Source: Catellatospora sp. TT07R-123
GTDB taxonomy: Bacteria > Actinomycetota > Actinomycetes > Mycobacteriales > Micromonosporaceae
Assembly: GCF_018327705.1 (NCBI RefSeq)
Contig: NZ_BNEM01000002.1
Coordinates: 2,728,001-2,792,000, forward strand
Reading direction: 5' to 3'
Length of the DNA stretch: 64,000 nucleotides
Positions 1-64,000 of the stretch are shown here, one piece after another (the stretch's first letter is position 1; each line of letters opens with the position of its first letter). The notes beneath the pieces are model-generated. The model did not search any database, had not been told where the DNA came from, and worked only from the letters and a program-made list of their open reading frames with translations. The position numbers and the translations under genes are program-made.

Positions 1-6
1 GACGGG

Positions 7-33
7 GTGTGGGAAATCGATCTCCCGAGTTTG
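7..33. promoter_or_regulatory. LacI-type operator-like motif, copy 1
   Basis: The near-palindrome GGGAAATCGATCTCCC at 11-26 has a central ATCGAT and is followed by GAGTTTG. A closely related block occurs at 2616-2642 upstream of the amidase gene, in the same orientation. LacI-family operators usually have a central CG, as here. This copy lies left of the amidase stop codon, so it may serve a minus-strand gene outside the window. Apart from this motif and the inverted repeat at 352-420, I see nothing convincing in 1-461. Confidence 0.35.
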
Positions 34-351
34 GGCACGACCGTCATCTCTGTCAATGGTCGGCATGACCGACGATCCGTACAGGACTGTCGCGTCACGA
101 CCTTCAAACCATGTCAGTACAGGTGGAAGGCATCACGCGATCGAAGCGGGAGCATCCTCCGCAGCGAGCGGCCGCCGACTCTTGTCGGCAATCGATTTCC
201 GACGTATGGTATCCGGCGTGCCGGACGGCGCGGCCTTTCCGACCGGAACGGGAAGGCCGCCCTGTGGACGGCGCGGGTCGGCGTCTCCCAAGTGCGCCGG
301 CCCGCGCTCACCCCCGTCCGGGTCGTCGAGCGCGGGCCGGTCTCCACCGTC

Positions 352-420
352 GAAGTTGCCGGGCACCTGTGCGTATCTTGGGCCGCCACCTGCCCGATTG
401 CCCGGCAACTCGGACGATCA
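352..420. repeat. Intergenic inverted repeat, family A, copy 1
   Basis: The left arm starts GAAGTTGCCGGGCA and the right arm is TGCCCGATTGCCCGGCAACT, followed by CGGACGATCA. The loop carries TATCTTGG, the reverse complement of the CCAAGATA seen in other copies, so the central part is inverted relative to the copy at 31714. Related copies lie at 29126, 31714, 43060 and 63446, all between genes. Confidence 0.8.
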
Positions 421-461
421 ACGGCCGATCGACGAGCAGGGCGCGTGGCGGCGGGTCAGGG

Positions 462-2576
462 TCAGAGCATGGCCTCGCCGTTGAGGCCGAAGTAGTCGTG
501 CCACTTGGCTCCGCCGCCGAACGACGAGCCGTTGGACAGGCCGACGTAGACGTCGTTGGTGCCGCCCTTGGTGAACACGACGATGTCGTCCTTGCCGTCA
601 CCGTTGAAGTCGCCCGTGTACGGGTACTCCCCGGCCAGGCAGAACCAGTCGTTCCACTTCACCGTCGTGCCGACGAAGCTGCTCCCGTTGGACAGCGCCA
701 CATACACGTCGGCGTCGCCGTTGCAGGTGAACGTGACGATGTCGGCCTTGCCGTCGCCGTTGAAGTCACCCACCCGCGGCTGCTCGTTGCCGACCGCGAA
801 CAGGTCGTGCCACTTCTGCCCCGGCCCGAACGAACTGCCGTTGGACAGGGCCACGTAGACGTCGGAGGCACTCGACGGGCCCTGCGTGAACGTGATGATG
901 TCGGCCTTGCCGTCACCGTTGACGTCACCGACCGCCGGGAACTCCCCGGTCGGGGCGAAGAAGTCGTGCCACTTCACGCCGGGGCCGAACGAGCTGCCGT
1001 TGGACAGGGCCACGTACACGTCGCCGTTGCCGTCGTGGGTGAACGTGACGATGTCGTCCTTGCCGTCACCGTTGAAGTCGCCCACCCCGGGCACCTCGGC
1101 ATTCGGCGCGAACCAGTCGTGCCACTTCGCCCCGCCGCCGAACGACGAGCCGTTGGACAACCCGACGTACACGTCGCCCAGCGACCCGCCCGTGAACGTG
1201 ATCGCGTCGTCGCGGCCGTCGCCGTTGAAGTCACCCGACAGCAGCTTCTCGCCGTTGAGGCCGAAGTAGTCGTTCCACTTCACCGACGTGCCCGTGAACG
1301 AGCCGCCGTTCGAGGTGGCCACGTACGCATCGTTGAGCGAGCCCAGGGTGAACGTGACGATGTCGTCCCTGCCGTCGCCGTTGAAGTCTGTCGGCGCACC
1401 GGCCGCGGTCAGGCCGCCGCCGTCACCACCGCCACCGCCGCCGCCACCGGCGTTGACCAGCGACATGTAGTAGTTCCAGTTCCAGTTCGGGCCCGGGTCG
1501 GTGTGGTCGTTGCCCGGCATCTCGTTGTGGCCCTTGATGTAGCCGCGGGTCTTCGGGATGCCCCACTTGTCGCACAGGTAGCGGGTCAGGTTCGCCGACG
1601 AGCGGTACATGACGTCGGTGAACCAGGACGGGTTGTCGATGTAGCCCTCGTGCTCGATGCCCAGGGCGTACGAGTTGGCCGACCGCACGTGGTAGGCGGT
1701 GTCCTCCTCGCGCACCATCTGCGTGATGTCGCCGTCGTTGGAGCGCACCAGGTAATGCGCGCTGACCTGCGCCGACGGGTTCTGGAACCAGCTGATCGAA
1801 CCGGCGTAGGAACCCTGCATCACGTGGATGACGACGGTGGTGATCTTCGCCGACCGCCCCGGGGAGTAGTTGTTGCCGTTGGCGGCGACCCAGTGCGCGC
1901 CGGAGTACTGCGGCACCGCTGCCGCTGCCGCGGCCGCCGCCGCCTGCGGACCGGCGGTCTTCGGCGCCGCGGCCGGCTGCGTCCCGGCGGGCCGGATCGC
2001 GGCGTAGCGGCCCAGCTCCGGGCGGACCCGGTCGGGCGCGGCGGTGACGGTGCCGCCGGGGGTGCGCACGGTCACGCCCTGCTGGACGATCTCGTACACG
2101 TGGTCGGCGTAGAGGCGGGCGGTGGCGTCGCCACTGGCACCGGCGTACTCGGCCACGGCCGGGTACCAGGCGGCGGTGCGGGCGCGGTCGGCGGCGGTCA
2201 GGCCCGCCCGGTCCGCGTACGACCGCAGCACGGCGGCGGCGCCGCGCACGTTGGCGGCTGCGTCGGTCTTCAGCGCGGCGGTGTCGCTGCCGGTGAGCCG
2301 GGCGGCCAGGGCCAGGCTGCCGTTGCCGGGGTTGGCGGCCAGGTGCATGATCCCGAAGCCGTTGTCCTGGCTGGGCAGCCCGGCGTGGTCGATCAGCCGG
2401 GTCTCGCCGTAGCCGACCGCCACGAGCAGATCCCGGGGCACGCCGTAGGACGTGGCCGCCGCGGTGAACACCGCGTTCAGGCCCTGGGCCGGCACGGGCC
2501 CGGCGGCGGCGGGTGCCGCGGTGACCAGGGTGCCGAGCAGCAGGGTACTGACGACGAGGGGTGCTCTTCGGAGCAT
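462..2576 (-). CDS. Secreted N-acetylmuramoyl-L-alanine amidase with FG-GAP repeats
   Basis: This 704-aa exported wall hydrolase should cleave the amide bond between MurNAc and the stem peptide. A signal peptide covers about residues 1-25. An Ala-rich region with a lysozyme-like stretch (about 32-160) precedes an Amidase_2/PGRP-type domain (about 225-375). Its likely zinc ligands are H251 (VVIHVMQG), H350 (KGHNEMPG) and D360. A poly-Gly linker leads to six repeats of about 51 residues, each with a Ca-binding-like DxNGDGxxD loop (from about 397), which is a beta-propeller-type FG-GAP/VCBS array. GAGGAG sits just upstream of the ATG. The function is inferred from domains; whether the N-terminal segment is catalytic is unclear. 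Confidence 0.9.
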
Positions 2577-2615
2577 GGAGTCTCCTCTCGGCCGCGTGGG
2601 AGCACGGCCGGATGG

Positions 2616-2642
2616 GTGGGAGAAATCGATGTCCGAGTGTTG
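2616..2642. promoter_or_regulatory. LacI-type operator-like motif, copy 2
   Basis: This copy repeats the block at 7-33: GGTGGGAGAAATCGATGTCC followed by GAGTGTTG, with AATCGAT at 2624-2630. It lies about 40-65 bp upstream of the amidase start codon (minus strand), a sensible position for an operator or promoter element. Confidence 0.4.
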
Positions 2643-2760
2643 ATCCGAGCACCGCCGCCTGCAATGCGTGGCACCACGGATCTATTGCCGACCCGACCCG
2701 CGTTGCATCACGGGAGCAGCGGAAACGAGCTCCGCGTCAGCTGTCCGCCGTGGATCGTGA

Positions 2761-3471
2761 TCATGCTCCGCGCACAGCGGCGGGCTGTGGTCCGACCCCG
2801 CCGAGCAGGCTGCTCAGCCCGGCCCAGGTGCCGATCGCGGCGCGCTCCTGCGGGTTGTCCAGATACCAGCGCACGGCGTCGCCGAGCAGCAGCGGGTGCA
2901 CCGCCCAGTGCAGCGGCAGGACCCCGCCGGGCACCGGCAGCTGCCGCTGGCCGGGGTCGCGCGACCAGGTGCGCGCGACCTCCAGCTCATCCCAGCCGTA
3001 GCTGCGGCGTCCGCGCCAGTCGGTGACGGTGAGCCCGTCGGCCGTCAGCGCCAGGCGCGGGACGTCGAGCAGCACCCACACCCAGCCGACGACGACCATG
3101 GCCGCCACCAGCGTCACGGCCGCCTGGCCCACCGGCTCGGTCGTGGGGCGCAGCCGACTGAGTCCGAAGATCAGGAACAGGTTGAGCAGCAGGACCATCC
3201 CGGGCCGACCGATCCGGCCCGGCCGGGAGGCGCTGATGAAGGCGGGCCGGGTCCCGCCCCGCACCCGGAGGCGCCACACCTGCGCGTTCGGACTCCGCAG
3301 CTGGCTGAGCGCCAGCGAGGTGGCCAGCAGCAGCAGGCTCACCCCGTCGACGGCGCCGTCCATCCCGGACCGCCCGGCCAGCAGCGCGGCGGCGGTGCCC
3401 AGGCCGAGGACGGCGTAGACGGCCACGAGGGCGCGGAACAGCAGGCGCGACAGATGCATGGCGGTGAGCAT
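2761..3471 (-). CDS. Hypothetical membrane protein with PH-like C-terminal half
   Basis: Roughly 236 residues with four hydrophobic helices: two near the N-terminus, then VLLLNLFLIFGL and VTLVAAMVVVGWVWVLL. A soluble C-terminal region beginning PRLALTADGLTVTDW resembles the PH-like domain of many actinobacterial membrane proteins. I do not recognise a specific family or function. In-frame starts at 3510, 3471 and 3459 are all possible; none has a clear ribosome binding site, and 3471 is a compromise. It is a stand-alone minus-strand gene. Confidence 0.6.
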   Translation of the reverse strand: MLTAMHLSRLLFRALVAVYAVLGLGTAAALLAGRSGMDGAVDGVSLLLLATSLALSQLRSPNAQVWRLRVRGGTRPAFISASRPGRIGRPGMVLLLNLFLIFGLSRLRPTTEPVGQAAVTLVAAMVVVGWVWVLLDVPRLALTADGLTVTDWRGRRSYGWDELEVARTWSRDPGQRQLPVPGGVLPLHWAVHPLLLGDAVRWYLDNPQERAAIGTWAGLSSLLGGVGPQPAAVRGA

Positions 3472-3695
3472 AGGTGCGATCGCGAGCCCGCGCGGCCCTT
3501 GCCCGCCCATGGGACATTGATCTCGGTCGAGTTCGGGTGGTGATCGGGGTGGGCGGGGCTGCGGGGGCGCCGGGGCCGTACCCGTTCACCGTGGCCGACC
3601 TGGCGGGACTGGCCGGCCACTTCGGGCACCGGCAGCGCTGACCTGCGGATACACAATTGATTAACACGTTCACGGATGTCGAAATATTTAGTTTC

Positions 3696-3731
3696 TTGAG
3701 ATCCTGGACGCCGCGCTCCTAGGCTGGCCGG
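3696..3731 (+). promoter_or_regulatory. Promoter of a leaderless leader-peptide transcript
   Basis: TTGAGA (3696-3701) and TAGGCT (3720-3725) are separated by 18 bp. Six bases after the -10 box comes the GTG of the short leader ORF at 3732, so the transcript would start at or next to the start codon. An AT-rich stretch (3650-3695) precedes it. Confidence 0.45.
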
Positions 3732-3809
3732 GTGGAGCTGACGCGCCTGTTCACGGCACGCCTGCACGTCGATCTGCGACGGCAGGCCAGCTCACTCTGT
3801 CCGCGCTGA
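3732..3809 (+). CDS. Putative Cys-containing leader peptide upstream of the sulfatase
   Basis: A 25-codon ORF containing RLHVDLRRQASSLC and ending CPR. The RLHVDL core followed by a late Cys is the pattern I know from actinobacterial 'putative leader peptide' ORFs in front of sulfur-assimilation genes. Related leaderless Cys-rich uORFs in mycobacteria are reported to sense cysteine supply by attenuation. It lies 120 bp upstream of the sulfatase, on the same strand, with a promoter spaced for leaderless translation. The predicted role is to raise sulfatase expression when cysteine is short. This rests on motif and position only. Confidence 0.6.
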   Translation: MELTRLFTARLHVDLRRQASSLCPR

Positions 3810-3929
3810 CCGCTCGCGCGCGCTCCACCGTTCCCCTGCCGCCGGAGCATTCCGGCATCTCCTGCTCGGCCCACTCGGGCGCCGCTGCGCGCCCGTGCGC
3901 CGCCGCGCACCCACGGAAAGGTCGATCCC

Positions 3930-5342
3930 ATGTCGGACACCCCGTCGCTGCGGCGGCGCACCTTCCTCGCGGCCTCGGCCGCGGCTGGCGCGGCGGCCGC
4001 CGCCGGCCTGCCGTCCCAGCCCGCCCAGGCGGCCGCCACCCGCCCGAACATCCTGATCATCGTCACCGACGACCAGCCGAAGAACACCCAGTGGGCCACC
4101 GGCAAGACCATCGGCTGGCTCGGCGACCACGGCGTCACGTTCGCCAACGCGTTCTCGGTGACGCCGCTGTGCGCGCCGTCGCGCTCGACCATCTTCACCG
4201 GGCAGTACGCGCACAACCACGGCGTACGCGGCAACCAGCACCAGGAGAACCTGAACCACCACGCCACCGTGCAGCGCTACCTCCAGGAGGCGGGCTACCG
4301 CACCGGCCTGTACGGCAAGTACCTCAACGGCTGGGACGTGCACGACAACCCGCCGTACTTCGACGAGTTCGCGCTGCTCGCGCCCATCACGTACAACGAC
4401 GGCCAGTACAACGTCGACGGCACCGTGCAGACGATCAACGGGTACACCACCACCGTCGTCAAGAACCGGGCGCTGCAGTTCCTCCAGCGCAGCACCACCG
4501 ACACCCGCCCCTGGTTCCTGTACGTCGCCCCGAAGGCCCCGCACGGCCCGAACACCCCGGACATCCCGTACGCCGACACCGAGGTCCCGGCCTGGGACGG
4601 CCGTCCCGGCGTGCCGGAGAACGACCGCTCGGACAAGCCCGCCTACATCAAGAACGCCGACGGCACCCTGGCCGACGGCAGGAACATCCGCACCAACCAG
4701 CTGCGCACGCTGCTGTCGGTCGACGACGCGGTGCAGGCCATCCACGACAAGCTCGAAGCCCTCGGTCAGCTGGAGAACACGCTGGTGTTCTACATCTCCG
4801 ACAACGGCTTCGCCTGGGCCGACCACGGCTGGACCAAGAAGTCGGTGCCCTACGGCCCGTCGATCGAGGTGCCGTTCCGGGTGTCGTGGCCCGCGGGCGG
4901 GCTCAACACCGGCGCCACCGACAACCGGCTCACCGGCAACATCGACATCGCCCCGACGATCCTGGCCGCCGCCGGGATCACCCCGGACGCCCAGCACCCG
5001 CAGGACGGGCACTCGCTGCTGGGCGCCTACCGCCGCGACCACATCCTGACCGAGTTCTTCAAGCACGGCACCGCGGCGGGCGGCCCGCCGAGCTGGTCGT
5101 CGTACGTCACCGCCACCAAGCAGTACACCGAGTACCGCGACGTGCACACCGACGCCAACGGCATCCCGACCGGCAGCGGCGCGGTGCTGTTCCGCGAGTA
5201 CTACGACCTGGTCAACGACCCGCACCAGCTCACCAACCTGCTCTACCAGTCCACCCCGGCCCAGGAGACGGCGCTGGGCATCCCCGCCCTGGCCGCCCAG
5301 CTCGCCGCCGACCGCACCAGCTCCGGCGCCACCGCCCCGTAA
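3930..5342 (+). CDS. Tat-exported sulfatase
   Basis: A 470-aa arylsulfatase-family enzyme that hydrolyses sulfate esters outside the cell. The N-terminus has a twin-arginine signal (LRRRTFLAASAAAG). Domain landmarks are the metal-binding IVTDDQPKNTQW (D47, D48) and the C-x-P-S-R signature at C81 (CAPSRSTIFTG), whose Cys is converted to formylglycine. A later DNGFAWADHG segment is also typical. GGAAAGG precedes the ATG. The converting enzyme is encoded immediately downstream (5470), and a Cys-containing leader peptide lies upstream. Together this suggests sulfur scavenging. The substrate is not predictable. Confidence 0.92.
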   Translation: MSDTPSLRRRTFLAASAAAGAAAAAGLPSQPAQAAATRPNILIIVTDDQPKNTQWATGKTIGWLGDHGVTFANAFSVTPLCAPSRSTIFTGQYAHNHGVRGNQHQENLNHHATVQRYLQEAGYRTGLYGKYLNGWDVHDNPPYFDEFALLAPITYNDGQYNVDGTVQTINGYTTTVVKNRALQFLQRSTTDTRPWFLYVAPKAPHGPNTPDIPYADTEVPAWDGRPGVPENDRSDKPAYIKNADGTLADGRNIRTNQLRTLLSVDDAVQAIHDKLEALGQLENTLVFYISDNGFAWADHGWTKKSVPYGPSIEVPFRVSWPAGGLNTGATDNRLTGNIDIAPTILAAAGITPDAQHPQDGHSLLGAYRRDHILTEFFKHGTAAGGPPSWSSYVTATKQYTEYRDVHTDANGIPTGSGAVLFREYYDLVNDPHQLTNLLYQSTPAQETALGIPALAAQLAADRTSSGATAP

Positions 5343-5374
5343 CACCCACCCCCGCCTGCCCTCGCGCCCCGCGG

Positions 5375-5428
5375 GTGAGGAAGGGCACCTTGTTAACAGA
5401 CGTCTGTTAAGAAGGTGCCCTTCCTCAC
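5375..5428. terminator. 54-bp palindrome after the sulfatase gene
   Basis: GTGAGGAAGGGCACCTT pairs with AAGGTGCCCTTCCTCAC around a perfect core, TTAACAGACGTCTGTTAA (5393-5410). One G/G mismatch interrupts otherwise continuous arms. It lies 32 bp after the sulfatase stop and can form a strong hairpin, so it probably terminates transcription. The sequence type also looks like an intergenic element that I associate with Micromonosporaceae genomes. Confidence 0.65.
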
Positions 5429-5469
5429 CTCGCGCCGGAGCGGGCGGGGCGCACAGAGATGGAGACGTC

Positions 5470-6411
5470 GTGGACGAACCGCATGGCGCCTGCTGCACCC
5501 CCGGCCGCGCCGCGCCCGCCGCGCTGGTACTGAGCCCGCCGCCGGCGGCGGCCTCGCGCGCCGCCGGGCGCACCGTCACGCTGCCGGGCGGGGCGTTCCT
5601 GATGGGCACCGACGACACCGAGGGCTTCCCGGCCGACGGCGAGGGGCCGGTGCGCGAGGTGACGGTGCGCCCGTTCCGCATCGACCCGACCGCGGTCACC
5701 AACGCCCAGTTCGCCACGTTCGCCAAGGCCACCGGGTACACCACCGAGGCCGAGCGGTTCGGCTCGTCGTACGTCTTCGGCGGGCACCTGGCCCGCGACG
5801 TGACCGCCCGCAGCGCCCGGGTGCCGACCACGCCCTGGTGGTTCGAGGTCGCCGGGGCGAGCTGGCGCCATCCGTTCGGGCCGGACTCCGGCACCGGCGA
5901 CCGGCAGAACCACCCCGTGGTGCACGTCTCCTGGCACGACGCCGCCGCCTACTGCGACTGGTCGGGCACCCGCCTGCCCACCGAGGCCGAGTGGGAGTAC
6001 GCCGCCCGGGGCGGCCTGGTGCAGGCCCGGTTCCCGTGGGGCGACGAGCTGACCCCGGGCGGGCGCCACATGTGCAACATCTGGCAGGGCGAGTTCCCCG
6101 CGCGCGACAGCGCCGCCGACGGGTTCGCCGGGACCGCGCCGGTCAGGTCGTTCCGGCCCAACGGGTTCGGCCTGTACAACATGGCCGGCAACGTGTGGGA
6201 GTGGTGCGCGGACTGGTTCAGCGCCGACTTCCACGCCACGGGGCCGCGCACCGACCCGGCCGGGCCGCCGCAGGGCAGCGCGAAGGTGATGCGGGGCGGC
6301 TCGCACCTGTGCCACGTGTCGTACTGCAACCGCTACCGGGTCGCGGCCCGGTCGGCGAACACCCCGGACAGCTCGACCAGCAACATCGGCTTCCGGGTGG
6401 CCGCGGACTGA
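5470..6411 (+). CDS. Formylglycine-generating enzyme (sulfatase activator)
   Basis: A 313-aa FGE/SUMF1-family protein that oxidises the CxPSR cysteine of sulfatases to formylglycine. The domain runs from LPGGAFLMGTDD through LPTEAEWEYAARGG and NVWEWCADW to GFRVAAD. The two active-site cysteines of aerobic, copper-dependent FGEs are present in GGSHLCHVSYCNRYR (C281 and C286). The GTG start has GGAG a few bases upstream. The neighbouring sulfatase at 3930 is the obvious client, although the hairpin between them suggests separate transcription. No export signal is seen. Confidence 0.93.
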   Translation: MDEPHGACCTPGRAAPAALVLSPPPAAASRAAGRTVTLPGGAFLMGTDDTEGFPADGEGPVREVTVRPFRIDPTAVTNAQFATFAKATGYTTEAERFGSSYVFGGHLARDVTARSARVPTTPWWFEVAGASWRHPFGPDSGTGDRQNHPVVHVSWHDAAAYCDWSGTRLPTEAEWEYAARGGLVQARFPWGDELTPGGRHMCNIWQGEFPARDSAADGFAGTAPVRSFRPNGFGLYNMAGNVWEWCADWFSADFHATGPRTDPAGPPQGSAKVMRGGSHLCHVSYCNRYRVAARSANTPDSSTSNIGFRVAAD

Positions 6412-6454
6412 CCTCCGCGCGTCCTGCCCCGCCCGCTCCGGCCCGGCGGGCAGT

Positions 6455-6970
6455 ATGGGCGTCATGTCCAGGTTGGCCCGGCGTCCGCTCGTACGCTGGC
6501 TGCTGAGCACCTCGATCATGATCGCGGTGTACTTCGTGGTGCCCACCGACCGGGGCAGCGCCGCCTGGGAACTGGTCGCCCGGACGCTGTTCTCCCTGGT
6601 CGGGATCGTGGTGGTCGCGGCGCTGATCCTGCGCCAGATCAACCGCCAGCTGGCCGGGGACGAGGCGCCGCTGCTCGGGCTGCTCAACGCGCTGACCACC
6701 GGGGTGCTGTTCTTCGCCCTGGCCGACTACGTGCTCGCGGTCGGCTCGCCCGGCTCCTTCGTCGACCTGCAGACCCGGGTCGACGCGCTCTACTTCGCGC
6801 TGTCCACCCTGGCCACGGTCGGTTTCGGCGACGTGCACGCGCAGGGGCAGTCCGCCCGCGTGCTGCTGATCCTGCAGATGGTCTTCAACACGATGATCAT
6901 CGCCGCCGGGGTGTCGGTCCTGTCGCAGCAACTCACCGAGCGGGTCCGCGAGCGCCACCGAAACCGGTGA
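6455..6970 (+). CDS. Two-pore-helix type potassium channel protein
   Basis: A 171-aa integral membrane protein. Hydrophobic helices lie at about 15-30, 42-60, 77-96 and 136-157. The pore loop ALYFALSTLA leads into the selectivity filter TVGFGD (121-126), which marks the Ion_trans_2 K+ channel family. There is no RCK/TrkA-N regulatory domain, only a short basic tail. The ATG at 6464 is an alternative start. It is likely a small voltage-independent K+ channel. Confidence 0.8.
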   Translation: MGVMSRLARRPLVRWLLSTSIMIAVYFVVPTDRGSAAWELVARTLFSLVGIVVVAALILRQINRQLAGDEAPLLGLLNALTTGVLFFALADYVLAVGSPGSFVDLQTRVDALYFALSTLATVGFGDVHAQGQSARVLLILQMVFNTMIIAAGVSVLSQQLTERVRERHRNR

Positions 6971-7063
6971 TCATTCGGCGCGCCGCGGCCGTCCGCACGG
7001 GTGGCGGAGTACTACGATCGTGCGAACCTTTTAGTACAAATCACCATCAAATACGTGATCATG

Positions 7064-7092
7064 TTGACAACAGATGCAGTCGGCTCGATACG
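7064..7092 (+). promoter_or_regulatory. Possible promoter of the RlpA-like gene
   Basis: TTGACA (7064-7069) is followed after 17 bp by GATACG (7087-7092), a weak -10. This leaves a leader of about 70 nt before the TTG start at 7166. I looked for a c-di-AMP riboswitch, common before actinobacterial wall hydrolase genes, and did not find its conserved blocks. Confidence 0.3.
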
Positions 7093-7165
7093 GTCCACTT
7101 CGGCCCGGTGCTCGCGTCACGGCAGGCATCGTGCCAGTCCCTGTTGCCTACGGAAGGTAAGCGAC

Positions 7166-7729
7166 TTGTCCGGCCGACATTCCCTCGAGCACAAGCCCCG
7201 ACGGAACTTCGCCCCCATCGCCACCGCCACCGTCGCCACGGCCATCCTGGTCGGAGGCACCGCACTCGCCGTCGAGGCGACCACGCCCGACACCGGCACC
7301 GGCGCCGCCGCCACACAGCACACCGACGACCACGCCACGGCCTCACCCAGCGTCACGCCCATCGTGGTCCAGCGCGACCCCGAGAAGGCCTCCCGCGGCT
7401 CCGTGCGCGCCGCCGTCGCCGACGGCAACCCGGCCGCCACGGTCGTCGGGACCGGCACCTGCAAAGCCTCGTTCTACGCCGAGGGGCAGGGCACCGCCAG
7501 CGGCGAGCGCTTCAACCCGAACGAGCTCACCGCCGCGCACAAGACCCTCAAGTTCAACACCCGGGTCCGCGTCACCAACACCACCAACGGCAAGTCCGTC
7601 GTGGTACGCATCAACGACCGCGGCCCGTACATCGCCGGGCGCTGCCTCGACCTGTCCCGCGCCGCCTTCGCGCAGATCGCGAGCCTGTCCAGCGGGGTCA
7701 CCACAGTGAGGTACGACATCCTCAAGTAA
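7166..7729 (+). CDS. Secreted RlpA-like double-psi beta-barrel protein
   Basis: About 187 residues. I chose the TTG at 7166 because GGAAGG lies 8 nt upstream and the following residues form a plausible export segment ([19 protein letters not shown]). A low-complexity linker precedes a C-terminal DPBB domain: [20 protein letters not shown], then [20 protein letters not shown], and [11 protein letters not shown]. RlpA proteins bind, and in some species cleave, peptidoglycan lacking stem peptides. The DPBB aspartate in INDRGPY is present. Function is inferred from family. Confidence 0.8.
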
Positions 7730-7775
7730 CCCGCCGACCGGCGCAAAGACGCCGCAGGCATGCCAAGATGTCGAT

Positions 7776-8462
7776 ATGCCGTCGGTCTACCTGGAACTCG
7801 GCTCGAAGCGGATCTTCGCGTGCGCGCTGGAATGGCCCGGCTGGTGCCGTTCCGGCGCGGACGCGGAGTCCGCGCTCGCGGCGCTCACGGCCTACACCGA
7901 CCGCTACGCACCGGTCGCCGAGCGCGCGGAGATCCCCTTCGAGCCGGGCTCCCTGCGCGTGGTCGAACGGGTCCGGGGCGGCAGCACCACCGACTTCGGC
8001 GCCCCGGAACGCCCCGCCGGCGCCGACCGCCGACCGCTCGGCCCCGAGCAGGCCGCACGCCAGGCCGCCCTGGTCGCCGCCGCGTGGGGGACGCTCGCCG
8101 ACATCGCCGCGCGAACCCCTGCCGAGCTGCGCAAAGGTCCGCGGGGCGGCGGGCGCGACCGCGACCGGATGCTCGACCACGTGGTCGCCGCCGAGGCGTC
8201 GTACGCCCGCAGGATCGGGGTGAAGCACAAAGCCCCCGCCTTCGACGACGCCGCCGCGATCGCGGCCCTGCGCGCCGACGTCCTCGACGTGCTCGCCACG
8301 CCGCGCGAGGGCACCCCGCCCGTGCCCGGCGGCTGGTACGTCCCCTACGCCGCCCGCCGCTTCGCCTGGCACGCCCTCGATCACGCCTGGGAGATGGAGG
8401 ACCGCACCGACAGCACCCCACCTGGCGTTATCCGTTCGCCGGGCCGCGGCGCCGCCGCCTAG
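7776..8462 (+). CDS. DinB/YfiT-like hypothetical protein with HicB-like N-terminus
   Basis: A 228-aa soluble protein. Residues 1-45 (VYLELGSKRIFACALEWPGW...) resemble the small HicB-like fold. The rest looks like a DinB four-helix bundle, with a possible metal-binding set including LDHVVAAEASYARRIG and WHALDHAWEMEDR. Similar two-part proteins are common in actinobacteria and have no firm function; thiol-dependent transferase roles are known for other DinB members. No ribosome binding site is obvious. It sits directly before proS. Confidence 0.65.
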   Translation: MPSVYLELGSKRIFACALEWPGWCRSGADAESALAALTAYTDRYAPVAERAEIPFEPGSLRVVERVRGGSTTDFGAPERPAGADRRPLGPEQAARQAALVAAAWGTLADIAARTPAELRKGPRGGGRDRDRMLDHVVAAEASYARRIGVKHKAPAFDDAAAIAALRADVLDVLATPREGTPPVPGGWYVPYAARRFAWHALDHAWEMEDRTDSTPPGVIRSPGRGAAA

Positions 8463-8512
8463 GATCGGCGCAACCGAACGCCCCGGACGCAGAGAGTGCA
8501 GGTGTCGTCAAT

Positions 8513-10210
8513 ATGCGCTGGTCAGAGTTGTACGTCCCGACGCTGCGCCAGGATCCGGCCGGTGCCGACGCGGTGAGCCACCGGCTGCTGCTGCGCGCCG
8601 GCTACATCCGGCAGCTCATGGCAGGCCACTACAGCCTGCTCCCGCTCGCGGTCCGCGTCCGCGCGAAGATCATCGACATCATCCGCGACGAGATGACCGC
8701 GATCGGCGCGCAGGAGTTCCTGCTGCCCACCATGCAGCCCGCCGACGTGTGGCAGAAGAGCGGCCGCTGGTCCATGATCGGGCCGGAGATGTTCCGGCTG
8801 ACCGACCGCAGGGACGCCGACCTCGCCCTGGGCATGACCCACGAGGAGATCTTCACCACCGTCGCCCAGGAGCTGCGCTCCTACCGCGACCTGCCCCAGC
8901 GCTGGTACCAGTTCCAGACCAAGTTCCGCGACGAGCCCCGCCCCAAGAGCGGCCTCATCCGGGTGCGCGAGTTCACCATGAAGGACTCGTACAGCTTCGA
9001 CACCGACGCCGCCGGGCTAGACCGCTCCTTCGCCGCCCACCGCGACGCCTACCACCGCATCTTCGCCCGCCTCGGCATCCCCGCCATCGCCGTCGAGGCC
9101 TCCAGCGGCATCATGGGCGGCAGCGACTCCACCGAGTTCATGTGCCCCACCGACGCCGGTGAGGACATCGTCGTCCACTGCGCCTGCGGGTACGCCGCCA
9201 ACGTCGAGAAGGCCACCTCGCACCTGCCCGCCGCCGACGACGGCGCCGGCCTGCCCGCACCCGAGCCGTTCGACACCCCCGCCGTGCGCACCATCGACGA
9301 CCTGGACCGCGACTACGGCGTCACCGCCGGCCGCCAGGTCAAGACCCTCGTATACGTCGTCGACGACCAGCTCACCCTGGTCCTGCTGCGCGGCGACCAC
9401 GCCCTGGTGGAGCAGAAGCTCATCGACACCCTCGGCGCCGTCACGGTCCGCCCCGCCCACCCCGAGGAGATCCGCGCCGCGCTGGGCGCCCTGCCCGGCA
9501 GCCTCGGCGGCGTCGGCGTCACCGGCCTGCCGATCCTGGCCGACGAGGCGCTGCGCGGCCGCCGCGGCATGACCACCGGCGCCAACCGCGACGGCGTACA
9601 CCTGCGCGGGGTCGACCTCGACCGCGACATCGCCGTCGGCCGCTGGGCCGACCTGCGCGAAGTCGTCGCCGGTGAACCCTGCCCGCGCTGCGAGCAGCCC
9701 CTGGACGTGCTGCGCACGGTCGAGATCGGCCACATCTTCAAGCTCGGCTACCGGTACACCGAGAGCCTCGGCGTCACCGTGCTCGGCCCCGACGGCGAAC
9801 GGGTCACCCCGATCATGGGCAGCTACGGCATCGGCGTCGAGCGGGCGCTGGCCGCGATCGTGGAGACCCACCACGACGAGCGCGGCATCGTCTGGCCCGC
9901 CGCGGTCGCCCCGTTCGAGGTCGCCATCGCCCAGCTCGGCACCGACGAGCAGGTCGTCTCCGCCGCCGAGCGGCTCTACGCCGACCTGCGGGGCCGCCGG
10001 ATCGACGTCGTGCTCGACGACCGGGCCGAGCGCCCCGGCGTGAAGTTCAGCGACATCGAGCTGGTCGGCATCCCGTACCGGATCACCGTCAGCGCCCGCG
10101 GCCTGGCCGACGGCACCGTCGAGCTGACCGCCCGCGCCACCGGCACCACCGAGCGCGTCCCGCTGGCCGAAGCCGTCGCCCGCCTCACCGCCCTGCTCAT
10201 GCCCCAGTGA
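8513..10210 (+). CDS. proS: Prolyl-tRNA synthetase
   Basis: A 565-aa class II aminoacyl-tRNA synthetase that charges tRNA-Pro. The catalytic core includes motif 2 (RDEPRPKSGLIRVREFTMKD) and motif 3 (GSYGIGVERALAAI), plus a C-terminal anticodon-binding domain (PFEVAIAQLG...). Between motifs 2 and 3 lies the YbaK-like editing insertion (about 220-400), which makes this the bacterial type. The ATG at 8513 begins the standard MRWSELYVPTLRQ N-terminus. The 3' end overlaps the convergent RDD gene by 14 bp. Confidence 0.97.
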   Translation: MRWSELYVPTLRQDPAGADAVSHRLLLRAGYIRQLMAGHYSLLPLAVRVRAKIIDIIRDEMTAIGAQEFLLPTMQPADVWQKSGRWSMIGPEMFRLTDRRDADLALGMTHEEIFTTVAQELRSYRDLPQRWYQFQTKFRDEPRPKSGLIRVREFTMKDSYSFDTDAAGLDRSFAAHRDAYHRIFARLGIPAIAVEASSGIMGGSDSTEFMCPTDAGEDIVVHCACGYAANVEKATSHLPAADDGAGLPAPEPFDTPAVRTIDDLDRDYGVTAGRQVKTLVYVVDDQLTLVLLRGDHALVEQKLIDTLGAVTVRPAHPEEIRAALGALPGSLGGVGVTGLPILADEALRGRRGMTTGANRDGVHLRGVDLDRDIAVGRWADLREVVAGEPCPRCEQPLDVLRTVEIGHIFKLGYRYTESLGVTVLGPDGERVTPIMGSYGIGVERALAAIVETHHDERGIVWPAAVAPFEVAIAQLGTDEQVVSAAERLYADLRGRRIDVVLDDRAERPGVKFSDIELVGIPYRITVSARGLADGTVELTARATGTTERVPLAEAVARLTALLMPQ

Positions 10211-11408
10211 TCTCGTCGCCCTCGTCGGGCTCGGTGTCCGCCCCCGGCGGCACCGGGCCCGTACGCTGCGCGCGGCGCTCCCGCCACAGCTGCTGGGCGC
10301 GGCCGCCGATCCGGCGGGCCTGCTCGGCGGCCTGACCGCCGACGTCACGAGCACGCTGCGCCCCGGCCGCGCCGAGCGCCTGGGCCTGCTGCCCGGCCGG
10401 GGAGTTCAGCGCCTGCTGCACGGGTGCGCTGCGCGCCAGCTTCTCCGCGCCCTCCCGCGCCGACTGCACGGCGGCGGACGCGGCGACGGCCGTCTTCTCC
10501 ACCGTCTGCTGCACCGACTCGCGGCCGACCACCGCCTGCGCGCCCTCCCGCAGCCGCTGCCCGGTCGCGGTGGCCGCGTCACCCGCCCTGGCCACCGCCT
10601 GCTGCACGGGCGCGCTGCCCGCCACCGCCTGCGCACCCTCACGGGCCCCCTGCCCGGCGACTGTGCCCAGGTCGACGGTCACCTGACCGGCGGCGACCGC
10701 GAGGCCGGAGGTCTGCCGTCCGGCGGTCACCGCCGCCTCCGCCGCCCGGCGGGCGAGGTCGGCGGCACCGGCGGCGAGAGCGGCGTACATCCTGGTACGG
10801 ACCACCCTGGTCCCGCTGATGAGGTCCACGACGGTGCGCCGCCGCCGGCCGAACGCGGCCAGCAGATTGCCCCAGAACGCCACGACCGCCACCGCCCACA
10901 CCAGCACCCCGAGCAGCGGGCTGTTGACGAACACGACGAAGGCGACGCTGACGATGCCGGTGTCGAGCATCGCGGTGAGCAGCGCCCGCGCCACGACGTG
11001 GCTCGGGCGCAGCCGGGTCAGCTGGGCCGCGACCGGAACCACCCGGACGTCCGTGACCGCCTTGCCCACGCTCCGGCCGCCCCAGGCCAGCATCCCGGCG
11101 AGGTAGGTGAACTGCAGGAACGGGATCAGCAGCACCGCGACGAGCACCGGCCAGGTGACACCCACCACCAGCCCGCCGACGCTCACGTGGTGCGTCGAGA
11201 CGGCCTGGCTGCCCGCGTCCACAGCCGTGCTGAGCGCGGTGTTCACGGCGTTGTCGATGACGAAGACGGTCGCGAGCACGACGAGCACGACGCCGAGCAG
11301 CACGACGATCAGGTAGTCGATGAGCCAGCCCGCGACCCGGCGCCTCGCCGTCGGGACCTCGTCCGCCTGTGCCGTCTGGTCTGCTCCCCGCTGACCTGGA
11401 TCCGTCAC
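10197..11408 (-). CDS. RDD-family membrane protein with repetitive helical tail
   Basis: About 403 residues from the GTG at 11408, chosen because GGAGGG lies 5 nt upstream. The N-terminal RDD domain (ARRRVAGWLIDYLIVVLLG ... GGRSVGKAVTDVRVV) contains several transmembrane helices. The second half is an Ala-rich soluble tail with at least three repeats of REGAxxxxxxxxVQQ (for example REGAQAVAGSAPVQQ and REGAEKLARSAPVQQ), predicted helical or coiled-coil. RDD proteins have no common established function; some act as ion transporters. A second RDD gene with a separate helical partner lies at 18818-20019. Confidence 0.75.
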   Translation of the reverse strand: MTDPGQRGADQTAQADEVPTARRRVAGWLIDYLIVVLLGVVLVVLATVFVIDNAVNTALSTAVDAGSQAVSTHHVSVGGLVVGVTWPVLVAVLLIPFLQFTYLAGMLAWGGRSVGKAVTDVRVVPVAAQLTRLRPSHVVARALLTAMLDTGIVSVAFVVFVNSPLLGVLVWAVAVVAFWGNLLAAFGRRRRTVVDLISGTRVVRTRMYAALAAGAADLARRAAEAAVTAGRQTSGLAVAAGQVTVDLGTVAGQGAREGAQAVAGSAPVQQAVARAGDAATATGQRLREGAQAVVGRESVQQTVEKTAVAASAAVQSAREGAEKLARSAPVQQALNSPAGQQAQALGAAGAQRARDVGGQAAEQARRIGGRAQQLWRERRAQRTGPVPPGADTEPDEGDEITGA

Positions 11409-11533
11409 ATCGCCCTCCGCAACCTCGGAACCCGGCACTCATGCCGACGCACTGACTCCTAATCGGACAACATTCTGCCGTACGGCCGCGGTGCGCGCGC
11501 CGTTCATGCGGCTCCGGCACCGGACCGGATCGC

Positions 11534-11554
11534 CCGTTCCGGTGACCGGAACGG
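11534..11554. promoter_or_regulatory. 21-bp palindrome between RDD and lacI-type genes
   Basis: A perfect odd-centred palindrome with half-site CCGTTCCGGT and central G. It lies in the divergent promoter region, 103 bp upstream of the LacI-type gene and 126 bp from the RDD gene start. It is a plausible operator for either gene, or a hairpin. The regulator is unknown. Confidence 0.4.
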
Positions 11555-11656
11555 CGCTCACCCGTTCGCCCGCAGGCGCGGGCCGCAGGTCCGTGCGGCG
11601 GTGGCGGACGCATCGGTGACGTGTTCGCGCGTTCGCGGCTCACGTAGGCTGCGCCG

Positions 11657-12706
11657 GTGGACAGTGCGGACTCCATCGGCCTGCCCGACGCCGGGCGTCG
11701 GCGCGCGGAGGTCTCAGTGACCAGGATCGCCGATCTTGCGGGCGTGTCCGTGCCGACGGTGTCCAAGGTGATCAACGGCCGCTCCGGGGTGTCAGCCGCC
11801 ACGCGTGCGCGGATCGAGGAGCTGATCCGTGAGCACGGATACCGCAAACCCGAGAACTCGGAGACCACGCCGTCGGTGGAGCTGGTCTTCCAGGCGCTGG
11901 ACAGCCTGTGGGCGCTGGAGATCGTGCGTGGTGTCGAGCAGGTCGTCGGTCCGCGCGGCCTGGCCGTCTCTGTCACCCAGATGCAGGGAAGGCTCACCCC
12001 CGGGCGGTCGTGGGCGCAGGAGGTGCTGGCCCGGCGACCGGTAGGAGTGATCGCGGTGTCGGCGGAGCTGACCGGGGCGCAGCTCGCGCATCTGTCCAGC
12101 CGAGCCATCCCGGTGGTGGCGCTGGACCCGACGGGAGAGCCGGTGCACCGGGTGCCGTCGGTCGGCGCCATGAACTGGAACGGAGGGCTGCTGGCGGCCC
12201 GCCACCTGCTCGACCTCGGCCACCGCCGGATCGCGATGGTCAACGGGCCGGCCGAACTGTTCTGCTGCCGGGCCCGGCTGGACGGTTTCCGCGCGGCGAT
12301 GGACGCCGCCGGGGTGCCGGTCGACGACCGTCTGGTCCGGCAGGCTCCGCTGTATGTCGAGGGCGGGTTGCGGGAAGGCCGCCACCTGCTCGAACTGCCC
12401 GACCCCCCGACGGCCGTCTTCACGGCCAACGACCTGCAGGCGCTCGGTGTGTACGAGGCGGCGCGCGCGGCCGGGCTGCGGGTTCCGCAGGACCTGAGCG
12501 TAATCGGCTTCGACGACCTGCTGTTCACCCAGTGGTCGGTGCCCGCGCTGACGACCGTGCGGCAGCCGCTGCTGCAGATGGGTGCGACAGCGGCTGAGAT
12601 GGTGCTGGACCTGGCCTCGGGTCGGCCCCCCGCGCAGGATCGGGTCGAGCTGTCGACGACGCTGGTCGTCAGGCAGAGCACAGCGCCACCGCGTCCGGAC
12701 CGCTGA
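11657..12706 (+). CDS. LacI-family transcriptional regulator
   Basis: A 349-aa repressor-type protein. The N-terminal helix-turn-helix (VTRIADLAGVSVPTVSKVIN) and hinge are followed by a periplasmic-binding-like effector domain (about 75-340) ending in VIGFDDLLFTQWSVPALTTV. Such proteins usually sense a sugar and control nearby carbohydrate genes. The downstream secreted beta-mannanase at 13214 is the likely target. The GTG at 11657 gives 20 residues before the HTH; the GTG codon of VTRIADL is a shorter alternative start. Confidence 0.88.
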   Translation: MDSADSIGLPDAGRRRAEVSVTRIADLAGVSVPTVSKVINGRSGVSAATRARIEELIREHGYRKPENSETTPSVELVFQALDSLWALEIVRGVEQVVGPRGLAVSVTQMQGRLTPGRSWAQEVLARRPVGVIAVSAELTGAQLAHLSSRAIPVVALDPTGEPVHRVPSVGAMNWNGGLLAARHLLDLGHRRIAMVNGPAELFCCRARLDGFRAAMDAAGVPVDDRLVRQAPLYVEGGLREGRHLLELPDPPTAVFTANDLQALGVYEAARAAGLRVPQDLSVIGFDDLLFTQWSVPALTTVRQPLLQMGATAAEMVLDLASGRPPAQDRVELSTTLVVRQSTAPPRPDR

Positions 12707-12775
12707 CGCCACATGCCGCAGTCCCGACCGCCCGGCGGTTCGGGCTGCCGACGTCGGCCACCCCGACGCCACCGG

Positions 12776-12789
12776 AAGAAATATTTCTT
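12776..12789. promoter_or_regulatory. AT-rich palindrome upstream of the mannanase
   Basis: AAGAAATATTTCTT is a perfect 14-bp palindrome in an otherwise GC-rich 507-bp intergenic region (12707-13213). Its GAAA...TTTC half-sites resemble LacI-family operators of actinomycete polysaccharide genes. It could be the operator of the adjacent LacI-type regulator. Confidence 0.4.
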
Positions 12790-12800
12790 TCCGCTGACAG

Positions 12801-12839
12801 TGATATGAGCGACTGACGCTCGGCTATCAGTCGATATCA
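12801..12839. promoter_or_regulatory. Imperfect inverted repeat upstream of the mannanase
   Basis: TGATATgagCGACTGA (12801-12816) faces TCAGTCGATATCA (12827-12839). The arms match except for a 3-nt insertion, and GAGCG/CGCTC can form a small alternative stem. It may be an operator or an mRNA leader structure. The remaining region to 13213 shows CGAAAACTTTC at 12906 and a clear GGAGGA before the start codon, and nothing else I can name. Confidence 0.35.
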
Positions 12840-12905
12840 AGCCGCCCGTTGTGCGCGCCGAGCAACTATGCAAGCATGACGATGCGCCACATGGGAGCAT
12901 GTGTC

Positions 12906-12916
12906 GCGAAAACTTT
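12906..12916. promoter_or_regulatory. Possible xylan/mannan-type LacI operator
   Basis: CGAAAACTTTC differs by one inserted base from CGAAACTTTCG, which I recall as an operator of LacI-type repressors controlling Streptomyces xylan genes. It sits about 300 bp upstream of the GH26 start codon. Assignment to the neighbouring regulator is inference. Confidence 0.35.
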
Positions 12917-13213
12917 CTGCTGAGGGCAACCTGTTTTCACACCAGGTCAGCGGAGCAAGCGGCCGGTTCCCGCTGCCGCATACCCACTTTCGTCCGCCGG
13001 GCCGGGCGTCGATCCATCCGCGACAACCTGCCTCGCGCCGTTCGGCGGCCGACGGCAGGTGCCGACCGCACCCCATCGGGGCGCGGCACCGAGCGACCAG
13101 CCGCACTCGGCCCGGCCAGCGACCCATCCGTCGCGGACCCGGCACCCTCCGGTGAGCCTGATCGCCCGGACACCAGCGCGAGCTGATCGGCTCGCGCCGA
13201 CCACGGAGGAACC

Positions 13214-14650
13214 ATGAGAAGCCTGTTCAGGTCCGGGCGGCTGCGAACAGCAGTCGCCTTCACCGCTGCCGGTCTCCTACTGGGTGCGGTGCTGGCCGTG
13301 CCGACGCTGAGCGCGGCCGCGGACACCTCGACGAAGTACCTGGGGGTGTTCCGGCAGACGAGCCCCACCGACATCCCCGCGGGAACGGTCAGCCGCTACG
13401 GGGTCACTCCGGCGAGCGTCCAGTGGTTCGACAGCTGGGCCACCGGCAACGCGTTCAACGCCGCGGACGCCAGGACGCTGTGGAGCCAGGGGATCATGAT
13501 GCATTACACCTGGGAGCCCTGGAACACGGCCCTCGGCGTGAGCGACCCCAACCAGATCCACCTGCAGGACATCATCGACGGCAAGTGGGACGCCTACATC
13601 AGAGCCCGCGGCGCCGAGTTCGCCTCCGTGGGCGCACCGATCATGGTGCGCTGGGGCCACGAGTTCAACGGCAACTGGTACCCGTGGGGCATCGTCAACA
13701 ACAGCAGCAACCCCGCCCTGTACGTCAGCGCCTTCCGGCGGGTCCACGACCTCGTCGTCGCCGCGGGCGCCACCAACGTGCAGTGGGTGTGGTGCTTCAA
13801 CAACAGCCCGACCCCCAACGCCTCGTACAACGAACCGGCACGCTCCTACCCCGGTGACGCCTACGTCGACTGGGTCGCGATCGACGGCTACAACTGGGGT
13901 CTCGGTCCGTCCTGGGATCCGGGCGGCAACTACTGGACGAGCTTCGACTCCATGTTCGCCAGCGCATACGCCGCCGCACGCGCCGTCGCCCCCAGGCGTC
14001 CGGTGATGATCGCCGAAGTCGGGTCCAGCGAGGACGGCGGGAACAAAGCCCAGTGGATCAACGACATGTCCACCGTGCTGCAATCGGGCCGCTACCCCGA
14101 CCTGAAACTGGTCACCTACTTCGACCAGGACAAGGAGGAGCGGTGGTCGGGCACGTCGTCGTCGGCCGTCCAATCCGCCTTCACCACCTGGGTCAACCAG
14201 GCGTACATGAAGGGCCGGGGAGCCGACCTGGCACAGGTGGCCGCCCAGTACAAGGGAACGACCACGCCCACCCCCTCGAACCCGACCTCGCCCGCTCCCT
14301 CCCCGTCGCCCTCTCCCTCCCCCTCTCCCTCCCCGTCGCCGTCCCAGCCGTCGACGGGCGCCTGCTCGGCGACCTACCGCACCGTCAACTCCTGGCCCGG
14401 CGGATTCGAGGGCGAGGTCACGGTGCGCGCCGGGAGCTCGGTGATCAGCGGCTGGACGACCCGCTGGACGCTCGCCGGCGGGCAGACGATCAGCCAGCTC
14501 TGGAACGGCACGCTGGCGGTGAGCGGATCCGCGGTGACGGTCAAGAACCTGAACTGGAACGGCACGATCGCCGCCAACGGCACGACGAAGTTCGGGTTCC
14601 TCGCCGGCGGATCGCCGTCGACGCCTGCACTCACCTGCACCAGCCCGTGA
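13214..14650 (+). CDS. Secreted GH26 beta-mannanase with CBM2
   Basis: A 478-aa exported endo-acting glycoside hydrolase, probably beta-1,4-mannanase. A signal peptide covers about residues 1-36, followed by a GH26 catalytic domain (about 40-335). The acid/base is E150 in VRWGHEFNG and the nucleophile E268 in VMIAEVGS. A Pro/Ser linker (about 350-380) leads to a C-terminal CBM2 (from about 383; CSATYRTVNSWPGGF, conserved Trp residues), expected to bind cellulose or mannan-rich walls. GGAGGAACC precedes the ATG. Regulation by the upstream LacI-type protein is likely. Some GH26 members act on other beta-glucans. Confidence 0.92.
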   Translation: MRSLFRSGRLRTAVAFTAAGLLLGAVLAVPTLSAAADTSTKYLGVFRQTSPTDIPAGTVSRYGVTPASVQWFDSWATGNAFNAADARTLWSQGIMMHYTWEPWNTALGVSDPNQIHLQDIIDGKWDAYIRARGAEFASVGAPIMVRWGHEFNGNWYPWGIVNNSSNPALYVSAFRRVHDLVVAAGATNVQWVWCFNNSPTPNASYNEPARSYPGDAYVDWVAIDGYNWGLGPSWDPGGNYWTSFDSMFASAYAAARAVAPRRPVMIAEVGSSEDGGNKAQWINDMSTVLQSGRYPDLKLVTYFDQDKEERWSGTSSSAVQSAFTTWVNQAYMKGRGADLAQVAAQYKGTTTPTPSNPTSPAPSPSPSPSPSPSPSPSQPSTGACSATYRTVNSWPGGFEGEVTVRAGSSVISGWTTRWTLAGGQTISQLWNGTLAVSGSAVTVKNLNWNGTIAANGTTKFGFLAGGSPSTPALTCTSP

Positions 14651-14662
14651 CGCCGTAGAACC

Positions 14663-14703
14663 GGCGACCGGGCGGTCGGATGCCCAGCGACCGCCCGGTC
14701 GCC
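14663..14703. terminator. Bidirectional terminator hairpin
   Basis: A perfect 16-bp stem (GGCGACCGGGCGGTCG and its complement) with loop GATGCCCAG lies between the convergent mannanase and MBL-hydrolase genes. Confidence 0.75.
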
Positions 14704-14724
14704 GCGGACGCGGACCGCGCCCGG

Positions 14725-15426
14725 TCAGGCGTGCAGGCGCAGTCCCGGGGTGGCCAGCACGACCGGGCAGCCGGCAACGGCGACGGCCTCGGCCAGCAGG
14801 CGGTCGTGGTCCAGCCACGACCGCAGATGGGTGAGGACGAGCAGGCGGGCGCCCGCGCGGGCCGCGAGCAGCCCGGCGTCGGCGGCGCTGAGGTGGCGCG
14901 GCACGCTGTCGCGCTCGTAGCCGCACGCCTCGGCGAGCACGATCGCGCAGCCGTCGGCCAGCTTGTCCAGCTCGGCGCAGGGGGCGGTGTCGCCGGTGAA
15001 GCAGACGCCGTCGCCGACGCGGTACGCGTACGACTCCATCCCGTGCTCGACCCGCGCGACCCGTACCGCGAACGGGCCCAGCGCCAGCGGGCCCGGCGGC
15101 GCGACCGGGTGCAGCCGCAGCACCGCCTCGTCGCTCCAGCCCAGCGCGCCGGGCAGGTTCGCCGGGCCGTACACGTCCAGCGGCCCGGCGCCGACCCGCT
15201 GCCGCAGGTACGACAGCGCGTTCAGGTCGTAGTAGTGGTCGTTGTGGGCGTGGCTGATGGCCACCGCGTCCACCTGCTCCGGCGCGCAGTGGCGTTGCAG
15301 CGGCCCGGCCGCGCCGGTGCCCAGGTCCAGCAGCAGCCGGTATCCGTCCTGCTCGACCAGGTAGCACGAGCTCGCGCTGTCCGGGCCCGGCACCGAACCC
15401 GAGCAGCCGACGATCGTCAGCCTCAT
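14725..15426 (-). CDS. MBL-fold metallo-hydrolase
   Basis: A 233-aa cytoplasmic protein of the metallo-beta-lactamase fold, RNase Z/ElaC-like group. The metal-binding HxHxDH motif is ISHAHNDHYYD (H59, H61, D63, H64), with further ligands expected in FTGDTAPC and LTHLRS. The start at 15426 is set by an excellent GGAGGAGG four bases upstream of the ATG. The substrate is unknown; phosphodiesterase or lactonase activity is possible. It is divergent from the small RiPP-like gene at 15529. Confidence 0.8.
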   Translation of the reverse strand: MRLTIVGCSGSVPGPDSASSCYLVEQDGYRLLLDLGTGAAGPLQRHCAPEQVDAVAISHAHNDHYYDLNALSYLRQRVGAGPLDVYGPANLPGALGWSDEAVLRLHPVAPPGPLALGPFAVRVARVEHGMESYAYRVGDGVCFTGDTAPCAELDKLADGCAIVLAEACGYERDSVPRHLSAADAGLLAARAGARLLVLTHLRSWLDHDRLLAEAVAVAGCPVVLATPGLRLHA

Positions 15427-15528
15427 CAGACCTCCTCCGTAAAGTGAAAGCGTCAGCATTCTTACCGGAGTTGGACGCAGGCCGCGTTCGCCAACACAAT
15501 GGACCACCCAGCGAAAGGACCGAAGATC

Positions 15529-15834
15529 ATGTCCCGATTCCCTGAGGTCGTCGAGCGGATGGCCACGGACCCCGAGTTCGCCGCGCACGCCCGGACCAGC
15601 CCCGACGAGGTCGCCGACGAATACGGCCTCAGCCCCGACGAGACCGCGCAGATGCTCACGCTCACCGACGCCACCGGGGCCGGTCCGACCGCGCTGGACG
15701 CCCGGCTGTCCAAGAGCGGCATCGGCAGCGGCGGGCTGGCCGGGCTGCTGGCCGCCGCCGACAAGAAGGACGAGGACGACGACCCGACCCGGCCGCTGGG
15801 CCGCTGGGTGGGCCCCGGCGCCGCCGACCGCTGA
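15529..15834 (+). CDS. Small acidic protein resembling a RiPP leader (Nif11/LigA-like)
   Basis: A 101-aa protein starting MSRFPEVVERMATDPEF. The N-terminal about 45 residues (ATDPEFAAHARTSPDEVADE, then YGLSPDE) resemble the helical leaders of actinobacterial Nif11/NHLP or 'Franean1_4349'-type RiPP precursors, which share a LigA-like fold. The rest has a Gly-rich segment (GIGSGGLAGLLAAADKK) and an acidic stretch, with no Cys and three Ser. AAAGGA precedes the ATG. No modifying enzyme is encoded nearby, so a true precursor role is uncertain; it may be a stand-alone homologue of that fold. Confidence 0.6.
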   Translation: MSRFPEVVERMATDPEFAAHARTSPDEVADEYGLSPDETAQMLTLTDATGAGPTALDARLSKSGIGSGGLAGLLAAADKKDEDDDPTRPLGRWVGPGAADR

Positions 15835-15840
15835 CCGGGG

Positions 15841-16476
15841 TCAGAGGCTGCGTTTGAGCATGGCGTCGGCGAGCGCGTCGGCGCACTCGGCCAGGCGCAG
15901 CCCTACCACGTCCAGGCGGCGCAGCAGCTCCCGCTGCTTCAGGACCGGGGCGGTGATGTCGCCGCTGAGCAGGTCCGCCAGGGCCTGGGCGTAGAGGTGG
16001 CGCACCCGGCCGGAGCGCTTGTGGGCGGCCAGCGCCGCCTCGGCCGCCTCGGCGGGCCGCTCCAGCAGCCGGTCCAGCGCCCGGCGCAGCTCGCGCAGCC
16101 CGACCGCGACCTGCTCCAGCATCGCCACCGCCCCCGCGTCCAGGCGGACCCCGTAGAGATCGGTCTCGCGTACGTAGTCGCGCAGGTGGTCCAGGACGTC
16201 GTCGACCGACCGCGACAGCCGGAACAGGTCCTCCCGGTCGATCGGGGTGGTCAGCGCCGCCCCCAGCTCGGCGACCAGCCGTCCCCGGTGCGCGTCGCCG
16301 ACGTGCTCGACCTCGGCGATCCGCAGCCGGGCCAGCGGCGGCTCCAGCTCCCCGATGGTCACCGCCGCGGCCAGCACGACCCCTTCCAGGGCCGCGTCGA
16401 TCTGGGCGATCACGATGGACAGCACCCGCCGCGGCGCCCGCCCCGCCAGGTCGTCGATCACCCGCCGCAGCCTCAT
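15841..16476 (-). CDS. DUF47 (PhoU-like) phosphate transport accessory protein
   Basis: A 211-aa largely helical protein (MRLRRVIDDLAGRAPRRVLS...) of the DUF47 family, distantly related to PhoU. These proteins are encoded with Pit-type phosphate transporters and are thought to control them. The start codon overlaps the stop of the upstream Pit gene by 4 bp (ATGA), which indicates translational coupling. The conserved acidic and basic helices (VEHVGDAHRGRLVAELGAAL; IDREDLFRLSRSVDDVLDHL) support the assignment. Confidence 0.85.
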   Translation of the reverse strand: MRLRRVIDDLAGRAPRRVLSIVIAQIDAALEGVVLAAAVTIGELEPPLARLRIAEVEHVGDAHRGRLVAELGAALTTPIDREDLFRLSRSVDDVLDHLRDYVRETDLYGVRLDAGAVAMLEQVAVGLRELRRALDRLLERPAEAAEAALAAHKRSGRVRHLYAQALADLLSGDITAPVLKQRELLRRLDVVGLRLAECADALADAMLKRSL

Positions 16477-17441
16477 GCCGCCACCTCCCGCAGGACGAGG
16501 CCCACGGCGTAGCCGAGGGCGAGGCTGGCCGGGAGGGTGACCAGCCACGCGGTCATCACCGGGGTGGCGAACTGCCAGCGGACCCGGCGCACCCCGCAGC
16601 TGGCGCCCGCGCCGACGAGCCCGGCCGCGGCGGACTGGGTCATGCTCACCGGCACGCCGAACCCCGCGCTGCCCAGCACCGCCGTCGCCGCGGCGACCTC
16701 CGCCGACACCACGTGCCAGGGGCGCGGGGGCAGCAGCCCGGCGGTGGCGCCCCGGGCGATGCGGCGCAGGCTCAGCACCGCCCCGGCGGCGAAGACGAGC
16801 GCGGTCCCGCACAGCACCGGCAGCGACGGGGCGAGCATGCCCCGGGCCCGGTGCGCGGCGGCCAGGGCGACGCCGACGACGGCGAACATCTTCTGCCCGT
16901 CGTTGGCCGCGTACGCCAGACTCTGCCCGGCGAACGCGGTGACATGGGCGTAGCGCAGCGCGCCGGGCAGCCGGGCGCTGGTGGGCAGCCGCCGGGCGGC
17001 CAGGCCGAGCAGGTAGCCGAGCAGCCCGCCCAGCAGCGGCGCCGCGGCCGCGACGGCCAGCACCAGGCCGAGGGTGGACCAGACCGGCGGCACGCCGACC
17101 CCGGCCCCGGCCCCGGCCAGGCCGCCGAGCACCGCCAGGGTCAGGCTGGTGGGCACGCCGCGCCAGGTGAGCAGCAGCACCAGGGCCAGCGCGACGGCGA
17201 CCCCGGCGAGCAGGATCAGCGGTCCGCGTACGGCGCGGGCGTCGACGAGGCGGTCGGTGAAGGTGCGCGCCACGGCGAGCCCGAACAGGGCGGGGCCGAC
17301 CACGATCGCGGTCAGCAGGACGGCGAGCACGCCGGCCAGCGGGACCTCGCGGCGCAGCGCCAGGGACAGCAGCGCGGCGCCGTCGTTGGCGCCGCAGACG
17401 AAGACGAACCCGGTGGCCAGCGCCGCGAACACGAGTGCCAT
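16473..17441 (-). CDS. pit: Pit-family inorganic phosphate transporter
   Basis: About 322 residues, around ten transmembrane helices. Two copies of the Pit signature are visible: CGANDGAALLSLAL near the N-terminus and YAANDGQKMFAVVG in the second half, as expected from the family's internal duplication. It should import phosphate (metal-phosphate) driven by the proton gradient. I started at MALVFAALATGF (17441) because residues before it are not hydrophobic. It is the first gene of a two-gene unit with DUF47. Confidence 0.88.
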   Translation of the reverse strand: MALVFAALATGFVFVCGANDGAALLSLALRREVPLAGVLAVLLTAIVVGPALFGLAVARTFTDRLVDARAVRGPLILLAGVAVALALVLLLTWRGVPTSLTLAVLGGLAGAGAGVGVPPVWSTLGLVLAVAAAAPLLGGLLGYLLGLAARRLPTSARLPGALRYAHVTAFAGQSLAYAANDGQKMFAVVGVALAAAHRARGMLAPSLPVLCGTALVFAAGAVLSLRRIARGATAGLLPPRPWHVVSAEVAAATAVLGSAGFGVPVSMTQSAAAGLVGAGASCGVRRVRWQFATPVMTAWLVTLPASLALGYAVGLVLREVAA

Positions 17442-17631
17442 CTCGAACACCCCCCGGCTGCGCAGGGATCTTCCGTGCTCGGTGGCGGGCCTCGCCGCGG
17501 CCGGACTGTGCAGGAGTCCACCGTACGTGATCAACCCGTGACGGCGGGCTCACCTGGGCGAATCGGGGGCTAATCCTTTTGCGACTCCGGTCGCGGCTGG
17601 CATAGGGTTCCCGCCCGGGAGGGACATTCAC

Positions 17632-18366
17632 ATGGCCAAGCTCAACCAGATAATCGCGGTCGAGAAGGGCGTCAAGAGCCGCTCGTTTCAGGACCTGACC
17701 GAGGCCCACCACGCCGTGCAGAAGCCGGCGCTGCTGTCGGGCATCTCGCGGACATACCAGGCCAAGGACGAGGAGGGCGAGCAGCTGCCGCCGGAGTCGA
17801 CCCGGGTGCAGACCCGCGCCGAGGACGTGCTGCGGCAGATCTCGACGACGCTGACCCGCCTGTTCGACGTGACGGCCACCAAGGACGCCACCAACTGCGT
17901 CGCGCGCGCCGACGTCGTCGTGGACGACCGGGTGCTGCTGTCCGACGTGCCGGTGACGTACCTGCTGTTCCTGGAGAAGCAGCTCACCGACCTGCACACC
18001 TTCGTCAAGAAGCTGCCGGTGCTGGACGCGGCCGAGTCGTGGGTGTTCAGCGACTCCGCCGACTGCTGGTCGACCGAGCCGGTGCGTACGATCCGCACCA
18101 AGAAGGTGCCGCGCAACCACGTCAAGGCCGAGGCCACCGAGAAGCACCCGGCGCAGGTCGAGGTGTACTACGAGGACATCGCGGTGGGCTACTGGACCAC
18201 GGTGAAGTTCTCCGGGTCGCTGCCGGCCAAGCGCGTGTCGGTGCTGCTGGACCGGGTGGAGCGGCTCCAGGAGGCGGTCAAGTTCGCCCGCGAGCGGGCC
18301 AACGACACCGAGACCGTCGACCGCCGAGTCGGCGAGAAGGTGTTCGGGTTCCTCTTCGCCGCATGA
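17632..18366 (+). CDS. Conserved actinobacterial protein of unknown function (DUF7873-like)
   Basis: A 244-aa soluble protein with no signal peptide or membrane segment. It starts MAKLNQIIAVEKGVKSRSFQ and is strongly conserved in Streptomyces and relatives by recall; I believe the family is DUF7873. Visible features are DLTEAHHAVQKPALLSGISR, a TKDATNCVARADVVVDDR segment, a basic TKKVPRNHVKAEATEKHP patch suited to nucleic-acid contact, and a C-terminal helix rich in Arg/Glu. Its gene is followed directly by two tRNA-like, Y-RNA-like elements (18414-18681). The linkage suggests, but does not prove, an RNA-related role. It is not a TROVE/Ro60 protein. Confidence 0.8.
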   Translation: MAKLNQIIAVEKGVKSRSFQDLTEAHHAVQKPALLSGISRTYQAKDEEGEQLPPESTRVQTRAEDVLRQISTTLTRLFDVTATKDATNCVARADVVVDDRVLLSDVPVTYLLFLEKQLTDLHTFVKKLPVLDAAESWVFSDSADCWSTEPVRTIRTKKVPRNHVKAEATEKHPAQVEVYYEDIAVGYWTTVKFSGSLPAKRVSVLLDRVERLQEAVKFARERANDTETVDRRVGEKVFGFLFAA

Positions 18367-18375
18367 TCACAGACT

Positions 18376-18397
18376 CCCCCCGCCGGAGGGCGGGGGG
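18376..18397. terminator. GC hairpin after the unknown-function gene
   Basis: CCCCCCGC (18376-18383) and GCGGGGGG (18390-18397) form an 8-bp stem with loop CGGAGG, 9 bp after the stop codon. It may terminate the mRNA or form the 5' boundary of the RNA region. A second small stem, GCGC-CAATGA-GCGC (18399-18412), follows. Confidence 0.5.
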
Positions 18398-18413
18398 TGC
18401 GCCAATGAGCGCA

Positions 18414-18547
18414 AGCTGAAGCTGACGCTGAAGCTGACGAACGCGGTCCAGTGCAGGTTCGACTCCTGCCCCCCGCACCACAGGCGGGGGTAGCCCAAAC
18501 GGCAGAGGCAGCCGCGATCAAACTCAGATTCTCGCTCCAGACTCAGC
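18414..18547 (+). ncRNA. Y-RNA-like / permuted tRNA-like RNA 1
   Basis: The order is stalk 5' strand with GACGAACG (18436-18443); AC-stem 3' strand GCGGT (18443-18447); variable loop CCAGT; T-arm GCAGG-TTCGACT-CCTGC (18453-18469); acceptor 3' strand CCCCCGC (18470-18476); loop ACCACAG; acceptor 5' strand GCGGGGG (18484-18490); U8-A9; D-arm GCCCAAACGGCAGAGGC with GG in the loop; A26; AC-stem 5' strand GCCGC (18511-18515). Acceptor 7/7 bp, T-stem 5/5, AC-stem 5/5 with one G-U. Flanks re-pair (GCTGA/TCAGC, CTGA/TCAG) into a stalk. GACGAACG fits the Ro60-binding consensus GNCGAAN(0-1)G recalled for bacterial Y RNAs. Ends are approximate. Confidence 0.65.
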
Positions 18548-18573
18548 ATTCGCCGCCGATCGCCAGATCGACC

Positions 18574-18681
18574 GCGTACGGACGAACACCGCCGGGGTGC
18601 CGGTTCGAATCCGGTTCGCCGCTCTCCATGCGGCGATGGTTCAAAGGTAGAGCACGGGGTATTGACGACTGATCCGTTCGC
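18574..18681 (+). ncRNA. Y-RNA-like / permuted tRNA-like RNA 2
   Basis: The topology matches RNA 1. The stalk GCGTACGGA (18574-18582) pairs with TCCGTTCGC (18673-18681), 8 of 9 bp. GACGAAC follows on the 5' strand (18581-18587), and ATTGACG (18661-18667) faces it, close to the UUGACC recalled for the 3' strand of Ro60-binding helices. The T-arm is GCCGG-TTCGAAT-CCGGT (18599-18615). Acceptor strands TCGCCGC (18616-18622) and GCGGCGA (18630-18636) pair perfectly across loop TCTCCAT, again 7 nt. The D-arm GTTC-AAAGGTA-GAGC (18639-18653) is canonical. The AC stem is imperfect (CGGGGT with AACACCG). Ends are approximate. Confidence 0.62.
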
Positions 18682-18720
18682 TTAAACGTGCTGGCGTGTG
18701 CAATTCGGCGGCACAGCGGG

Positions 18721-18747
18721 GCCCGGGAGCTGGACATACTCCCGGGC
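18721..18747. terminator. Hairpin ending the tRNA-like RNA region
   Basis: GCCCGGGAG (18721-18729) pairs with CTCCCGGGC (18739-18747) around loop CTGGACATA, a perfect 9-bp stem. TCCACCATTT follows. It is positioned as a terminator for the RNA region; a weaker stem (GTGCTG/CGGCAC, 18688-18714) precedes it. Confidence 0.55.
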
Positions 18748-18750
18748 TCC

Positions 18751-18797
18751 ACCATTTCCGAGATGCGCTCCCGACCATTTACCGAGATGCGCTCCCG
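18751..18797 (+). repeat. Tandem direct repeat, two units
   Basis: ACCATTTCCGAGATGCGCTC plus CCG (18751-18773) is followed by the same unit with one inserted A (18774-18797). The units begin with the ACCA that ends the preceding hairpin region and stop 20 bp before the next start codon. Confidence 0.7.
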
Positions 18798-18805
18798 TTT
18801 TGCCG

Positions 18806-18817
18806 TAAATTCATGTT
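18806..18817 (+). promoter_or_regulatory. -10 box for a leaderless transcript
   Basis: TAAATT (18806-18811) stands 6 bp before the ATG at 18818. There is no ribosome binding site, so the mRNA probably starts at the A of the start codon. The -35 would fall within the tandem repeat. Confidence 0.4.
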
Positions 18818-19570
18818 ATGTCCGAACAACAGCGGCAGCCCGGGCTCACCGGGCTGGCCCTCGGTGCCGCGGTCCTGGTCGCCGAGCGGCTGCGCCGGCT
18901 GGGCGGCACCGACCCCGAAGACCAGCAGCGCGTACAGGACCTGCTCACCAGCGGGGTCGAGCCGGCGCTGGTTGACGCCCGCTCCCCGCTGGCCGTCGCC
19001 GTCGGCCTCACCCAGCAGGGCGCCGACCTGGCCCGCCAGACCGGCGCGAGACTCGCCGCGACCGGCCGCGACCGCGCCCGGCGCCTGCTCGACGACGCCG
19101 CCTCGCCCCGGATCGCACCGCTGGCCGCCGCCCGCGACGCCGTACGGAGCACCCGCGACCGCGGCCGCGACGTCGTCGCCACCGCGGGCCTGCGCGGCCG
19201 CGACACCCTGCTCACCGGCCGCGCCGCCGCGGTACGCGCCTTCGACAGCACCGTCGAGGAGACCGTCTCGTGGCTGGAGCGCACCATCGTGCCGCGCATG
19301 GTCGACAACCTCGTCCCGCACCTGATCGACCGGGTGGTGCCGCGCCTGGTCGAGGGCGCCCTGCCCGAGATCAGGCACAAGGTCATCCCGGTCGTCATCG
19401 ACGACCTCACCCGCGACCCGCGACTGCAGGCGCTCATCACCGAGCAGAGCCGCGGCGTGCTCGCCAACGCCGCCGACGAGCTGCGCACCACCTCGGCCAC
19501 CGCCGACGACCGGATCGAGGAGTCGTTCCGGCGGCTGTTCCACGTGCACCATACGAACGGTGACCGGTGA
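18818..19570 (+). CDS. Helical hypothetical protein paired with an RDD protein
   Basis: A 250-aa Ala/Arg-rich, mostly helical soluble protein. The middle (about 145-190) has an amphipathic stretch, LERTIVPRMVDNLVPHLIDR followed by VVPRLVEGALPEIRHKVIPV, that could lie on a membrane. The stop overlaps the GTG of the next gene (an RDD membrane protein) by 4 bp, so the two are translated together. This parallels the RDD protein at 10197, where a helical tail is fused to the RDD domain. No known function. Confidence 0.65.
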   Translation: MSEQQRQPGLTGLALGAAVLVAERLRRLGGTDPEDQQRVQDLLTSGVEPALVDARSPLAVAVGLTQQGADLARQTGARLAATGRDRARRLLDDAASPRIAPLAAARDAVRSTRDRGRDVVATAGLRGRDTLLTGRAAAVRAFDSTVEETVSWLERTIVPRMVDNLVPHLIDRVVPRLVEGALPEIRHKVIPVVIDDLTRDPRLQALITEQSRGVLANAADELRTTSATADDRIEESFRRLFHVHHTNGDR

Positions 19571-20019
19571 CGGCGCCCGGCCGTCAGCCGTACGCCGGAA
19601 TCGTCTCGCGCCTGGGGGGCCTCGCCATCGACGCCAGCCTGCTCGCGCTGGCCGCGTCACTGGTCGTGACCGGTGTGCCCAGCGTCTGGGCGACGCTGGA
19701 GGGCCACTCCCCCGGCTGGCTCGACGCGACCACCGGGCTGATCGCGGCCCTGCTGCCGGTGCTGTACTTCGCCGCCTGCTGGTGGCTGACCGGCCAGACC
19801 GTCGGCTGCCTGCTGCTGGGCACCGTGGTCCGGCGTATCGACGGCCGCCACCTCGGGCCGGGCCGCGCCCTGCTGCGCGCCGTGGTCGGCCTCGCCTTCC
19901 CGCCGGTCTGGCTGCTCGGCCTGCTCGGCGTGCTCACCGACGACCACCGCCGCGCCTGGCACGACCGCCTGTTCGGCACCGTGGTCCAGTACGTCCCCCG
20001 CCGCCGCCTGCCGCGCTGA
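19567..20019 (+). CDS. Small RDD-family membrane protein
   Basis: A 150-aa protein with three to four transmembrane helices. The RDD features are GIVSRLGGLAIDASLLALAA near the start, GQTVGCLLLGTVVRRIDGR in the middle, and DDHRRAWHDRLFGTVV at the end. The GTG start overlaps the upstream gene's stop (GTGA). Its function is unknown; it probably forms a complex with the preceding helical protein. Confidence 0.8.
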   Translation: MTAPGRQPYAGIVSRLGGLAIDASLLALAASLVVTGVPSVWATLEGHSPGWLDATTGLIAALLPVLYFAACWWLTGQTVGCLLLGTVVRRIDGRHLGPGRALLRAVVGLAFPPVWLLGLLGVLTDDHRRAWHDRLFGTVVQYVPRRRLPR

Positions 20020-20048
20020 CCCACCCCGCCCGTTGGGGGTGGGGTTCG

Positions 20049-20110
20049 TGCAGTTTCGGGGAAAGTGCTGGAAAGCGGCCCATGATTCCTGCACTTTCCC
20101 CGAAACTGCA
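20049..20110. repeat. Intergenic inverted repeat, family B, copy 1
   Basis: TGCAGTTTCGGGGAAAGTGC (20049-20068) and its perfect complement (20091-20110) flank a 22-bp loop. A second copy with the same loop length lies at 49802-49863. It lies between the RDD gene and the M23 peptidase gene. Confidence 0.85.
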
Positions 20111-20180
20111 CCGTCGGGCGGCGGCGGGGGGTGGGCGGGCGGGGGGCGGGGGGATGGGCGCGGGGGTAGGGTCGGCTGCT

Positions 20181-20867
20181 GTGCGCCTCCCCCTTCTCGT
20201 AACCGGCGCGGTCGCGCTGGCCACCCTCGCCGCCTGCGGCACCGCTCCGGCCGCCGCGCCCGCGTTCGTCCCCGCGACCAGCGCCGCCGCGAGCCCCGCG
20301 CCGTCGGCCGCGCCCAGCCCTTCCCTCAGCCCGAGCCCGAGCGGCTACCAGGGCAAGTACGTGTACCCGGTGCTCGGCAACACGTCGTACGGGCACACCC
20401 ACCACGACTACCCGGCCACCGATGTCATGGCCAAGTGCGGTGCCCAGGTCGTGGCGGCCGTCGACGGGGTGGTGCTGGAGGTCGAGCGCGTCAACCGGTA
20501 CGACCCGAAGAAGGACGACGGCGCCCTGCGCGGCGGCCTGCACATCTCGATCCTCGGCGACGACGGGCTGCGCTACTACGGGTCGCACTTCTCCGCGATC
20601 GAGGCGGGGATCAACCCGGGGGTGCGGGTCACCGCCGGGCAGAAGATCGCCAAGGTGGGTGAGACCGGGCTGGCCAGCGCCTGCCACCTGCACTTCGGCA
20701 TCTCGCCGGTGTGCGCGCGTACCGGGGACTGGTGGAACCGGCGCGGGGTGATCTGGCCGTGGAAGTACCTGGACTCGTGGAAGAAGGGCGGGCAGAAGTC
20801 GCCGGTCGCCGAGATCACGGCCTGGGAGAAGAAGAACGGCTGCCCGACCAAGCCCACCGCCCCCTGA
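20181..20867 (+). CDS. Lipoprotein M23-family peptidase
   Basis: About 228 residues from the GTG at 20181. The lipobox LAAC follows a short hydrophobic signal, then a Ser/Pro/Ala linker. The LytM/peptidase M23 domain (about 65-205) shows the zinc-binding HHDYPATD and HLHFGIS motifs. Such proteins cut peptide cross-bridges in peptidoglycan or act as regulators. This one would be tethered to the outer face of the membrane. An upstream ATG at 20154 is possible but would spoil the signal peptide. Confidence 0.85.
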   Translation: MRLPLLVTGAVALATLAACGTAPAAAPAFVPATSAAASPAPSAAPSPSLSPSPSGYQGKYVYPVLGNTSYGHTHHDYPATDVMAKCGAQVVAAVDGVVLEVERVNRYDPKKDDGALRGGLHISILGDDGLRYYGSHFSAIEAGINPGVRVTAGQKIAKVGETGLASACHLHFGISPVCARTGDWWNRRGVIWPWKYLDSWKKGGQKSPVAEITAWEKKNGCPTKPTAP

Positions 20868-20940
20868 CCAGCCCTCCAGCACCCCGCCCGAGCCGCCCGC
20901 CCCGCCCCGGAGCGCCCCGCGCCACACCCGCTTTTACACA

Positions 20941-21000
20941 GACGTTGGCCTATCTCATCGAATCCGGGTAGATCATTCTCGATGAGATAGGCCAACGTTT
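20941..21000. repeat. Intergenic inverted repeat, family C, copy 1
   Basis: GACGTTGGCCTATCTCATCG A (20941-20961) faces TCGATGAGATAGGCCAACGT (from 20979) across 17 bp, and the element is followed by TTATGAAAAAC. The second copy is at 52378-52440, also followed by TATGAAAAAC. Here it sits between the convergent M23 and MFS genes, where it may terminate transcription. Confidence 0.85.
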
Positions 21001-21009
21001 ATGAAAAAC

Positions 21010-21064
21010 GGGGCGGAGTGGCCGGGGCGGAGTGGCCGGGGCGGGTGGCCGGGGCGGGGTGGCC
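21010..21064 (+). repeat. Short GC-rich tandem repeat
   Basis: Four units of 13-14 bp (GGGGCGGAGTGGCC, twice exact, then GGGGCGGGTGGCC and GGGGCGGGGTGGCC) lie directly before the 3' end of the MFS gene. Probably slippage-derived. Confidence 0.8.
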
Positions 21065-21073
21065 GCCGCCGGG

Positions 21074-22573
21074 TCAGCCGACGTGGATGGCGCCCTCGGT
21101 GGGCAGGTCCTTCTTGTTGACCTTGATCAGCAGCAGGATCACCAGCGCCGAGAAGACCAGCAGCCCGCCGCCCCACGCAAACGCCACCGTGTACCCGTGC
21201 ACCGCCGCGTTCGCCTGGACCAGCGGCAGCGGCCCGTCGGCGATGTGCTCGGTCAGGTACGACGCCGACGCGTTCAGCGCGAACGTGCTCAGCAGCGCCG
21301 CCCCCAGCGACCCGCCGACCTGCTGCGTCGCGTTCAGCGTGGCGCTGGCCGCCCCGGCGTCGTGCTCGGGCACGCCGACCAGCGCGAGGCTGGACAGCGG
21401 CACGAACGTGAAGCCCAGGCCGAGGCCGAGCACGAGCGCGCCGGGCAGCACGTGGGTGGCGTACGAGGTGCCCAGGCCGATCTGGGTGAGGAAGAACATC
21501 GCCCCGGCGGCGAGCACGGCTCCGGCCACCATCAGCGGCTTGGCGCCGAGCCTGGGCATGAGCTGGCTCGCGGCGCCCGCGGAGATGAACACGCCCGCCG
21601 AGATCGGCAGCGAGGCCAGGCCCGCCTCGATCGGGGTGTAGCCGAGGATGCCCTGGAAGTAGAAGGTGAGGAAGAAGAACGCGCCCATGAGCCCGGCGCC
21701 GGTGAGGGTGCCGGACAGGTAGGCCCCGCCCCGGTTGCGGTCGAGCACGATGCGCAGCGGCAGCAGCGGGTGCTTCGACTTCAGCTGGATGACCACGAAC
21801 ATGGCCAGCAGCAGCAGGCCGCCGCCGAGGAAGCCCAGCGACACCGGCGACTCCCAGCCGTACGCGGGCTCGGCGGCCTTGGTGAGGCCGTACACGACGC
21901 CGATGAGGCCGAGGGTGACGGTGACGGCGCCGGGGATGTCGTAGCGGGTGTTGCCGTGGGCACGGCTCTCGGGCACGACGGGCAGCGCCGCGGCGATCGC
22001 GATGATCGCGATCGGGATGTTGACCAGCAGGCACCAGCGCCAGTTCGCGTACTCGGTGAGCACGCCGCCGAGCAGCAGGCCGATGGCGGCGCCGCCGCCG
22101 GCGATGGCGCCGTACACGGCGAAGGCCTTGGCCCGCTCCTTGGCCTCGGTGAACAGCACGGTCAGCAGGGCCAGGCCGGCCGGGGCGAGCAGCGCGCCGA
22201 ACACGCCCTGGAGGCCGCGCGCGGCGAACAGGGTGGTCCCGTCCTGCGCGGCGCCGCCGAGGGCGGAGGCGAGCGCGAAGCCGATGGCGCCGACGATGAA
22301 GGTGCGCTTGCGGCCCCAGTAGTCGGCGACGCGGCCGCCGAGCAGCAGCAGGCCGCCGAAGGTCAGCGTGTACGCGGTGAGCACCCACTGCCGCTGCGCG
22401 TCGGTGATCTGCAGGTCGACCTGCATCTGCGGCAGCGCGATGTTCACGATGGTCGCGTCGAGCACCACCATGAGCTGGGCGAGCGCGATGATCGCGAGCG
22501 CGAGCCAGCGGCGCGGGTGGACCGGCGCGGCGGCCGGGACGGGCGCGTCGGCCCGGGTGAGGGTGGCAGTCAA
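21074..22573 (-). CDS. EmrB/QacA-type MFS drug exporter (DHA2)
   Basis: About 499 residues with 14 predicted transmembrane helices. Signatures include LDATIVNIALPQMQVDL in helix 1, GGRVADYWGRKRTF (motif A) and the motif C-like GGAAIGLLLGGVL. It should export drugs or metabolites by proton antiport. The TTG at 22573 is preferred because AAAGGG lies 7 nt upstream; an ATG at 22609 lacks a ribosome binding site. There is no linked TetR regulator, so its control is unknown. Confidence 0.9.
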   Translation of the reverse strand: MTATLTRADAPVPAAAPVHPRRWLALAIIALAQLMVVLDATIVNIALPQMQVDLQITDAQRQWVLTAYTLTFGGLLLLGGRVADYWGRKRTFIVGAIGFALASALGGAAQDGTTLFAARGLQGVFGALLAPAGLALLTVLFTEAKERAKAFAVYGAIAGGGAAIGLLLGGVLTEYANWRWCLLVNIPIAIIAIAAALPVVPESRAHGNTRYDIPGAVTVTLGLIGVVYGLTKAAEPAYGWESPVSLGFLGGGLLLLAMFVVIQLKSKHPLLPLRIVLDRNRGGAYLSGTLTGAGLMGAFFFLTFYFQGILGYTPIEAGLASLPISAGVFISAGAASQLMPRLGAKPLMVAGAVLAAGAMFFLTQIGLGTSYATHVLPGALVLGLGLGFTFVPLSSLALVGVPEHDAGAASATLNATQQVGGSLGAALLSTFALNASASYLTEHIADGPLPLVQANAAVHGYTVAFAWGGGLLVFSALVILLLIKVNKKDLPTEGAIHVG

Positions 22574-22774
22574 GGAGCGGCCCTTTGCTGGACGGTACGG
22601 AAGTCGCATCGACCGTAGCCAGCGGTTACGCCCGTTCTCGCAGCTCTGAGGTGTGCATCACGGTACCCATGTTTGACACAAAAATGACAAAACACCGTGA
22701 ATTGCGACAAACCTGGGCGAATTCGGTGTCGAATCACCGGTGGAGGTTTCACCGGAGAAAGGACCGACCCCAGC

Positions 22775-23437
22775 ATGTACCGCACCAAGAAGCTCACCGC
22801 GGCGGCAAGCCTCGTCGCGCTGTCGCTGTCACTGGCCCTGGCCGCCTGCGGCGGCGAGACGATGACCGCGAACCCGCAGGCCAAGCAGACCGAGACGGGC
22901 GCGCCCATGATGAGCCCGAGCATGCCCATGATGAGCCCCGGCGGCGGCATGGGCGCGGGCGGCACGTTCGGCACCGGCTGCGCGGCCCTGCCCACCGACC
23001 CGGCCAACCCGGGCAGCACCGCGATGATGGCCCAGCAGCCGCTGGCCGCCGCCGCGGCGGGCAACCCGCTGCTGTCCACCCTGGTCAGCGCCGCCACCAA
23101 GGCGGGGCTGGTCGACACGCTCAACTCCGCGCCGGAGCTGACCGTGTTCGCCCCGACCAACGAGGCGTTCCAGAAGGTGCCCAAGGCCGACCTCGACAAG
23201 GTCATGGCCGACCCGGAGCTGCTCAAGAAGGTGCTGACCTACCACGTCGTCACCGGCACGATCACGCCCGAGCAGCTCGACGGCTCGCACAAGACCGTCG
23301 AGGGCCAGGACCTGAAGATCGCCGGCAGCGGCACCGACTTCAAGGTCAACGACACCGCGGCGATCACCTGCGGCAACATCAAGACCAAGAACGGCACCGT
23401 GTACGTCATCGACGGCGTGCTCATGCCCCCGGCCTGA
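22775..23437 (+). CDS. Fasciclin-domain lipoprotein
   Basis: A 220-aa lipoprotein with lipobox LAAC in the first 25 residues. It has a Met-rich linker (MMSPSMPMMSPGGGM) and a C-terminal fasciclin (FAS1) domain showing the conserved LTVFAPTNEAF and VLTYHVV segments. This is the MPT70/MPB83-like architecture. FAS1 domains mediate adhesion or surface interactions. The Met-rich stretch could bind copper, but that is speculative. GAAAGGA lies about 12 nt upstream of the ATG. Confidence 0.88.
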   Translation: MYRTKKLTAAASLVALSLSLALAACGGETMTANPQAKQTETGAPMMSPSMPMMSPGGGMGAGGTFGTGCAALPTDPANPGSTAMMAQQPLAAAAAGNPLLSTLVSAATKAGLVDTLNSAPELTVFAPTNEAFQKVPKADLDKVMADPELLKKVLTYHVVTGTITPEQLDGSHKTVEGQDLKIAGSGTDFKVNDTAAITCGNIKTKNGTVYVIDGVLMPPA

Positions 23438-23453
23438 GCCAGCCCGCACCACG

Positions 23454-23491
23454 CGGAGGTCCCCGGTGCCACCCGGCACCGGGGACCTCCG
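23454..23491. terminator. Terminator of the fasciclin gene
   Basis: A perfect 17-bp stem (CGGAGGTCCCCGGTGCC and its complement) with tetraloop ACCC, 16 bp after the stop codon. Confidence 0.85.
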
Positions 23492-23546
23492 TCGGATACT
23501 CGACGTACCCGTGGATCTTGCCGTGGCCGAACCTATCCTTCGCGCC

Positions 23547-24314
23547 ATGACCCCCCTGCGCCGCACCCTCGTCGCGCTCGCCGCCACCGGCGGCCTCCTG
23601 CTGGCCGGCTGCGGCGGCAAGCAGCAGCCGCAGACCGCCCCCACCTTCAGCACCGAGGTCACCGCCTCGGCCGTGCCTTCGACCGCCCCGTCCAGCGCCG
23701 CCCCCTCGCCCACCAGCGGCGGCGGCAGCGGCAACGGCGCCCCGACCTACCCGAGCTCCGCCAAGTCGTACGCGCAGGCCCTGCTCAGCGCGTGGGGTGC
23801 CAAGAACGGCACCCGCATCGACCAGCTCGCCGTCCAGGCCGCCGTCCAGCAGATCAAGGACAACGGCTACCCCAACTCGTCGTGGACCTACATCAAGTGC
23901 GACGACGACGGCACGTACGCCACCTGCCTGTTCCGTAACGCGCACGGTGACGAGAGCCTGGTCAAGATGGTCAAGACCCAGCTCGGCCACCCCACCGCCG
24001 TCACCGAGGCCCAGCTCATGCGCACCTCGTACGCCAACGACGCGGGCAGCTACGTCAGCGGCTTCGTCTACGCCTGGCAGCAGGGCAACAAGCAGCGCAT
24101 GATCCGGTACGCCAACGAGCAGGTCGCCGCGTTCTTCCTGAGCAAGACCCCGCCCACCTCCTCCATGGTCACCGGCGAGGACAACACCGCCGGGCACACG
24201 AAGATCACCATGAGCTTCGACGGCGGCACCTCCAGCTACACCTTCAACGTGGTCAACCAGAACCTCGGCGACGCCCACGCCATCGGCGGACTCTGCAACC
24301 CCGGCTGCGCCTGA
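23547..24314 (+). CDS. Hypothetical lipoprotein
   Basis: A 255-aa protein with the lipobox LLLAGC at residues 17-22 and a Ser/Thr/Pro-rich linker to about residue 65. The C-terminal domain (about 70-250) contains paired cysteines (IKCDDDG with YATCLF, and a final CNPGC) likely to form disulfides outside the cell. I do not recognise the family. The ATG at 23547 starts the signal peptide directly. Confidence 0.7.
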   Translation: MTPLRRTLVALAATGGLLLAGCGGKQQPQTAPTFSTEVTASAVPSTAPSSAAPSPTSGGGSGNGAPTYPSSAKSYAQALLSAWGAKNGTRIDQLAVQAAVQQIKDNGYPNSSWTYIKCDDDGTYATCLFRNAHGDESLVKMVKTQLGHPTAVTEAQLMRTSYANDAGSYVSGFVYAWQQGNKQRMIRYANEQVAAFFLSKTPPTSSMVTGEDNTAGHTKITMSFDGGTSSYTFNVVNQNLGDAHAIGGLCNPGCA

Positions 24315-24330
24315 CCGCCCCCGACCCGCC

Positions 24331-24360
24331 GCGTGCCTACTCCCGCGGGAGTAGGCACGC
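24331..24360. promoter_or_regulatory. Perfect 30-bp palindrome upstream of the two-component system
   Basis: GCGTGCCTACTCCCG and its exact complement meet without a loop, 17 bp after the lipoprotein stop and 54 bp before the kinase start. It can act as a terminator for the upstream gene or as a dimeric operator (core CTACTCCCGCGGGAGTAG). The lack of any loop favours the operator reading slightly. Confidence 0.5.
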
Positions 24361-24413
24361 TCACTCCCCGCGTGCGACGACACCGGCCCCCGCCGCGACC
24401 TAACTTAGGGGCC

Positions 24414-25547
24414 ATGACCTGGGAACCTCACCCGCGCCACCTCCGCCCCCACCGCCGCGCCGTCGGCCTGCCGATCGTCGTCGGCCTGATCCAGGTGCTC
24501 GGTGTCTTCGCGATCACCCACTCCACCCGCACCAGCTTCTCGCCCGGCGGGATGCTCGACTTCGCCCCGCTCGGCTACGCGCTGCTGCTCGGCTCCGCCC
24601 TGTCGCTGTACCTGGCCCGGCGCAGCCCCGTCGCGGCGCTGGCCGGGGCCGCCGCCTGCACCGCCGCGTACGTCCTGCTCGACTACCCGCCGTACGGCCC
24701 GTTCTTCATCGCGCTGCTGTTCGCGCTGGCCGCCGCCGTGGTGCTCGGGCACCGGCTCGCCGCCTGGATCACCGCCGCCGCGGCCTACGCCTTCTGGTTC
24801 TGGCAGAACCTGCCGGTGATGGAGTACCACCACCAGGCGCGCCTGGCCGCCGGAGCCGTCGCGCTGGCCGCGCCGCTGCTGATCGGGCAGATCGTCAGCA
24901 GCAACCGCGACCGCGTGATGGAGCTGCGCCGCCGCCGCGTCGGCGACGAGCGGCTGCGCATCGCCCGCGAGGTGCACGACGTCGTCGCCCACCACATCTC
25001 CCTGATCAACGTCCAGGCCGGCGTCGCCCTGCACCTGCTGGACGAGGACCCCGAGCAGGCCCGCACCGCGCTGGCCGCGATCAAGACCGCCAGCCGCGAC
25101 ACCCTGCGCGAGCTGCGCACCACCCTCGGCGTGCTGCGCGACGTCGACGAGGACGCCCCGCGCAGCCCCGCCCCCAGCATCGCCCGCCTCGACGAGCTCG
25201 TCGAACGCTTCGCCGCCGCGGGGCTGCGCGTCGACCTGCGTGTCACCGGCACCGCCCGGCCCCTGCCCGCCGCCGTCGACCTGGCCGCGTACCGGATCGT
25301 GCAGGAGTCGCTGACCAACGTGCACCGCCACGCCGGCGTCGACAACGCCCAGGTCACCATCGGGTACGCCGACGACGAGCTGCTGCTGGACATCACCGAC
25401 CGCGGCCGCGGCGGCGTCGCCGGCGACGGCAACGGCCTGTCCGGCATCCGCGAACGGGTCGACTCGCTGGGCGGTACCGTCGCGGTCGGCCCGCGTGCCG
25501 AGGGCGGATTCACCGTCTGCGCGGTGCTGCCGACCGGAGCCGCGTGA
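24414..25547 (+). CDS. NarL-type sensor histidine kinase
   Basis: A 377-aa membrane kinase. Four to five transmembrane helices (about 18-160) form the sensor part, without an extracellular domain. The HisKA_3 dimerisation segment carries the phospho-acceptor H188 (IAREVHDVVAHHISLINVQ). The HATPase region has an N-box (VQESLTNVHRHAG) and G-boxes (DRGRGGVAGDGNGLSGIRER). It should phosphorylate the response regulator encoded immediately downstream (GTGATGA overlap). The signal is unknown; intramembrane-sensing kinases of this type often respond to envelope stress. Confidence 0.92.
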   Translation: MTWEPHPRHLRPHRRAVGLPIVVGLIQVLGVFAITHSTRTSFSPGGMLDFAPLGYALLLGSALSLYLARRSPVAALAGAAACTAAYVLLDYPPYGPFFIALLFALAAAVVLGHRLAAWITAAAAYAFWFWQNLPVMEYHHQARLAAGAVALAAPLLIGQIVSSNRDRVMELRRRRVGDERLRIAREVHDVVAHHISLINVQAGVALHLLDEDPEQARTALAAIKTASRDTLRELRTTLGVLRDVDEDAPRSPAPSIARLDELVERFAAAGLRVDLRVTGTARPLPAAVDLAAYRIVQESLTNVHRHAGVDNAQVTIGYADDELLLDITDRGRGGVAGDGNGLSGIRERVDSLGGTVAVGPRAEGGFTVCAVLPTGAA

Positions 25548-26215
25548 TGATCGACGTACTGCTGGTGGACGACCAGGCGCTGGTGCGCGCGGGCTTCCGC
25601 GCCCTGCTGGCGGCGCAGTCCGACATCAGCGTCGTGGGCGAGGCCGCCGACGGCGAGGAGGCGGTCGCCCTGACCGCCTCCCTGCGCCCCCACGTCGTGC
25701 TCATGGACATCCGCATGCCCCGCCTCGACGGCATCGAGGCCACCCGCCGCATCGCCGCCGACCCCGCCCTGGCCGACGTCAAGATCGTCATCCTGACCAC
25801 CTTCGACCTCGACGAGTACGTCTTCGACGCCCTGCGCTACGGCGCCAGCGGGTTCCTGGTCAAGGACACCGAGCCCGCCGACCTGATCCAGGCCGTCCGG
25901 ATCGTCGCCCGCGGCGACGCGCTGCTGTCCCCCGGCGTCACCCGCCGCCTCATCGCCGAGTACGCCCAGCGCTCGCGGCGGCCCCGCGACACCGACCGGC
26001 TCGCCGCGCTCACCGAGCGCGAACGCGAGGTGATGGCACTGGTCGCGGCCGGGCTGTCCAACGACGAGATCGGCGAGCGGCTGTTCGTCAGCCCCGCCAC
26101 CGCCAAGACCCACGTCAGCCGCGCCATGATCAAGCTGGGTGCCCGCGACCGGGCCCACCTGGTCGTCGAGGCGTACGAATCAGGGCTGGTCCGGCCCGGC
26201 TGGGCCGGTGAGTGA
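25544..26215 (+). CDS. NarL/LuxR-type response regulator
   Basis: A 223-aa regulator. The receiver domain has D9-D10, phospho-acceptor D55 (VVLMDIRMPR) and K107. The C-terminal LuxR HTH is LTEREREVMALVAAGLSNDE followed by SPATAKTHVSRAM. The GTG start overlaps the kinase stop, and the stop overlaps the start of the next membrane protein, so the three genes form a tight operon. The target may be the palindrome at 24331. Confidence 0.93.
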   Translation: MMIDVLLVDDQALVRAGFRALLAAQSDISVVGEAADGEEAVALTASLRPHVVLMDIRMPRLDGIEATRRIAADPALADVKIVILTTFDLDEYVFDALRYGASGFLVKDTEPADLIQAVRIVARGDALLSPGVTRRLIAEYAQRSRRPRDTDRLAALTEREREVMALVAAGLSNDEIGERLFVSPATAKTHVSRAMIKLGARDRAHLVVEAYESGLVRPGWAGE

Positions 26216-26696
26216 CGTGCGCCTGACCCGCGACCACCGGCGCTGGCTGCTCACCACGCACATCGGCGCCTCGGTCGGCTGGCTCGGCGTCGCGTACGCG
26301 ATGCTGGTCATGACGATCACCGCCGCCGGGTCGGACGACCTGGCGACCCGGCAGGGGGCGTACGCCCTGATGTCGGTCCTCGACCTGGCCGCGGTCCTGC
26401 CGCTGGGCCTGCTCGCCCTGGCCACCGGGGTGATCCTCGGGCTCGGCACCCACTGGGGCCTGATCCGGCACTGGTGGGTCGCGGTGAAGCTGGGCCTCAA
26501 CCTGGCCGCGCTGGTCATCCCGATGCTGACCCGGCATCCGGCCCTCGGCGACGCGCTGGCCGCCGCCCGCGCGGGCCTGCTGACCGACCCGGCCCGCCAG
26601 GTCCTGGACGCCTCGATCGCCTCGGTGGTGGTCCTCAGCGTCGCCACGGTCCTCTCGGTCTACAAACCCTGGGGCAAGACCGGCGCACCCCTCTGA
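26208..26696 (+). CDS. DUF2269-like four-helix membrane protein
   Basis: A 162-aa integral membrane protein, with four helices starting WLLTTHIGASVGWLGVAYAM. It resembles the small DUF2269-type proteins of actinobacteria. The GTG at 26208 overlaps the response-regulator stop by 8 bp. It is probably part of the same signalling operon, but its role is unknown. The 232 bp that follow contain nothing I can support. Confidence 0.75.
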   Translation: MSDVRLTRDHRRWLLTTHIGASVGWLGVAYAMLVMTITAAGSDDLATRQGAYALMSVLDLAAVLPLGLLALATGVILGLGTHWGLIRHWWVAVKLGLNLAALVIPMLTRHPALGDALAAARAGLLTDPARQVLDASIASVVVLSVATVLSVYKPWGKTGAPL

Positions 26697-26928
26697 CCAC
26701 CCCGAACCACCCGACGCGCCAGGCGACCGGCACCGGCTTCGCCTCCCCGGCGAGGTTCGACGGTGAAGCCGTGGTGATCGTCGTTATCGGTCAGAAGATT
26801 GCGCTTGAGGCCACAAATTGACCGAGGACGGCGATCTCCGGCAGGGAACTCGCCGGATCGGGCGGGAATGGGACGCCGCGGGACCAGTGGCGGGGAGGCG
26901 AGTGACCGGAGAGGCCGATCTTCGCGGG

Positions 26929-27600
26929 TCAGGTGAGGGTGGGGTTGCCGTAGAGGAGGGTGGAGAGTTCGGCGCGCAGGGCCGGGTCGTCGCTGATGAC
27001 CACGCTCCAGACGGCGGTGTCGCCGATCAGGGCCAAGCCGACCATGGCCGGGCCGTCGAAGCGCAGCACCTGCTCACAGCCCTGGTTCCCGGCCCAGCCG
27101 TACGTCACCGGCAGCTCGGTCAGCCGCTCCCGCAGCACCTCCACCGCGCCCGGCGGGATCCGGCGGTGCAGCAGGAAGTCGACCTCGGCGTCGAACATCC
27201 GCTTCTCCCACACCCGGACCAGGGCGTAGTCGCTGAACCTGGCCGCATACTCCAGCCGCGACTCGCCCGTCCCGTCCTCGGGGTCGAGCAGGTACACCGG
27301 CGGATCGTCGCCCTCGTCGACGCGGACGAACCAGTCGCAGCAGTCCTGGCAGTCGGTCTCCAGCCACACGTAGTCACTGCCGGGCGGGGTGTCGTCGAGC
27401 CGCGTGACCGTCGACGCCGTCGCCAGCCGGTTACCACGCGGGTCGTACAGCAGATCCGGGCCGTCGGAGGTCAGCCACTCGCGCACCGCGGCGGGAAGCT
27501 CCACGTCCAGCCGCTCGCGCAGCGCCGCCAGCCGCGCCGGGTCGCCGGTCGTCACGCCACCGCCTAGGGCGTCGAACGCGGCCCGATTCCAGTACTCCAC
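26929..27600 (-). CDS. SMI1/KNR4 (SUKH) family protein
   Basis: A 223-aa soluble protein. The N-terminal half fits the SUKH fold (LAALRERLDVELPAAVREWL, then a SDGPDLLYDPRG turn). SUKH proteins often serve as immunity proteins for polymorphic toxins, but many actinobacterial members are stand-alone. No toxin gene is adjacent. A CQDCCDW cluster could bind metal. Confidence 0.7.
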   Translation of the reverse strand: MEYWNRAAFDALGGGVTTGDPARLAALRERLDVELPAAVREWLTSDGPDLLYDPRGNRLATASTVTRLDDTPPGSDYVWLETDCQDCCDWFVRVDEGDDPPVYLLDPEDGTGESRLEYAARFSDYALVRVWEKRMFDAEVDFLLHRRIPPGAVEVLRERLTELPVTYGWAGNQGCEQVLRFDGPAMVGLALIGDTAVWSVVISDDPALRAELSTLLYGNPTLT

Positions 27601-27696
27601 CGCCGCACCTTAGCGGCAGGCGGCCGAGCGCACGTGCCGGTAGCGGCGGCGGCAGCGGCCGGCCCCTCGCCCCACGACCGGCTGCACGCCTATGGG

Positions 27697-28254
27697 TCAG
27701 CGCAGCCAGTCGAGGATGCCGACGGACTCCACGGTGTCGGCGATCCGGATGGCGGCCCCGGTCTTCAAGCTGCTCCGGGAGCTGTCGACCCACCGCTGCA
27801 CGTCCGCGTACCCCTGGTGTCGGTACTCGACCGCCTGGATCAGGCATTCCAGCTTGTCGGCGTCGCGGGCCACGACTGCTTCCAGCGTCTCTCCCTGCTC
27901 GTATTCCGCCACGACGGACCTGATCATCTCGGCCACAGCGTCCGGAGCCTTCGCCACCTGGTCCGCCGTGACCGACTCGTTGGAAGCCGCAGTCAGGTAA
28001 CGCCGCCCGATGCGCGGAATGTCTCCGATCCGCGTCTCCTGCGTGTCGTGGTACGTGCAGAGCAGGCTGGTGCGGGCAGGGTCGGCCCCCTCCATCGCGG
28101 CGAGTATCGAGCCGAGGATCGCAGTACGGAAGCTGTGCTCGGCGATGCTCTCCGGATCCCTGACTCCGGCGATCCACCATCCGGTACGCCGAGCCCGCTT
28201 GAGCATCCCCAGCTCGAACAGGTAACTCACCGTTCCGGCGAGGTCCTCGCCCAT
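27697..28254 (-). CDS. HD-domain hydrolase (YfbR-like 5'-nucleotidase type)
   Basis: A 185-aa HD-superfamily phosphohydrolase. Metal ligands are visible as EHSFRTA (H), YHDTQETR (HD) and RDADKLE (D). The size and the GMLKRARRTGWW / VRDPESIAEHS opening match the YfbR/HD_3 group, which dephosphorylates deoxynucleoside monophosphates. I chose the start at 28254 because GGGAG lies 5 nt upstream of this ATG; 28266 is the alternative. It overlaps the 3' end of the small gene at 28227. Confidence 0.8.
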   Translation of the reverse strand: MGEDLAGTVSYLFELGMLKRARRTGWWIAGVRDPESIAEHSFRTAILGSILAAMEGADPARTSLLCTYHDTQETRIGDIPRIGRRYLTAASNESVTADQVAKAPDAVAEMIRSVVAEYEQGETLEAVVARDADKLECLIQAVEYRHQGYADVQRWVDSSRSSLKTGAAIRIADTVESVGILDWLR

Positions 28255-28559
28255 CGCTTCTCCCATCCCTCGACACGCAAGCAGTAGATGATCGATTCGA
28301 GTTCTCGTCGTGACTGACGCGAGACAGATGCAGCCTCGACCAGGCTTTCAGCCCGACGGTAGAGCTGTCGAGCGGATTCAGGATCATCATGAGGCAGCCC
28401 GGGGCGAACGGCCAGCAGCGCCCACAGCGAATGTATCGACAGGTCGACGTACGGCTTGGCCGGATCGACTCGCCCGACGAGGTGGCGCATCAGCCGGTTG
28501 CCGCGCCAGGTCAGCGCGCTGTCGACCATGAACCGGTCGTCGCGCTGCCGTTCGGTCAC
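28227..28559 (-). CDS. Small hypothetical protein overlapping the HD gene
   Basis: A 110-aa basic soluble protein (DSALTWRGNRLMRHLVGR, DLSIHSLWALLAVRPG, then a helical Arg/Glu-rich C-terminus). It lies directly upstream of the HD hydrolase and overlaps its start by 28 bp, as in a translationally coupled pair. I do not recognise a family. The GTG start is uncertain; the ATG at 28529 is possible. Coding is supported mainly by the overlap arrangement. Confidence 0.45.
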   Translation of the reverse strand: MTERQRDDRFMVDSALTWRGNRLMRHLVGRVDPAKPYVDLSIHSLWALLAVRPGLPHDDPESARQLYRRAESLVEAASVSRQSRRELESIIYCLRVEGWEKRWARTSPER

Positions 28560-28617
28560 CTCCCCGATCCAGTTTCCCGACTGCCCGTCCCGATGCCCGC
28601 CTACCTACACTCGCGTG

Positions 28618-29118
28618 ATGGATTTCAATGCCGATGGCATGGGCGCGATAATCGGGCTGTTCATCGCGCTCATCTGCGCGGGCATGTTCTTCTACCTGGT
28701 CTACGAGTTCTTCCGGCGCCGCCGCATCAAGGGCAGCGGCTGGTCGGCCACGGGCACCATCACCCGGACCTGGACCACCACGCATACGCATCACAACGCC
28801 AACGGCGGCATGCACACCATCACGAATCACCACGCCGAGGCGGCATACCGGACACACTGGAACGAGCAGCGCACGGTCCGCCTCGACGGCCATTTCCGGC
28901 AGGGCGACGAGGTCAACGTCCGCTACGACCAGACCGACGGTTACGTCCCGCTGATGGGCCGCAAGTCCAGCGCCAACAGCGGCTGCGGCGGCTGCCTGGC
29001 GGTGCTGCTGTTCCTCGCGCTGGTCATCGTCGTGGTGTCGGTCCTGTTCCCCGACGTGTCCAAAATGCTGTCCGACACCATCAACGACATCCTGTCCTCG
29101 GTGAACGTCAACAGCTGA
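28618..29118 (+). CDS. DUF3592-like two-helix membrane protein
   Basis: A 166-aa protein with transmembrane helices at about 9-30 and 123-145. They flank an extracytoplasmic or cytosolic beta-rich domain (ATGTITRTWTTTHTHHNANG ... EVNVRYDQTDGY). This matches the DUF3592 arrangement. A His-rich patch (THTHHNANGGMHTITNHH) is striking and could bind metal. Function unknown. Confidence 0.7.
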   Translation: MDFNADGMGAIIGLFIALICAGMFFYLVYEFFRRRRIKGSGWSATGTITRTWTTTHTHHNANGGMHTITNHHAEAAYRTHWNEQRTVRLDGHFRQGDEVNVRYDQTDGYVPLMGRKSSANSGCGGCLAVLLFLALVIVVVSVLFPDVSKMLSDTINDILSSVNVNS

Positions 29119-29125
29119 CCGCCCC

Positions 29126-29210
29126 CCAAGATCGCGGCAAGTTGCCCGGCAATCGGGGTAATCGGCGCCCAAGATACGGCCGATTGCCCGGCAACTTGCC
29201 GCGATCTTGG
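29126..29210. repeat. Intergenic inverted repeat, family A, copy 2 (longest arms)
   Basis: CCAAGATCGCGGCAAGTTGC (29126-29145) continues as CCGGCAATCGG and pairs with the complementary arm ending 29210, about 31 bp with one mismatch. The loop again holds CCAAGATACGG. It lies just after the DUF3592-like gene. Confidence 0.85.
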
Positions 29211-29305
29211 CGGCGGGCGAAGGGCGGTGGGCGGTGCCTGATCCGTCCGGTGGGGGGCCTGTGGAGCCCTTCTGGGGGTATGGGGCGGCTGGCTAGCCTG
29301 GGGCG

Positions 29306-30271
29306 GTGAGTGACGAACCGCGTACCGGCCGGGTCGTGGTGCTGGTGCTGCCCGAGGTGAACCTGCTGGACCTGAGCGGCCCGGTGCAGGTCTTCGACGC
29401 GGCCGCGCACCTCGGCGCGGACTACCGCGTCGAGTACGCCGCCGACGCGCCCCAGCAGCGCTCGGCACAGGGCCTGCTGCTGGCCGGATTGACCAGCCTG
29501 CCGCAGGTGTACCCGGGCGATCTGGTCCTGGTGCCGGGCCCGCGCCTGTCGCCGACGGCCGGGGCGGGCGGGGCCCCGCTGGTGGCGCCGGCCGTCACCT
29601 CGTGGCTGGGCGGGGCGCACCGGGCCGGGGCGCGGATCGCGGCGGTGTGCACCGGCGCCGCCGCGCTCGGCGAGGCGGGGCTGCTGGACGGGCGCCGCTG
29701 CACCACCCACTGGGGTCTGACCGAGCACCTGCGGCGGCGCTACCCGGCGGCCCGGGTCCGCGACGGCGTGCTGTACGTCCACGACGGACCGGTGAGCACC
29801 AGCGCCGGGATCAGCGCGGGCATCGACCTGGCCCTGTCGCTGGTCGAACGCGACCACGGCCCGGCCCTGACCGCCGCCGTGGCCCGGGAACTGGTCGTCT
29901 ACCTGCGCCGCGACGGCGACCAGCAGCAGCTCAGCCCGTTCCTGGCCCACCGCGGCCACCTGCACCCGGCCGTCCACCGGGTCCAGGAGCACCTGGCGCA
30001 GCACCTGGACGCCCCGCACACCCTCGACGACCTGGCCGCCCTGGCCTGCCTGTCCAAACGCGGCCTGACCCGGGCCTTCACCACGGCGGTCGGGCTGACG
30101 CCGCTGGAATACCAGCAGGGACTACGGCTGGAGCTGGCCAGCAGCCTGCTCGCGCAGACCGGGCTGACCGTCGAGGCGATCGCGGCCCGCTGCGGGTTCC
30201 GCGACCCGCGGCACTTCCGCCGCCTGTTCAGCGCCCGGTTCGGCCGCACGCCGTCGGCCGCCCGCGCCTGA
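29306..30271 (+). CDS. GlxA-type AraC-family regulator with DJ-1/PfpI domain
   Basis: A 321-aa regulator. The N-terminal DJ-1/PfpI-like domain (about 9-200) keeps the nucleophile-elbow Cys (AAVCTGAAALGEAG) and the CTTHWG histidine. The C-terminal AraC HTH comprises LAALACLSKRGLTRAFTTAV and VEAIAARCGFRDPRHFRRLF. Relatives sense small metabolites or stress. The adjacent membrane-anchored DJ-1 protein at 30333 is probably controlled by, or partnered with, this regulator. Two further GlxA-like features in this window make it a paralogous set. Confidence 0.9.
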   Translation: MSDEPRTGRVVVLVLPEVNLLDLSGPVQVFDAAAHLGADYRVEYAADAPQQRSAQGLLLAGLTSLPQVYPGDLVLVPGPRLSPTAGAGGAPLVAPAVTSWLGGAHRAGARIAAVCTGAAALGEAGLLDGRRCTTHWGLTEHLRRRYPAARVRDGVLYVHDGPVSTSAGISAGIDLALSLVERDHGPALTAAVARELVVYLRRDGDQQQLSPFLAHRGHLHPAVHRVQEHLAQHLDAPHTLDDLAALACLSKRGLTRAFTTAVGLTPLEYQQGLRLELASSLLAQTGLTVEAIAARCGFRDPRHFRRLFSARFGRTPSAARA

Positions 30272-30332
30272 GCCGTCCCGCCCTTCCCGCCGTACCCCCG
30301 AATCCTGCCGCACCCCCCAGCGAGGAGAGACG

Positions 30333-31706
30333 ATGCACCGTGCCCTGCGCCGAGCCGCTCTGGCCCTGACGGGCCTGGTCCTGGCCGCCGCGACGGTGAC
30401 CGCGGTCGCCGTCACCGGAGTCACCGCGGCCATGACCGCCAGCTTCGCCGCCCTGCCACCCGACCCGCCCGCCGCGGGCTGGCCCGCACCCCGGCCGGTG
30501 CCGCCGGGACCGCACCGGATCGCGGTCCTGGCCGGGCCCGACGGGTCGGTGGTCAGCGACGTGCTCGCCCCGTACGAGGTATTCGCCCGGTCGGCCGGGT
30601 TCGCCGTCTTCACCGTGTCCACGGCGCGGGTGCCCGTGCCGCTGTCCGGCGGCCTGCACCTGCTGCCCGACTACACCGTGTCCGAGCTGGACCGACGGCC
30701 CGAGCTGGCACCCGATGCCGTGGTCGTGCCCGCGTTCGTCGACCCGGCAGCCGCCTCGGCCGCGCCGCTGCGGGACTGGCTGGCCCGGCAGGCCGCGCGC
30801 GGCGCGCGCATCCTCGGCGTGTGCTCCGGGGTCGAGGTGCTGGCCGCGGCAGGGCTGCTCGACGGGCGTACGGCCACCACGCACTGGTCCAACCTGGACC
30901 GGTTGCGTGACAGCCGTCCCGCCGTGCGCTGGCAGGCCGGCCGCCGGTACGTCGACGACGGGCTGTTCACCACCACCGCCGGGGTCACCTCCGGGGTGGT
31001 CGGCGCGCTGCACGTCATGCAGCTGCTCGCCGGACCGGCTGAGGCGGCCCGGATCGGCGGGCAGCTGCACTTCCCCGGCTGGTCGCCGACGTCCGGCACC
31101 GCCATCGAGGCGCTGCGCCTGCGACCGGGCGACCTGCCGTACGCGCTGAACGCCGCCTTCCCCCTCGGGCGGCCGACGCTCGCGGTGGGGCTGGTCGACG
31201 GGGTCGGCGAGCTCGACGCGGCAGCACCGTTCGAGCTGTACGGCGGCACCGCCAACGCCGCCGCCCTGGTCGCCCTGGGCACCGGCCGCACCGTCGCCAC
31301 CGCGCACGGCGTGACCCTGGTCGTCGGCGCGGCGGCCGACACGGACGCGGACGCGGACCGGTTCCTGGTCCCCGGCGTACGCGACCCCGCCGCCGTGGAC
31401 CCGGCGCTCGCGCGCTGGGCGCAGGCCCGCGACCTGCGGATCGAGCTGCCGCACGCCGCGCAGCGCCCCGACGAGTTCAGCTTCGACCCGGTGCTGCGGG
31501 ACCTCGCCGCGCACACCGACCGCGCCACCGCCCTGGCCGCGGCCCGCTTCGTCGAATACCCCACCGGCCACCTGGCGCTCGACGGCCCCGCCTGGCCCTG
31601 GCGCCCGACCCTCCTGCTGGCCCTGACCCTCGCCCTGTCCACCGCCGCCGCCCTCCTCCCCCTCCTCTTCTCCCGCCTGCGCCGCCGCCCCCGCCCCACC
31701 CCTTGA
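30333..31706 (+). CDS. Membrane-anchored DJ-1/PfpI-like protein
   Basis: A 457-aa protein. A signal anchor (about 7-40) and a C-terminal transmembrane helix (about 425-447) enclose a DJ-1/PfpI domain (about 62-235) with LGVCSGVEVLAAAGLLDG and TTHWSN, the same elbow and His motif as GlxA regulators. A second region (about 270-410), starting NAAFPLGRPTLAVGLVDGVG, looks like a degenerate repeat of the fold without the Cys. No HTH is present. GGAGAG precedes the ATG. It looks like a GlxA paralogue turned into an envelope protein. Function unknown. Confidence 0.75.
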   Translation: MHRALRRAALALTGLVLAAATVTAVAVTGVTAAMTASFAALPPDPPAAGWPAPRPVPPGPHRIAVLAGPDGSVVSDVLAPYEVFARSAGFAVFTVSTARVPVPLSGGLHLLPDYTVSELDRRPELAPDAVVVPAFVDPAAASAAPLRDWLARQAARGARILGVCSGVEVLAAAGLLDGRTATTHWSNLDRLRDSRPAVRWQAGRRYVDDGLFTTTAGVTSGVVGALHVMQLLAGPAEAARIGGQLHFPGWSPTSGTAIEALRLRPGDLPYALNAAFPLGRPTLAVGLVDGVGELDAAAPFELYGGTANAAALVALGTGRTVATAHGVTLVVGAAADTDADADRFLVPGVRDPAAVDPALARWAQARDLRIELPHAAQRPDEFSFDPVLRDLAAHTDRATALAAARFVEYPTGHLALDGPAWPWRPTLLLALTLALSTAAALLPLLFSRLRRRPRPTP

Positions 31707-31713
31707 TCAGCTA

Positions 31714-31770
31714 AGTTGCCGGGCAATCGGGGCAATGACCGGCCAAGATACGCCCGATTGCCCGGCAACT
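31714..31770. repeat. Intergenic inverted repeat, family A, copy 3
   Basis: AGTTGCCGGGCAATCGGG (31714-31731) and its perfect complement (31753-31770) enclose a 21-bp loop with CCAAGATACG. GATC flanks the element on both sides, and CGGACGATCA after it is shared with copy 1. Confidence 0.85.
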
Positions 31771-31814
31771 CGGACGATCAAGAAGGGGGCGGGCGGGACG
31801 GGGCGGCCGAACTC

Positions 31815-31839
31815 TTAACCCCGATACGCGAATGGTTAA
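31815..31839. promoter_or_regulatory. Inverted repeat upstream of the Hsp70-like gene
   Basis: TTAACC (31815-31820) faces GGTTAA (31834-31839) with a 13-bp spacer. A small hairpin CCGATG-GTTAG-CATCGG (31854-31870) follows. Either could regulate the gene starting at 31936; nothing identifies the factor. Confidence 0.3.
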
Positions 31840-31935
31840 CGGGCTCGCAACAGCCGATGGTTAGCATCGGCGTCCATCAGCGCGCGGCTGACGACGGTGT
31901 CAACCCTCGGTGCGGCACGAGCAGGGAGTCCGCAA

Positions 31936-33996
31936 ATGACACAGCCCATCCTGGTGGTCGACTTCGGCGCGTATCAGACGACCGCCGCCGTCGTGTCCGG
32001 CACGCAGATCCACCCCGTGCCCTGCCCGCTGTCCGGCGCGACCCGCTGGCCCTCGGCGGTGTGCCTCGACGGCGACAGCCTCGTGATCGGCACCGCCGCC
32101 GTGCAGCGGCGCGAGCTGCTGCCGCGCTGGTTCGCCGCCGGACCGCGGCAGGCCCTGGACACCGGCGAACCGGTCCACCTCGGCGACCGCACCCTGACCG
32201 CCGCCGAAGTGCTGGGCGCGTACCTGCGCGTGCTGCGGGGCGAGGCCGAGCAGCGCCACGGCGGCCCGATCGAGCGGCTGGCCCTGACCGTGCCCTCGGC
32301 GTACGGGCCGCAGGACCCGAGGCGGCAGCAGCTGCTCGCACTGGCCGCGGACGCCGGGTTCCCCGACGCGGAGCTGGTCGGCGACGCGGTGGCGGCGGTG
32401 GTGGACCCGTACACGCACGGGGACTTCCCCGACCGGTCGCTGCTGCTGGTGTGCGACCTCGGCGCCTCCTGGTCGGTGGCCCTGACCAGGGTCGACGGCG
32501 AGCACCCGGTGGTGCTCGGCCAGGAGACCTCCGGCGGCGGGCAGGACTTCGACCTGCTGCTGGTCAACGACCTGCGGGCGGCGCTGCACGAGTGGCTGGC
32601 CCCCGCGCTGCACGCCGGGGGCGACACCGGGCTGCTGGCCCGCTACGCCGCGGCCGACTTCGTCCGCTCGGTCAAGCACCGGCTGGCGGAGACCGACGAC
32701 GTCACCGACCGGATCTCCCCGCACGCCCCGGCATACCGGATGACCCGCGCCGGGCTGGACCGGCTGGCCGAACCGGCGCTGCGGTGGCTCACCGCCAGCT
32801 GCCGCGCGGTAGTCGCCCGCGCCGGGCTCAGCCTGAACGACGTCACCGGCGTGCTGCTGGTCGGCGGCGCCTCCCGGCTGCCCGCCGCCCGCGCGGCGCT
32901 GCGCGCGGACCTGCAGCGCCCGCTGTGGCAGCCGACCGATCCCGAGCTGGCCGTGATCCGGGGCGCGGCCCGCTGGGCGGGCCGGGTCGGGGCCCGACGC
33001 ATCGCCGCGAACGCGCCGACGTGGCGGATGGAACCGCTGATCTGGGAGCTGCCCGAGGGCCGGGCCCGGCTCGTGCGCTGGCTCGTCGGCCAGGGCCAGC
33101 AGTACGGTCCCGGCACCACGATCGCCCAGGTGCGCACCGCCGACGACCGCGTCTTCGACCTGACCGCCCCGCGCGAGGGCATCCTCGTCGAGCACCGGGT
33201 CGCGCCCGGCGCGATGCTGACCTCGGACGCGATCGCGGCGATGAGCCGCACCGTCCGGGTGATCGCCGGGGACCGGGCCGCCAAGCGGCACCAGATGCGG
33301 GTGGCCGGGGACTGGATGCTCACCCCCGACCACGAGCTGCTGGTCGAGTGCGAGCGCTCGGGGGCGTACGTGCGGATGCGGGCGATCTCGTCCGGCGCGG
33401 TCGTCAGCGAGGTCCGCCCGATGGGCGTCACCGCCGACACCCGCGGCAAGGTCTTCGTCGGACCCGGCGACCGGCTCGCCCTGGTCTCGTGGGACCCGCA
33501 GGGGCAGTTCTCGGTCTGGGACGTGTTCTCCGGGCAGCTCACCAACCGGTTCCAGGCCCCGGCCAACAACCGGCCGGTGAAGGTGCTGGTGCACGAGGGC
33601 CAGTGGCGGCTGATCGCCGAAGCCGACCGGAAGGTGCACGTCGGGCGGTACGTCCGGGACGTGGCGACGATGTGGGACCTGAACACCGGCACCGTCGTCG
33701 AGGAGATGGTCGGCGAGGACCTGAACCGGCGCTACGGCGGGTACACCGACCACTGCACCGCCGACGGGTTCGCCGCCGAGTGCGACAGCCCCGACGGGCG
33801 GCTGCGGGCGGGCACGGCGCGCAGCGCGGCAGGGCTGGCGGTGTGGCTGCACGAGACCGGCAGCGCGGAGGAGGTGTTCCGCAGCGACCTCGGCTCGGTG
33901 CGCTCGGCCCGGACCGCGTTCAGCGCCGACGGCCACCACCTGCTGGCCCAGTGGAGCGCCGCCGACACCAGCTGCGTGGACGTCTGGCAGGTCTGA
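31936..33996 (+). CDS. Hsp70-like ATPase fused to a beta-propeller-like region
   Basis: A 686-aa protein. The N-terminal about 370 residues form an actin/Hsp70-fold ATPase: phosphate-1 loop VVDFGAYQTTAAVV, phosphate-2 DLGASWSVALTRVDG, and adenosine motif GVLLVGGASRLPAA. There is no DnaK substrate-binding domain. The C-terminal about 300 residues contain short beta-rich blocks (WDPQGQFSVWDVFSGQL, ATMWDLNTGTVVEEM, FSADGHHLLAQWS) typical of WD40-like propellers. AGGGAG precedes the ATG. Hsp70-like proteins with other C-termini are common in actinobacteria, and their clients are unknown. Confidence 0.8.
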   Translation: MTQPILVVDFGAYQTTAAVVSGTQIHPVPCPLSGATRWPSAVCLDGDSLVIGTAAVQRRELLPRWFAAGPRQALDTGEPVHLGDRTLTAAEVLGAYLRVLRGEAEQRHGGPIERLALTVPSAYGPQDPRRQQLLALAADAGFPDAELVGDAVAAVVDPYTHGDFPDRSLLLVCDLGASWSVALTRVDGEHPVVLGQETSGGGQDFDLLLVNDLRAALHEWLAPALHAGGDTGLLARYAAADFVRSVKHRLAETDDVTDRISPHAPAYRMTRAGLDRLAEPALRWLTASCRAVVARAGLSLNDVTGVLLVGGASRLPAARAALRADLQRPLWQPTDPELAVIRGAARWAGRVGARRIAANAPTWRMEPLIWELPEGRARLVRWLVGQGQQYGPGTTIAQVRTADDRVFDLTAPREGILVEHRVAPGAMLTSDAIAAMSRTVRVIAGDRAAKRHQMRVAGDWMLTPDHELLVECERSGAYVRMRAISSGAVVSEVRPMGVTADTRGKVFVGPGDRLALVSWDPQGQFSVWDVFSGQLTNRFQAPANNRPVKVLVHEGQWRLIAEADRKVHVGRYVRDVATMWDLNTGTVVEEMVGEDLNRRYGGYTDHCTADGFAAECDSPDGRLRAGTARSAAGLAVWLHETGSAEEVFRSDLGSVRSARTAFSADGHHLLAQWSAADTSCVDVWQV

Positions 33997-33999
33997 GCC

Positions 34000-34383
34000 T
34001 CAGGAACCCGTCGCCGCCCGGTCGGAGTCGCTGCGCAGGACGCAGAACTCGTTGCCCTCGGGGTCGGCCAGGACCGCCCAGCCGGTGCCGTCGGGGTTGC
34101 GGCGGTCGGCGACGAGGGTGGCGCCGAGGCCGAGCAGCCGCTCCACCTCCTGGTCGCGCGAGGTCTGCGGGCGCAGGCACAGGTGGAGCCGATTCTTGGT
34201 CTGCTTGGGCTCGGGCACCTGGTTGAAGTAGAGGATCGGGCCCTCCGCCAGCAGCACCTGGGTCTCGTGGTCTCCCGGCCGGTTGTCCGGGTCCAGCGGA
34301 CGGCCCGTCACGCCGCTCCAGAAGCGGGCGAGCTCGTAGGCGTTGGCGCAGTCGATCGCCACGTTCTGCAATACCGAAACCAT
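34000..34383 (-). CDS. VOC/glyoxalase-family protein
   Basis: A 127-aa single-domain vicinal oxygen chelate protein, starting MVSVLQNVAIDCANAYELARF and ending GWAVLADPEGNEFCVL, the standard actinobacterial 'glyoxalase-like' pattern. It could be an enzyme or a resistance or binding protein; no substrate can be inferred. It is convergent with the Hsp70-like gene, with 3 bp between stops. Confidence 0.88.
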   Translation of the reverse strand: MVSVLQNVAIDCANAYELARFWSGVTGRPLDPDNRPGDHETQVLLAEGPILYFNQVPEPKQTKNRLHLCLRPQTSRDQEVERLLGLGATLVADRRNPDGTGWAVLADPEGNEFCVLRSDSDRAATGS

Positions 34384-34447
34384 GCGGGCAAGCTATCCCG
34401 ATCTTCAGCTCGGGCACCACCGACTTGCCCGCACGGCCTCACACGTT

Positions 34448-35005
34448 TCAGGCGCAGCTGGAGACCGGCCGCATGGTGACGATCTGGTCGACCGGGACCG
34501 GCAGGGTGACGCCGCTGTCGGTGCTCAGCCACAGCATGCGCGGCGGGGCGCCGTCGGTGACCACGCCGCACGCGGTGGCGCCGTTGCCGAACTGGAGCTC
34601 CACCGAGGGCGCGGGCGTGGCGGGCCACCACGCGGTCAGCCCGGCCACCGCCATCATCGCCACCGAGGCGATGGTGGCGCGGATGCCGGTGCGCAGCTGG
34701 GCGCTCGACCACCGCGGGTGCGCCGGGGTGTCGCCGACCGGCCAGGCGACCTTGCCGACCTTCAGGATCGACCAGAGGGCGGTGACGAAGGCGCCGACCG
34801 TCGCCATCGCGGCCATCCACGACAGCCACTCGGGGCCCGCGCTCTCGTCGCCCATCCGCAGCACGCCGCAGAAGCCGATGAAGCCGAGCACGCCGAGCTG
34901 GATGCCGTGCCAGCCCCGGGCCGAGTCGCTGACCTTCGCGGCCGCGTCGGTGTCGGGAGTGGACGGCGCGGGGGCGCCGAAGGCGTTCGTCATGGCTGAA
35001 GTCAT
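34448..35005 (-). CDS. Hypothetical membrane protein coupled to the AI-2E transporter
   Basis: A 185-aa protein with three hydrophobic helices (about 34-48, 60-78, 107-124) and a C-terminal extracytoplasmic region with two Cys (GNGATACGVV and the final SSCA). The ATG at 35005 overlaps the TGA of the upstream gene (ATGA), which fixes the start. Function unknown. Confidence 0.65.
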   Translation of the reverse strand: MTSAMTNAFGAPAPSTPDTDAAAKVSDSARGWHGIQLGVLGFIGFCGVLRMGDESAGPEWLSWMAAMATVGAFVTALWSILKVGKVAWPVGDTPAHPRWSSAQLRTGIRATIASVAMMAVAGLTAWWPATPAPSVELQFGNGATACGVVTDGAPPRMLWLSTDSGVTLPVPVDQIVTMRPVSSCA

Positions 35006-36120
35006 ACCGTATCGAGTTGTTCTTCGGTGTGTCGGCTTGCTTCCTCTTGCGGCGCTTCGGACTGCGGCGGGATGTCGATGATCCCGGCCCGGTCGAGGCG
35101 GGGCATGATGATGCGGCGCAGGATGAGCTGGAGCGCGGCGGTCACCGGGATGGCGATCAGCGCGCCGACCGCACCGAGCAGCACCGCGCCGACCAGCGCG
35201 GACAGGATGACCGCGAGATCGGAGATGTCGACCGAGCGCTTCATGATGCGCGGGGCGATGATCCAGTTCTCGATCTGCTGGTACACGATGAAGAAGATGA
35301 TGCAGGCGACGCCGACCTCGACGGAGACGGCGAACCCGGCGATGACGCCGACGATCGCACCCAGCATCGCCCCGATCTGCGGGATCAGGTCGCACACGGC
35401 CACCACCGAGGCCAGCGCGAACGCGTACGGCACCCCGGCGATCAGGAAGAACACGAACGCCGACACCCCGGCCAGCAGTGCCACCGCCAGCGAGCCCAGC
35501 AGGTACGCCCCGAACTTCTCGAAGATCTCGTCGCCCACGGCCCGCGCCTGCTCGCGCCGGTATGCCGGGAACAGCCGGTAGAAGCCCTCGCGGAGCCGGT
35601 CCCAGGCGGCCAGGAAGTAGATGGTCAGCACCGCCGCGGTGACGAGGTTGAAGATCAGCCCGAAGAACAGCAGCACCCCGCCGAACACGCCCGACACCGC
35701 CTGCCCGAGCGCCTCCGGCGTCGCCGCCGACTTCAGCCGCTCGACCAGGTCGTAGCGGGCCAGGAACTCGGCCAGCTGCGGGTCCTTGCCGATCTTGTCC
35801 AGATAGGTGGGTATCGCGTCCACCAGGTGGCCGGACTGGCTCAGCAGCGGCGGCACCAGCGCCACGATGCCGCTGCACCCCAGCAGCACCACCGCCAGCG
35901 CCACCACGGTCACGGCCAGGCCCCGGTTGAGGCCGCGCCGCCGCAGCCACGCCACCGCCGGGTGCAGGCCGATCGCCAGGAACAGCGACACCAGGATCAG
36001 CAGCAGCACCGACAGCGCCTCGCGGACGGCCAGCGCCAGCACCACCGCGCACACCAGCCCGAGCCCGCCCACGAACCCGGTCCCGAACACCGACCTGCGC
36101 GGCGACATGTGCTTGTCCAC
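35002..36120 (-). CDS. AI-2E family transporter
   Basis: A 372-aa membrane protein of the AI-2E/PerM family with about eight helices. Typical segments are VSLFLAIGLHPAVAWLRRRG, YFLAAWDRLREGFYRLFP and QIENWIIAPRIMKRSVDISD. Despite the name, most members are not proven autoinducer transporters; some act as Na+/H+ antiporters. The GTG at 36120 is chosen because GGGAGG lies 6 nt upstream. It is divergent from the MacA-like gene. Confidence 0.88.
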   Translation of the reverse strand: MDKHMSPRRSVFGTGFVGGLGLVCAVVLALAVREALSVLLLILVSLFLAIGLHPAVAWLRRRGLNRGLAVTVVALAVVLLGCSGIVALVPPLLSQSGHLVDAIPTYLDKIGKDPQLAEFLARYDLVERLKSAATPEALGQAVSGVFGGVLLFFGLIFNLVTAAVLTIYFLAAWDRLREGFYRLFPAYRREQARAVGDEIFEKFGAYLLGSLAVALLAGVSAFVFFLIAGVPYAFALASVVAVCDLIPQIGAMLGAIVGVIAGFAVSVEVGVACIIFFIVYQQIENWIIAPRIMKRSVDISDLAVILSALVGAVLLGAVGALIAIPVTAALQLILRRIIMPRLDRAGIIDIPPQSEAPQEEASRHTEEQLDTV

Positions 36121-36207
36121 GATCGACCTCCCTGAGCTCACATCGGACGGTGAGCTGAGCCACCTGAGTATGGCGATCGGCGGCCGACGCTGGCTACCAT
36201 CGCCGAG

Positions 36208-37545
36208 GTGCGACCCCTCCTGCACCGAACCGTCCGGCCCACCCTGCTGCTAGGCACGGTGCTGCTGACGATCGGCCTGTCCGCCGCCTCCTGTGACGAC
36301 GCCCCCGACGTGACCCTGGCCGCGGCGAGCCGCGCCACCGTCACCGAGGTCGTCGACGCCCCCGCCGCGGTGACCGCGCGGGCCGCGGCCACCCTGACCG
36401 CACCCGCCGACGGTACCCTGGCCCGGCTCGCGGTAACCCCGGGCCAGCAGGTGACCAAGGGCCAGGTGCTCGCCGTGGTCGCCTCGCCGGCCGCCCAATC
36501 CCGGCTCACCCAGGCGAAACAGGCCCTGGACGCGGCGAAGCGCTCCGGCGGCGGCAGCCCGTCGGTCGACCTGCGCGGGGCGCAGCGGCACCTGGACTCC
36601 GCCGCCGCCGAGGCGTTCACGCAGGCCCGTACGGCGGCCGGGCAGATCGCCGACGAGCAGGCCCGGCAGGCGCTGCTGGCGCAGATCACCGCCGGGGAGC
36701 GCAGCTACCGGCAGGCGTCGGCGGCCGTCGCCGACGCGGCCGGGGCGGTGCAGCGCGGCGTCGCGTCGCTCGGCTCGGCGATGAAGGCGCTGGGCGCCGC
36801 GCAGCGGTTGCAGGCGCAGCAGGCGTACGACCTGGCCAAGGCCACCGTGGACGCGCTGACGCTGCGCGCCCCGATCCCCGGCGTGGTGCAGCTCGGCGGC
36901 ACCTCCACCCCCGCCGCCGCCCCCGACCTGTCCAGCCTGCTCGGCGGCATGGGCGGTGCCGGCGGCGCGAGCGGCGGCGGCACGTCGGTCCCCGCCGGGG
37001 TCGCCGGGGTGCCCGCCGTCGGCGCGCCCGTGTCCGCCGGGACCGCGATCGTCACCGTGGTCGACACCAGCGAGCTCGGCCTGGTCGCCGAGGTCGACGA
37101 GACCGACATCCTGCTGGTGCGGACCGGCATCGCGGCCGAGGCCGAGCTCGACGCCGCGCCCGGCACCGCGTACCCGGCGACGGTGACCGCGATCGACGTG
37201 CTGCCCACGCCCAACAGCCGCGGCGCGGTCGCCTACCGGGTGCACCTGTCGCTGGCCGCGCTGCCCTCGGGCGCGCCCGAGCCCCGGCCCGGCATGAGCG
37301 CCGTGGTCCGGCTCCAGGTCCGCGAGGCCGCCGACGCGGTCACGGTGCCGGCCTCGGCCGTGTTCACCAGCGACGGCCACGACACGGTATGGGTGCGCGC
37401 CGCCGACGGCACCGCGCAGCGCCGTACCGTCACGGTCGGGGTGTCCGGGATGGACACGCTGCAGATCACCGCCGGGCTGACCGAGGGCGAGCAGGTGGTG
37501 GTACGCGGCGCCGACCGCGTCACCGCCGGGGACCGGCTGCCGTGA
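36208..37545 (+). CDS. MacA/HlyD-like periplasmic adaptor lipoprotein
   Basis: A 445-aa exported adaptor. The signal ends in a lipobox-like LSAASC. A lipoyl-like half-motif (LTAPADGTLARLAVTPGQQV) is separated from its partner (LRAPIPGVVQLG) by a helical hairpin (about 100-215) with a Gly-rich insertion, followed by beta-barrel and C-terminal membrane-proximal domains. It forms an operon with the ATPase (GTGA overlap) and FtsX-type permease. In Gram-positives such units export peptides or drugs, or signal envelope stress. Confidence 0.85.
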   Translation: MRPLLHRTVRPTLLLGTVLLTIGLSAASCDDAPDVTLAAASRATVTEVVDAPAAVTARAAATLTAPADGTLARLAVTPGQQVTKGQVLAVVASPAAQSRLTQAKQALDAAKRSGGGSPSVDLRGAQRHLDSAAAEAFTQARTAAGQIADEQARQALLAQITAGERSYRQASAAVADAAGAVQRGVASLGSAMKALGAAQRLQAQQAYDLAKATVDALTLRAPIPGVVQLGGTSTPAAAPDLSSLLGGMGGAGGASGGGTSVPAGVAGVPAVGAPVSAGTAIVTVVDTSELGLVAEVDETDILLVRTGIAAEAELDAAPGTAYPATVTAIDVLPTPNSRGAVAYRVHLSLAALPSGAPEPRPGMSAVVRLQVREAADAVTVPASAVFTSDGHDTVWVRAADGTAQRRTVTVGVSGMDTLQITAGLTEGEQVVVRGADRVTAGDRLP

Positions 37546-38258
37546 CCGGCCCCGCCCCGGCCATCGAGGCGGTCGGCGTCGAGCGCACGTACGCCCTGGA
37601 CGGGGTCGACGTGGCCGCGCTGCGCGGCGTCTCCCTGACCATCGAGCACGGCGAGTACGCTGCGATCGTCGGCCCGTCCGGTTCGGGCAAGTCGACGCTG
37701 ATGCACCTGCTCGGCGGCCTGGACCAGCCGACCCGCGGCACGCTGCGCATCGGCGGCCGCGACGTGGCCGGGCTGGACCCGGGCGAGATGGCGCACCTGC
37801 GCAACGCCACCATCGGCTTCGTCTTCCAGTCGTTCCACCTGCTGGGGCGCACCAGCGCCCTGGACAACGTGGCGCTGCCGCTGGTCTACCGGGGCCTGGG
37901 CGCCAAAGAGCGGCGCGGCCGCGCCGCGCTGATGCTGGAGCGGGTCGGGCTCGGCCACCGGATGCTGCACCGGCCCAACCAGATGTCCGGCGGCGAGCAG
38001 CAGCGGGTGGCCATCGCCCGCGCGCTGGTCACCGAGCCGGTGGTGCTGCTGGCCGACGAGCCGACCGGCAACCTGGACTCGGCCACCGGCGCCGCGGTGC
38101 TGGAGCTGCTGGAACGGCTCAACACCGACGAGGGGGTGGCGGTGGTGCTGGTCACCCACGACCGGGAGGTGGCCGCGCGGGCCCGGCGGCAGATCGTGAT
38201 GCGCGACGGGCTGATGCTGTCCGACAGCGCCGCCCCGGCCGGGGAGGTGGCCGCGTGA
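37542..38258 (+). CDS. MacB/LolD-type ABC transporter ATPase
   Basis: A 238-aa nucleotide-binding protein. Walker A is GPSGSGKST, the Q-loop is in VFQSFHLLG, the signature is MSGGEQQRVAIARAL, Walker B is VVLLADEPTGNLDS, and the H-loop is VTHDREVA. The GTG start and the stop both overlap neighbouring genes by 4 bp, which shows a strictly coupled three-gene operon. It powers the mechanotransmission-type permease at 38255. Confidence 0.95.
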   Translation: MTGPAPAIEAVGVERTYALDGVDVAALRGVSLTIEHGEYAAIVGPSGSGKSTLMHLLGGLDQPTRGTLRIGGRDVAGLDPGEMAHLRNATIGFVFQSFHLLGRTSALDNVALPLVYRGLGAKERRGRAALMLERVGLGHRMLHRPNQMSGGEQQRVAIARALVTEPVVLLADEPTGNLDSATGAAVLELLERLNTDEGVAVVLVTHDREVAARARRQIVMRDGLMLSDSAAPAGEVAA

Positions 38259-39439
38259 GGTTCGCCGAGGCGTGGCGGGTCGCCGTCGACGCGCTGCGCG
38301 CCAACCGGCTGCGCAGCCTGCTCACGATGCTGGGCATGGTGATCGGCGTCGGCGCGGTGGTGATCCTGGTGGCGCTGGGCACCGGCACCCGCGACGCGGT
38401 GCAGGCCCAGGTCGAGGGGCTGGGCTCGAACCTGCTGATCGTGGTCCCGGGGCAGGTCAACCTCAACGCCGCCCCGACGGTGTCCAAGCTGGACCGCACC
38501 GACCTCGACGCCGTGGTGAAGATCGTCGGGGACCGGGACCGGGTCACCGTGTCGCTGACCTCCGGCGAGAACGTGCGCGCGGGCAACAACGCCATGTTCA
38601 CCAGCGTCCTGGGGGTGCTGGAGTCGACGCCGCACGTGTTCCTGCGCGACCTGCGCTCCGGCACGTACCTCAGCCGCACCGACGTCGACACCGGGCGCCG
38701 GGTCGCGGTGCTGGGCGACAAGGTCGCCAAGCGGCTGTACGGCGCCCGCGACCCCGTCGGCCAGCAGCTCACCATCGCCGGGGTGCGGTTCCGGGTGATC
38801 GGGGTGTTCGCGCCGCTGGGCCAGAGCCTGGGTGTCGACCGCGACAACGAGGTGCACATCCCGCTGACCACCGCGCAGCGGCTCATCGGCACCAACCGCA
38901 TCGACGCGTTCGCGGTGAAGGCCCCCGACAGCGACGGCATCGACGCCCTCGGCCGCGACATCGTCGCCGAGCTGCACCGCCGCCACCCCGACGACGAGTT
39001 CAGCGCCGTCACCCAGGGGCAGATCCTGGGCGCCCTCGGCGAGATCCTGGGTGTGCTCACCGCCGTGCTGGCCGCGATCGCGGGCATCTCGCTGCTGGTC
39101 GGCGGCGTCGGCGTCTCCAACATCATGCTGGTGTCGGTCCGCGAGCGCACCCGCGAGATCGGGCTGCGCAAGGCCGTCGGCGCCCGCCCGCGCGACATCG
39201 GGTTGCAGTTCCTGCTCGAAGCGGTGCTGCTCACCTCGGTCGGCGGCGTGCTGGGCATCGTCATCGGCGTCGGGGTGTCGCTGGCCGTCGGGGCGCTGAG
39301 CCCGGTGCCCGCGACGGTGACCTGGTGGTCGGCGGCGCTGGCGTTCGGCGTCTCGGCCGGGGTCGGCATCGCGTTCGGGGTGGTGCCCGCGCAGCGGGCC
39401 GGCAAGCTCGATCCCGTGGTGGCACTGCGTACCGACTGA
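38255..39439 (+). CDS. MacB/FtsX-type ABC transporter permease
   Basis: A 394-aa protein with one N-terminal helix, a large extracytoplasmic MacB_PCD domain (about 40-245), and three C-terminal helices. It carries the classic SVRERTREIGLRKAVGARP segment between helices 2 and 3. With the adaptor and ATPase it forms a type VII ABC system that moves substrates from the outer face of the membrane. The substrate is not predictable. Confidence 0.93.
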   Translation: MRFAEAWRVAVDALRANRLRSLLTMLGMVIGVGAVVILVALGTGTRDAVQAQVEGLGSNLLIVVPGQVNLNAAPTVSKLDRTDLDAVVKIVGDRDRVTVSLTSGENVRAGNNAMFTSVLGVLESTPHVFLRDLRSGTYLSRTDVDTGRRVAVLGDKVAKRLYGARDPVGQQLTIAGVRFRVIGVFAPLGQSLGVDRDNEVHIPLTTAQRLIGTNRIDAFAVKAPDSDGIDALGRDIVAELHRRHPDDEFSAVTQGQILGALGEILGVLTAVLAAIAGISLLVGGVGVSNIMLVSVRERTREIGLRKAVGARPRDIGLQFLLEAVLLTSVGGVLGIVIGVGVSLAVGALSPVPATVTWWSAALAFGVSAGVGIAFGVVPAQRAGKLDPVVALRTD

Positions 39440-39516
39440 CGGGATCATGAGGAAGGCCGCCCGCACGCTGCACGTATCATGTATCCCGTTTTGTCACGGG
39501 GTGAAGGGGTGCGGCG

Positions 39517-42402
39517 ATGGGGGCGGTGTTTCACCTGCTCGGGCCGGTGGCGCTCGGGCCCGGCGCCGCCGTCGCGGTCGCCGTCCCGAAGGTGCGCTGC
39601 CTGCTCGCGGTGCTGCTGCTCGACGCGAACCGGCAGGTCAGCCTCGACCGGCTCACCGACGAGCTGTGGGCCGACGACCCGCCCCGCTCGGCCGTGGCGA
39701 ACCTCCGCTCGTACGCCTCGACGCTGCGCCGCCTGCTGGCCGCCGCCGGGGTCGACCCCGACCGGCTGGAGACCACGGCCGGCGGCTACCGGCTGCGGGT
39801 CGAGGACGGCGAGTCCGACCTGGCGGCGTGGGAGGCCGACGCCGACCGCGGCCGCGCGGCGCTGACCGCCGGCCGTCCCGCCGACGCCGTCCCGCTGCTG
39901 GAACGGGCGCTGGCGCGCTGGCGCGGCCCGGCCCTGGCCGACGTGCCGGTGAGCGCGGCGCTGGCCGCCCGCGCCACCGCACTGGGCGAGCTGCGCACCG
40001 CCGCCAGCGAGGACCTGTTCGAGGCGCGGCTGCTGGCCGGGGACGGCACCGCGCTGGTGGCCCCGCTGCGCGGGCACCTGGCCGCCCACCCCACCCGCGA
40101 GCGCGGCTACGGCCAGCTCATGCGGGTGCTGTACGGCTCCGGCGACCCGGCGGCGGCGCTGGAGGTGTACCGGCAGGCCCACGCCGCGCTCCAGGACGAG
40201 CTCGGCCTGTCGCCCGGCCCGGAGCTGCGCGAGACGCAGGCGGCGATCCTGCGCCGCGACCCGGCGCTGGCGGCGCGGACGGCAGCGGCCGCCCCGCCCG
40301 CCGACGTGCCGCGCCAGCTCCCCGCCGACATCCCGGTGCTGGTCGGCCGCGACCGCGAACTCGACCGGCTGGTCCGGTCGGGTGCGGCCGTCCACAACAT
40401 CCACGGCGCGGGCGGGGTCGGCAAGTCCGCGCTGGCCGTACGCGCCGCGCACCGCCTGGCCGACCGCTACCCCGACGGCCAGCTCTACCTCGACCTCCAG
40501 GGCTCCAACCCGCGCCTCACCCCGCTCACCGGCGACGAGGTGACCAGCCGGTTCCTGCGCGCGCTCGGCGTCGCCGAGGCGGCCGTCCCCGCCACCCCCG
40601 CCGAGGCCACCACGCTCTACCGGTCGCAGCTGGCGCAGCGGCGGATGCTGATCCTGCTGGACAACGCCGTCGACGCCGCGCAGGTGCGCCCGCTGCTGCC
40701 CGGCACGGCCAGCAGCCTGGTCGTCGTGACCAGCCGCCGCGCGCTGACGTCCCTCGACGGCGCCGAGCTGCTCCCGCTGGACGTGCTGTCCGAGGACGAC
40801 GCCGCCGAGCTGGTCGACCGCCTGGCCGGCCCCGGCCGCGGCCCGGCCGCGACGAAGGACCTGGTGGCGCTGTGCGGAAAGCTGCCGCTGGCGCTGCGCA
40901 TCGCCGCGGCCCGCCTGGCCGCCCGCCCCGACTGGACCGCCGACGACCTGGTCGAACGCCTCGTCGACGAACGCATGCGCCTGGACGAGCTGCACACCGA
41001 CGACATGGCCGTGCGCTCCTGCTTCCACGCCAGCTACCGCGCCCTCGAACCCGTCGCCGCCCGCGCCTTCCGTATGAGCGGGCTGGCCCGCGTGCCCCAC
41101 CTGACGGTCCCGTCGCTGGCCGCGCTGCTCGGCGAGTCCAAGGCGACCGCCGCCGCGGCCCTCGACCGGCTCGTCGAAGCGCGGCTGGTCGAGGCCGACG
41201 GCGGCCGCTACCGCCTGCACGACCTGCTGCGCCTGTACGCCGCCGAGCGCAGCACCGCCGAGGACGGTGCCGAGCCGCGCGCCGCCGCCGTGCACCGCGC
41301 CCTCGTCTACTACCTGGGCACCGCCCGGCGCGCCGTGTACCGGCTGCACACGGTGGAGCGCCCGGCCGACCCGGCGTTCGACGGGCCGGAGGGCACCGGC
41401 CTGGTGCGCATCGACACCGTCGACGACGCCCACCGGTGGCTGGAGCTGGACTGGCCGTGCGCCCTGGCGATCGCGGCGCAGGCGGGCGAGCTGACCGGGC
41501 CGTCGCGCGGCTATCCGGCGCGGCTGCTGCGCGGCACCTCGCACCATCTGATGCAGAGCCGGCAGTGGCGCATGGTCGGCCAGATCGCGACCGTCGCGCT
41601 GGAGACGTGCGCACCCGACGACCTCCAGTCGCAGGCGGTGGCCCACGGCATCGTCGGCCAGCAGCTGACCCGCTACCGCCGGACCGCCGACGCGCGGCGC
41701 CACCTGGAGCAGGCCGCGCAGCTGTGGCAGCGGCTCGGCGAGCCCGACGGGCAGGCGGTGGTCCTCAACAGCCTCGGTTTCACGGCCCGGCTGGAGGGCG
41801 ACCTCCCCGGCGCCACGGAATACTTCCAGGCCTGCCTGACCGTGCTGCGGCGGCTGGGCCACCGGTCGCTGGAGGCCAACGTCCTGAACAACCTCGCCGA
41901 CACGTACGCCGAGATGGGCCGCATCGACGCGGCGGTCTCGACGCTCCACCTGGCGGTGGAGATCCGCGCGGGCGGGATCGACCTGATCGGACGGATCGGC
42001 GACGCGGCGTCGCTGGCGCGGTTCGAGGCGATGGCGGGCCGGTGGCCGTCGGCCCTGCGCCAGCACGCGCGCGCGGTGCGGCTGGCCCGTGCGGTCAGCG
42101 ACCGCACCACGCTGGCGTTGCAGCTGCTGATGCGCGCCGAGACCTGCGTCCGGCTCGGGCGGCCCGACCTGGCACTGGCCGAGGCCGCGCTGATCGAGCG
42201 GCGGTACGGGCAGCTGAGCAACCGCTACATCCCGGCCGCGGCCGAGCGGTTGCGCGTCAAGGCGCTACGCGCCCTCGGCGATCCGGGCGCGGACGCCGCG
42301 CTCGACCGGGCCCGGGACAAGTTCCGGCTGGTCGAACCGCAGGACGCCGCGATCGAGTACTTCCTGTTCGGTGATGACCCGACCCTCCCGCACCCTCCGT
42401 AG
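39517..42402 (+). CDS. AfsR-like SARP regulator with NB-ARC and TPR
   Basis: A 961-aa regulator. The N-terminal winged-helix OmpR-type DNA-binding domain (about 5-95) and BTAD domain (about 100-250) define a SARP. An NB-ARC/STAND ATPase follows, with Walker A GAGGVGKSALAV and Walker B MLILLDNAVD; then an effector-type winged helix and C-terminal TPR repeats (about 690-940; VVLNSLGFTARLEGDLPGAT, NVLNNLADTYAEMGRIDAAV). AfsR-type proteins couple metabolic signals to antibiotic clusters. No biosynthetic cluster is in this window, so its target is open. AGGGG precedes the ATG. Confidence 0.9.
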   Translation: MGAVFHLLGPVALGPGAAVAVAVPKVRCLLAVLLLDANRQVSLDRLTDELWADDPPRSAVANLRSYASTLRRLLAAAGVDPDRLETTAGGYRLRVEDGESDLAAWEADADRGRAALTAGRPADAVPLLERALARWRGPALADVPVSAALAARATALGELRTAASEDLFEARLLAGDGTALVAPLRGHLAAHPTRERGYGQLMRVLYGSGDPAAALEVYRQAHAALQDELGLSPGPELRETQAAILRRDPALAARTAAAAPPADVPRQLPADIPVLVGRDRELDRLVRSGAAVHNIHGAGGVGKSALAVRAAHRLADRYPDGQLYLDLQGSNPRLTPLTGDEVTSRFLRALGVAEAAVPATPAEATTLYRSQLAQRRMLILLDNAVDAAQVRPLLPGTASSLVVVTSRRALTSLDGAELLPLDVLSEDDAAELVDRLAGPGRGPAATKDLVALCGKLPLALRIAAARLAARPDWTADDLVERLVDERMRLDELHTDDMAVRSCFHASYRALEPVAARAFRMSGLARVPHLTVPSLAALLGESKATAAAALDRLVEARLVEADGGRYRLHDLLRLYAAERSTAEDGAEPRAAAVHRALVYYLGTARRAVYRLHTVERPADPAFDGPEGTGLVRIDTVDDAHRWLELDWPCALAIAAQAGELTGPSRGYPARLLRGTSHHLMQSRQWRMVGQIATVALETCAPDDLQSQAVAHGIVGQQLTRYRRTADARRHLEQAAQLWQRLGEPDGQAVVLNSLGFTARLEGDLPGATEYFQACLTVLRRLGHRSLEANVLNNLADTYAEMGRIDAAVSTLHLAVEIRAGGIDLIGRIGDAASLARFEAMAGRWPSALRQHARAVRLARAVSDRTTLALQLLMRAETCVRLGRPDLALAEAALIERRYGQLSNRYIPAAAERLRVKALRALGDPGADAALDRARDKFRLVEPQDAAIEYFLFGDDPTLPHPP

Positions 42403-42533
42403 GCGCGTCACCGCCAGTGTGGGATTGCCGGATCATCACCGAAACTCACACCGCTCCCGTGCGGTGCCGTCGATCCTGCCAGGCTCCGATACAGCGGGTC
42501 ATATATTTACGACGGTTGAACAGCGGGCGGCTG

Positions 42534-42558
42534 CCGCGGCCCGGTGCGGCGGCCGCGG
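42534..42558. terminator. Bidirectional terminator between SARP and Nudix genes
   Basis: CCGCGGCC (42534-42541) pairs with GGCCGCGG (42551-42558) immediately before the Nudix stop codon. The intergenic stretch 42403-42533 also contains an unexplained AT-rich CATATATTTAC at 42500. Confidence 0.55.
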
Positions 42559-43041
42559 TCAGCGGACGTAGGACCAGCTGACCATCTCGCCGTCGCGGTA
42601 CGGCATCACCCCGTGGAACGGGCGCGGGTCGTCGTCGAAGACCATCGGCAGCCACTCGCGGTCGCTGGCCCACATCGGCACGTCGTAGAGCTGCTCGACC
42701 GGCACCCAGGTCAGGGTGCCCTCGTGGTTGCCCTCGTGCGCCTGCCCGGTGAAGGAGTCGACCCGGAACACGAACCCGAACCAGTCCTCGCCCCGCTTGC
42801 CGAACCCGGGCCAGGACACGGTGCCGCGCAGCGACAGCGCCCCGGCGTGCAGCCCGGACTCCTCGTGCACCTCGCGGCGTACGCCGGTCAGCACGTCCTC
42901 GTCGCGCTCGACCCGCCCGCCCAGCCCGACGTGCTTGCCGTAGTGGATGTCGTCGGGCCGCTTGTCCCGGTGCAGCAGCAGCACGCTGCCCCCGTCGGGC
43001 GACACCACGTACGCCAGCGTCGCCATGATCGGCGTGATCAA
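42559..43041 (-). CDS. Nudix hydrolase (8-oxo-dGTP-diphosphatase-like)
   Basis: A 160-aa MutT-type enzyme. The Nudix box GGRVERDEDVLTGVRREVHEESG is intact (split here: GGRVERDEDVL, then REVHEESG), giving G-x5-E-x7-REVxEE. The shape of the C-terminal part (VEQLYDVPMWASDREWLPM, FHGVMPYRDGEMVSW) matches 8-oxo-dGTP diphosphatases of the NUDT1 group. GGAGGG lies 5 nt before the TTG at 43041; the ATG at 43026 is an alternative start. Confidence 0.88.
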   Translation of the reverse strand: MITPIMATLAYVVSPDGGSVLLLHRDKRPDDIHYGKHVGLGGRVERDEDVLTGVRREVHEESGLHAGALSLRGTVSWPGFGKRGEDWFGFVFRVDSFTGQAHEGNHEGTLTWVPVEQLYDVPMWASDREWLPMVFDDDPRPFHGVMPYRDGEMVSWSYVR

Positions 43042-43059
43042 TCAGCCCTCCCCGGGACG

Positions 43060-43116
43060 AGTTGCCCGGCAATCGGGCGTATGACGGTTCAAGATACGCC
43101 CGGTTGCCGGGCAACT
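43060..43116. repeat. Intergenic inverted repeat, family A, copy 4
   Basis: AGTTGCCCGGCAATCGGGCG with TAT (43060-43082) faces ATACGCCCGGTTGCCGGGCA with ACT (43094-43116). There are two mismatched positions; the short loop has GACGGTTCAAG. It lies between the divergent Nudix and sigma-factor genes. Confidence 0.85.
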
Positions 43117-43150
43117 CCGCTGATCGGGCGGCGGGCGGGGCGTACACGGA

Positions 43151-43156
43151 TAAAAT
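43151..43156 (+). promoter_or_regulatory. -10 box of the sigma-factor gene (leaderless)
   Basis: TAAAAT (43151-43156) stands 7 bp before the GTG at 43164, and there is no Shine-Dalgarno sequence. Translation is therefore probably leaderless. No matching -35 is clear. Confidence 0.45.
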
Positions 43157-43163
43157 TCGCATA

Positions 43164-43955
43164 GTGAACGGGGACGGGTCCACAGACGGATGGTCGGCGC
43201 GACGCGACCGGGTCGTGTCAGCGGCGCTGGCGCGGCTGCGCCGGTTCCCGCGCGACGATCCCGCCTGGGCGCAGGCCCGCGACGAGGCCATCAACGCCGC
43301 GATCCCGCTGGCCCGCAGGCTGGCGCGCCGGTTCAGCTTCCGCGGCGAGGAACTCGACGACCTCACCCAGGTCGCCCTGCTCGGGCTGATCAAGTCGGTC
43401 GACCGCTTCGACGTCGCCCAGGGCGTACGGTTCGAGCGCTTCGCCGCCCCGACGATGCTCGGCGAGCTGCGCCGCCACTTCCGCGACCGGGGCTGGACCC
43501 TGCGCGTGCACCGCCGCCTCCAGGAACTGCACCTGGAGATCAACCGGAGCATCCCGCAGCTGTGCCAGCGGCTCCAGCGCACCCCGCAGGTCGGCGACCT
43601 CGCCGACCACCTCCACCGCGACCCCGACGAGATCCGCGCCGGGATGGCCTGCGCCAGCGCGTACGCCGTCGGCTCGCTCAACAGCATGGTCAGCACCGGC
43701 GGCAGCCTCGCCGAGCTCGGCGAGCTGCTCGGCGCGGCCGACGCCCGGCTGGAGTCGCTGGCCGACCAGCACGTCGTCCGCCAGGCCGTCGCCGCCCTGC
43801 CTCAGCGCGACCGGCACCTGCTGGCGCTGCGGTTCACCGCCGACCTGACCCAGGCCGAGATCGCCCAGCGGCTCGGCCTGTCCCAGATGCACGTGTCGCG
43901 GCTGCTCAACCGGTGCTTCGTCCAGCTGCGCGAATCACTCGGCGACCAGGCCTGA
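43164..43955 (+). CDS. SigB/SigF-type RNA polymerase sigma factor
   Basis: A 263-aa group 3 sigma factor. Region 2 is visible in INAAIPLARRLARRFSFRGE with LDDLTQVALLGLIKSVDRFD and ERFAAPTMLGELRRHFRDRG; region 3 follows; region 4 is LTQAEIAQRLGLSQMHVSRL. This is the stress/sporulation sigma-B/F/G subfamily, usually controlled by an anti-sigma kinase and anti-anti-sigma factor. Neither is encoded here. Its 3' end overlaps the convergent glucosidase gene by 21 bp. Confidence 0.92.
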   Translation: MNGDGSTDGWSARRDRVVSAALARLRRFPRDDPAWAQARDEAINAAIPLARRLARRFSFRGEELDDLTQVALLGLIKSVDRFDVAQGVRFERFAAPTMLGELRRHFRDRGWTLRVHRRLQELHLEINRSIPQLCQRLQRTPQVGDLADHLHRDPDEIRAGMACASAYAVGSLNSMVSTGGSLAELGELLGAADARLESLADQHVVRQAVAALPQRDRHLLALRFTADLTQAEIAQRLGLSQMHVSRLLNRCFVQLRESLGDQA

Positions 43956-46052
43956 CTCCGCCGCCGACGACTCCGGCAGCCCCTTGATCTCCGCCTCGGT
44001 GCCCTTGGCGCTGATGCGCAGCTTCGCGCCCAGGAACGGCAGCCGGTCCACGGTGACCGTCCCCCACGACTCGGGCAGCCGCGGCCGCAGCACGATGCTG
44101 CGGCGCGGCACGTCCAGGTCCAGGCCGAGGAAGGCCCGCACGATCAGCAGCGGCGCCGCGCTGGCCCACGCCTGCGGCGAGCACGACGTCGGGTACGGCA
44201 CCGGCGGCCGGTAGACGTCGGCCGGGAACCCGCAGTACAGCTCCGGTAGCCGCCCGCCGAACGCCGTCGCCGCCGCGATCAGGCCGTCGGCCAGCCGGTG
44301 CGCCAGCTCCACCGCGCCCGGCACGTGCGCGTAGCGCATCAGCCCGGCGATGCACAGCGCGGTGTCGTGTGGCCACACCGAGCCGTTGTGATAGCTCATC
44401 GGGTTGTACGCACCCATCCGCTCCGACAGCGTGCGCAGCCCGAACCCGCTGTCCATGTCCGCGCCCGCGAACTTCTGGACCAGCTGCGCGGCGTGCTCGT
44501 CGGAGACGATCCCGGTCCACAGGCAGTGGCCCGGGTTGCTCGTCAGCGCGTCCATCGGCCGCTTGTGCCCGTCCAGCGCCACCGCGAAGTAGCCCTCGTC
44601 GGGCAGCCAGAACGCCTCGGCGAACCGTTCGCGCAGCTTGTCGGCCCGTTCGGTGCAGGCGGCCGCGCACGCCTGGTCGCCGAAGGCCTCGGCCAGTTCC
44701 GCCCGCGCCCGCCACGCCGCGTAGGCGTAGCCCTGCACCTCGGCCAGGGCCACCGGCGGCTCCACCAGCCGCCCGGCCGCGTCGTTGATGCCGTCGAAGC
44801 TGTCCTTCCAGCCCTGGTTGAAGAGACCCCGGTCGGTGGCGCGGCGGTATTCGACGAACCCGTCGCCGTCGCGGTCGCCGTAGACCTGCATCCAGTTCAG
44901 GACGCCGTCGGCGGCTGGCAGCAGTGCGCGCACGTCCGACTCGGCCGCGCCCCACCGCCACACCTCGCCCAGCAGCGCCACGAACAGCGGCCCGGCGTCG
45001 ATGGTGCCGTAGTAGTGCGAGCCGCCCAGCGCCGACGCGCTCTCGGGCCCCAGCCGCAGCTCGTGCAGGATCCGCCCCGGCTCCTCGTCGGTACGCGGAT
45101 CGACCTTGCGGCCCTGGAGCCCGGCCAGCGTGTACAGCGTCCCCACGGCCAGCCCCGGGTCCAGCGGCAGCGCCATCCACGAGGTGAGCAGGCTGTCGCG
45201 GCCGAACAGGGTCATGAACCAGGGCGCCCCGGCCGCGACGAACGTCTGCCTGGCCTCGTCGGTGATGGAGATCCGCAGCGCGTCGAGGTCGCGTACGCTG
45301 CGGCGCAGCACCAGCGACATGCCGTCGTGCTGCACCCGGATCGCCGAGACCTGCCGCCGCCACGAACCGTCGTCGGCGTCCTCGGCGGCGAGGTGGTCGC
45401 GAAAGCGCGGCTCGATCCGGCGGCTCTCCACCACCGGGTGCACCTCGATCTCGGTCTGCCAGCGGCCCCGGCCTGGGATGACCGCCTGCCAGCTCAACCC
45501 GTTATGGCTGCTGGTCGGCTCGCCGGTGGCGTGCACCAGCAGCCCGCGGGAGTTGTCCGAGCGGCTGAACACCAGGTTCACCCCGGTCGCGGTGGCGTGC
45601 GTGACCGACGGGACCATCTGGCCCTCCTTCACCGCGAACAGGTCGGCGAAGTCGGTCTCCACGCGCAGGTCCAGGGTGATCATCGTCGGTTCGTACCCGA
45701 CGTTCTGCAGCGTGATCACCTCGCGCATGCCCTGGCCGACGATGCGCTCGCGCACCACCAGCAGGCTGCTGTCGGCATGCCCCGGCGCGGGCGGGCGGCG
45801 CAGCATGAACCGGGCCGCGAACGCGTCGCGGTCGACCACCTGCAGCGGCTGCGGCGGCTGCCCGTCCAGGCGCAGCTGCCAGCACGACACGATCCGGGTG
45901 TCGCGGAAGAACAGCCCCTGCGCCGCGCCCGGGTTCATGTCCCCGTTGGGCGCGCAGATGCTGAACGTCGTGCCCTCGACGATGGTGACCTCGCCCTGGC
46001 CGTGCGGAACCGGCTCGGAGGCGTTCAGGGGGGCGGGATTCGTCACGGTCAC
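43935..46052 (-). CDS. Amylo-alpha-1,6-glucosidase (glycogen debranching-type)
   Basis: A 705-aa protein. The N-terminal GDE-type domain (EVTIVEGTTFSICAPNGDMN, GLFFRDTRIVSCW) precedes an (alpha/alpha)6-barrel catalytic domain (about 290-690; WFMTLFGRDSLLTSWMALPL, VWPHDTALCIAGLMRYA). These enzymes are annotated as trimming alpha-1,6-linked glucose from alpha-glucans. The GTG at 46052 overlaps the stop of the upstream glycosyltransferase (GTGA). The pair probably works on the same glucan or glycoconjugate. Confidence 0.88.
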   Translation of the reverse strand: MTVTNPAPLNASEPVPHGQGEVTIVEGTTFSICAPNGDMNPGAAQGLFFRDTRIVSCWQLRLDGQPPQPLQVVDRDAFAARFMLRRPPAPGHADSSLLVVRERIVGQGMREVITLQNVGYEPTMITLDLRVETDFADLFAVKEGQMVPSVTHATATGVNLVFSRSDNSRGLLVHATGEPTSSHNGLSWQAVIPGRGRWQTEIEVHPVVESRRIEPRFRDHLAAEDADDGSWRRQVSAIRVQHDGMSLVLRRSVRDLDALRISITDEARQTFVAAGAPWFMTLFGRDSLLTSWMALPLDPGLAVGTLYTLAGLQGRKVDPRTDEEPGRILHELRLGPESASALGGSHYYGTIDAGPLFVALLGEVWRWGAAESDVRALLPAADGVLNWMQVYGDRDGDGFVEYRRATDRGLFNQGWKDSFDGINDAAGRLVEPPVALAEVQGYAYAAWRARAELAEAFGDQACAAACTERADKLRERFAEAFWLPDEGYFAVALDGHKRPMDALTSNPGHCLWTGIVSDEHAAQLVQKFAGADMDSGFGLRTLSERMGAYNPMSYHNGSVWPHDTALCIAGLMRYAHVPGAVELAHRLADGLIAAATAFGGRLPELYCGFPADVYRPPVPYPTSCSPQAWASAAPLLIVRAFLGLDLDVPRRSIVLRPRLPESWGTVTVDRLPFLGAKLRISAKGTEAEIKGLPESSAAESGLVAE

Positions 46053-47251
46053 CGCCCCGTGAGCCGGCCGGCGCGCACGGCCGAGCGGCCCGCGCGCCCG
46101 GGTGCCTGCGGTCGGCGGCGGGCCGCCAGTGCCGCCCGGTATGCCCGCGCGTAGCCGACCGCCATCCGGGTCGCGCTGAACCCGCGCACCACGTGCTCCC
46201 GGCACGCCCGCGGGTCGAGCTGCACCACGTCGGCCAGCGCCTGCGGCAGCTCGTCCGGATCGTCGCAGACGATGCCGCTCACGCCGGTCTCCACGACCTC
46301 GGGCACGGCCCCGGCCCGCAGCGCCACCACGGGCGTGCCGCAGACCATCGCCTCGATCATCACCATGCCGAACGGCTCCTCCCACTGCACCGGGAACAGC
46401 AGGCAGCGGGCGTTGGTGAGCAGCTCACGCTTGCGGTGGGCGTCGGCGACGCCGATCATCCGGTCGTCGGGGCCCAGCCGCGGCTCGACCTCCTTGGCGA
46501 AGTACTCCTTCTCCTCGGGCTCGGAGCATTTGCCCGCCAGGATCAGCGGCAGCCCGGCCCGGTGCGCGGCCTCGATCGCCGTGTGCGCGCCCTTGTCGGC
46601 GTTGAACCGGCCCAGGAAAAGCGCGTAGTCCTCTTTGTGCTCCTGGAACGGCCAGTCGTGCGGGTTCAGCCCGTTGTAGACGGTGTCCAGCCAGTTCAGC
46701 TCCGGCGCCAGCGACCGCTGCCGGCGGCTGATCGCCACCAGCGACAGGTCGCGGTCCAGGGTGCGGTAGTAGCCGCGCAGCTCGGAGTCGACCGGCCCGT
46801 GCACGGTCGCGATCGTGGGCAGGCCCAGCATGTCGTACGCCGGGGCGTTGAGGGGGCCCGCGAAGGTGTGGTCGTGCACCACGTCCACCTCGCCCGCCGC
46901 GGCCAGGTCCTCGACCACGCGGCGCGACAGGGCGGCGTAGATGATCTCCGGGCCTGGCTCGCCGAGCCGGTCGGGGACCGCCTGCTCCCAGACCTGCCAG
47001 AAGCGGGCCTGCGTGCCGTCGCGGCCGGCCCCGATCACGGTCACCGTGTGGCCGAGGTCGACCAGCGCGTTGCTGAGGTCGGCGATGACGGCCTCGATGC
47101 CGCCGTACGCCGCGGGCGGCACGTCGAAGTACGGCGGTGCCACCATCGCGATCCGCAGTGGGGCCGACCCGGTGCCGGACAGGGTGTTCTGCACCCTGGC
47201 GAAATGTTCGGGCGTACTGTCACCGCCCTTGACCAGCGTGGTTCTCACCAC
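46049..47251 (-). CDS. GT4-family glycosyltransferase
   Basis: A 400-aa GT-B fold enzyme. The N-terminal acceptor domain starts IAMVAPPYFDVPPAAYGGIE, and the donor domain includes LFLGRFNADKGAHTAIEAAH and the EX7E-type segment EEPFGMVMIEAMVCGTPVVA. Such proteins are retaining glycosyltransferases using nucleotide-sugar donors. It is translationally coupled to the debranching-type glucosidase at 43935. The acceptor is unknown. Tandem GTG codons mark the start. Confidence 0.9.
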   Translation of the reverse strand: MVRTTLVKGGDSTPEHFARVQNTLSGTGSAPLRIAMVAPPYFDVPPAAYGGIEAVIADLSNALVDLGHTVTVIGAGRDGTQARFWQVWEQAVPDRLGEPGPEIIYAALSRRVVEDLAAAGEVDVVHDHTFAGPLNAPAYDMLGLPTIATVHGPVDSELRGYYRTLDRDLSLVAISRRQRSLAPELNWLDTVYNGLNPHDWPFQEHKEDYALFLGRFNADKGAHTAIEAAHRAGLPLILAGKCSEPEEKEYFAKEVEPRLGPDDRMIGVADAHRKRELLTNARCLLFPVQWEEPFGMVMIEAMVCGTPVVALRAGAVPEVVETGVSGIVCDDPDELPQALADVVQLDPRACREHVVRGFSATRMAVGYARAYRAALAARRRPQAPGRAGRSAVRAGRLTGR

Positions 47252-47320
47252 CCCTGTTTACCCCGACCGGCCCCCGGACACACCTTGCAACACGACCTGT
47301 CGATGAAACGTGGCACGGAA

Positions 47321-47355
47321 ACGGGGAGGATGTCGCATTCGCCACCCCTCCCCGT
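47321..47355. terminator. Terminator of the MFS gene
   Basis: ACGGGGAGG (47321-47329) pairs with CCTCCCCGT (47347-47355) over a 17-nt loop, 21 bp after the 3' end of the minus-strand MFS gene. Confidence 0.5.
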
Positions 47356-47375
47356 CACCACCCCACGCCAAGCGG

Positions 47376-48671
47376 TCAGGCGCGGGCCAGGCGCCAGCGG
47401 CGCACCTCGCCCGGCCGGCGGACCGCCAGCGACAACCCCGTGGCCAGCAGCGACAGCAGCCCCGCCACATAGATCGCCCCGGCGTACGTGCCGGACTGGT
47501 CGCGGACCACGCCCGCCGTGAACGCGACCGCCGCCGCGCCGAGCTGGTGCGAGGCGAACACCCAACCGAACACGATCGGCCCCGAGGCACCGAACGCCTG
47601 GCGGGTCAGCGCGATCGTCGGCGGCACCGTCGCCACCCAGTCCAGGCCGTAGAAGATGACGAAGACCAGCATGCTGGGGTGCGGGTCGGCCGCGAACAGG
47701 CTCGGCAGGATCAGCAGCGACAGGCCGCGCAGGGCGTAGTACGCGCCGAGCAGCTTGCGCGGGTCGAACCGGTCGGTCAGCCAGCCCGACAGCACCGTAC
47801 CCGCGATGTCGAACACGCCGACCAGCGCGAGCAGCCCCGCCGCCGTGGTCGTCGGCATGCCGTGGTCATGCGCGGCCGGGATGAAGTGCGTGCCGACCAG
47901 CCCGTTGGTCGTCGCGCCGCAGATGGCGAACCCGGCCGCGAGCAGCCAGAACGTCTTGGTCTTCGCCGCCTCGCGCAGCGCGCCCAGGGCGCGGCCGGCC
48001 GCGCCGGCCGGGGCGGGGGTCGACGGCACCGGCTCGGCCGGGTCGGCACCGTACGGCAGCACGCCCAGCTCCGCCGGGTCGTCGCGCAGCAGCCACAGCA
48101 CCAGCGGCACCACCAGCAGCGCCGATCCGGCGACCACCAGCGCCGAGACGCGCCAGTCGAACCGGGTGACCAGGTTCGCCAGCAGCGGTAGGAAGATCAG
48201 CTGGCCGGTGGCGCCGCCGGCCGTCAGCACGCCCGTCACCACGCCCCGGTGCTTGATGAACCAGCGGCCGGTGAACGTGGCCACGAACGCCAGCGCCATC
48301 GACCCGGTGCCCAGCCCGACCAGCACACCCCAGCACAGGATGAGCTGCCAGCTCGCGTTCATGAACACGGTCAGCCCGCTGCCCGTGGCGACCAGCAGCA
48401 TCGCCGCCGCCACGACCTTGCGCATGCCGAAGCGCTCCATCAGCGCGGCGGCGAACGGTGCGGTGAACCCGAACAGCAGGAGGTTCACCGATACCGCGAT
48501 CGAGATGATGCCGCGCGACCAGCCGAACTCCTGCTGCAACGGCTCGATGAGCACCCCGGGCGTGGCCCGGAACCCGGCCGAGCCGACGATCGCCACCAAT
48601 GCGACCGCCGCCACCGCCCAGGCGACGTTCTGACTTCTGACCCGCTTGACGCGGCCTTCGAGCAATGTCAC
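47376..48671 (-). CDS. MFS transporter (monocarboxylate/oxalate-formate type)
   Basis: A 431-aa, 12-helix transporter. The opening (GFRATPGVLIEPLQQEFGWS, then RGIISIAVSVNLLLFGF) and motif A region MERFGMRKVVAAAM resemble the monocarboxylate/oxalate-formate antiporter branch. The central loop and DRFDPRKLLGAYYALRG repeat are typical. The GTG at 48671 is a reasonable start; a TTG 6 bp downstream is possible. It diverges from a GlxA-type regulator, which probably controls it. Confidence 0.85.
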   Translation of the reverse strand: MTLLEGRVKRVRSQNVAWAVAAVALVAIVGSAGFRATPGVLIEPLQQEFGWSRGIISIAVSVNLLLFGFTAPFAAALMERFGMRKVVAAAMLLVATGSGLTVFMNASWQLILCWGVLVGLGTGSMALAFVATFTGRWFIKHRGVVTGVLTAGGATGQLIFLPLLANLVTRFDWRVSALVVAGSALLVVPLVLWLLRDDPAELGVLPYGADPAEPVPSTPAPAGAAGRALGALREAAKTKTFWLLAAGFAICGATTNGLVGTHFIPAAHDHGMPTTTAAGLLALVGVFDIAGTVLSGWLTDRFDPRKLLGAYYALRGLSLLILPSLFAADPHPSMLVFVIFYGLDWVATVPPTIALTRQAFGASGPIVFGWVFASHQLGAAAVAFTAGVVRDQSGTYAGAIYVAGLLSLLATGLSLAVRRPGEVRRWRLARA

Positions 48672-48705
48672 GACGCCATCATCCGAGCACGCGCCCGGCC
48701 CGGCC

Positions 48706-48723
48706 AGTGGCCTGATTGCCACT
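48706..48723. promoter_or_regulatory. Inverted repeat between MFS and GlxA-type genes
   Basis: AGTGGC (48706-48711) faces GCCACT (48718-48723) with a 6-bp spacer, central in the 93-bp divergent promoter region. It is a plausible operator for the regulator at 48765. Confidence 0.4.
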
Positions 48724-48764
48724 ATCCGAAAACATCCGGCCACGGGCGTGGCATCATCGGGGGT

Positions 48765-49742
48765 ATGGACCGAGCCCACCGCGTCGCCGTGCTGGCCTTC
48801 GACGGCGTCGTCGCCCTCGACCTGGGCATTCCCACCCAGGTCTTCCACTCCGCCACCGACGCCGACGGCAACCGCCTCTACGAGGTGCGCGTCTGCACCC
48901 CCGGCGCCGCCCAGATTCGCAGCAGCGGCGGCTACGACATCGTCCCCCAGCACGGGCTGGAGCTGCTCGACTGGGCCGACACCGTCATCATCCCCGGACT
49001 GTTCCGCGAACACGTCCGCCTCGACCCCGACCACCCGGCGCTGGACGCCGTACGCCGCGCCGCCGCCGCGCGAACCCGGATCATGTCCATCTGCACCGGC
49101 GCGTTCGCGCTGGCGGCCACCGGGCTGCTCGACGGCCGCCGCGCCGCCACCCACTGGGCGTACGCCGACCTGTTCCGCGGCATGTTCCCGCAGGTGGATC
49201 TCGACCCCGACGTGCTGTTCATCGACGACGGGGAGATCCTGACCTCAGCCGGGGTCGCCGCCGGACTCGACCTGTGCCTGCACGTGGTACGCCGCGACCA
49301 CGGCGCCGAGGTCGCCAACCGGGCCGCCCGGCGCACCGTCGTGGCCCCCTGGCGCGACGGCGGCCAGTCCCAGTTCATCGAGCGCCCGATGCCCGAGGCC
49401 GGGGACGCCACCACCGCCGCCACCCGCGCCTGGGCGCTCAACCGCCTCGGCGAACCGCTCGACCTGCCGCAGCTCGCCCGGCACGCGAACATGAGCGTGC
49501 GCACCTTCACCCGGCGCTTCCGCGAGGAGACCGGCATGAGCCCCGGCCGCTGGCTCACCGGCCAGCGCGTCGAGCACGCCCGCCACCTCCTGGAGAGCAC
49601 CGACCTGACCGTGGACCAGGTCGCCGAGCGGGCCGGGTTCGGCACCGCCGTCTCCATGCGCCAGCACCTGCGCGCCAGCGTCGGCACCGCCCCCCTCGCC
49701 TACCGCCGCACCTACCGCCCCACCCTCACCCCGACCCCCTGA
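48765..49742 (+). CDS. GlxA-type AraC-family regulator
   Basis: A 325-aa regulator with a DJ-1/PfpI domain (about 5-190; Cys in IMSICTGAFALAATG, then ATHWAY) and an AraC HTH (LPQLARHANMSVRTFTRRFR, VDQVAERAGFGTAVSMRQHL). GGGGG lies just before the ATG. Its divergent partner is an MFS transporter, so it probably senses the transported compound. It is a paralogue of the regulator at 29306. Confidence 0.92.
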   Translation: MDRAHRVAVLAFDGVVALDLGIPTQVFHSATDADGNRLYEVRVCTPGAAQIRSSGGYDIVPQHGLELLDWADTVIIPGLFREHVRLDPDHPALDAVRRAAAARTRIMSICTGAFALAATGLLDGRRAATHWAYADLFRGMFPQVDLDPDVLFIDDGEILTSAGVAAGLDLCLHVVRRDHGAEVANRAARRTVVAPWRDGGQSQFIERPMPEAGDATTAATRAWALNRLGEPLDLPQLARHANMSVRTFTRRFREETGMSPGRWLTGQRVEHARHLLESTDLTVDQVAERAGFGTAVSMRQHLRASVGTAPLAYRRTYRPTLTPTP

Positions 49743-49801
49743 CCCGCCGCCCACCCGCGCCCGCACCCGCGCTTCCGCGCGCCGTCGCGCCCTTTGATCG
49801 C

Positions 49802-49863
49802 TGCACTTTCGGGGAAACTGCACGAATCCGGCCGCGCATTCCAGCAGTTTCCCCGAAACTGCA
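49802..49863. repeat. Intergenic inverted repeat, family B, copy 2
   Basis: TGCACTTTCGGGGAAACTGC (49802-49821) and GCAGTTTCCCCGAAACTGCA (49844-49863) pair with one mismatch across 22 bp, the same total length as copy 1 at 20049. The loop sequences differ while the arms are conserved. Confidence 0.85.
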
Positions 49864-49919
49864 AGATCGGGCTGCCGCCGCGGCAGGCGGACGCGGGGCG
49901 GTGGGGGTGGTCCCGAGGG

Positions 49920-50780
49920 TCAGGCGGGGGCGGGTGCGGTGCGGCCGTTGCGGCCGGCGCGCCAGAGGCCGTACAGGGCGAGCAGGGCCGCGACCAGCAG
50001 CGGGCCGCCGTCGCGGACGAGTCCGTCCAGGCCGAGCAGCCACCAGCACAGCGGCAGGTGCACGGCGAGCACGGTCATCGTGAGCGCCACCAGCAGCAGT
50101 TTCGCCCAGGTCTTGCCCTTGAGCAGGAAGTAGCTGACGACCACCGTCACGTAGCTGGTGGCCAGTGCGAGCAGGAACCAGACCACGACCAGCGGCAGCC
50201 GGCCCAGCCGCCCGTCGAACACGGGCCCGAACGCGACCGCGCACGCCACCAGCATCAGCGCGCTGTAGCTGATCGAGGCCACCCGCGCGGTGATCAGCCA
50301 GCCCGCGGCGTGCGGCCGCGCCTGCACGACCTTGCGGTTGAACCCCTCCCGGTCCAGCACCCACCGGGCCCGGGGCCGGGTCAGGTGCCCGACGACGCCC
50401 GACGCCCGGTACAGCAGTGCGATGACCAGCAGGCACAGCACCATGACGACGGCGAACCCGGCGATCCCGGGCAACGGCGGGTAGCCCTGCTTGGGCACCA
50501 CCAGCCGCGCCACGGAGAAGATCGTGGTCACGGCGAGGATCAGCCCGAACGGCGCCGCGCCGGGCCGCCCGGCCCACACGTGCCAGATCAGCACCAGGAA
50601 CCCCAGCGCCCGCAGCAGCGCCCACCCGGTACGGATGAACAGGCTGTAACCGCCGTCCTCGGCGTAGTACCAGTTCAGCCACTCAACGGCGGCGGTGACC
50701 AGCGCCGTGAGCACCAGCAGCACCGCCAGCACGCGGACGGAGGCGGGGCGGGGTGCGGAAGTATCCGGCGCTGCGGTCAC
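49920..50780 (-). CDS. Hypothetical polytopic membrane protein
   Basis: About 286 residues with seven or so transmembrane helices in two clusters (about 15-130 and 175-275). They are joined by a basic cytoplasmic loop (RPRARWVLDREGFNRKVVQ). No family recognised. The GTG start at 50780 is uncertain because the ribosome binding site is poor. It is divergent from the DUF2277 gene. Confidence 0.65.
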   Translation of the reverse strand: MTAAPDTSAPRPASVRVLAVLLVLTALVTAAVEWLNWYYAEDGGYSLFIRTGWALLRALGFLVLIWHVWAGRPGAAPFGLILAVTTIFSVARLVVPKQGYPPLPGIAGFAVVMVLCLLVIALLYRASGVVGHLTRPRARWVLDREGFNRKVVQARPHAAGWLITARVASISYSALMLVACAVAFGPVFDGRLGRLPLVVVWFLLALATSYVTVVVSYFLLKGKTWAKLLLVALTMTVLAVHLPLCWWLLGLDGLVRDGGPLLVAALLALYGLWRAGRNGRTAPAPA

Positions 50781-50814
50781 CCGTCCATGATGCGCAGCGG
50801 GGACAATGGATGCC

Positions 50815-51021
50815 ATGTGCCGCAGCATCAAGACCCTTCGCCCGCCGTTCCAGGAGATCGTCACCGAGGACGACATGCACGCCGCCGCGCTGCAGTACGT
50901 CCGCAAGATCTCCGGTTTCCGCGCCCCGGCCGCCCACAACGCCCAGGCCTTCGAGGACGCCGTGGCGGCCGTCACCGCCGCCACCGCGACCCTGCTCGCC
51001 ACCCTCCAGGTCCGCCGCTGA
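50815..51021 (+). CDS. DUF2277 family protein
   Basis: A 68-aa protein starting MCRSIKTLRPPF, containing AALQYVRKISGFRAPAAHN and a C-terminal Ala-rich helix, the complete DUF2277 pattern. Members are widespread, and their function is unknown. I chose the ATG at 50815 because MCRSIKTLR is the conserved start; an in-frame ATG nine bases upstream is also possible. Confidence 0.88.
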   Translation: MCRSIKTLRPPFQEIVTEDDMHAAALQYVRKISGFRAPAAHNAQAFEDAVAAVTAATATLLATLQVRR

Positions 51022-51043
51022 CCGCGTCCCGGTGCGGGGGCGG

Positions 51044-52294
51044 TCAGAAGTCGCCGCCGCCGAAGTCTCCGCCGAAGTCGTCCATGCCGGGGTCGTAGCC
51101 GCCCGGGTCGTAGCCGCCCGCACCGTAGCCGCTGGAGTCGAACCCGCCGGACCCGTCGCCGCCGACCTCGTAGTTGTTCGGGTCGTAGCCGCCGCCCTCG
51201 AACGCCGAGGCCGCGTCGCCGCCCTGGTCGGCGCTCTGGTCGGCGCCCTGGTCGGCGGATGCGTCCCCGGCGGCCGCGTCCCCGGCACCGGCGGCGTCGG
51301 CGGTCACGTCCGGGGTCAGCGCGTCGTGGACCAGGTCGCCCACGACCATGCCGCCGAGGAAGCCCAGCGCCGCGCCGCCCAGCCCGGCCGCGATCGCCCC
51401 GCCCATCCCGGGCCGGTAGCCGCCGTACCGGTAGCCGCCGGGGCCGCCGAACCCGGAGTAGGCGTAGCCGTGGTTGGGGTGGCGCGGCGGCCAGCCCTGC
51501 CCGGCGGGCGCCGCGGCGGGCGGGCGCATGAACGCGCCCTGGTCGGCCGGGGCCTGCGCCAGCCGGGCCAGCGCGCCGCGCACCCAGCCGTCGACCAGCT
51601 CGATCCAGCGGGCGGCGTCGGCGCCCAGGTCGCGCGACTGCTCGGTGGTGATCCGGTACGTGTCGCCGTGGCCGGACCGGGCGGCCGGTTCGGCGTACAC
51701 GGTCATGCCCTGCGGGTCCGCGGTGAAGGCGAACATGAGCTGCGGGATCTGCGGTCCCACCGGCTGCCCGGCCGGCACGGGCGCGTAGAACGTGATCGCC
51801 TGCCACGGCTGCGGGCCGGGGCGCAGCTCGCTGCGGACGAACCGGCAGCCGATCGTGCCCAGCGCGTCCAGCACCCGCTGGTGGATCTCGGTCGGCTCGA
51901 CGCCGAGCGGGTCGAAGTCCGTCTTGGCGGACCCGCCCGCCACGCTCACCTGCGTACGCACCCCGACGCCGATGCCGGGCATGGGGTGGCCGTACACGAG
52001 CGTCACGGGCACCGCGTACGGCAGGACCAGGTGGAACCCGACCGCCTGCCCCGCGCCGCCGGCCAGCTCCAGCCGCTGCGCGACCGGGAAGCGGGCCAGC
52101 TCGAACTCGCCCGACCCGGCCGGGCTGGACGCGACCACCAGCAGGTCCACCGCGCTGATCTCGACCGCGCCGCGCGCGTGCAGCCGCACCTGCCCGGCGA
52201 ACGGGCCGCCCGGCCGGGCGGTCGGCGTGGCCAGCACGGTGTCGACGTCGACGCCGCCGAAGCCGAGGCTGCTGAGGATCCGTCGCAGAACCAT
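51044..52294 (-). CDS. SpoOM-family sporulation-control protein with Gly-rich tail
   Basis: A 416-aa protein. The N-terminal about 235 residues are a SpoOM domain (MVLRRILSSLGFGGVDVDTV; arrestin-like beta sandwiches; GVEPTEIHQRVLDALGTIG). SpoOM controls sporulation in Bacillus by an unclear mechanism. The C-terminal half has a hydrophobic Gly-rich stretch (GGAIAAGLGGAALGFLGGMV) and a disordered tail of acidic and GGYDP-type repeats ending FGGDFGGGDF, which may phase-separate or bind membranes. The ATG at 52294 starts the domain directly. Confidence 0.85.
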   Translation of the reverse strand: MVLRRILSSLGFGGVDVDTVLATPTARPGGPFAGQVRLHARGAVEISAVDLLVVASSPAGSGEFELARFPVAQRLELAGGAGQAVGFHLVLPYAVPVTLVYGHPMPGIGVGVRTQVSVAGGSAKTDFDPLGVEPTEIHQRVLDALGTIGCRFVRSELRPGPQPWQAITFYAPVPAGQPVGPQIPQLMFAFTADPQGMTVYAEPAARSGHGDTYRITTEQSRDLGADAARWIELVDGWVRGALARLAQAPADQGAFMRPPAAAPAGQGWPPRHPNHGYAYSGFGGPGGYRYGGYRPGMGGAIAAGLGGAALGFLGGMVVGDLVHDALTPDVTADAAGAGDAAAGDASADQGADQSADQGGDAASAFEGGGYDPNNYEVGGDGSGGFDSSGYGAGGYDPGGYDPGMDDFGGDFGGGDF

Positions 52295-52377
52295 GCGTCC
52301 ATCATGACCCGAACAGGGCAAACCCGCCCGACTCCGACACAATATCCGCCGACCGCCACCGGGGCCACGGTTTTCGA

Positions 52378-52440
52378 TAGACGTTGGCCTATCACATCGA
52401 CTGGATCGAGATCGTTTTCGATGTCATAGGCCAACGTCTA
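52378..52440. repeat. Intergenic inverted repeat, family C, copy 2
   Basis: TAGACGTTGGCCTATCACAT CGA (52378-52400) faces TCGATGTCATAGGCCAACGT CTA (52418-52440) with one mismatch. TATGAAAAAC follows, as in copy 1 at 20941. It lies between the SpoOM and manA genes. Confidence 0.85.
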
Positions 52441-52490
52441 TGAAAAACCAGGCGGTGAGCGGTGAGGCGGTCGCCCCACTACTCGCCGGG

Positions 52491-53651
52491 TCAGGCGGAG
52501 GCGATGAAGGCGGTGCCGGTGCCGGACAGCTCCAGCCGCGTACCCGCCGCCGCGAACGCCGCCGACCCCGCACCCAGCCGCACCAAACCAGCGCCCGCAT
52601 CAGCACCGCCCGCGACGATCTCCCCCGCCACGCAGAGCACCAGCCGCGGCCCGTCCAGCTCCAATTCGTGGCGCCCCCCGTCGAGCTGCACCCGGTGCAG
52701 GGCGAAGTCGTCCACCGGCACCGGCCACGAGGTCACCCCGTCGCCCGTCTCCACCGGGGCGATCACCATGGGCGCGGCCGACCCGTCGGCGAGCACCGCC
52801 AGCAGCTCCGGCACGTTGACGTGCTTGCCGGTCAGCCCGCCGCGCAGCACGTTGTCGCTGGCGGCCATGATCTCGATCCCGGCGCCCTGGACGTACGCGT
52901 GCATGACCCCGGCCGGCACCCACAGCCCCTCGCCGGGCCGCAGCGTCAGGTGCGCCAGCAGCAGCGCTACCAGCACGCCGACGTCCCCTGGGAACGCCGC
53001 GTCCAGCCGCCGCACCAGCGCGGCCTCGGTCACGGGCAGCCGGTCGGCGGCGTTCACGGCCGCCCGGACCGCTGCGGCCGCGGTGTCGCGGGGCAGCGCG
53101 AGCAGCGCCCCGACCGCCGCGACCGGTCCCCGCGCGGCCAGGTCGGCCAGCACCGGGTCCAGCACGGGCACGGCGACGGCGGACAGCAGTTCCCGAGCCT
53201 GTCCGGCCGGGCGGAAGCCGCACAGCGCGTCGAACGGGGTGAGCGCGACCAGCAGCTCAGGCTTGTGGTTGCGGTCGACGTAGCTGCGCGCGGGGCTGTC
53301 CAGCGCGACGCCCGCGGCGTCCTCGGCGGCGTACCCGGAGCGGGCCCGGTCGAGGTCGGGGTGGGCCTGCAACGACAGCGGCGAGGCCGCCGCCAGGACC
53401 TTCATCAGGTACGGCAGCCGCGCCCCGAACCGGTCGGCGGCCGCCCCGAGCAGCCGCTGCGGCGCGTCGGCGATCAGCTCGTCCAGCCCCCGCCCGGCCT
53501 CGTCCCGGGACGGGTCGCCGGGGTGGGCGCCGATCCACAGCTCGGCCTCGGGTCCGGCGCTGGGCACGGCCCGGCCCTGCATGGCGGCGATGAACTCGCG
53601 CGAGCCCCAGGCGTACGGCCGCACCGCGCAGCGCAGAGCGAACAGCGTCAC
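52491..53651 (-). CDS. manA: Mannose-6-phosphate isomerase, class I
   Basis: A 386-aa zinc enzyme interconverting mannose-6-P and fructose-6-P, feeding GDP-mannose synthesis or mannose catabolism. Zinc-site segments are visible: SLQAHPDLDRA, RNHKPELLVALTPFDALCGF and VPAGVMHAYVQGAGIEIM. The GTG at 53651 is chosen because AGGAG lies 7 nt upstream. It could use the mannose released by the GH26 mannanase at 13214, although the genes are far apart. Confidence 0.93.
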   Translation of the reverse strand: MTLFALRCAVRPYAWGSREFIAAMQGRAVPSAGPEAELWIGAHPGDPSRDEAGRGLDELIADAPQRLLGAAADRFGARLPYLMKVLAAASPLSLQAHPDLDRARSGYAAEDAAGVALDSPARSYVDRNHKPELLVALTPFDALCGFRPAGQARELLSAVAVPVLDPVLADLAARGPVAAVGALLALPRDTAAAAVRAAVNAADRLPVTEAALVRRLDAAFPGDVGVLVALLLAHLTLRPGEGLWVPAGVMHAYVQGAGIEIMAASDNVLRGGLTGKHVNVPELLAVLADGSAAPMVIAPVETGDGVTSWPVPVDDFALHRVQLDGGRHELELDGPRLVLCVAGEIVAGGADAGAGLVRLGAGSAAFAAAGTRLELSGTGTAFIASA

Positions 53652-53723
53652 CTTCACACTCCTGGGGGCACGGCACCGGACCGGCAGCGACACTAGATTC
53701 CGCGCGGGCCCGACGGCAAGGCG

Positions 53724-53773
53724 GGCGCCACGGCCGGGCCTGCTTTGTGAGCAGGCCCATAGCCGTGGGCGCC
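53724..53773. terminator. Strong terminator after the nucleotide-sugar dehydrogenase gene
   Basis: An inner 9-bp stem GGGCCTGCT / AGCAGGCCC (loop TTGTG, 53736-53758) is extended by ACGGC/GCCGT and GGCGCC/GGCGCC with a small bulge. It lies 18 bp after the minus-strand gene end. Confidence 0.75.
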
Positions 53774-53790
53774 GGGCAGAGCTGCGCAGG

Positions 53791-55050
53791 TCAGAGCCGG
53801 TGCGCGTCGTCCCCGGTGGTGACACCGCGGGTGTCGAAGAACTCCCGCGCCGCGGCGGCGAGGGCGTCGACGTCGTACTGGCGGTGCTGCTGGACGAGGA
53901 TGACCAGGTCGGCCTCGGCCACGGCGACCTCCAGGTCGTCGGCGCGCAGGACCTCGACGCCGTTGGCCTCCCAGCGCTGCACGTAGGGGTCGTGGAAGCT
54001 GAGTTTGGCGCCGAGTCCGGCCAGGGCGCGGGCCAGGGGCGTGGCCGGGGACTCGCGCTTGTCGGCGATGTTGGGCTTGTACGTGACGCCCAGCAGCAGG
54101 ACCGAGGCGCCGTTGATGGCCTTGCCGGCGTCGTTGAGGATGTTCTGCGCCCGCCGGGCCACGTAGGCGGGCATGGTCGCGTTGATCTCCTGGGCCAGCT
54201 CGACGAACCGGAACGGGTAGCCGAGCTTGGCGCGCACGTTGTGGGACAGGTAGTTCGGGTCGATCGGGATGCAGTGGCCGCCGACGCCGGGGCCGGGGTA
54301 GAACGCCTGGAACCCGAACGGCTTGGACGACGCGGCCTTGATCACGTCCCAGAGGTCGATGCCGAGGTGGTGGCAGAACTTCGCCATCTCGTTGACCAGG
54401 GCGATGTTGATGTGCCGGTAGGTGTTCTCCAGCAACTTGGCGGTCTCGGCCTCGCGGGTGCCCTTGGTGCGCACGACGGTGGCCACGAACCGGCCGTAGA
54501 ACGCGGCGGCGGCTTCGGTGCAGGCTTCGGTGTGGCCGCCGACGACCTTCGGGGTGTTGTGCGGGCCGTACTGCTTGTTGCCCGGGTCGATGCGCTCGGG
54601 GGAGAACGCGAGGTGGAAGTCGGTCCCGGCGGTCAGGCCGCCTGCTTCCAGGATCGGGCGGACGTATTCGTCGGTCGTGCCGGGGTAGGTGGTCGATTCA
54701 AGGATGACGACCATGCCCGGGCGCAGGTTGCGGGCGACCGCGCGGGTCGCGGAGTCGACCGCGCCCAGGTCGGGGCCGCCGTCGGCCGACAGCGGGGTCG
54801 GCACGCAGATCACCGCCGTCTTCGCGGACGCGATCTCGGTCTCGTCGGTCGTGGCCCGGAACCCGCCCGCCAGCATCTGCGCGATGTCGGCGTCGGACAG
54901 GTCGTCCACGTGCGAACGGCCCTCGTTCAGCGACGTCACCAGCTTCGTGTTGACGTCGTACCCCAACACGGTCAGCCCGGCCTTCACGGCCTCCTGGGCC
55001 AGCGGCAGGCCCACGTACCCCAGTCCGAGGATGACCACGTCGACAGCCAT
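53791..55050 (-). CDS. Nucleotide-sugar dehydrogenase (UDP-HexNAc/UDP-Glc type)
   Basis: A 419-aa NAD-dependent enzyme oxidising the C6 hydroxyl of a UDP-sugar to a uronate. It has the Rossmann start VVILGLGYVGLPLA, active-site C260 in GPGVGGHCIPIDP, and a C-terminal LLLGVTYKPNIADKRESP segment. The sequence resembles the WecC/WbpA group, so UDP-N-acetylhexosamine is the more likely substrate than UDP-glucose. Its product would go to a surface polysaccharide. A terminator follows. Confidence 0.9.
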   Translation of the reverse strand: MAVDVVILGLGYVGLPLAQEAVKAGLTVLGYDVNTKLVTSLNEGRSHVDDLSDADIAQMLAGGFRATTDETEIASAKTAVICVPTPLSADGGPDLGAVDSATRAVARNLRPGMVVILESTTYPGTTDEYVRPILEAGGLTAGTDFHLAFSPERIDPGNKQYGPHNTPKVVGGHTEACTEAAAAFYGRFVATVVRTKGTREAETAKLLENTYRHINIALVNEMAKFCHHLGIDLWDVIKAASSKPFGFQAFYPGPGVGGHCIPIDPNYLSHNVRAKLGYPFRFVELAQEINATMPAYVARRAQNILNDAGKAINGASVLLLGVTYKPNIADKRESPATPLARALAGLGAKLSFHDPYVQRWEANGVEVLRADDLEVAVAEADLVILVQQHRQYDVDALAAAAREFFDTRGVTTGDDAHRL

Positions 55051-55159
55051 GCACCTGCTCCTTCGCGCGTCTCGGCGTGACCCTCGCGGCCGTCCCGAAC
55101 CGGATTCACGTCGCCGAAGACGCGATCGTAGCCGACCCGGATCCGGCGGCGTCCTCCCG

Positions 55160-55855
55160 CTACGCCGAGGGTGACCTGGGCAGCGGGACGGCGGTGAGCT
55201 CGGGCGGCCGGTACTGCGCGATGGCGCGCCGGGCCACGTCGTTGACCGCCGACGAGTTCACCCAGGCCCCGAGCACGATCCCGGCGAACGGGACGGCCTT
55301 CGCGGCGACCTTGCGGACCGCCCGCACCCCGGCCATCCGCGCCAGCCGCCAGCTCAGCTGCGCCATCGCCCGCGCGGTCGACATCCCGGCCACCCGGGCG
55401 ACGGCGGCGCCGATGTGTTCCCGCCCGGCGGCCACCCCGAGCGCGGCGCGGGCGCCCTCGCCCGCCTTGTGCACCCGCTGGAGCACCAGCAGGTCGGTGG
55501 CCCGGTCGGGCACGGTCGGGTCGATGCCGTACACGGCGGCCAGGTGCAGCACCAGGCGGCTCTGCGTCCAGGCCAGCCCGGCCACGTCCAGCACCGCCCC
55601 GGGCAGGCCGATCGCGCCGGTCGCCGCCCCGGACAGCCGCCCGTGCCAGCGGAACCGCTGCACCGCGAGCTGCGCCAGCCCGTCGGGATGCATGGACGGG
55701 TGGCGCTCGCGCATCGCCCGCGCCCACTGCGCCGCCTGCGGGCCGATCCTGCGGACGGCGGCCAGGGCCAGGTGCTCGGGGGCGTACTGGGGATCGGCGC
55801 GCATCGTCTCCCACAGCCCGGCCGGGGGCGACTCGGCGGCGACCTCGACGGTCAT
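55160..55855 (-). CDS. EcsC-family protein
   Basis: A 231-aa protein of the EcsC family, with AIGLPGAVLDVAGLAWTQSR and AVPFAGIVLGAWVNSSAVND flanking a helical middle. EcsC proteins are peripheral or membrane-associated, and their function is unknown. The ATG overlaps the stop of the amidase gene (ATGA), so the two are translated together. Confidence 0.8.
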   Translation of the reverse strand: MTVEVAAESPPAGLWETMRADPQYAPEHLALAAVRRIGPQAAQWARAMRERHPSMHPDGLAQLAVQRFRWHGRLSGAATGAIGLPGAVLDVAGLAWTQSRLVLHLAAVYGIDPTVPDRATDLLVLQRVHKAGEGARAALGVAAGREHIGAAVARVAGMSTARAMAQLSWRLARMAGVRAVRKVAAKAVPFAGIVLGAWVNSSAVNDVARRAIAQYRPPELTAVPLPRSPSA

Positions 55856-57009
55856 CTCAGCACCTCCGCGAGTTCGAGCAGGTACTCGTCGGTGCCGGGG
55901 GCGCCCACGAGGCACAGCCCGACCGGCAGGCCGCCGACGCGGGCACCGGGGACGCTCAGGGCGGGCAGGCCCGCCACGCTGGCGATGCCGGTCAGCCCCA
56001 GGATCGGGGCCCGCAGCGGGGCGGTGTCGGCGCCGCGCAACGGCGCGGGCTGCGGTGCCGTGGGTATGACCAGAACCGCGCCGGTCAAAACCCGGGCCAT
56101 CGTGTCGCGCACCGCGCGGATCTGCTCGTCGGCCGCGGCCAGCTGCTCGGCGGTACGGGTCGACGCCACCTGCACCCGCTCGCCGACCCCCGGGCCGAAG
56201 ACGGGGTTCTCGGCCCGTACCCAGTCGCCGTGTTCCTGCCAGAACTCCCAGCCGGTGCGCACCGCGTAGCCGAACCGGTAGTCGGGGGCGGCCGCGTCGA
56301 ACAGCGGTTTCCCGTCCACCGGCAGCACCGCCCGCAGCCGGTCCACGGCCGGGGCCAGCGCCGCCCGCACCTCGGGCCCGGCCAGCTCCCACAGGTCCGG
56401 CGGCGCGAGCAGGCCCCGCACCGGGGTGCTGTCGACACCGCCGCGCAGCAGCACCCCGGCCGCGGTACGCAGCAGCCCGAGGTCCGCGGTGAGCAGCCCC
56501 GGCGCGTCGAACGAGCCGCACAGCGCCACCACCCCGTCCCGGCTGACCCGGGCGTGGCTGGGCCGCAGCCCGTAGAGGCCGCACCACCCGGCCGGGATGC
56601 GCACCGAGCCGCCAGTGTCGGTGCCCAGGCCCAGCTCGGCGCTGCCGGACGCGACCGCCGCGGCGGTGCCGTTGGACGAGCCGCCGGTCAGGTGGCCGGG
56701 CGCGGCCGGGTTCTCCGGGGAGCCGTAGTGGGCGTTGGTGCCGAACAGGCTATACGCCATCTCGTCGGTATGGGTCTTGCCCGCCAGCCGGGCCCCGGCC
56801 GACAGCAGCGCCGCCACCGCGGCCGCGTCCCGGGTCGCGGGCGCGTGCGTGGCCAGCCACGTCGGGTTGCCCGCCCCGGTGGGCAGGCCGTCCACATCGA
56901 ACAGGTCCTTGACGGCCAGCCGTATCCCGCTCAGCGGCCCGTCGGCCTCGGGCCGGTACGGCATCGTCGGCAGCCAGGGCACGTAGGGCGCGGCAATCAC
57001 GTCGGTCAC
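55852..57009 (-). CDS. Amidase-signature family enzyme
   Basis: A 385-aa hydrolase. The Ser-cisSer-Lys triad is visible: K34 (AVKDLFDVDG), cis-Ser S112 (LTGGSSNGTAAAV) and nucleophile S135 (GTDTGGSVRIPA). At this length it resembles the shorter amidases (AtzF-like N-terminal domain or indoleacetamide hydrolase group). The substrate is unknown. The start GTG at 57009 has AGGAG 7 nt upstream, the same spacing as manA. The downstream EcsC gene is coupled. Confidence 0.88.
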   Translation of the reverse strand: MTDVIAAPYVPWLPTMPYRPEADGPLSGIRLAVKDLFDVDGLPTGAGNPTWLATHAPATRDAAAVAALLSAGARLAGKTHTDEMAYSLFGTNAHYGSPENPAAPGHLTGGSSNGTAAAVASGSAELGLGTDTGGSVRIPAGWCGLYGLRPSHARVSRDGVVALCGSFDAPGLLTADLGLLRTAAGVLLRGGVDSTPVRGLLAPPDLWELAGPEVRAALAPAVDRLRAVLPVDGKPLFDAAAPDYRFGYAVRTGWEFWQEHGDWVRAENPVFGPGVGERVQVASTRTAEQLAAADEQIRAVRDTMARVLTGAVLVIPTAPQPAPLRGADTAPLRAPILGLTGIASVAGLPALSVPGARVGGLPVGLCLVGAPGTDEYLLELAEVLR

Positions 57010-57073
57010 CGCCACACTCCTACCACGAACGTGGGGCCGGAGGAAGACGCACCGGCGACGTAGCGTGGCGGCC

Positions 57074-58162
57074 ATGACCGACGTCCTGTCCCGCCCCGCC
57101 CTCAACCGCGCCACGCTCGCCCGGCAGCTGCTGCTGGAACGGGCCGACCTGCCCGCCGAGCAGGCGGTCGCACGGCTGGCCGGGATGCAGGCGCAGGCGC
57201 CGAACCCGCCGTACACCGGGCTGTGGGCGCGGCTGGCCGGGTTCGCGCCCGAGCACCTGTCCCAGCTGGTCACCGAGCGCAAGGTGGTGCGGATCGCGCT
57301 GATGCGCGGCACGATCCACCTGGTCACCGCCGCCGACTGCCTGCTGCTGCGGCCGGTGGTCCAGCCCGTGCTCGACCGGCAGTTGCAGCACACCTTCGGC
57401 AGGCGGCTGACCGGTCTGGAACTCGCCGAGGTCGCGGCGCACGGCCGTGAGCTGGTCGAGCGGCAGCCGCTGACCTTCGCCGAGCTGGGCGAGCGGCTGG
57501 CCCGGCGCTGGCCCGGCCACGACGCCGACGCGCTCGCGCCGGTGGTGCGCACCCGCGTGCCGCTGGTGCAGGTGCCGCCGCGCGGGCTGTGGAACACCAG
57601 CGGCCAGGCCGCGCACACCTCGGCCGAGGCCTGGCTGGGCAGCGCGCTGCCGCAGCCGTCGGTGGACGGGGCGGTGCTGCGCTACCTGGCCGCGTACGGC
57701 CCGGCGAGCGTGCGCGACGCGCAGACCTGGTCGGGGCTGACCAGGCTGCGCGAGGTCTTCGACCGGCTGCGGCCCGGCCTGGTCACCTTCACCGACGAGT
57801 CCGGCACCACCCTGTACGACCTGCCCGACGCGCCCCGCCCGCCCGCCGACACGCCCGCGCCGGTCCGGCTGCTGGGCGAGTTCGACAACATGCTGCTGTC
57901 GTACGCCGACCGCTCCCGCGTCCTGTCTGAGCCGCACCGGGCCAGGGTGTTCACGGTCAACGGCATCATCCGGGCCACGGTGCTGGTCGACGGCGCCGTG
58001 GCCGGGATGTGGCGGCTGGACCGCGGCCGCGGCACCGCCACGGTCACCGTCGAGCTGTTCGGGCCGCAGCCGGCGGCCGTCCGCGACGAGATCGCCGCCG
58101 AGGCCGCCGCCCTGCTGACCTTCGCCGCCCCGGACACGGCCCACGACATCCGGCTAACGTGA
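57074..58162 (+). CDS. Winged-helix HTH_42 (YcaQ/AlkZ-like) protein
   Basis: A 362-aa protein of the HTH_42 superfamily. It opens LNRATLARQLLLERADLP, has the conserved AGMQAQAPNPPYTGLWARL and a mid-region GTIHLVTAADC. Related AlkZ/YcaQ enzymes are DNA glycosylases that unhook crosslinks using a QxQ or QxD motif. The MQAQAP here fits QxQ, but many actinobacterial members of this branch are uncharacterised. The ATG at 57074 is used; an upstream in-frame ATG (57065) is less likely. Confidence 0.82.
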   Translation: MTDVLSRPALNRATLARQLLLERADLPAEQAVARLAGMQAQAPNPPYTGLWARLAGFAPEHLSQLVTERKVVRIALMRGTIHLVTAADCLLLRPVVQPVLDRQLQHTFGRRLTGLELAEVAAHGRELVERQPLTFAELGERLARRWPGHDADALAPVVRTRVPLVQVPPRGLWNTSGQAAHTSAEAWLGSALPQPSVDGAVLRYLAAYGPASVRDAQTWSGLTRLREVFDRLRPGLVTFTDESGTTLYDLPDAPRPPADTPAPVRLLGEFDNMLLSYADRSRVLSEPHRARVFTVNGIIRATVLVDGAVAGMWRLDRGRGTATVTVELFGPQPAAVRDEIAAEAAALLTFAAPDTAHDIRLT

Positions 58163-59653
58163 GTCGGCCGGAACCACTACGAACTGGCCCATCATCCCCG
58201 CGTCCTCGTGGGCGAGCAGGTGGCAGTGGAACATGTACGCCGTGTTCGGGTCCGCGTAGTCGGCGAAGCGCATGACCAGCTCGTACGGCCGGTTCGGCGG
58301 CAGGTACACGGTGTCCTTCCAGCCCGCCAGCCACGGCGGCGGTGCGTGGCCGTCCACGCTCGCGACCTGGAACTGCACGTCGTGGATGTGGAAGTTGTGC
58401 GGCGTCCCGTCGTTGTTGACCACCCGCCACACCTCGGTCGTGCCGAGCACCGGCGCGGCGTCGACCCGGGCCGGCTCCATGCCCTTGCCGTTGATCGCGT
58501 GCCCGCCGAGGCTGAACGACCGCCGCTGCGCCGCGCCGGACGGGTCGAGGCGTGGCACGTCCACCAGCCGCTCCGGCACCTGCGGACGTGCCACGGCCCC
58601 ACTCGACACCCGCAGCTGCAGGATGTCGAGGGTGTCCGCGCCGCCGGAGAACCGGTCGAACAGCGGCGTCCCCAGCTGCGGCGGGTAGCTGCGCAGCACG
58701 ACCCGCTCGCCCGGCGCCACGGTCACCACGATCTCGGCCCGCTCCCCCGGCGACAGCATGATCCGCGATAGGTCGGCCCGCCGCGGCAGCAGCCCGCCGT
58801 CGCTGCCGACCAGCGCGAACGTACGCCCGTCGGCGAACCCGAAGTCGTAGGAGCGCGCGTTGGACGCGTTCAGCAGCCGCAACCGCACCCGCTGCGTGGT
58901 GACCTCCAGGTACGGCCCGACCGTCCCGTTGACCGCGACCGTGTCGCCGAGCACGCCGATGCCGCTCAGGAACGGGGCGGTGTCGTCGAGCCGCCCGTCG
59001 CCGTGGAACTTCTTGTCCTGGACGATCACCGGGAAGTCGTCGACGCCGTACTCGTGCGGCAGCGCCGCCACGTCGGTGGCCGGGTCGTCGACCAGGAACA
59101 TCCCGGCCAGGCCCTGGTACACGTGCTGCGCGGTCCGCCCGTGCGGGTGCGGGTGGTACCAGAGCGTCGCGGCGGGCTGGTCGATCTGCCAGGTCGGCGA
59201 CCAGGTCGTGCCGGGTTCGATGCCCTGGTACGGCCCGCCGTCCATGCCCGCGGGCAGGTGCATGCCGTGCCAGTGCAGCGTGGTCGCCTCGTCCAGCCCG
59301 TTGGCGACGTCGACGACGACCTGCTCGCCCCGGGCCGCCCGCAGCGTCGGGCCGAGGTACGACCCGCCGTACCCCCGGGTCGGGGTGGCGCCGTGCCCGA
59401 AGTCGTGCGTGCCCGCCTGGGCCTTCAGCTCGAACACGCGCCGCCCCTGCGCGTCGAGGTGCGACGGGGCCAGCGGCGGCACCGCCAGCGGCCGGGTGAA
59501 GTCCACCTGGTCGGCGGTGGACAGCACCGCGCTGTTCCACACCCAGACCCCCGCGCCCGTACACAGCCCGCACAGCACCAGCACCGTCACGACCAGCACC
59601 ACGAGTACCTGCCTGAGCCGCACCCTGATCCCCGTCCCTCTTCCGTCCCGCAT
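58154..59653 (-). CDS. Membrane-anchored multicopper oxidase
   Basis: A 499-aa laccase-like enzyme. A signal anchor (about 12-35) is followed by three cupredoxin domains. Copper ligands lie in LHWHGMHLP, WYHPHPHGRT, HNFHIHDVQF and MFHCHLLAHEDAGMM; the last holds the T1 Cys flanked by His and a Met axial ligand. It may oxidise Cu(I), Fe(II) or phenols outside the cell. It ends 9 bp inside the convergent HTH_42 gene. The 160 bp between its start and the MFS gene hold the possible iron box. Confidence 0.9.
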   Translation of the reverse strand: MRDGRGTGIRVRLRQVLVVLVVTVLVLCGLCTGAGVWVWNSAVLSTADQVDFTRPLAVPPLAPSHLDAQGRRVFELKAQAGTHDFGHGATPTRGYGGSYLGPTLRAARGEQVVVDVANGLDEATTLHWHGMHLPAGMDGGPYQGIEPGTTWSPTWQIDQPAATLWYHPHPHGRTAQHVYQGLAGMFLVDDPATDVAALPHEYGVDDFPVIVQDKKFHGDGRLDDTAPFLSGIGVLGDTVAVNGTVGPYLEVTTQRVRLRLLNASNARSYDFGFADGRTFALVGSDGGLLPRRADLSRIMLSPGERAEIVVTVAPGERVVLRSYPPQLGTPLFDRFSGGADTLDILQLRVSSGAVARPQVPERLVDVPRLDPSGAAQRRSFSLGGHAINGKGMEPARVDAAPVLGTTEVWRVVNNDGTPHNFHIHDVQFQVASVDGHAPPPWLAGWKDTVYLPPNRPYELVMRFADYADPNTAYMFHCHLLAHEDAGMMGQFVVVPADSR

Positions 59654-59775
59654 GGTCGAAGGGAGGGTGGCGCAGGGGGCCGGGCGCCGTCGAGGGATCG
59701 ACGCCGATACCAGGGCAGAAGTCAGGGGAACCCCGAGCCGGGCTCGTGGCCTGTGTCGGAGTTCACCCGGATAAG

Positions 59776-59794
59776 TAAGGTGAGGTTCGCCGAG
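59776..59794. promoter_or_regulatory. Possible IdeR/DmdR iron box
   Basis: TAAGGTGAGGTTCGCCGAG matches 13 of 19 positions of the actinobacterial iron-box consensus TTAGGTTAGGCTCACCTAA. It lies 9 bp upstream of a -10-like TACCTT (59803-59808), itself 6 bp before the GTG of the MFS gene, a repressing position. Promoter and leaderless start are inferred. Confidence 0.35.
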
Positions 59795-59814
59795 AGAGCG
59801 CTTACCTTCGTGGG

Positions 59815-61002
59815 GTGAGCGCCGACAGATCAACCCGTACCCCCTGGCCGGTGGCAGCGCTGGTGCTGTTCACGGCCTCGACCTTCCTGTCGGTGACCAC
59901 CGAGATGCTGCCCACGGGCCTGCTCACCGCGATGAGCCGCGACCTGCACGCCTCCGAGGCCCGCGTCGGCATCCTCGTCACCGGGTACGCCCTGATGGTC
60001 GCCCTGTTCGCCGCCCCGCTCGGCCGGGCCACCGCGCGCATCCGCCGCCGCGTCCTGTTCACCGGCGCCCTGGCCGGGTACGCCGCCAGCAACGTGCTGA
60101 TGGCCGTGGCCACGGTGTACCCCGTCGCCGCCGTCGCCCGCCTCACCGGCGGCCTCACCCACGGCCTGTTCTGGGCCATGCTCGCCGGGTACATCGCCCG
60201 CATGGTCGACCCGGCCCGGCTCGGCCGCGCCATGACCCTGGTCTTCACCGGCGGCACGCTGGCGATCCTGCTCGGCGTCCCGGCGGGCACCGCGCTGGGC
60301 GTCGCGGTCGGCTGGCGCATGGCGTTCGTCGTGCTCGCGGCCGTGTCGCTGCTGCTGGTGCTGCTCGGCTGGCGCATCCTGCCCGACCTGCCCGGCGCCG
60401 ACGGCGCCGACGAGCTCAGCCTGCTCCAGGTGCTGCGCACCCCGGCGGTGACCGTGGTCGTGCTCACCACCGCCGTCACCATGCTCGGCTTCTTCAGCTT
60501 CTTCACCTACATCTCCCCGTTCCTGCTGCACGCGGGCGTGAGCGAGCAGGGCCTGAGCCCGGTGCTGCTCGGCTACGGCGTCGCCGGGGCGGTCGGGCTG
60601 TTCGTGACCGGCCTGCTCATCGACAAGCGGCCCCGCGTCGCCATGCTCGGCGGCGCCGTCCTGCTGACGGGGGCGCTGGCGCTGATGGCCGTCGGCCGCG
60701 GCTCGGTCCCGCTGGCCGTGATCGGCGCCTGCCTGGCCGGCATGGCACTGAACTCGCAGGCCCTGGGCGTGCAGGCGGCCACCCTGCGGGCCGCCCCGGC
60801 CGGGGCCACCGACACCGCGTCGGCCCTGAACGCGTCGGCGTTCAACATCGGCATCGGCGGCGGCGCGCTGGCCGGCGGGCTCGTCCTGGATTCGTTCGGC
60901 GTGGCCGCGTTGCCGCTGGTCGCGGCCGTGCTGACCGGCATCGGCCTGGTCGGTGTGGCGGCCGGGCGGCGCAACGGGTTCCCCGCCACAGTCCCCCTGT
61001 GA
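59815..61002 (+). CDS. MFS transporter, DHA1 (AraJ/Bcr-like)
   Basis: A 395-aa, 12-helix exporter starting [20 protein letters not shown], with [14 protein letters not shown] after helix 2 and a motif C-like [17 protein letters not shown]. This is the sugar-efflux/drug-export branch (YdhP/AraJ). No ribosome binding site is present, and TACCTT upstream suggests leaderless expression. A possible iron box in the promoter hints at siderophore export, but there is no siderophore gene nearby. Confidence 0.87.
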
Positions 61003-61036
61003 CCCTTTCCAGGTCACGGGCGGGCAGAATGGCCAC

Positions 61037-63427
61037 GTGACGACGTCCATTGCACAGCGCATCGCCGAGGAGCTCGGCGTACGGCAGAACCAGGTCACCG
61101 CGGCGGTCGAGCTGCTCGACGGCGGAGCGACGGTCCCGTTCGTCGCGCGTTACCGCAAGGAGGTGACCGGGGCACTGGACGACGCACAGCTGCGCACGCT
61201 GGAGGAGCGGCTGCGCTACCTGCGCGAGCTGGAGGAGCGGCGCGGCACGATCCTGGAGTCGATCCGGTCCCAGGGCAAGCTCGACGACGCCCTCGAAGCG
61301 CTGATCATGGGGGCGGACTCGAAGGCCCGGCTGGAGGACATCTACCTGCCGTACAAGCCCAAGCGCCGCACCAAGGCCATGATCGCCCGCGAGGCCGGGC
61401 TGGAGCCGCTGGCCGACACGCTGATCGGCGACCCGTCGCAGGACCCGCAGGCCACCGCCGCAGGCTACGTCGACGCCGACCGGGGCGTGGCCGACGTCGC
61501 CGCCGCGCTCGAAGGCGCCCGGTCGATCCTGGTCGAGCGCTTCGGCGAGGACGCCGACCTGATCGGCGCGCTGCGCGAGCAGATGTGGACCCGGGGCCGG
61601 CTGGTCTCGAAGATGCGCGAGGGCAAGGCCGACGACGGGGCGAAGTTCTCCGACTACTTCGACTTCTCCGAGCCGTACGCCAAGCTGCCCTCGCACCGCA
61701 TCCTGGCCATGTTCCGGGGCGAGAAGGAGGAGGTCCTCGACCTCGTCACCGAGCCCGACGAGCCCGCGCCCGAGGGCGCCCCGGCCGGGCCGACCATCTT
61801 CGAGCAGCGCATCGCGGCCAAGTTCGGCATCTCCGAGCGCGGCCGCCCCGCCGACAAGTGGCTCAACGACACCGTCCGCTGGGCCTGGCGCACCCGCATC
61901 CTGGTCCACCTGGGCCTGGACCTGCGCACCCGGCTGTTTCAGGCCGCCGAGGAGGAGGCGGTGCGGGTCTTCGCGATGAACCTGCGCGACCTGCTGCTGG
62001 CCGCCCCGGCGGGCACCCGCGCCACGATGGGCCTGGACCCGGGCTTCCGCACCGGCGTCAAGGTCGCCGTCGTCGACGCCACCGGCAAGGTCGTCGCGTA
62101 CGAGACCATCTACCCGCACGTGCCGGCGAACCGCTGGAACGAGTCCCTGGCGACGCTGGCCAAGCTGTGCGCCGCGCACAAGGTCGAGCTGATCGCGATC
62201 GGCAACGGCACCGCCTCCCGCGAGACCGACAAGCTCGCCACGGACCTGATCAAGATGGCGCCGCAGCTCAACCTCACCAAGATCGTGGTGTCGGAGGCGG
62301 GCGCGTCGGTCTACTCGGCGTCGGCGTACGCCTCGCAGGAGCTGCCCAGCCTCGACGTCTCCATCCGGGGCGCGGTCTCCATCGCCCGCCGCCTCCAGGA
62401 CCCGCTCGCCGAGCTCGTCAAGATCGACCCGAAGTCGATCGGCGTCGGCCAGTACCAGCACGACCTGTCCGAGGTGAAGCTGTCGCGCTCGCTGGACGCC
62501 GTCGTCGAGGACTGTGTGAACGGCGTCGGCGTCGACGTGAACACCGCGTCGGCCCCGCTGCTGGCCCGGGTCTCCGGCATCAGCGCCGGGCTGGCCGAGA
62601 ACATCGTGCTGCACCGCGACGCCAACGGGCCGTTCCGGTCCCGTACCGCGCTCAAGGACGTGGCGCGGCTGGGCCCGAAGGCGTTCGAGCAGTGCGCGGG
62701 CTTCCTGCGCATCCCCAACGGCGACAACCCGCTCGACGCCTCCAGCGTGCACCCCGAGTCATACCCGGTGGTGCAGCGGATCCTGAAGCAGAACGCCGTC
62801 GAGATGGCCAAGCTGGTCGGCAACGGCTCGCTGCTGCGCACCCTCAAGCCCGCCGAGTACGCCGACGACGTCTTCGGCCTGCCGACGGTCACCGACATCA
62901 TCAAGGAGCTGGAGAAGCCCGGCCGCGACCCGCGCCCGGCCTTCAAGACCGCCTCGTTCAAGGACGGCGTCGAGAAGATCGGCGACCTCCAGCCCGGCAT
63001 GCTGCTGGAGGGCGTGGTCACGAACGTGGCCGCGTTCGGCGCGTTCGTCGACATCGGCGTCCACCAGGACGGCCTGGTGCACGTGTCGGCGCTGTCGCAC
63101 ACGTTCGTCAAGGACCCGCGCGACGTGGTCAAGTCCGGTGACGTGGTCAAGGTCAAGGTGCTGGACGTGGACATCCCGCGCAAGCGCATCTCGCTGACCC
63201 TGCGCCTGGACGACGAGGCGACCCCGGCGGCCGGCGGCGGCAACCGCCCCGGCGGCCAGCGCGGCGGCGACAACCGCAGCGGCGGTGGCGGCGGCCAGCG
63301 CGGCGGCGGCGACCGGGGCGGCCAGCGCAGCGGCGGCGGGCAGCCCCGCCAGCAGCGCAACGAGCCGATCGCCAACAACGCCATGGCCGAGGCCCTGCGC
63401 CGCGCCGGCCTCGACAAGCTCCGCTGA
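61037..63427 (+). CDS. tex: Tex-family transcription accessory RNA-binding protein
   Basis: A 796-aa protein. Domains in order: N-terminal helical Tex_N region ([20 protein letters not shown]), YqgF/RNase H-like domain ([17 protein letters not shown]), helix-hairpin-helix repeats ([17 protein letters not shown]), and a C-terminal S1 domain ([20 protein letters not shown]). An additional Gly/Arg/Gln-rich tail (about 735-775) is disordered and RGG-like, common in actinobacterial Tex. Tex binds RNA polymerase and nucleic acids and affects transcript processing. The GTG at 61037 starts the conserved domain. Confidence 0.95.
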
Positions 63428-63445
63428 CGGGCCCAAGGTCATCCA

Positions 63446-63501
63446 AGTTGCCGGGCAATCGGTGGTATCGCACTCGCCATACCACCGATTGCCCGGCAAC
63501 T
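63446..63501. repeat. Intergenic inverted repeat, family A, copy 5
   Basis: AGTTGCCGGGCAATCGGTGG with TAT (63446-63468) and its perfect complement (63479-63501) enclose only 10 bp. Outer CCAAGG/CTTGG adds pairing. It follows tex by 18 bp and may terminate it. Confidence 0.9.
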
Positions 63502-63583
63502 CGACCGATCTTGGGGCGGCGGGACCACGCGACGACGATCTTCGGGGCAGCGCGACGAGCGCACACCGGTTACCTTGCCGAGC

Positions 63584-64000
63584 GTGACTCGCCCATGGCT
63601 GCGGCTGACCGCGCTCGTCCTCACGGCCGCCCTGACCGGCTGCTCCGTCAACGGCCCGGCGGACCGGGACGCCGATCCGCCCGCCGCCTGCGCCACCCCT
63701 GACGCGGTGACCGTCCAGACCGACTCCGCCGTATGGCAGCAGGCCCTGTCCGGCGTCGGCACCCCCGTCGAGGCGCACTGGCTGGCCCGGCCCGCCGCGA
63801 ACGCCTGCTCCCGCGCACCGGGCCTGTCCGACTGGTACCACGAGGTCGTCCTGCGCCTGCAACCTGACGTCGCCCGGGCCCTGGCGAGCGCCTACCAGTG
63901 GGCGCCCGTCACCGAGGCGCCGAAGATCCACGCGAAGCTGGCCCCGTTCGTCCCCGCCGGAACCACCTGGTCCCGCAGCGACGGCTACGAGCAGGCGCAC
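63584..64000 (+). CDS. Putative lipoprotein, 3' end outside the window
   Basis: The reading frame is open from the GTG at 63584 to the window edge (139 codons). It starts TRPWLRLTALVLTAALTGC, a lipoprotein signal with lipobox LTGC. The mature part has paired Cys (AACATPD, ANACSRA) and no recognised domain. TACCTT (63571-63576) seven bases before the GTG, and no ribosome binding site, suggest a leaderless mRNA. Confidence 0.75.
   Translation, partial: MTRPWLRLTALVLTAALTGCSVNGPADRDADPPAACATPDAVTVQTDSAVWQQALSGVGTPVEAHWLARPAANACSRAPGLSDWYHEVVLRLQPDVARALASAYQWAPVTEAPKIHAKLAPFVPAGTTWSRSDGYEQAH

What the first reader, a model, noticed from the sequence alone, without database searches (positions are those of the whole stretch)
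18390..18750. Two permuted tRNA-like RNAs with Y-RNA (Ro60-binding) signatures
Read linearly, the T-arms here lack partners for a proper tRNA. Read in permuted order, both RNAs fold well. Each has acceptor strands complementary over 7 of 7 bp across a loop of exactly 7 nt (ACCACAG, TCTCCAT), a 5-bp T-stem with TTCGANT loop, and a D-arm with loop GG, U8 and A26. In RNA 1 the AC stem pairs 5 of 5 with a 5-nt variable loop. Instead of an anticodon, the AC stem runs into a stalk made by the RNA's own ends. Both stalks carry GACGAAC on the 5' strand, and RNA 2 has UUGACG opposite. I recall GNCGAAN(0-1)G / UUGACC as the Ro60-binding consensus of bacterial Y RNAs, and tRNA mimicry as the property of YrlA RNAs. 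A tandem pair without a neighbouring TROVE gene would be unusual.
Basis: partly seen in the sequence, partly recalled or inferred. Interest (0 to 1): 0.9.

Follow-up and report, generated by a model that had tools for sequence, protein, structure and literature searches.

The report
Two-headed tRNA-mimic RNA of phages, bacteria
The two odd tRNA-like pieces are the two arms of one roughly 350-letter structured RNA that travels with a protein of unknown function (DUF7873) through large phages and soil bacteria; it looks like an undescribed RNA-protein machine that imitates transfer RNA.

Summary
In detail: window 18398-18750 contains two permuted tRNA-like arms, the only two strict matches on either strand of the 64 kb. 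They are not two Y RNAs but arms of one conserved RNA of about 350 nt, encoded 3' of DUF7873 (17632-18366), with stalks, long-range helices P0 and P1, conserved unpaired words and a 3' hairpin. Covariation is very strong (stalk 2 + P1: 15 of 15 pairs with double changes). An RNA model scores at least 73.5 bits in 78 of 80 bacterial DUF7873 loci and at least 59 in 58 of 92 viral loci. In two genome samples, 18 of 19 DUF7873 genomes reach 59 bits and no DUF7873-lacking genome does; in 8 of 13 Chloroflexota-sample carriers the RNA lies at an unlinked site. So RNA and protein are tightly coupled. Ro60 (TROVE) was not found in 17 of 20 carriers and the Ro60 motif is not conserved. Rfam does not hold the RNA, DUF7873 gave no Foldseek match, and ten literature searches listed no description. 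Likely role: an RNP whose two tRNA-like heads engage tRNA-handling machinery. What it does there is not shown.

The parts
17632..18366 (+). DUF7873 gene (PF25283), 244 aa; regular partner of the RNA; predicted fold without a match in the libraries searched
   Evidence: Pfam 395 bits; AF2 pLDDT 92.5, pTM 0.76 with 63 sequences; Foldseek PDB and BFVD no match at E<=1e-3; predicted cellular proteins were not searched
18398..18750 (+). whole structured RNA, approximate limits (5' hairpin to 3' hairpin)
   Evidence: conservation across 67 aligned sequences, covariation, fold of the window RNA; ends inferred, no transcript data
18398..18413 (+). 5' hairpin UGCGC/GCGCA (seen by eye in cell-encoded copies)
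18414..18442 (+). 5' strand of the domain-1 stalk (repeats of CUGA)
   Evidence: own pairing with the first 75 nt after arm 1 beats all 2000 cross-species permutations; 57 of 58 beat composition shuffles
18443..18447 (+). arm 1 anticodon-stem 3' strand GCGGU, pairs 18511-18515
   Evidence: sequence; own pairing below shuffle mean in 53 of 58
18453..18469 (+). arm 1 T-arm
   Evidence: A3 covariation
18470..18490 (+). arm 1 acceptor stem, 7 bp, with loop ACCACAG (A73 + CCA)
   Evidence: A3: 7 of 7 pairs with double changes; NCCA in 44 of 83 arms, shuffle mean 4.4
18491..18510 (+). arm 1 U8, A9, D-arm (class-II style, 3 bp), A26
   Evidence: U8 and D-loop GG were required by the scan
18511..18547 (+). 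arm 1 anticodon-stem 5' strand and 3' strand of the domain-1 stalk, with conserved CUCGCUCCAG
   Evidence: GCUCNR word in 45 of 58, control 15 of 57
18552..18559 (+). P0 5' strand GCCGCCGA, pairs 18705-18712
   Evidence: fold of window RNA; own pairing beats shuffles in 47 of 58, 0 of 2000 permutations as good
18561..18566 (+). P1 5' strand, pairs 18691-18696
   Evidence: 6 of 6 pairs with double changes, 94.9% paired; 56 of 58
18567..18573 (+). conserved unpaired word AUCGACC
   Evidence: RAUCRA in 46 of 58, control 7 of 57
18574..18582 (+). stalk 2 5' strand, pairs 18673-18681
   Evidence: 9 of 9 pairs with double changes, 84.0% paired
18599..18615 (+). arm 2 T-arm
   Evidence: A4 covariation
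18616..18636 (+). arm 2 acceptor stem, 7 bp, with loop UCUCCAU
   Evidence: A4: 7 of 7 pairs with double changes
18637..18654 (+). arm 2 U8, position 9, D-arm (class-I style, 4 bp), A26
   Evidence: U8 and D-loop GG were required by the scan
18655..18681 (+). arm 2 anticodon-stem 5' strand, internal loop, stalk 2 3' strand
   Evidence: own anticodon-stem pairing beats shuffles in 57 of 58
18681..18712 (+). conserved CUUAAACG, P1 3' strand (18691-18696), P0 3' strand (18705-18712)
   Evidence: UUAAAHG in 43 of 58, control 0 of 57
18718..18750 (+). 3' hairpin, possibly terminator; apex GGNUA in most relatives (GGACA here)
   Evidence: 41 of 58 vs 2 of 57 in downstream control; a U-run follows in only 10 of the 41

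Best explanation
The two elements are the tRNA-like arms of one noncoding RNA of about 350 nt that forms a dedicated ribonucleoprotein with DUF7873. Each arm is a circularly permuted tRNA body: T-arm, acceptor 3' strand, short spacer, acceptor 5' strand and D-arm in gene order, with the anticodon loop replaced by a stalk into a conserved core (P0, P1, AUCGACC, CUUAAACG). Shown: the folds, the conserved architecture, and the co-occurrence with DUF7873. Inferred: that it is one transcript; that DUF7873 binds the core; that the two heads show elbow and acceptor to tRNA-handling enzymes (RNase P, RNase Z, CCA-adding and modification enzymes, nucleases, possibly the ribosome), while the missing anticodon rules out ordinary decoding. 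Large phages carry the pair, often near tRNA genes; streptomycetes, Catellatospora and some Chloroflexota encode it too. The most likely use is to control or protect tRNA-dependent steps during infection or stress.
For: Covariation with controls: A3 14 of 16 pairs, A4 22 of 24, stalk 2 + P1 15 of 15 with double changes; covariation scores above all 500 shuffles and all slid versions. Stalk 2 and P1 were not used to pick the sequences. Domain-1 stalk, both anticodon stems, stalk 2 and P0 pair better within than between species. Single RNA: inter-arm spacing 134-145 nt in 98 of 109 loci with two or more hits, with a conserved core between and after the arms; in L042, L059, L061, L064, L072, L081 the tRNA part of arm 1 is replaced by a plain hairpin while core and arm 2 stay (by eye). 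Partnership: model R1 >=73.5 bits in 78 of 80 bacterial DUF7873 loci, 20 of which helped to build it; in 296 actinobacteria R1 >=59 bits in exactly the 6 DUF7873 genomes, others at most 54.4; in 201 Chloroflexota-sample genomes, none used in the models, R2 >=59 bits in 12, all among the 13 DUF7873 genomes; the 13th has a weaker tandem (42.5 and 42.1 bits), the best other genome 46.9; in 8 of the 13 the RNA is not beside DUF7873. Phages: DUF7873 in 73 of 50,697 records, among tRNA genes in Mimi, Phendrix, NiceHouse, RHph_TM21B. tRNA features not required by the scan: T54 and R57 in all 83 + 81 arms, NCCA enriched.
Against: No transcript, binding or phenotype data were available; one-transcript and DUF7873 binding are inferences. 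Viral support is uneven: 12 of 92 viral loci showed no arm by the grammar; R1 >=59 bits in 58 of 92, >=50 in 68 (my count; 16 of the 92 helped to build R1). Of 12 named phage loci only 5 reach 59 bits with R1 (L171, L172, L174, L175, L182), 2 reach 50 (L173, L181); L177 46.0, L180 40.1, L176 40.1 but 2 kb away, L178 34.0 (59.0 with R2), and the one Vibrio phage locus fetched (L179) has no R1 hit and 24.6 with R2, no better than ordinary tRNAs. Only 54 of 92 viral stretches hold an ordinary tRNA. A promoter scan gave nothing above shuffles. CCA is kept in only 44 of 83 and 23 of 81 arms and in 11 of 39 with loops of 15 nt or more. U8, D-loop GG and the acceptor, T and D pairs were partly required by the scan. 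The large genome searches used stricter filters that lose weak matches.
Confidence: 0.7

Rival explanations
1. They are Y RNAs (YrlA) that bind Ro60/Rsr through the stalk and a nuclease such as PNPase through the tRNA-like head.
For: Same permuted module; best Rfam hits are YrlA; TROVE present in 5 of 6 carrier actinobacteria and 3 of 20 other carriers, in one phage about 5 kb away.
Against: Scores far below gathering (31.9 and 24.6 vs 69). TROVE not found in 17 of 20 carriers. Ro60 motif not conserved. YrlA-like RNAs next to TROVE in the same genome (L002) and in another actinobacterium (L205), and the similar L206, score only 27-54 bits with R1 (TROVE beside L002, beside L205, not tested for L206).
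Confidence: 0.08
2. A tmRNA-like or double-tRNA ribosome effector: RNase P and RNase Z cut the acceptor loops, giving a three-piece RNA with two CCA ends that can enter the ribosome, with DUF7873 as an SmpB-like adapter.
For: Order of arms as in two-piece tmRNA (recalled); C74 in 74 of 83 and 79 of 81 arms, NCCA enriched, loops of 4 to 74 nt tolerated with C74 kept in 36 of 39 loops of 15 nt or more.
Against: No tmRNA match here and no tag frame seen by eye; CCA kept in only 23 of 81 arm-2 sequences; no binding data; one phage carries a normal tmRNA as well.
Confidence: 0.2
3. Ordinary, decayed or truly permuted tRNA genes (that mature to decoding tRNAs).
For: tRNA bodies are near perfect; tandem ordinary tRNAs can imitate the permuted order to the models.
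Against: No ARAGORN hit and only sub-threshold tRNA matches; stalk 2 and P1 covary; no anticodon; conserved non-tRNA core; arm 1 replaceable by a hairpin.
Confidence: 0.03
4. A cis-acting 3' UTR or leader that only regulates DUF7873.
For: The RNA directly follows the gene in most loci.
Against: In 8 of 13 Chloroflexota-sample carriers the RNA lies elsewhere in the genome; the five unlinked copies that I read keep the core (L230, L231, L234, L236, L238).
Confidence: 0.05
5. A structural cage-forming ornate RNA of the GOLLD/ROOL kind.
For: Phage location near tRNA genes as told for GOLLD and ROOL (PMC12286853, passages).
Against: No Rfam GOLLD/ROOL match in the window or in 14 viral loci; much shorter than GOLLD; has a regular protein partner, unlike ROOL, for which none is known (passage).
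Confidence: 0.07

Closest known systems
YrlA Y RNA (RF02553)
   Same: Permuted tRNA-like module (acceptor, T, D arms) on a stalk made by the RNA's own ends; tRNA mimicry without anticodon
   Different: One module on a 90-150 nt RNA (PMC8394870, passages) versus two modules on about 350 nt; Ro60 motif and TROVE linkage not kept; partner is DUF7873
tmRNA, especially two-piece tmRNA
   Same: Acceptor/T-arm tRNA-like end joined to a larger core; permuted order (recalled)
   Different: Two heads, full D-stems, no tag frame seen, no Rfam tmRNA match at this locus
Circularly permuted tRNA genes (archaea, red algae; recalled, and PMC3978253 as a search listing)
   Same: 3' half before 5' half, acceptor spacer between
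   Different: No anticodon; anticodon stems feed covarying stalks
GOLLD and ROOL RNAs
   Same: Large structured phage RNAs, often near tRNA genes (PMC12286853, passages)
   Different: No model match; smaller; built around tRNA-like heads; regular protein partner

Membership tests
YrlA / bacterial Y RNA | Match to RF02553 at gathering score (69 bits) | tested here: not met
   31.9 and 24.6 bits
YrlA / bacterial Y RNA | tRNA-like module with T, D and acceptor arms in permuted order on a stalk | tested here: met
YrlA / bacterial Y RNA | Conserved Ro60-binding motif in the stalk (consensus as given in the finding, not checked against a source) | tested here: not met
   4 of 58 and 3 of 58; UUGACC 0 and 1 of 58
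YrlA / bacterial Y RNA | Ro60 (TROVE) encoded nearby or at least in the genome | tested here: not met
   present in this genome (one 158 kb away, one on the other contig with its own Y RNAs), but not found in 17 of 20 and 1 of 6 carriers
YrlA / bacterial Y RNA | Binds Ro60 and PNPase | not testable with these tools
   needs pull-down
tmRNA | Match to RF00023 | tested here: not met
   none in the window at gathering score and none in 18360-18830 at E<=10
tmRNA | Tag reading frame | tested here: inconclusive
   looked at by eye only
tRNA | Complete tRNA with anticodon | tested here: not met
   ARAGORN none at the locus; RF00005 20 bits vs 29, spanning both arms
GOLLD / ROOL | Rfam model match | tested here: not met
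   none in window or 14 viral loci
DUF7873 (PF25283) | Pfam model above cut-off | tested here: met
   395 bits vs 27; five phage relatives 214-339 bits

The most novel reading that the evidence does not exclude
The acceptor loops are excised by tRNA-processing enzymes, so the mature RNA is a three-piece, two-headed molecule with two CCA ends that can be charged or bound like two neighbouring tRNAs; with DUF7873 it forms a phage-spread RNP that occupies adjacent tRNA sites (on the ribosome or a tRNA-processing complex), a tRNA-mimic machine unlike any described.
Probability: 0.18. Interest if true: 0.95.

Novelty: categorically new. Interest (0 to 1): 0.86.

Why it matters
It appears to be an unlisted class of large structured RNA, coupled to a protein whose predicted fold has no match in the libraries searched. 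The RNA was seen with DUF7873 in phages of Gordonia, Arthrobacter, Rhodococcus, Pseudanabaena and Klebsiella and in Streptomyces and its relatives; DUF7873 itself is in 50 of 101 genomes of one genus, which I take to be Streptomyces. Two permuted tRNA heads on one RNA raise a direct question: what recognises two tRNA-like acceptors in fixed relation? It gives a testable partner pair, a natural loss series (the tRNA part of arm 1 can be missing), and a comparison with Ro60-Y RNA that shows how a Y-RNA-like module can serve a different protein.

Tried and rejected
Two separate Y RNAs: rejected (see verdicts). Promoter: a consensus scan upstream of domain 1 gave 3 strong sites vs 3.15 expected; single copies (for example L226, L230) show by eye a -10-like box before the RNA, so an own promoter is not established. 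Terminator: the 3' hairpin is general, but a U-run follows in only 10 of 41. Windows for P0 and P1 were at first badly placed: P1 34 of 58 and 38 of 58, P0 27 of 58; re-centred windows gave 56 and 47 of 58, with a flat control. A KLKLK-like reading of the 5' stalk strand was considered as a tag peptide and dropped, because the frame breaks in several relatives (by eye). The first AF2 run with 21 close relatives was poor (pLDDT 70.7); its PDB matches were ignored. An earlier count said 79 of 80 loci; the recount is 78 of 80. Rows dropped: of 36 full-length, 50 arm-1 and 37 arm-2 candidates with loops of 11 nt or less, L181 was left out of A2 and A4, and L164 and L024 out of A3; the window was added to each. 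Core statistics use 58 non-redundant of 104 loci with two arms 120-180 nt apart, out of 172 loci scanned. In one search, 11 bacterial loci without the text anchor and 3 others were left out. Outputs were cut in display.

Full report
Observation. Both T-arms, both 7-bp acceptor stems over 7-nt loops, U8, D-loop GG, A26 and the five-pair anticodon stem of the first element are present. A strict grammar for such arms matches exactly twice in the window (both strands). In 80 bacterial relatives it matches 138 times inside the 900 nt after DUF7873 and never in 590,913 bases outside; in 92 viral loci 118 times inside, 9 times outside on the same strand and once on the other. ARAGORN reports no tRNA at the locus, and Rfam nothing at gathering score in the whole window. 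With a permissive search the best family is YrlA at 31.9 and 24.6 bits against a gathering score of 69.

The neighbour. The gene directly upstream (17632-18366) is DUF7873, PF25283, 395 bits. A scan of genome contigs confirmed 551 relatives, of which the best 80 were returned. In 78 of these 80 a permuted T-arm/acceptor motif lies within 900 nt after the stop. With the full grammar, 61 of 80 loci have two arms, 16 one, 1 three hits and 2 none; of 92 viral loci 44 have two, 33 one, 3 three and 12 none.

One RNA, not two. The stretch between and after the arms is conserved like the arms (67 sequences). Inter-arm spacing, acceptor loop subtracted, is 134-145 nt in 98 of 109 loci with two or more hits. 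In L042, L059, L061, L064, L072 and L081 the tRNA-like part of arm 1 is replaced by a plain hairpin while the core and arm 2 remain (by eye); the Rhizobium phage locus L177 looks the same (by eye). RNAalifold on 36 full-length sequences gives 47 pairs, 40 with at least one double change. It adds a 9-bp stalk 2 and a helix P1 that encloses domain 2. A fold of the window RNA alone shows P1, the domain-1 stalk, a 5' hairpin and a further long-range helix P0. That all this is one transcript is inferred.

Covariation with controls. Arm 1 (A3, 49 sequences): 14 of 16 pairs with double changes, covariation score 0.538 versus 0.139 shuffled and at most 0.140 when slid. Arm 2 with stalk (A4, 37 sequences): 22 of 24, 0.755 versus 0.220 and at most 0.182. 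Stalk 2 and P1 alone (A2, 36 sequences): 15 of 15, 0.704 versus 0.252 and at most 0.172. The arms were picked by pairing, so their paired percentages lean high; stalk 2 and P1 were not used for picking. Cross-species duplex tests on 58 non-redundant loci: the domain-1 stalk, both anticodon stems and stalk 2 all beat 2000 of 2000 permutations and most composition shuffles (57, 53, 57 and 49 of 58; the outer half of the domain-1 stalk 46). Re-centred P1 56 of 58 and P0 47 of 58; a negative control was flat at 26 of 58. Earlier, badly placed windows for P1 and P0 gave weak results (34, 38 and 27 of 58).

tRNA features. The scan itself required U8, a GG in the D-loop, U55 and C56, A or C at 58 and the G53-C61 pair, so these say nothing. 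Not required, and present in all 83 unique arm-1 and 81 unique arm-2 sequences, are T54 and a purine at 57. Arm 1 has discriminator A in 72 of 83; arm 2 has U in 49 and G in 28 of 81. NCCA follows the acceptor in 44 of 83 and 23 of 81 (shuffled-loop means 4.4 and 1.9). C74 is present in 74 of 83 and 79 of 81. Acceptor loops run from 4 to 74 nt; of 39 arms with loops of 15 nt or more, 36 keep C74 and 11 keep NCCA. This fits processing by RNase P and RNase Z, which is not shown. A TROVE-linked Y RNA (L205) also has an ACCA loop, so CCA is not unique to this RNA.

Partnership with DUF7873. Model R1 (arm 2 with stalk) reaches at least 73.5 bits in 78 of 80 bacterial loci, 20 of which helped to build it; L043 has only weak hits (28 bits, long acceptor loop) and L056 none. 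Of 92 viral loci (16 of them in the model), 58 reach 59 bits and 68 reach 50 (my count; L144 upstream of the gene, L137 on the other strand). Distant phages are weaker: of 12 named phage loci 5 reach 59 bits and 2 more 50; L177 has 46.0, L180 40.1, L176 40.1 but 2 kb away, L178 34.0 (59.0 with R2), and the one Vibrio phage locus fetched, L179, has no R1 hit and 24.6 bits with R2. In 296 actinobacterial genomes DUF7873 occurs in 6. R1 scores at least 59 bits in exactly these 6, each time 200-310 nt after DUF7873; the best other genome has 54.4 bits. Rfam suggests that the weaker hits are neighbouring ordinary tRNAs, whose junction imitates the permuted order, or YrlA-like RNAs; L205 lies beside a TROVE gene, L206 was not tested for it. 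In 201 genomes drawn from the phylum of a Ktedonobacterales genome, DUF7873 occurs in 13. Model R2, which contains no sequence of this group, finds matches in all 13. At 59 bits or more it rings in 12 genomes, all DUF7873-positive; the 13th (G398) has a tandem of 42.5 and 42.1 bits, which I did not read; the best DUF7873-negative genome reaches 46.9. In 8 of the 13 the RNA is not within the 1.5 kb fetched beside the gene: it is on another contig in six, and more than 100 kb away on the same contig in two (G408, G416). The five unlinked copies that I read keep the core. Co-occurrence without linkage argues for joint function and against a cis-regulatory role.

Phages. DUF7873 is in 73 of 50,697 phage records: Vibrio 29, Gordonia 12, Rhizobium 12, Klebsiella 7, Serratia-named 6, Arthrobacter 3, Pseudanabaena 2, Rhodococcus 1, Microcoleus 1. 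It is also in 201 confirmed IMG/VR stretches (best 80 fetched) and 4 records of the plasmid collection. In Arthrobacter phage Mimi, Gordonia phage Phendrix, Rhodococcus phage NiceHouse and Rhizobium phage RHph_TM21B it lies among tRNA genes, followed by an annotation gap that holds the RNA. In 54 of 92 viral stretches there is at least one ordinary tRNA (32 with three or more), in 18 of 80 bacterial ones. Rfam on 14 viral loci lists tRNA, tRNA-Sec and one tmRNA, nothing on this RNA.

Protein. With 63 sequences AF2 gives pLDDT 92.5 and pTM 0.76. Foldseek finds no match at E 0.001 or better in PDB or BFVD; a profile search of PDB sequences gives only insignificant hits. Predicted structures of cellular proteins were not on hand. 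Conserved residues include the stretch RTKKVPRNHVKAEATxKHPAQ. RNA binding is inferred only.

Ro60. The window's genome has two TROVE genes, one about 158 kb away and one on the other contig. Beside the second lies a cluster of YrlA-like RNAs (43.2 bits with RF02553; 39.0 and 27.5 bits with R1; sequence). TROVE is missing in 1 of 6 DUF7873 actinobacteria and was not found in 17 of 20 other carriers, among them a complete chromosome (L053) and phages recorded as complete (IMG/VR records may be fragments). The Ro60 motif given in the finding is rare in relatives. So the RNA may work like YrlA's tRNA-like module but is not a Ro60 Y RNA by these tests.

Mechanism. Shown: structure, conserved architecture, co-occurrence with DUF7873, spread in phages. 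Inferred: an RNP with DUF7873 on the core, and two heads that engage proteins which read the tRNA elbow and acceptor. The final effect (protection of the tRNA pool, inhibition of a tRNA-directed enzyme, or action on the ribosome) is open. I put about 0.7 on the RNP and tRNA-mimic statement, 0.2 on a ribosome or tmRNA-like action, and 0.08 on Ro60 function; the rivals partly overlap with the main statement.

Novelty. Searches for DUF7873, permuted tRNA, Y RNA, GOLLD/ROOL, phage structured RNA and tRNA arrays, Streptomyces tRNA-like RNA and Gordonia phage tRNA in the held open-access library listed no paper whose title or abstract start describes such an RNA; I read passages of five papers and no full text. 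The library misses most subscription papers, including the main YrlA paper, which I know only through review passages (PMC8394870) and recall. I rate it categorically new as a system, while its building block, the permuted tRNA-like module, is shared with YrlA.

Noticed in passing
L002 2530-2960 (-), G000:C1 near 3612700: The same genome has a TROVE gene with a cluster of three YrlA-like elements upstream, two with permuted tRNA heads (one closed by a UUCG-type loop) and one head-less (by eye).
   Followed up: partly
L205 (G023) and L206 (G193): L205: TROVE-linked cluster with the same three-element layout, first head with an ACCA acceptor loop. L206 has two similar arms, the first with ACGA; its TROVE link was not tested.
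   Followed up: partly
L177 and L193 (Rhizobium phage RHph_TM21B): A phage whose RNA lacks the tRNA part of arm 1 and which has a TROVE gene about 5 kb downstream of DUF7873; a second viral carrier with TROVE about 10 kb away is the contig of L158.
   Followed up: no
L204, L207-L214: Neighbouring ordinary tRNA genes imitate a permuted tRNA to covariance models (junction of a 3' half and the next 5' half): a false-positive source for permuted-tRNA searches.
   Followed up: partly
L172 2072-2600: Gordonia phage Phendrix has a tmRNA match (89 bits) in the tRNA array near the DUF7873 RNA, where the record lists no feature.
   Followed up: no
window 18758-18797: Direct repeat of 16 nt (CCGAGATGCGCTCCCG at 18758-18773 and 18782-18797) just after the RNA and before the next gene.
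   Followed up: no
window 43259-43351 and 59153-59236: ARAGORN calls a tRNA-SeC and a tRNA-Gly, but Rfam at gathering score lists neither: probably false calls.
   Followed up: no
L043 about 4990-5115; also L228: The arm-2 acceptor loop holds a long insert (in L043 made of GAGTC/GACTC-like words), as if foreign sequence entered the acceptor spacer without destroying the arms (by eye).
   Followed up: no
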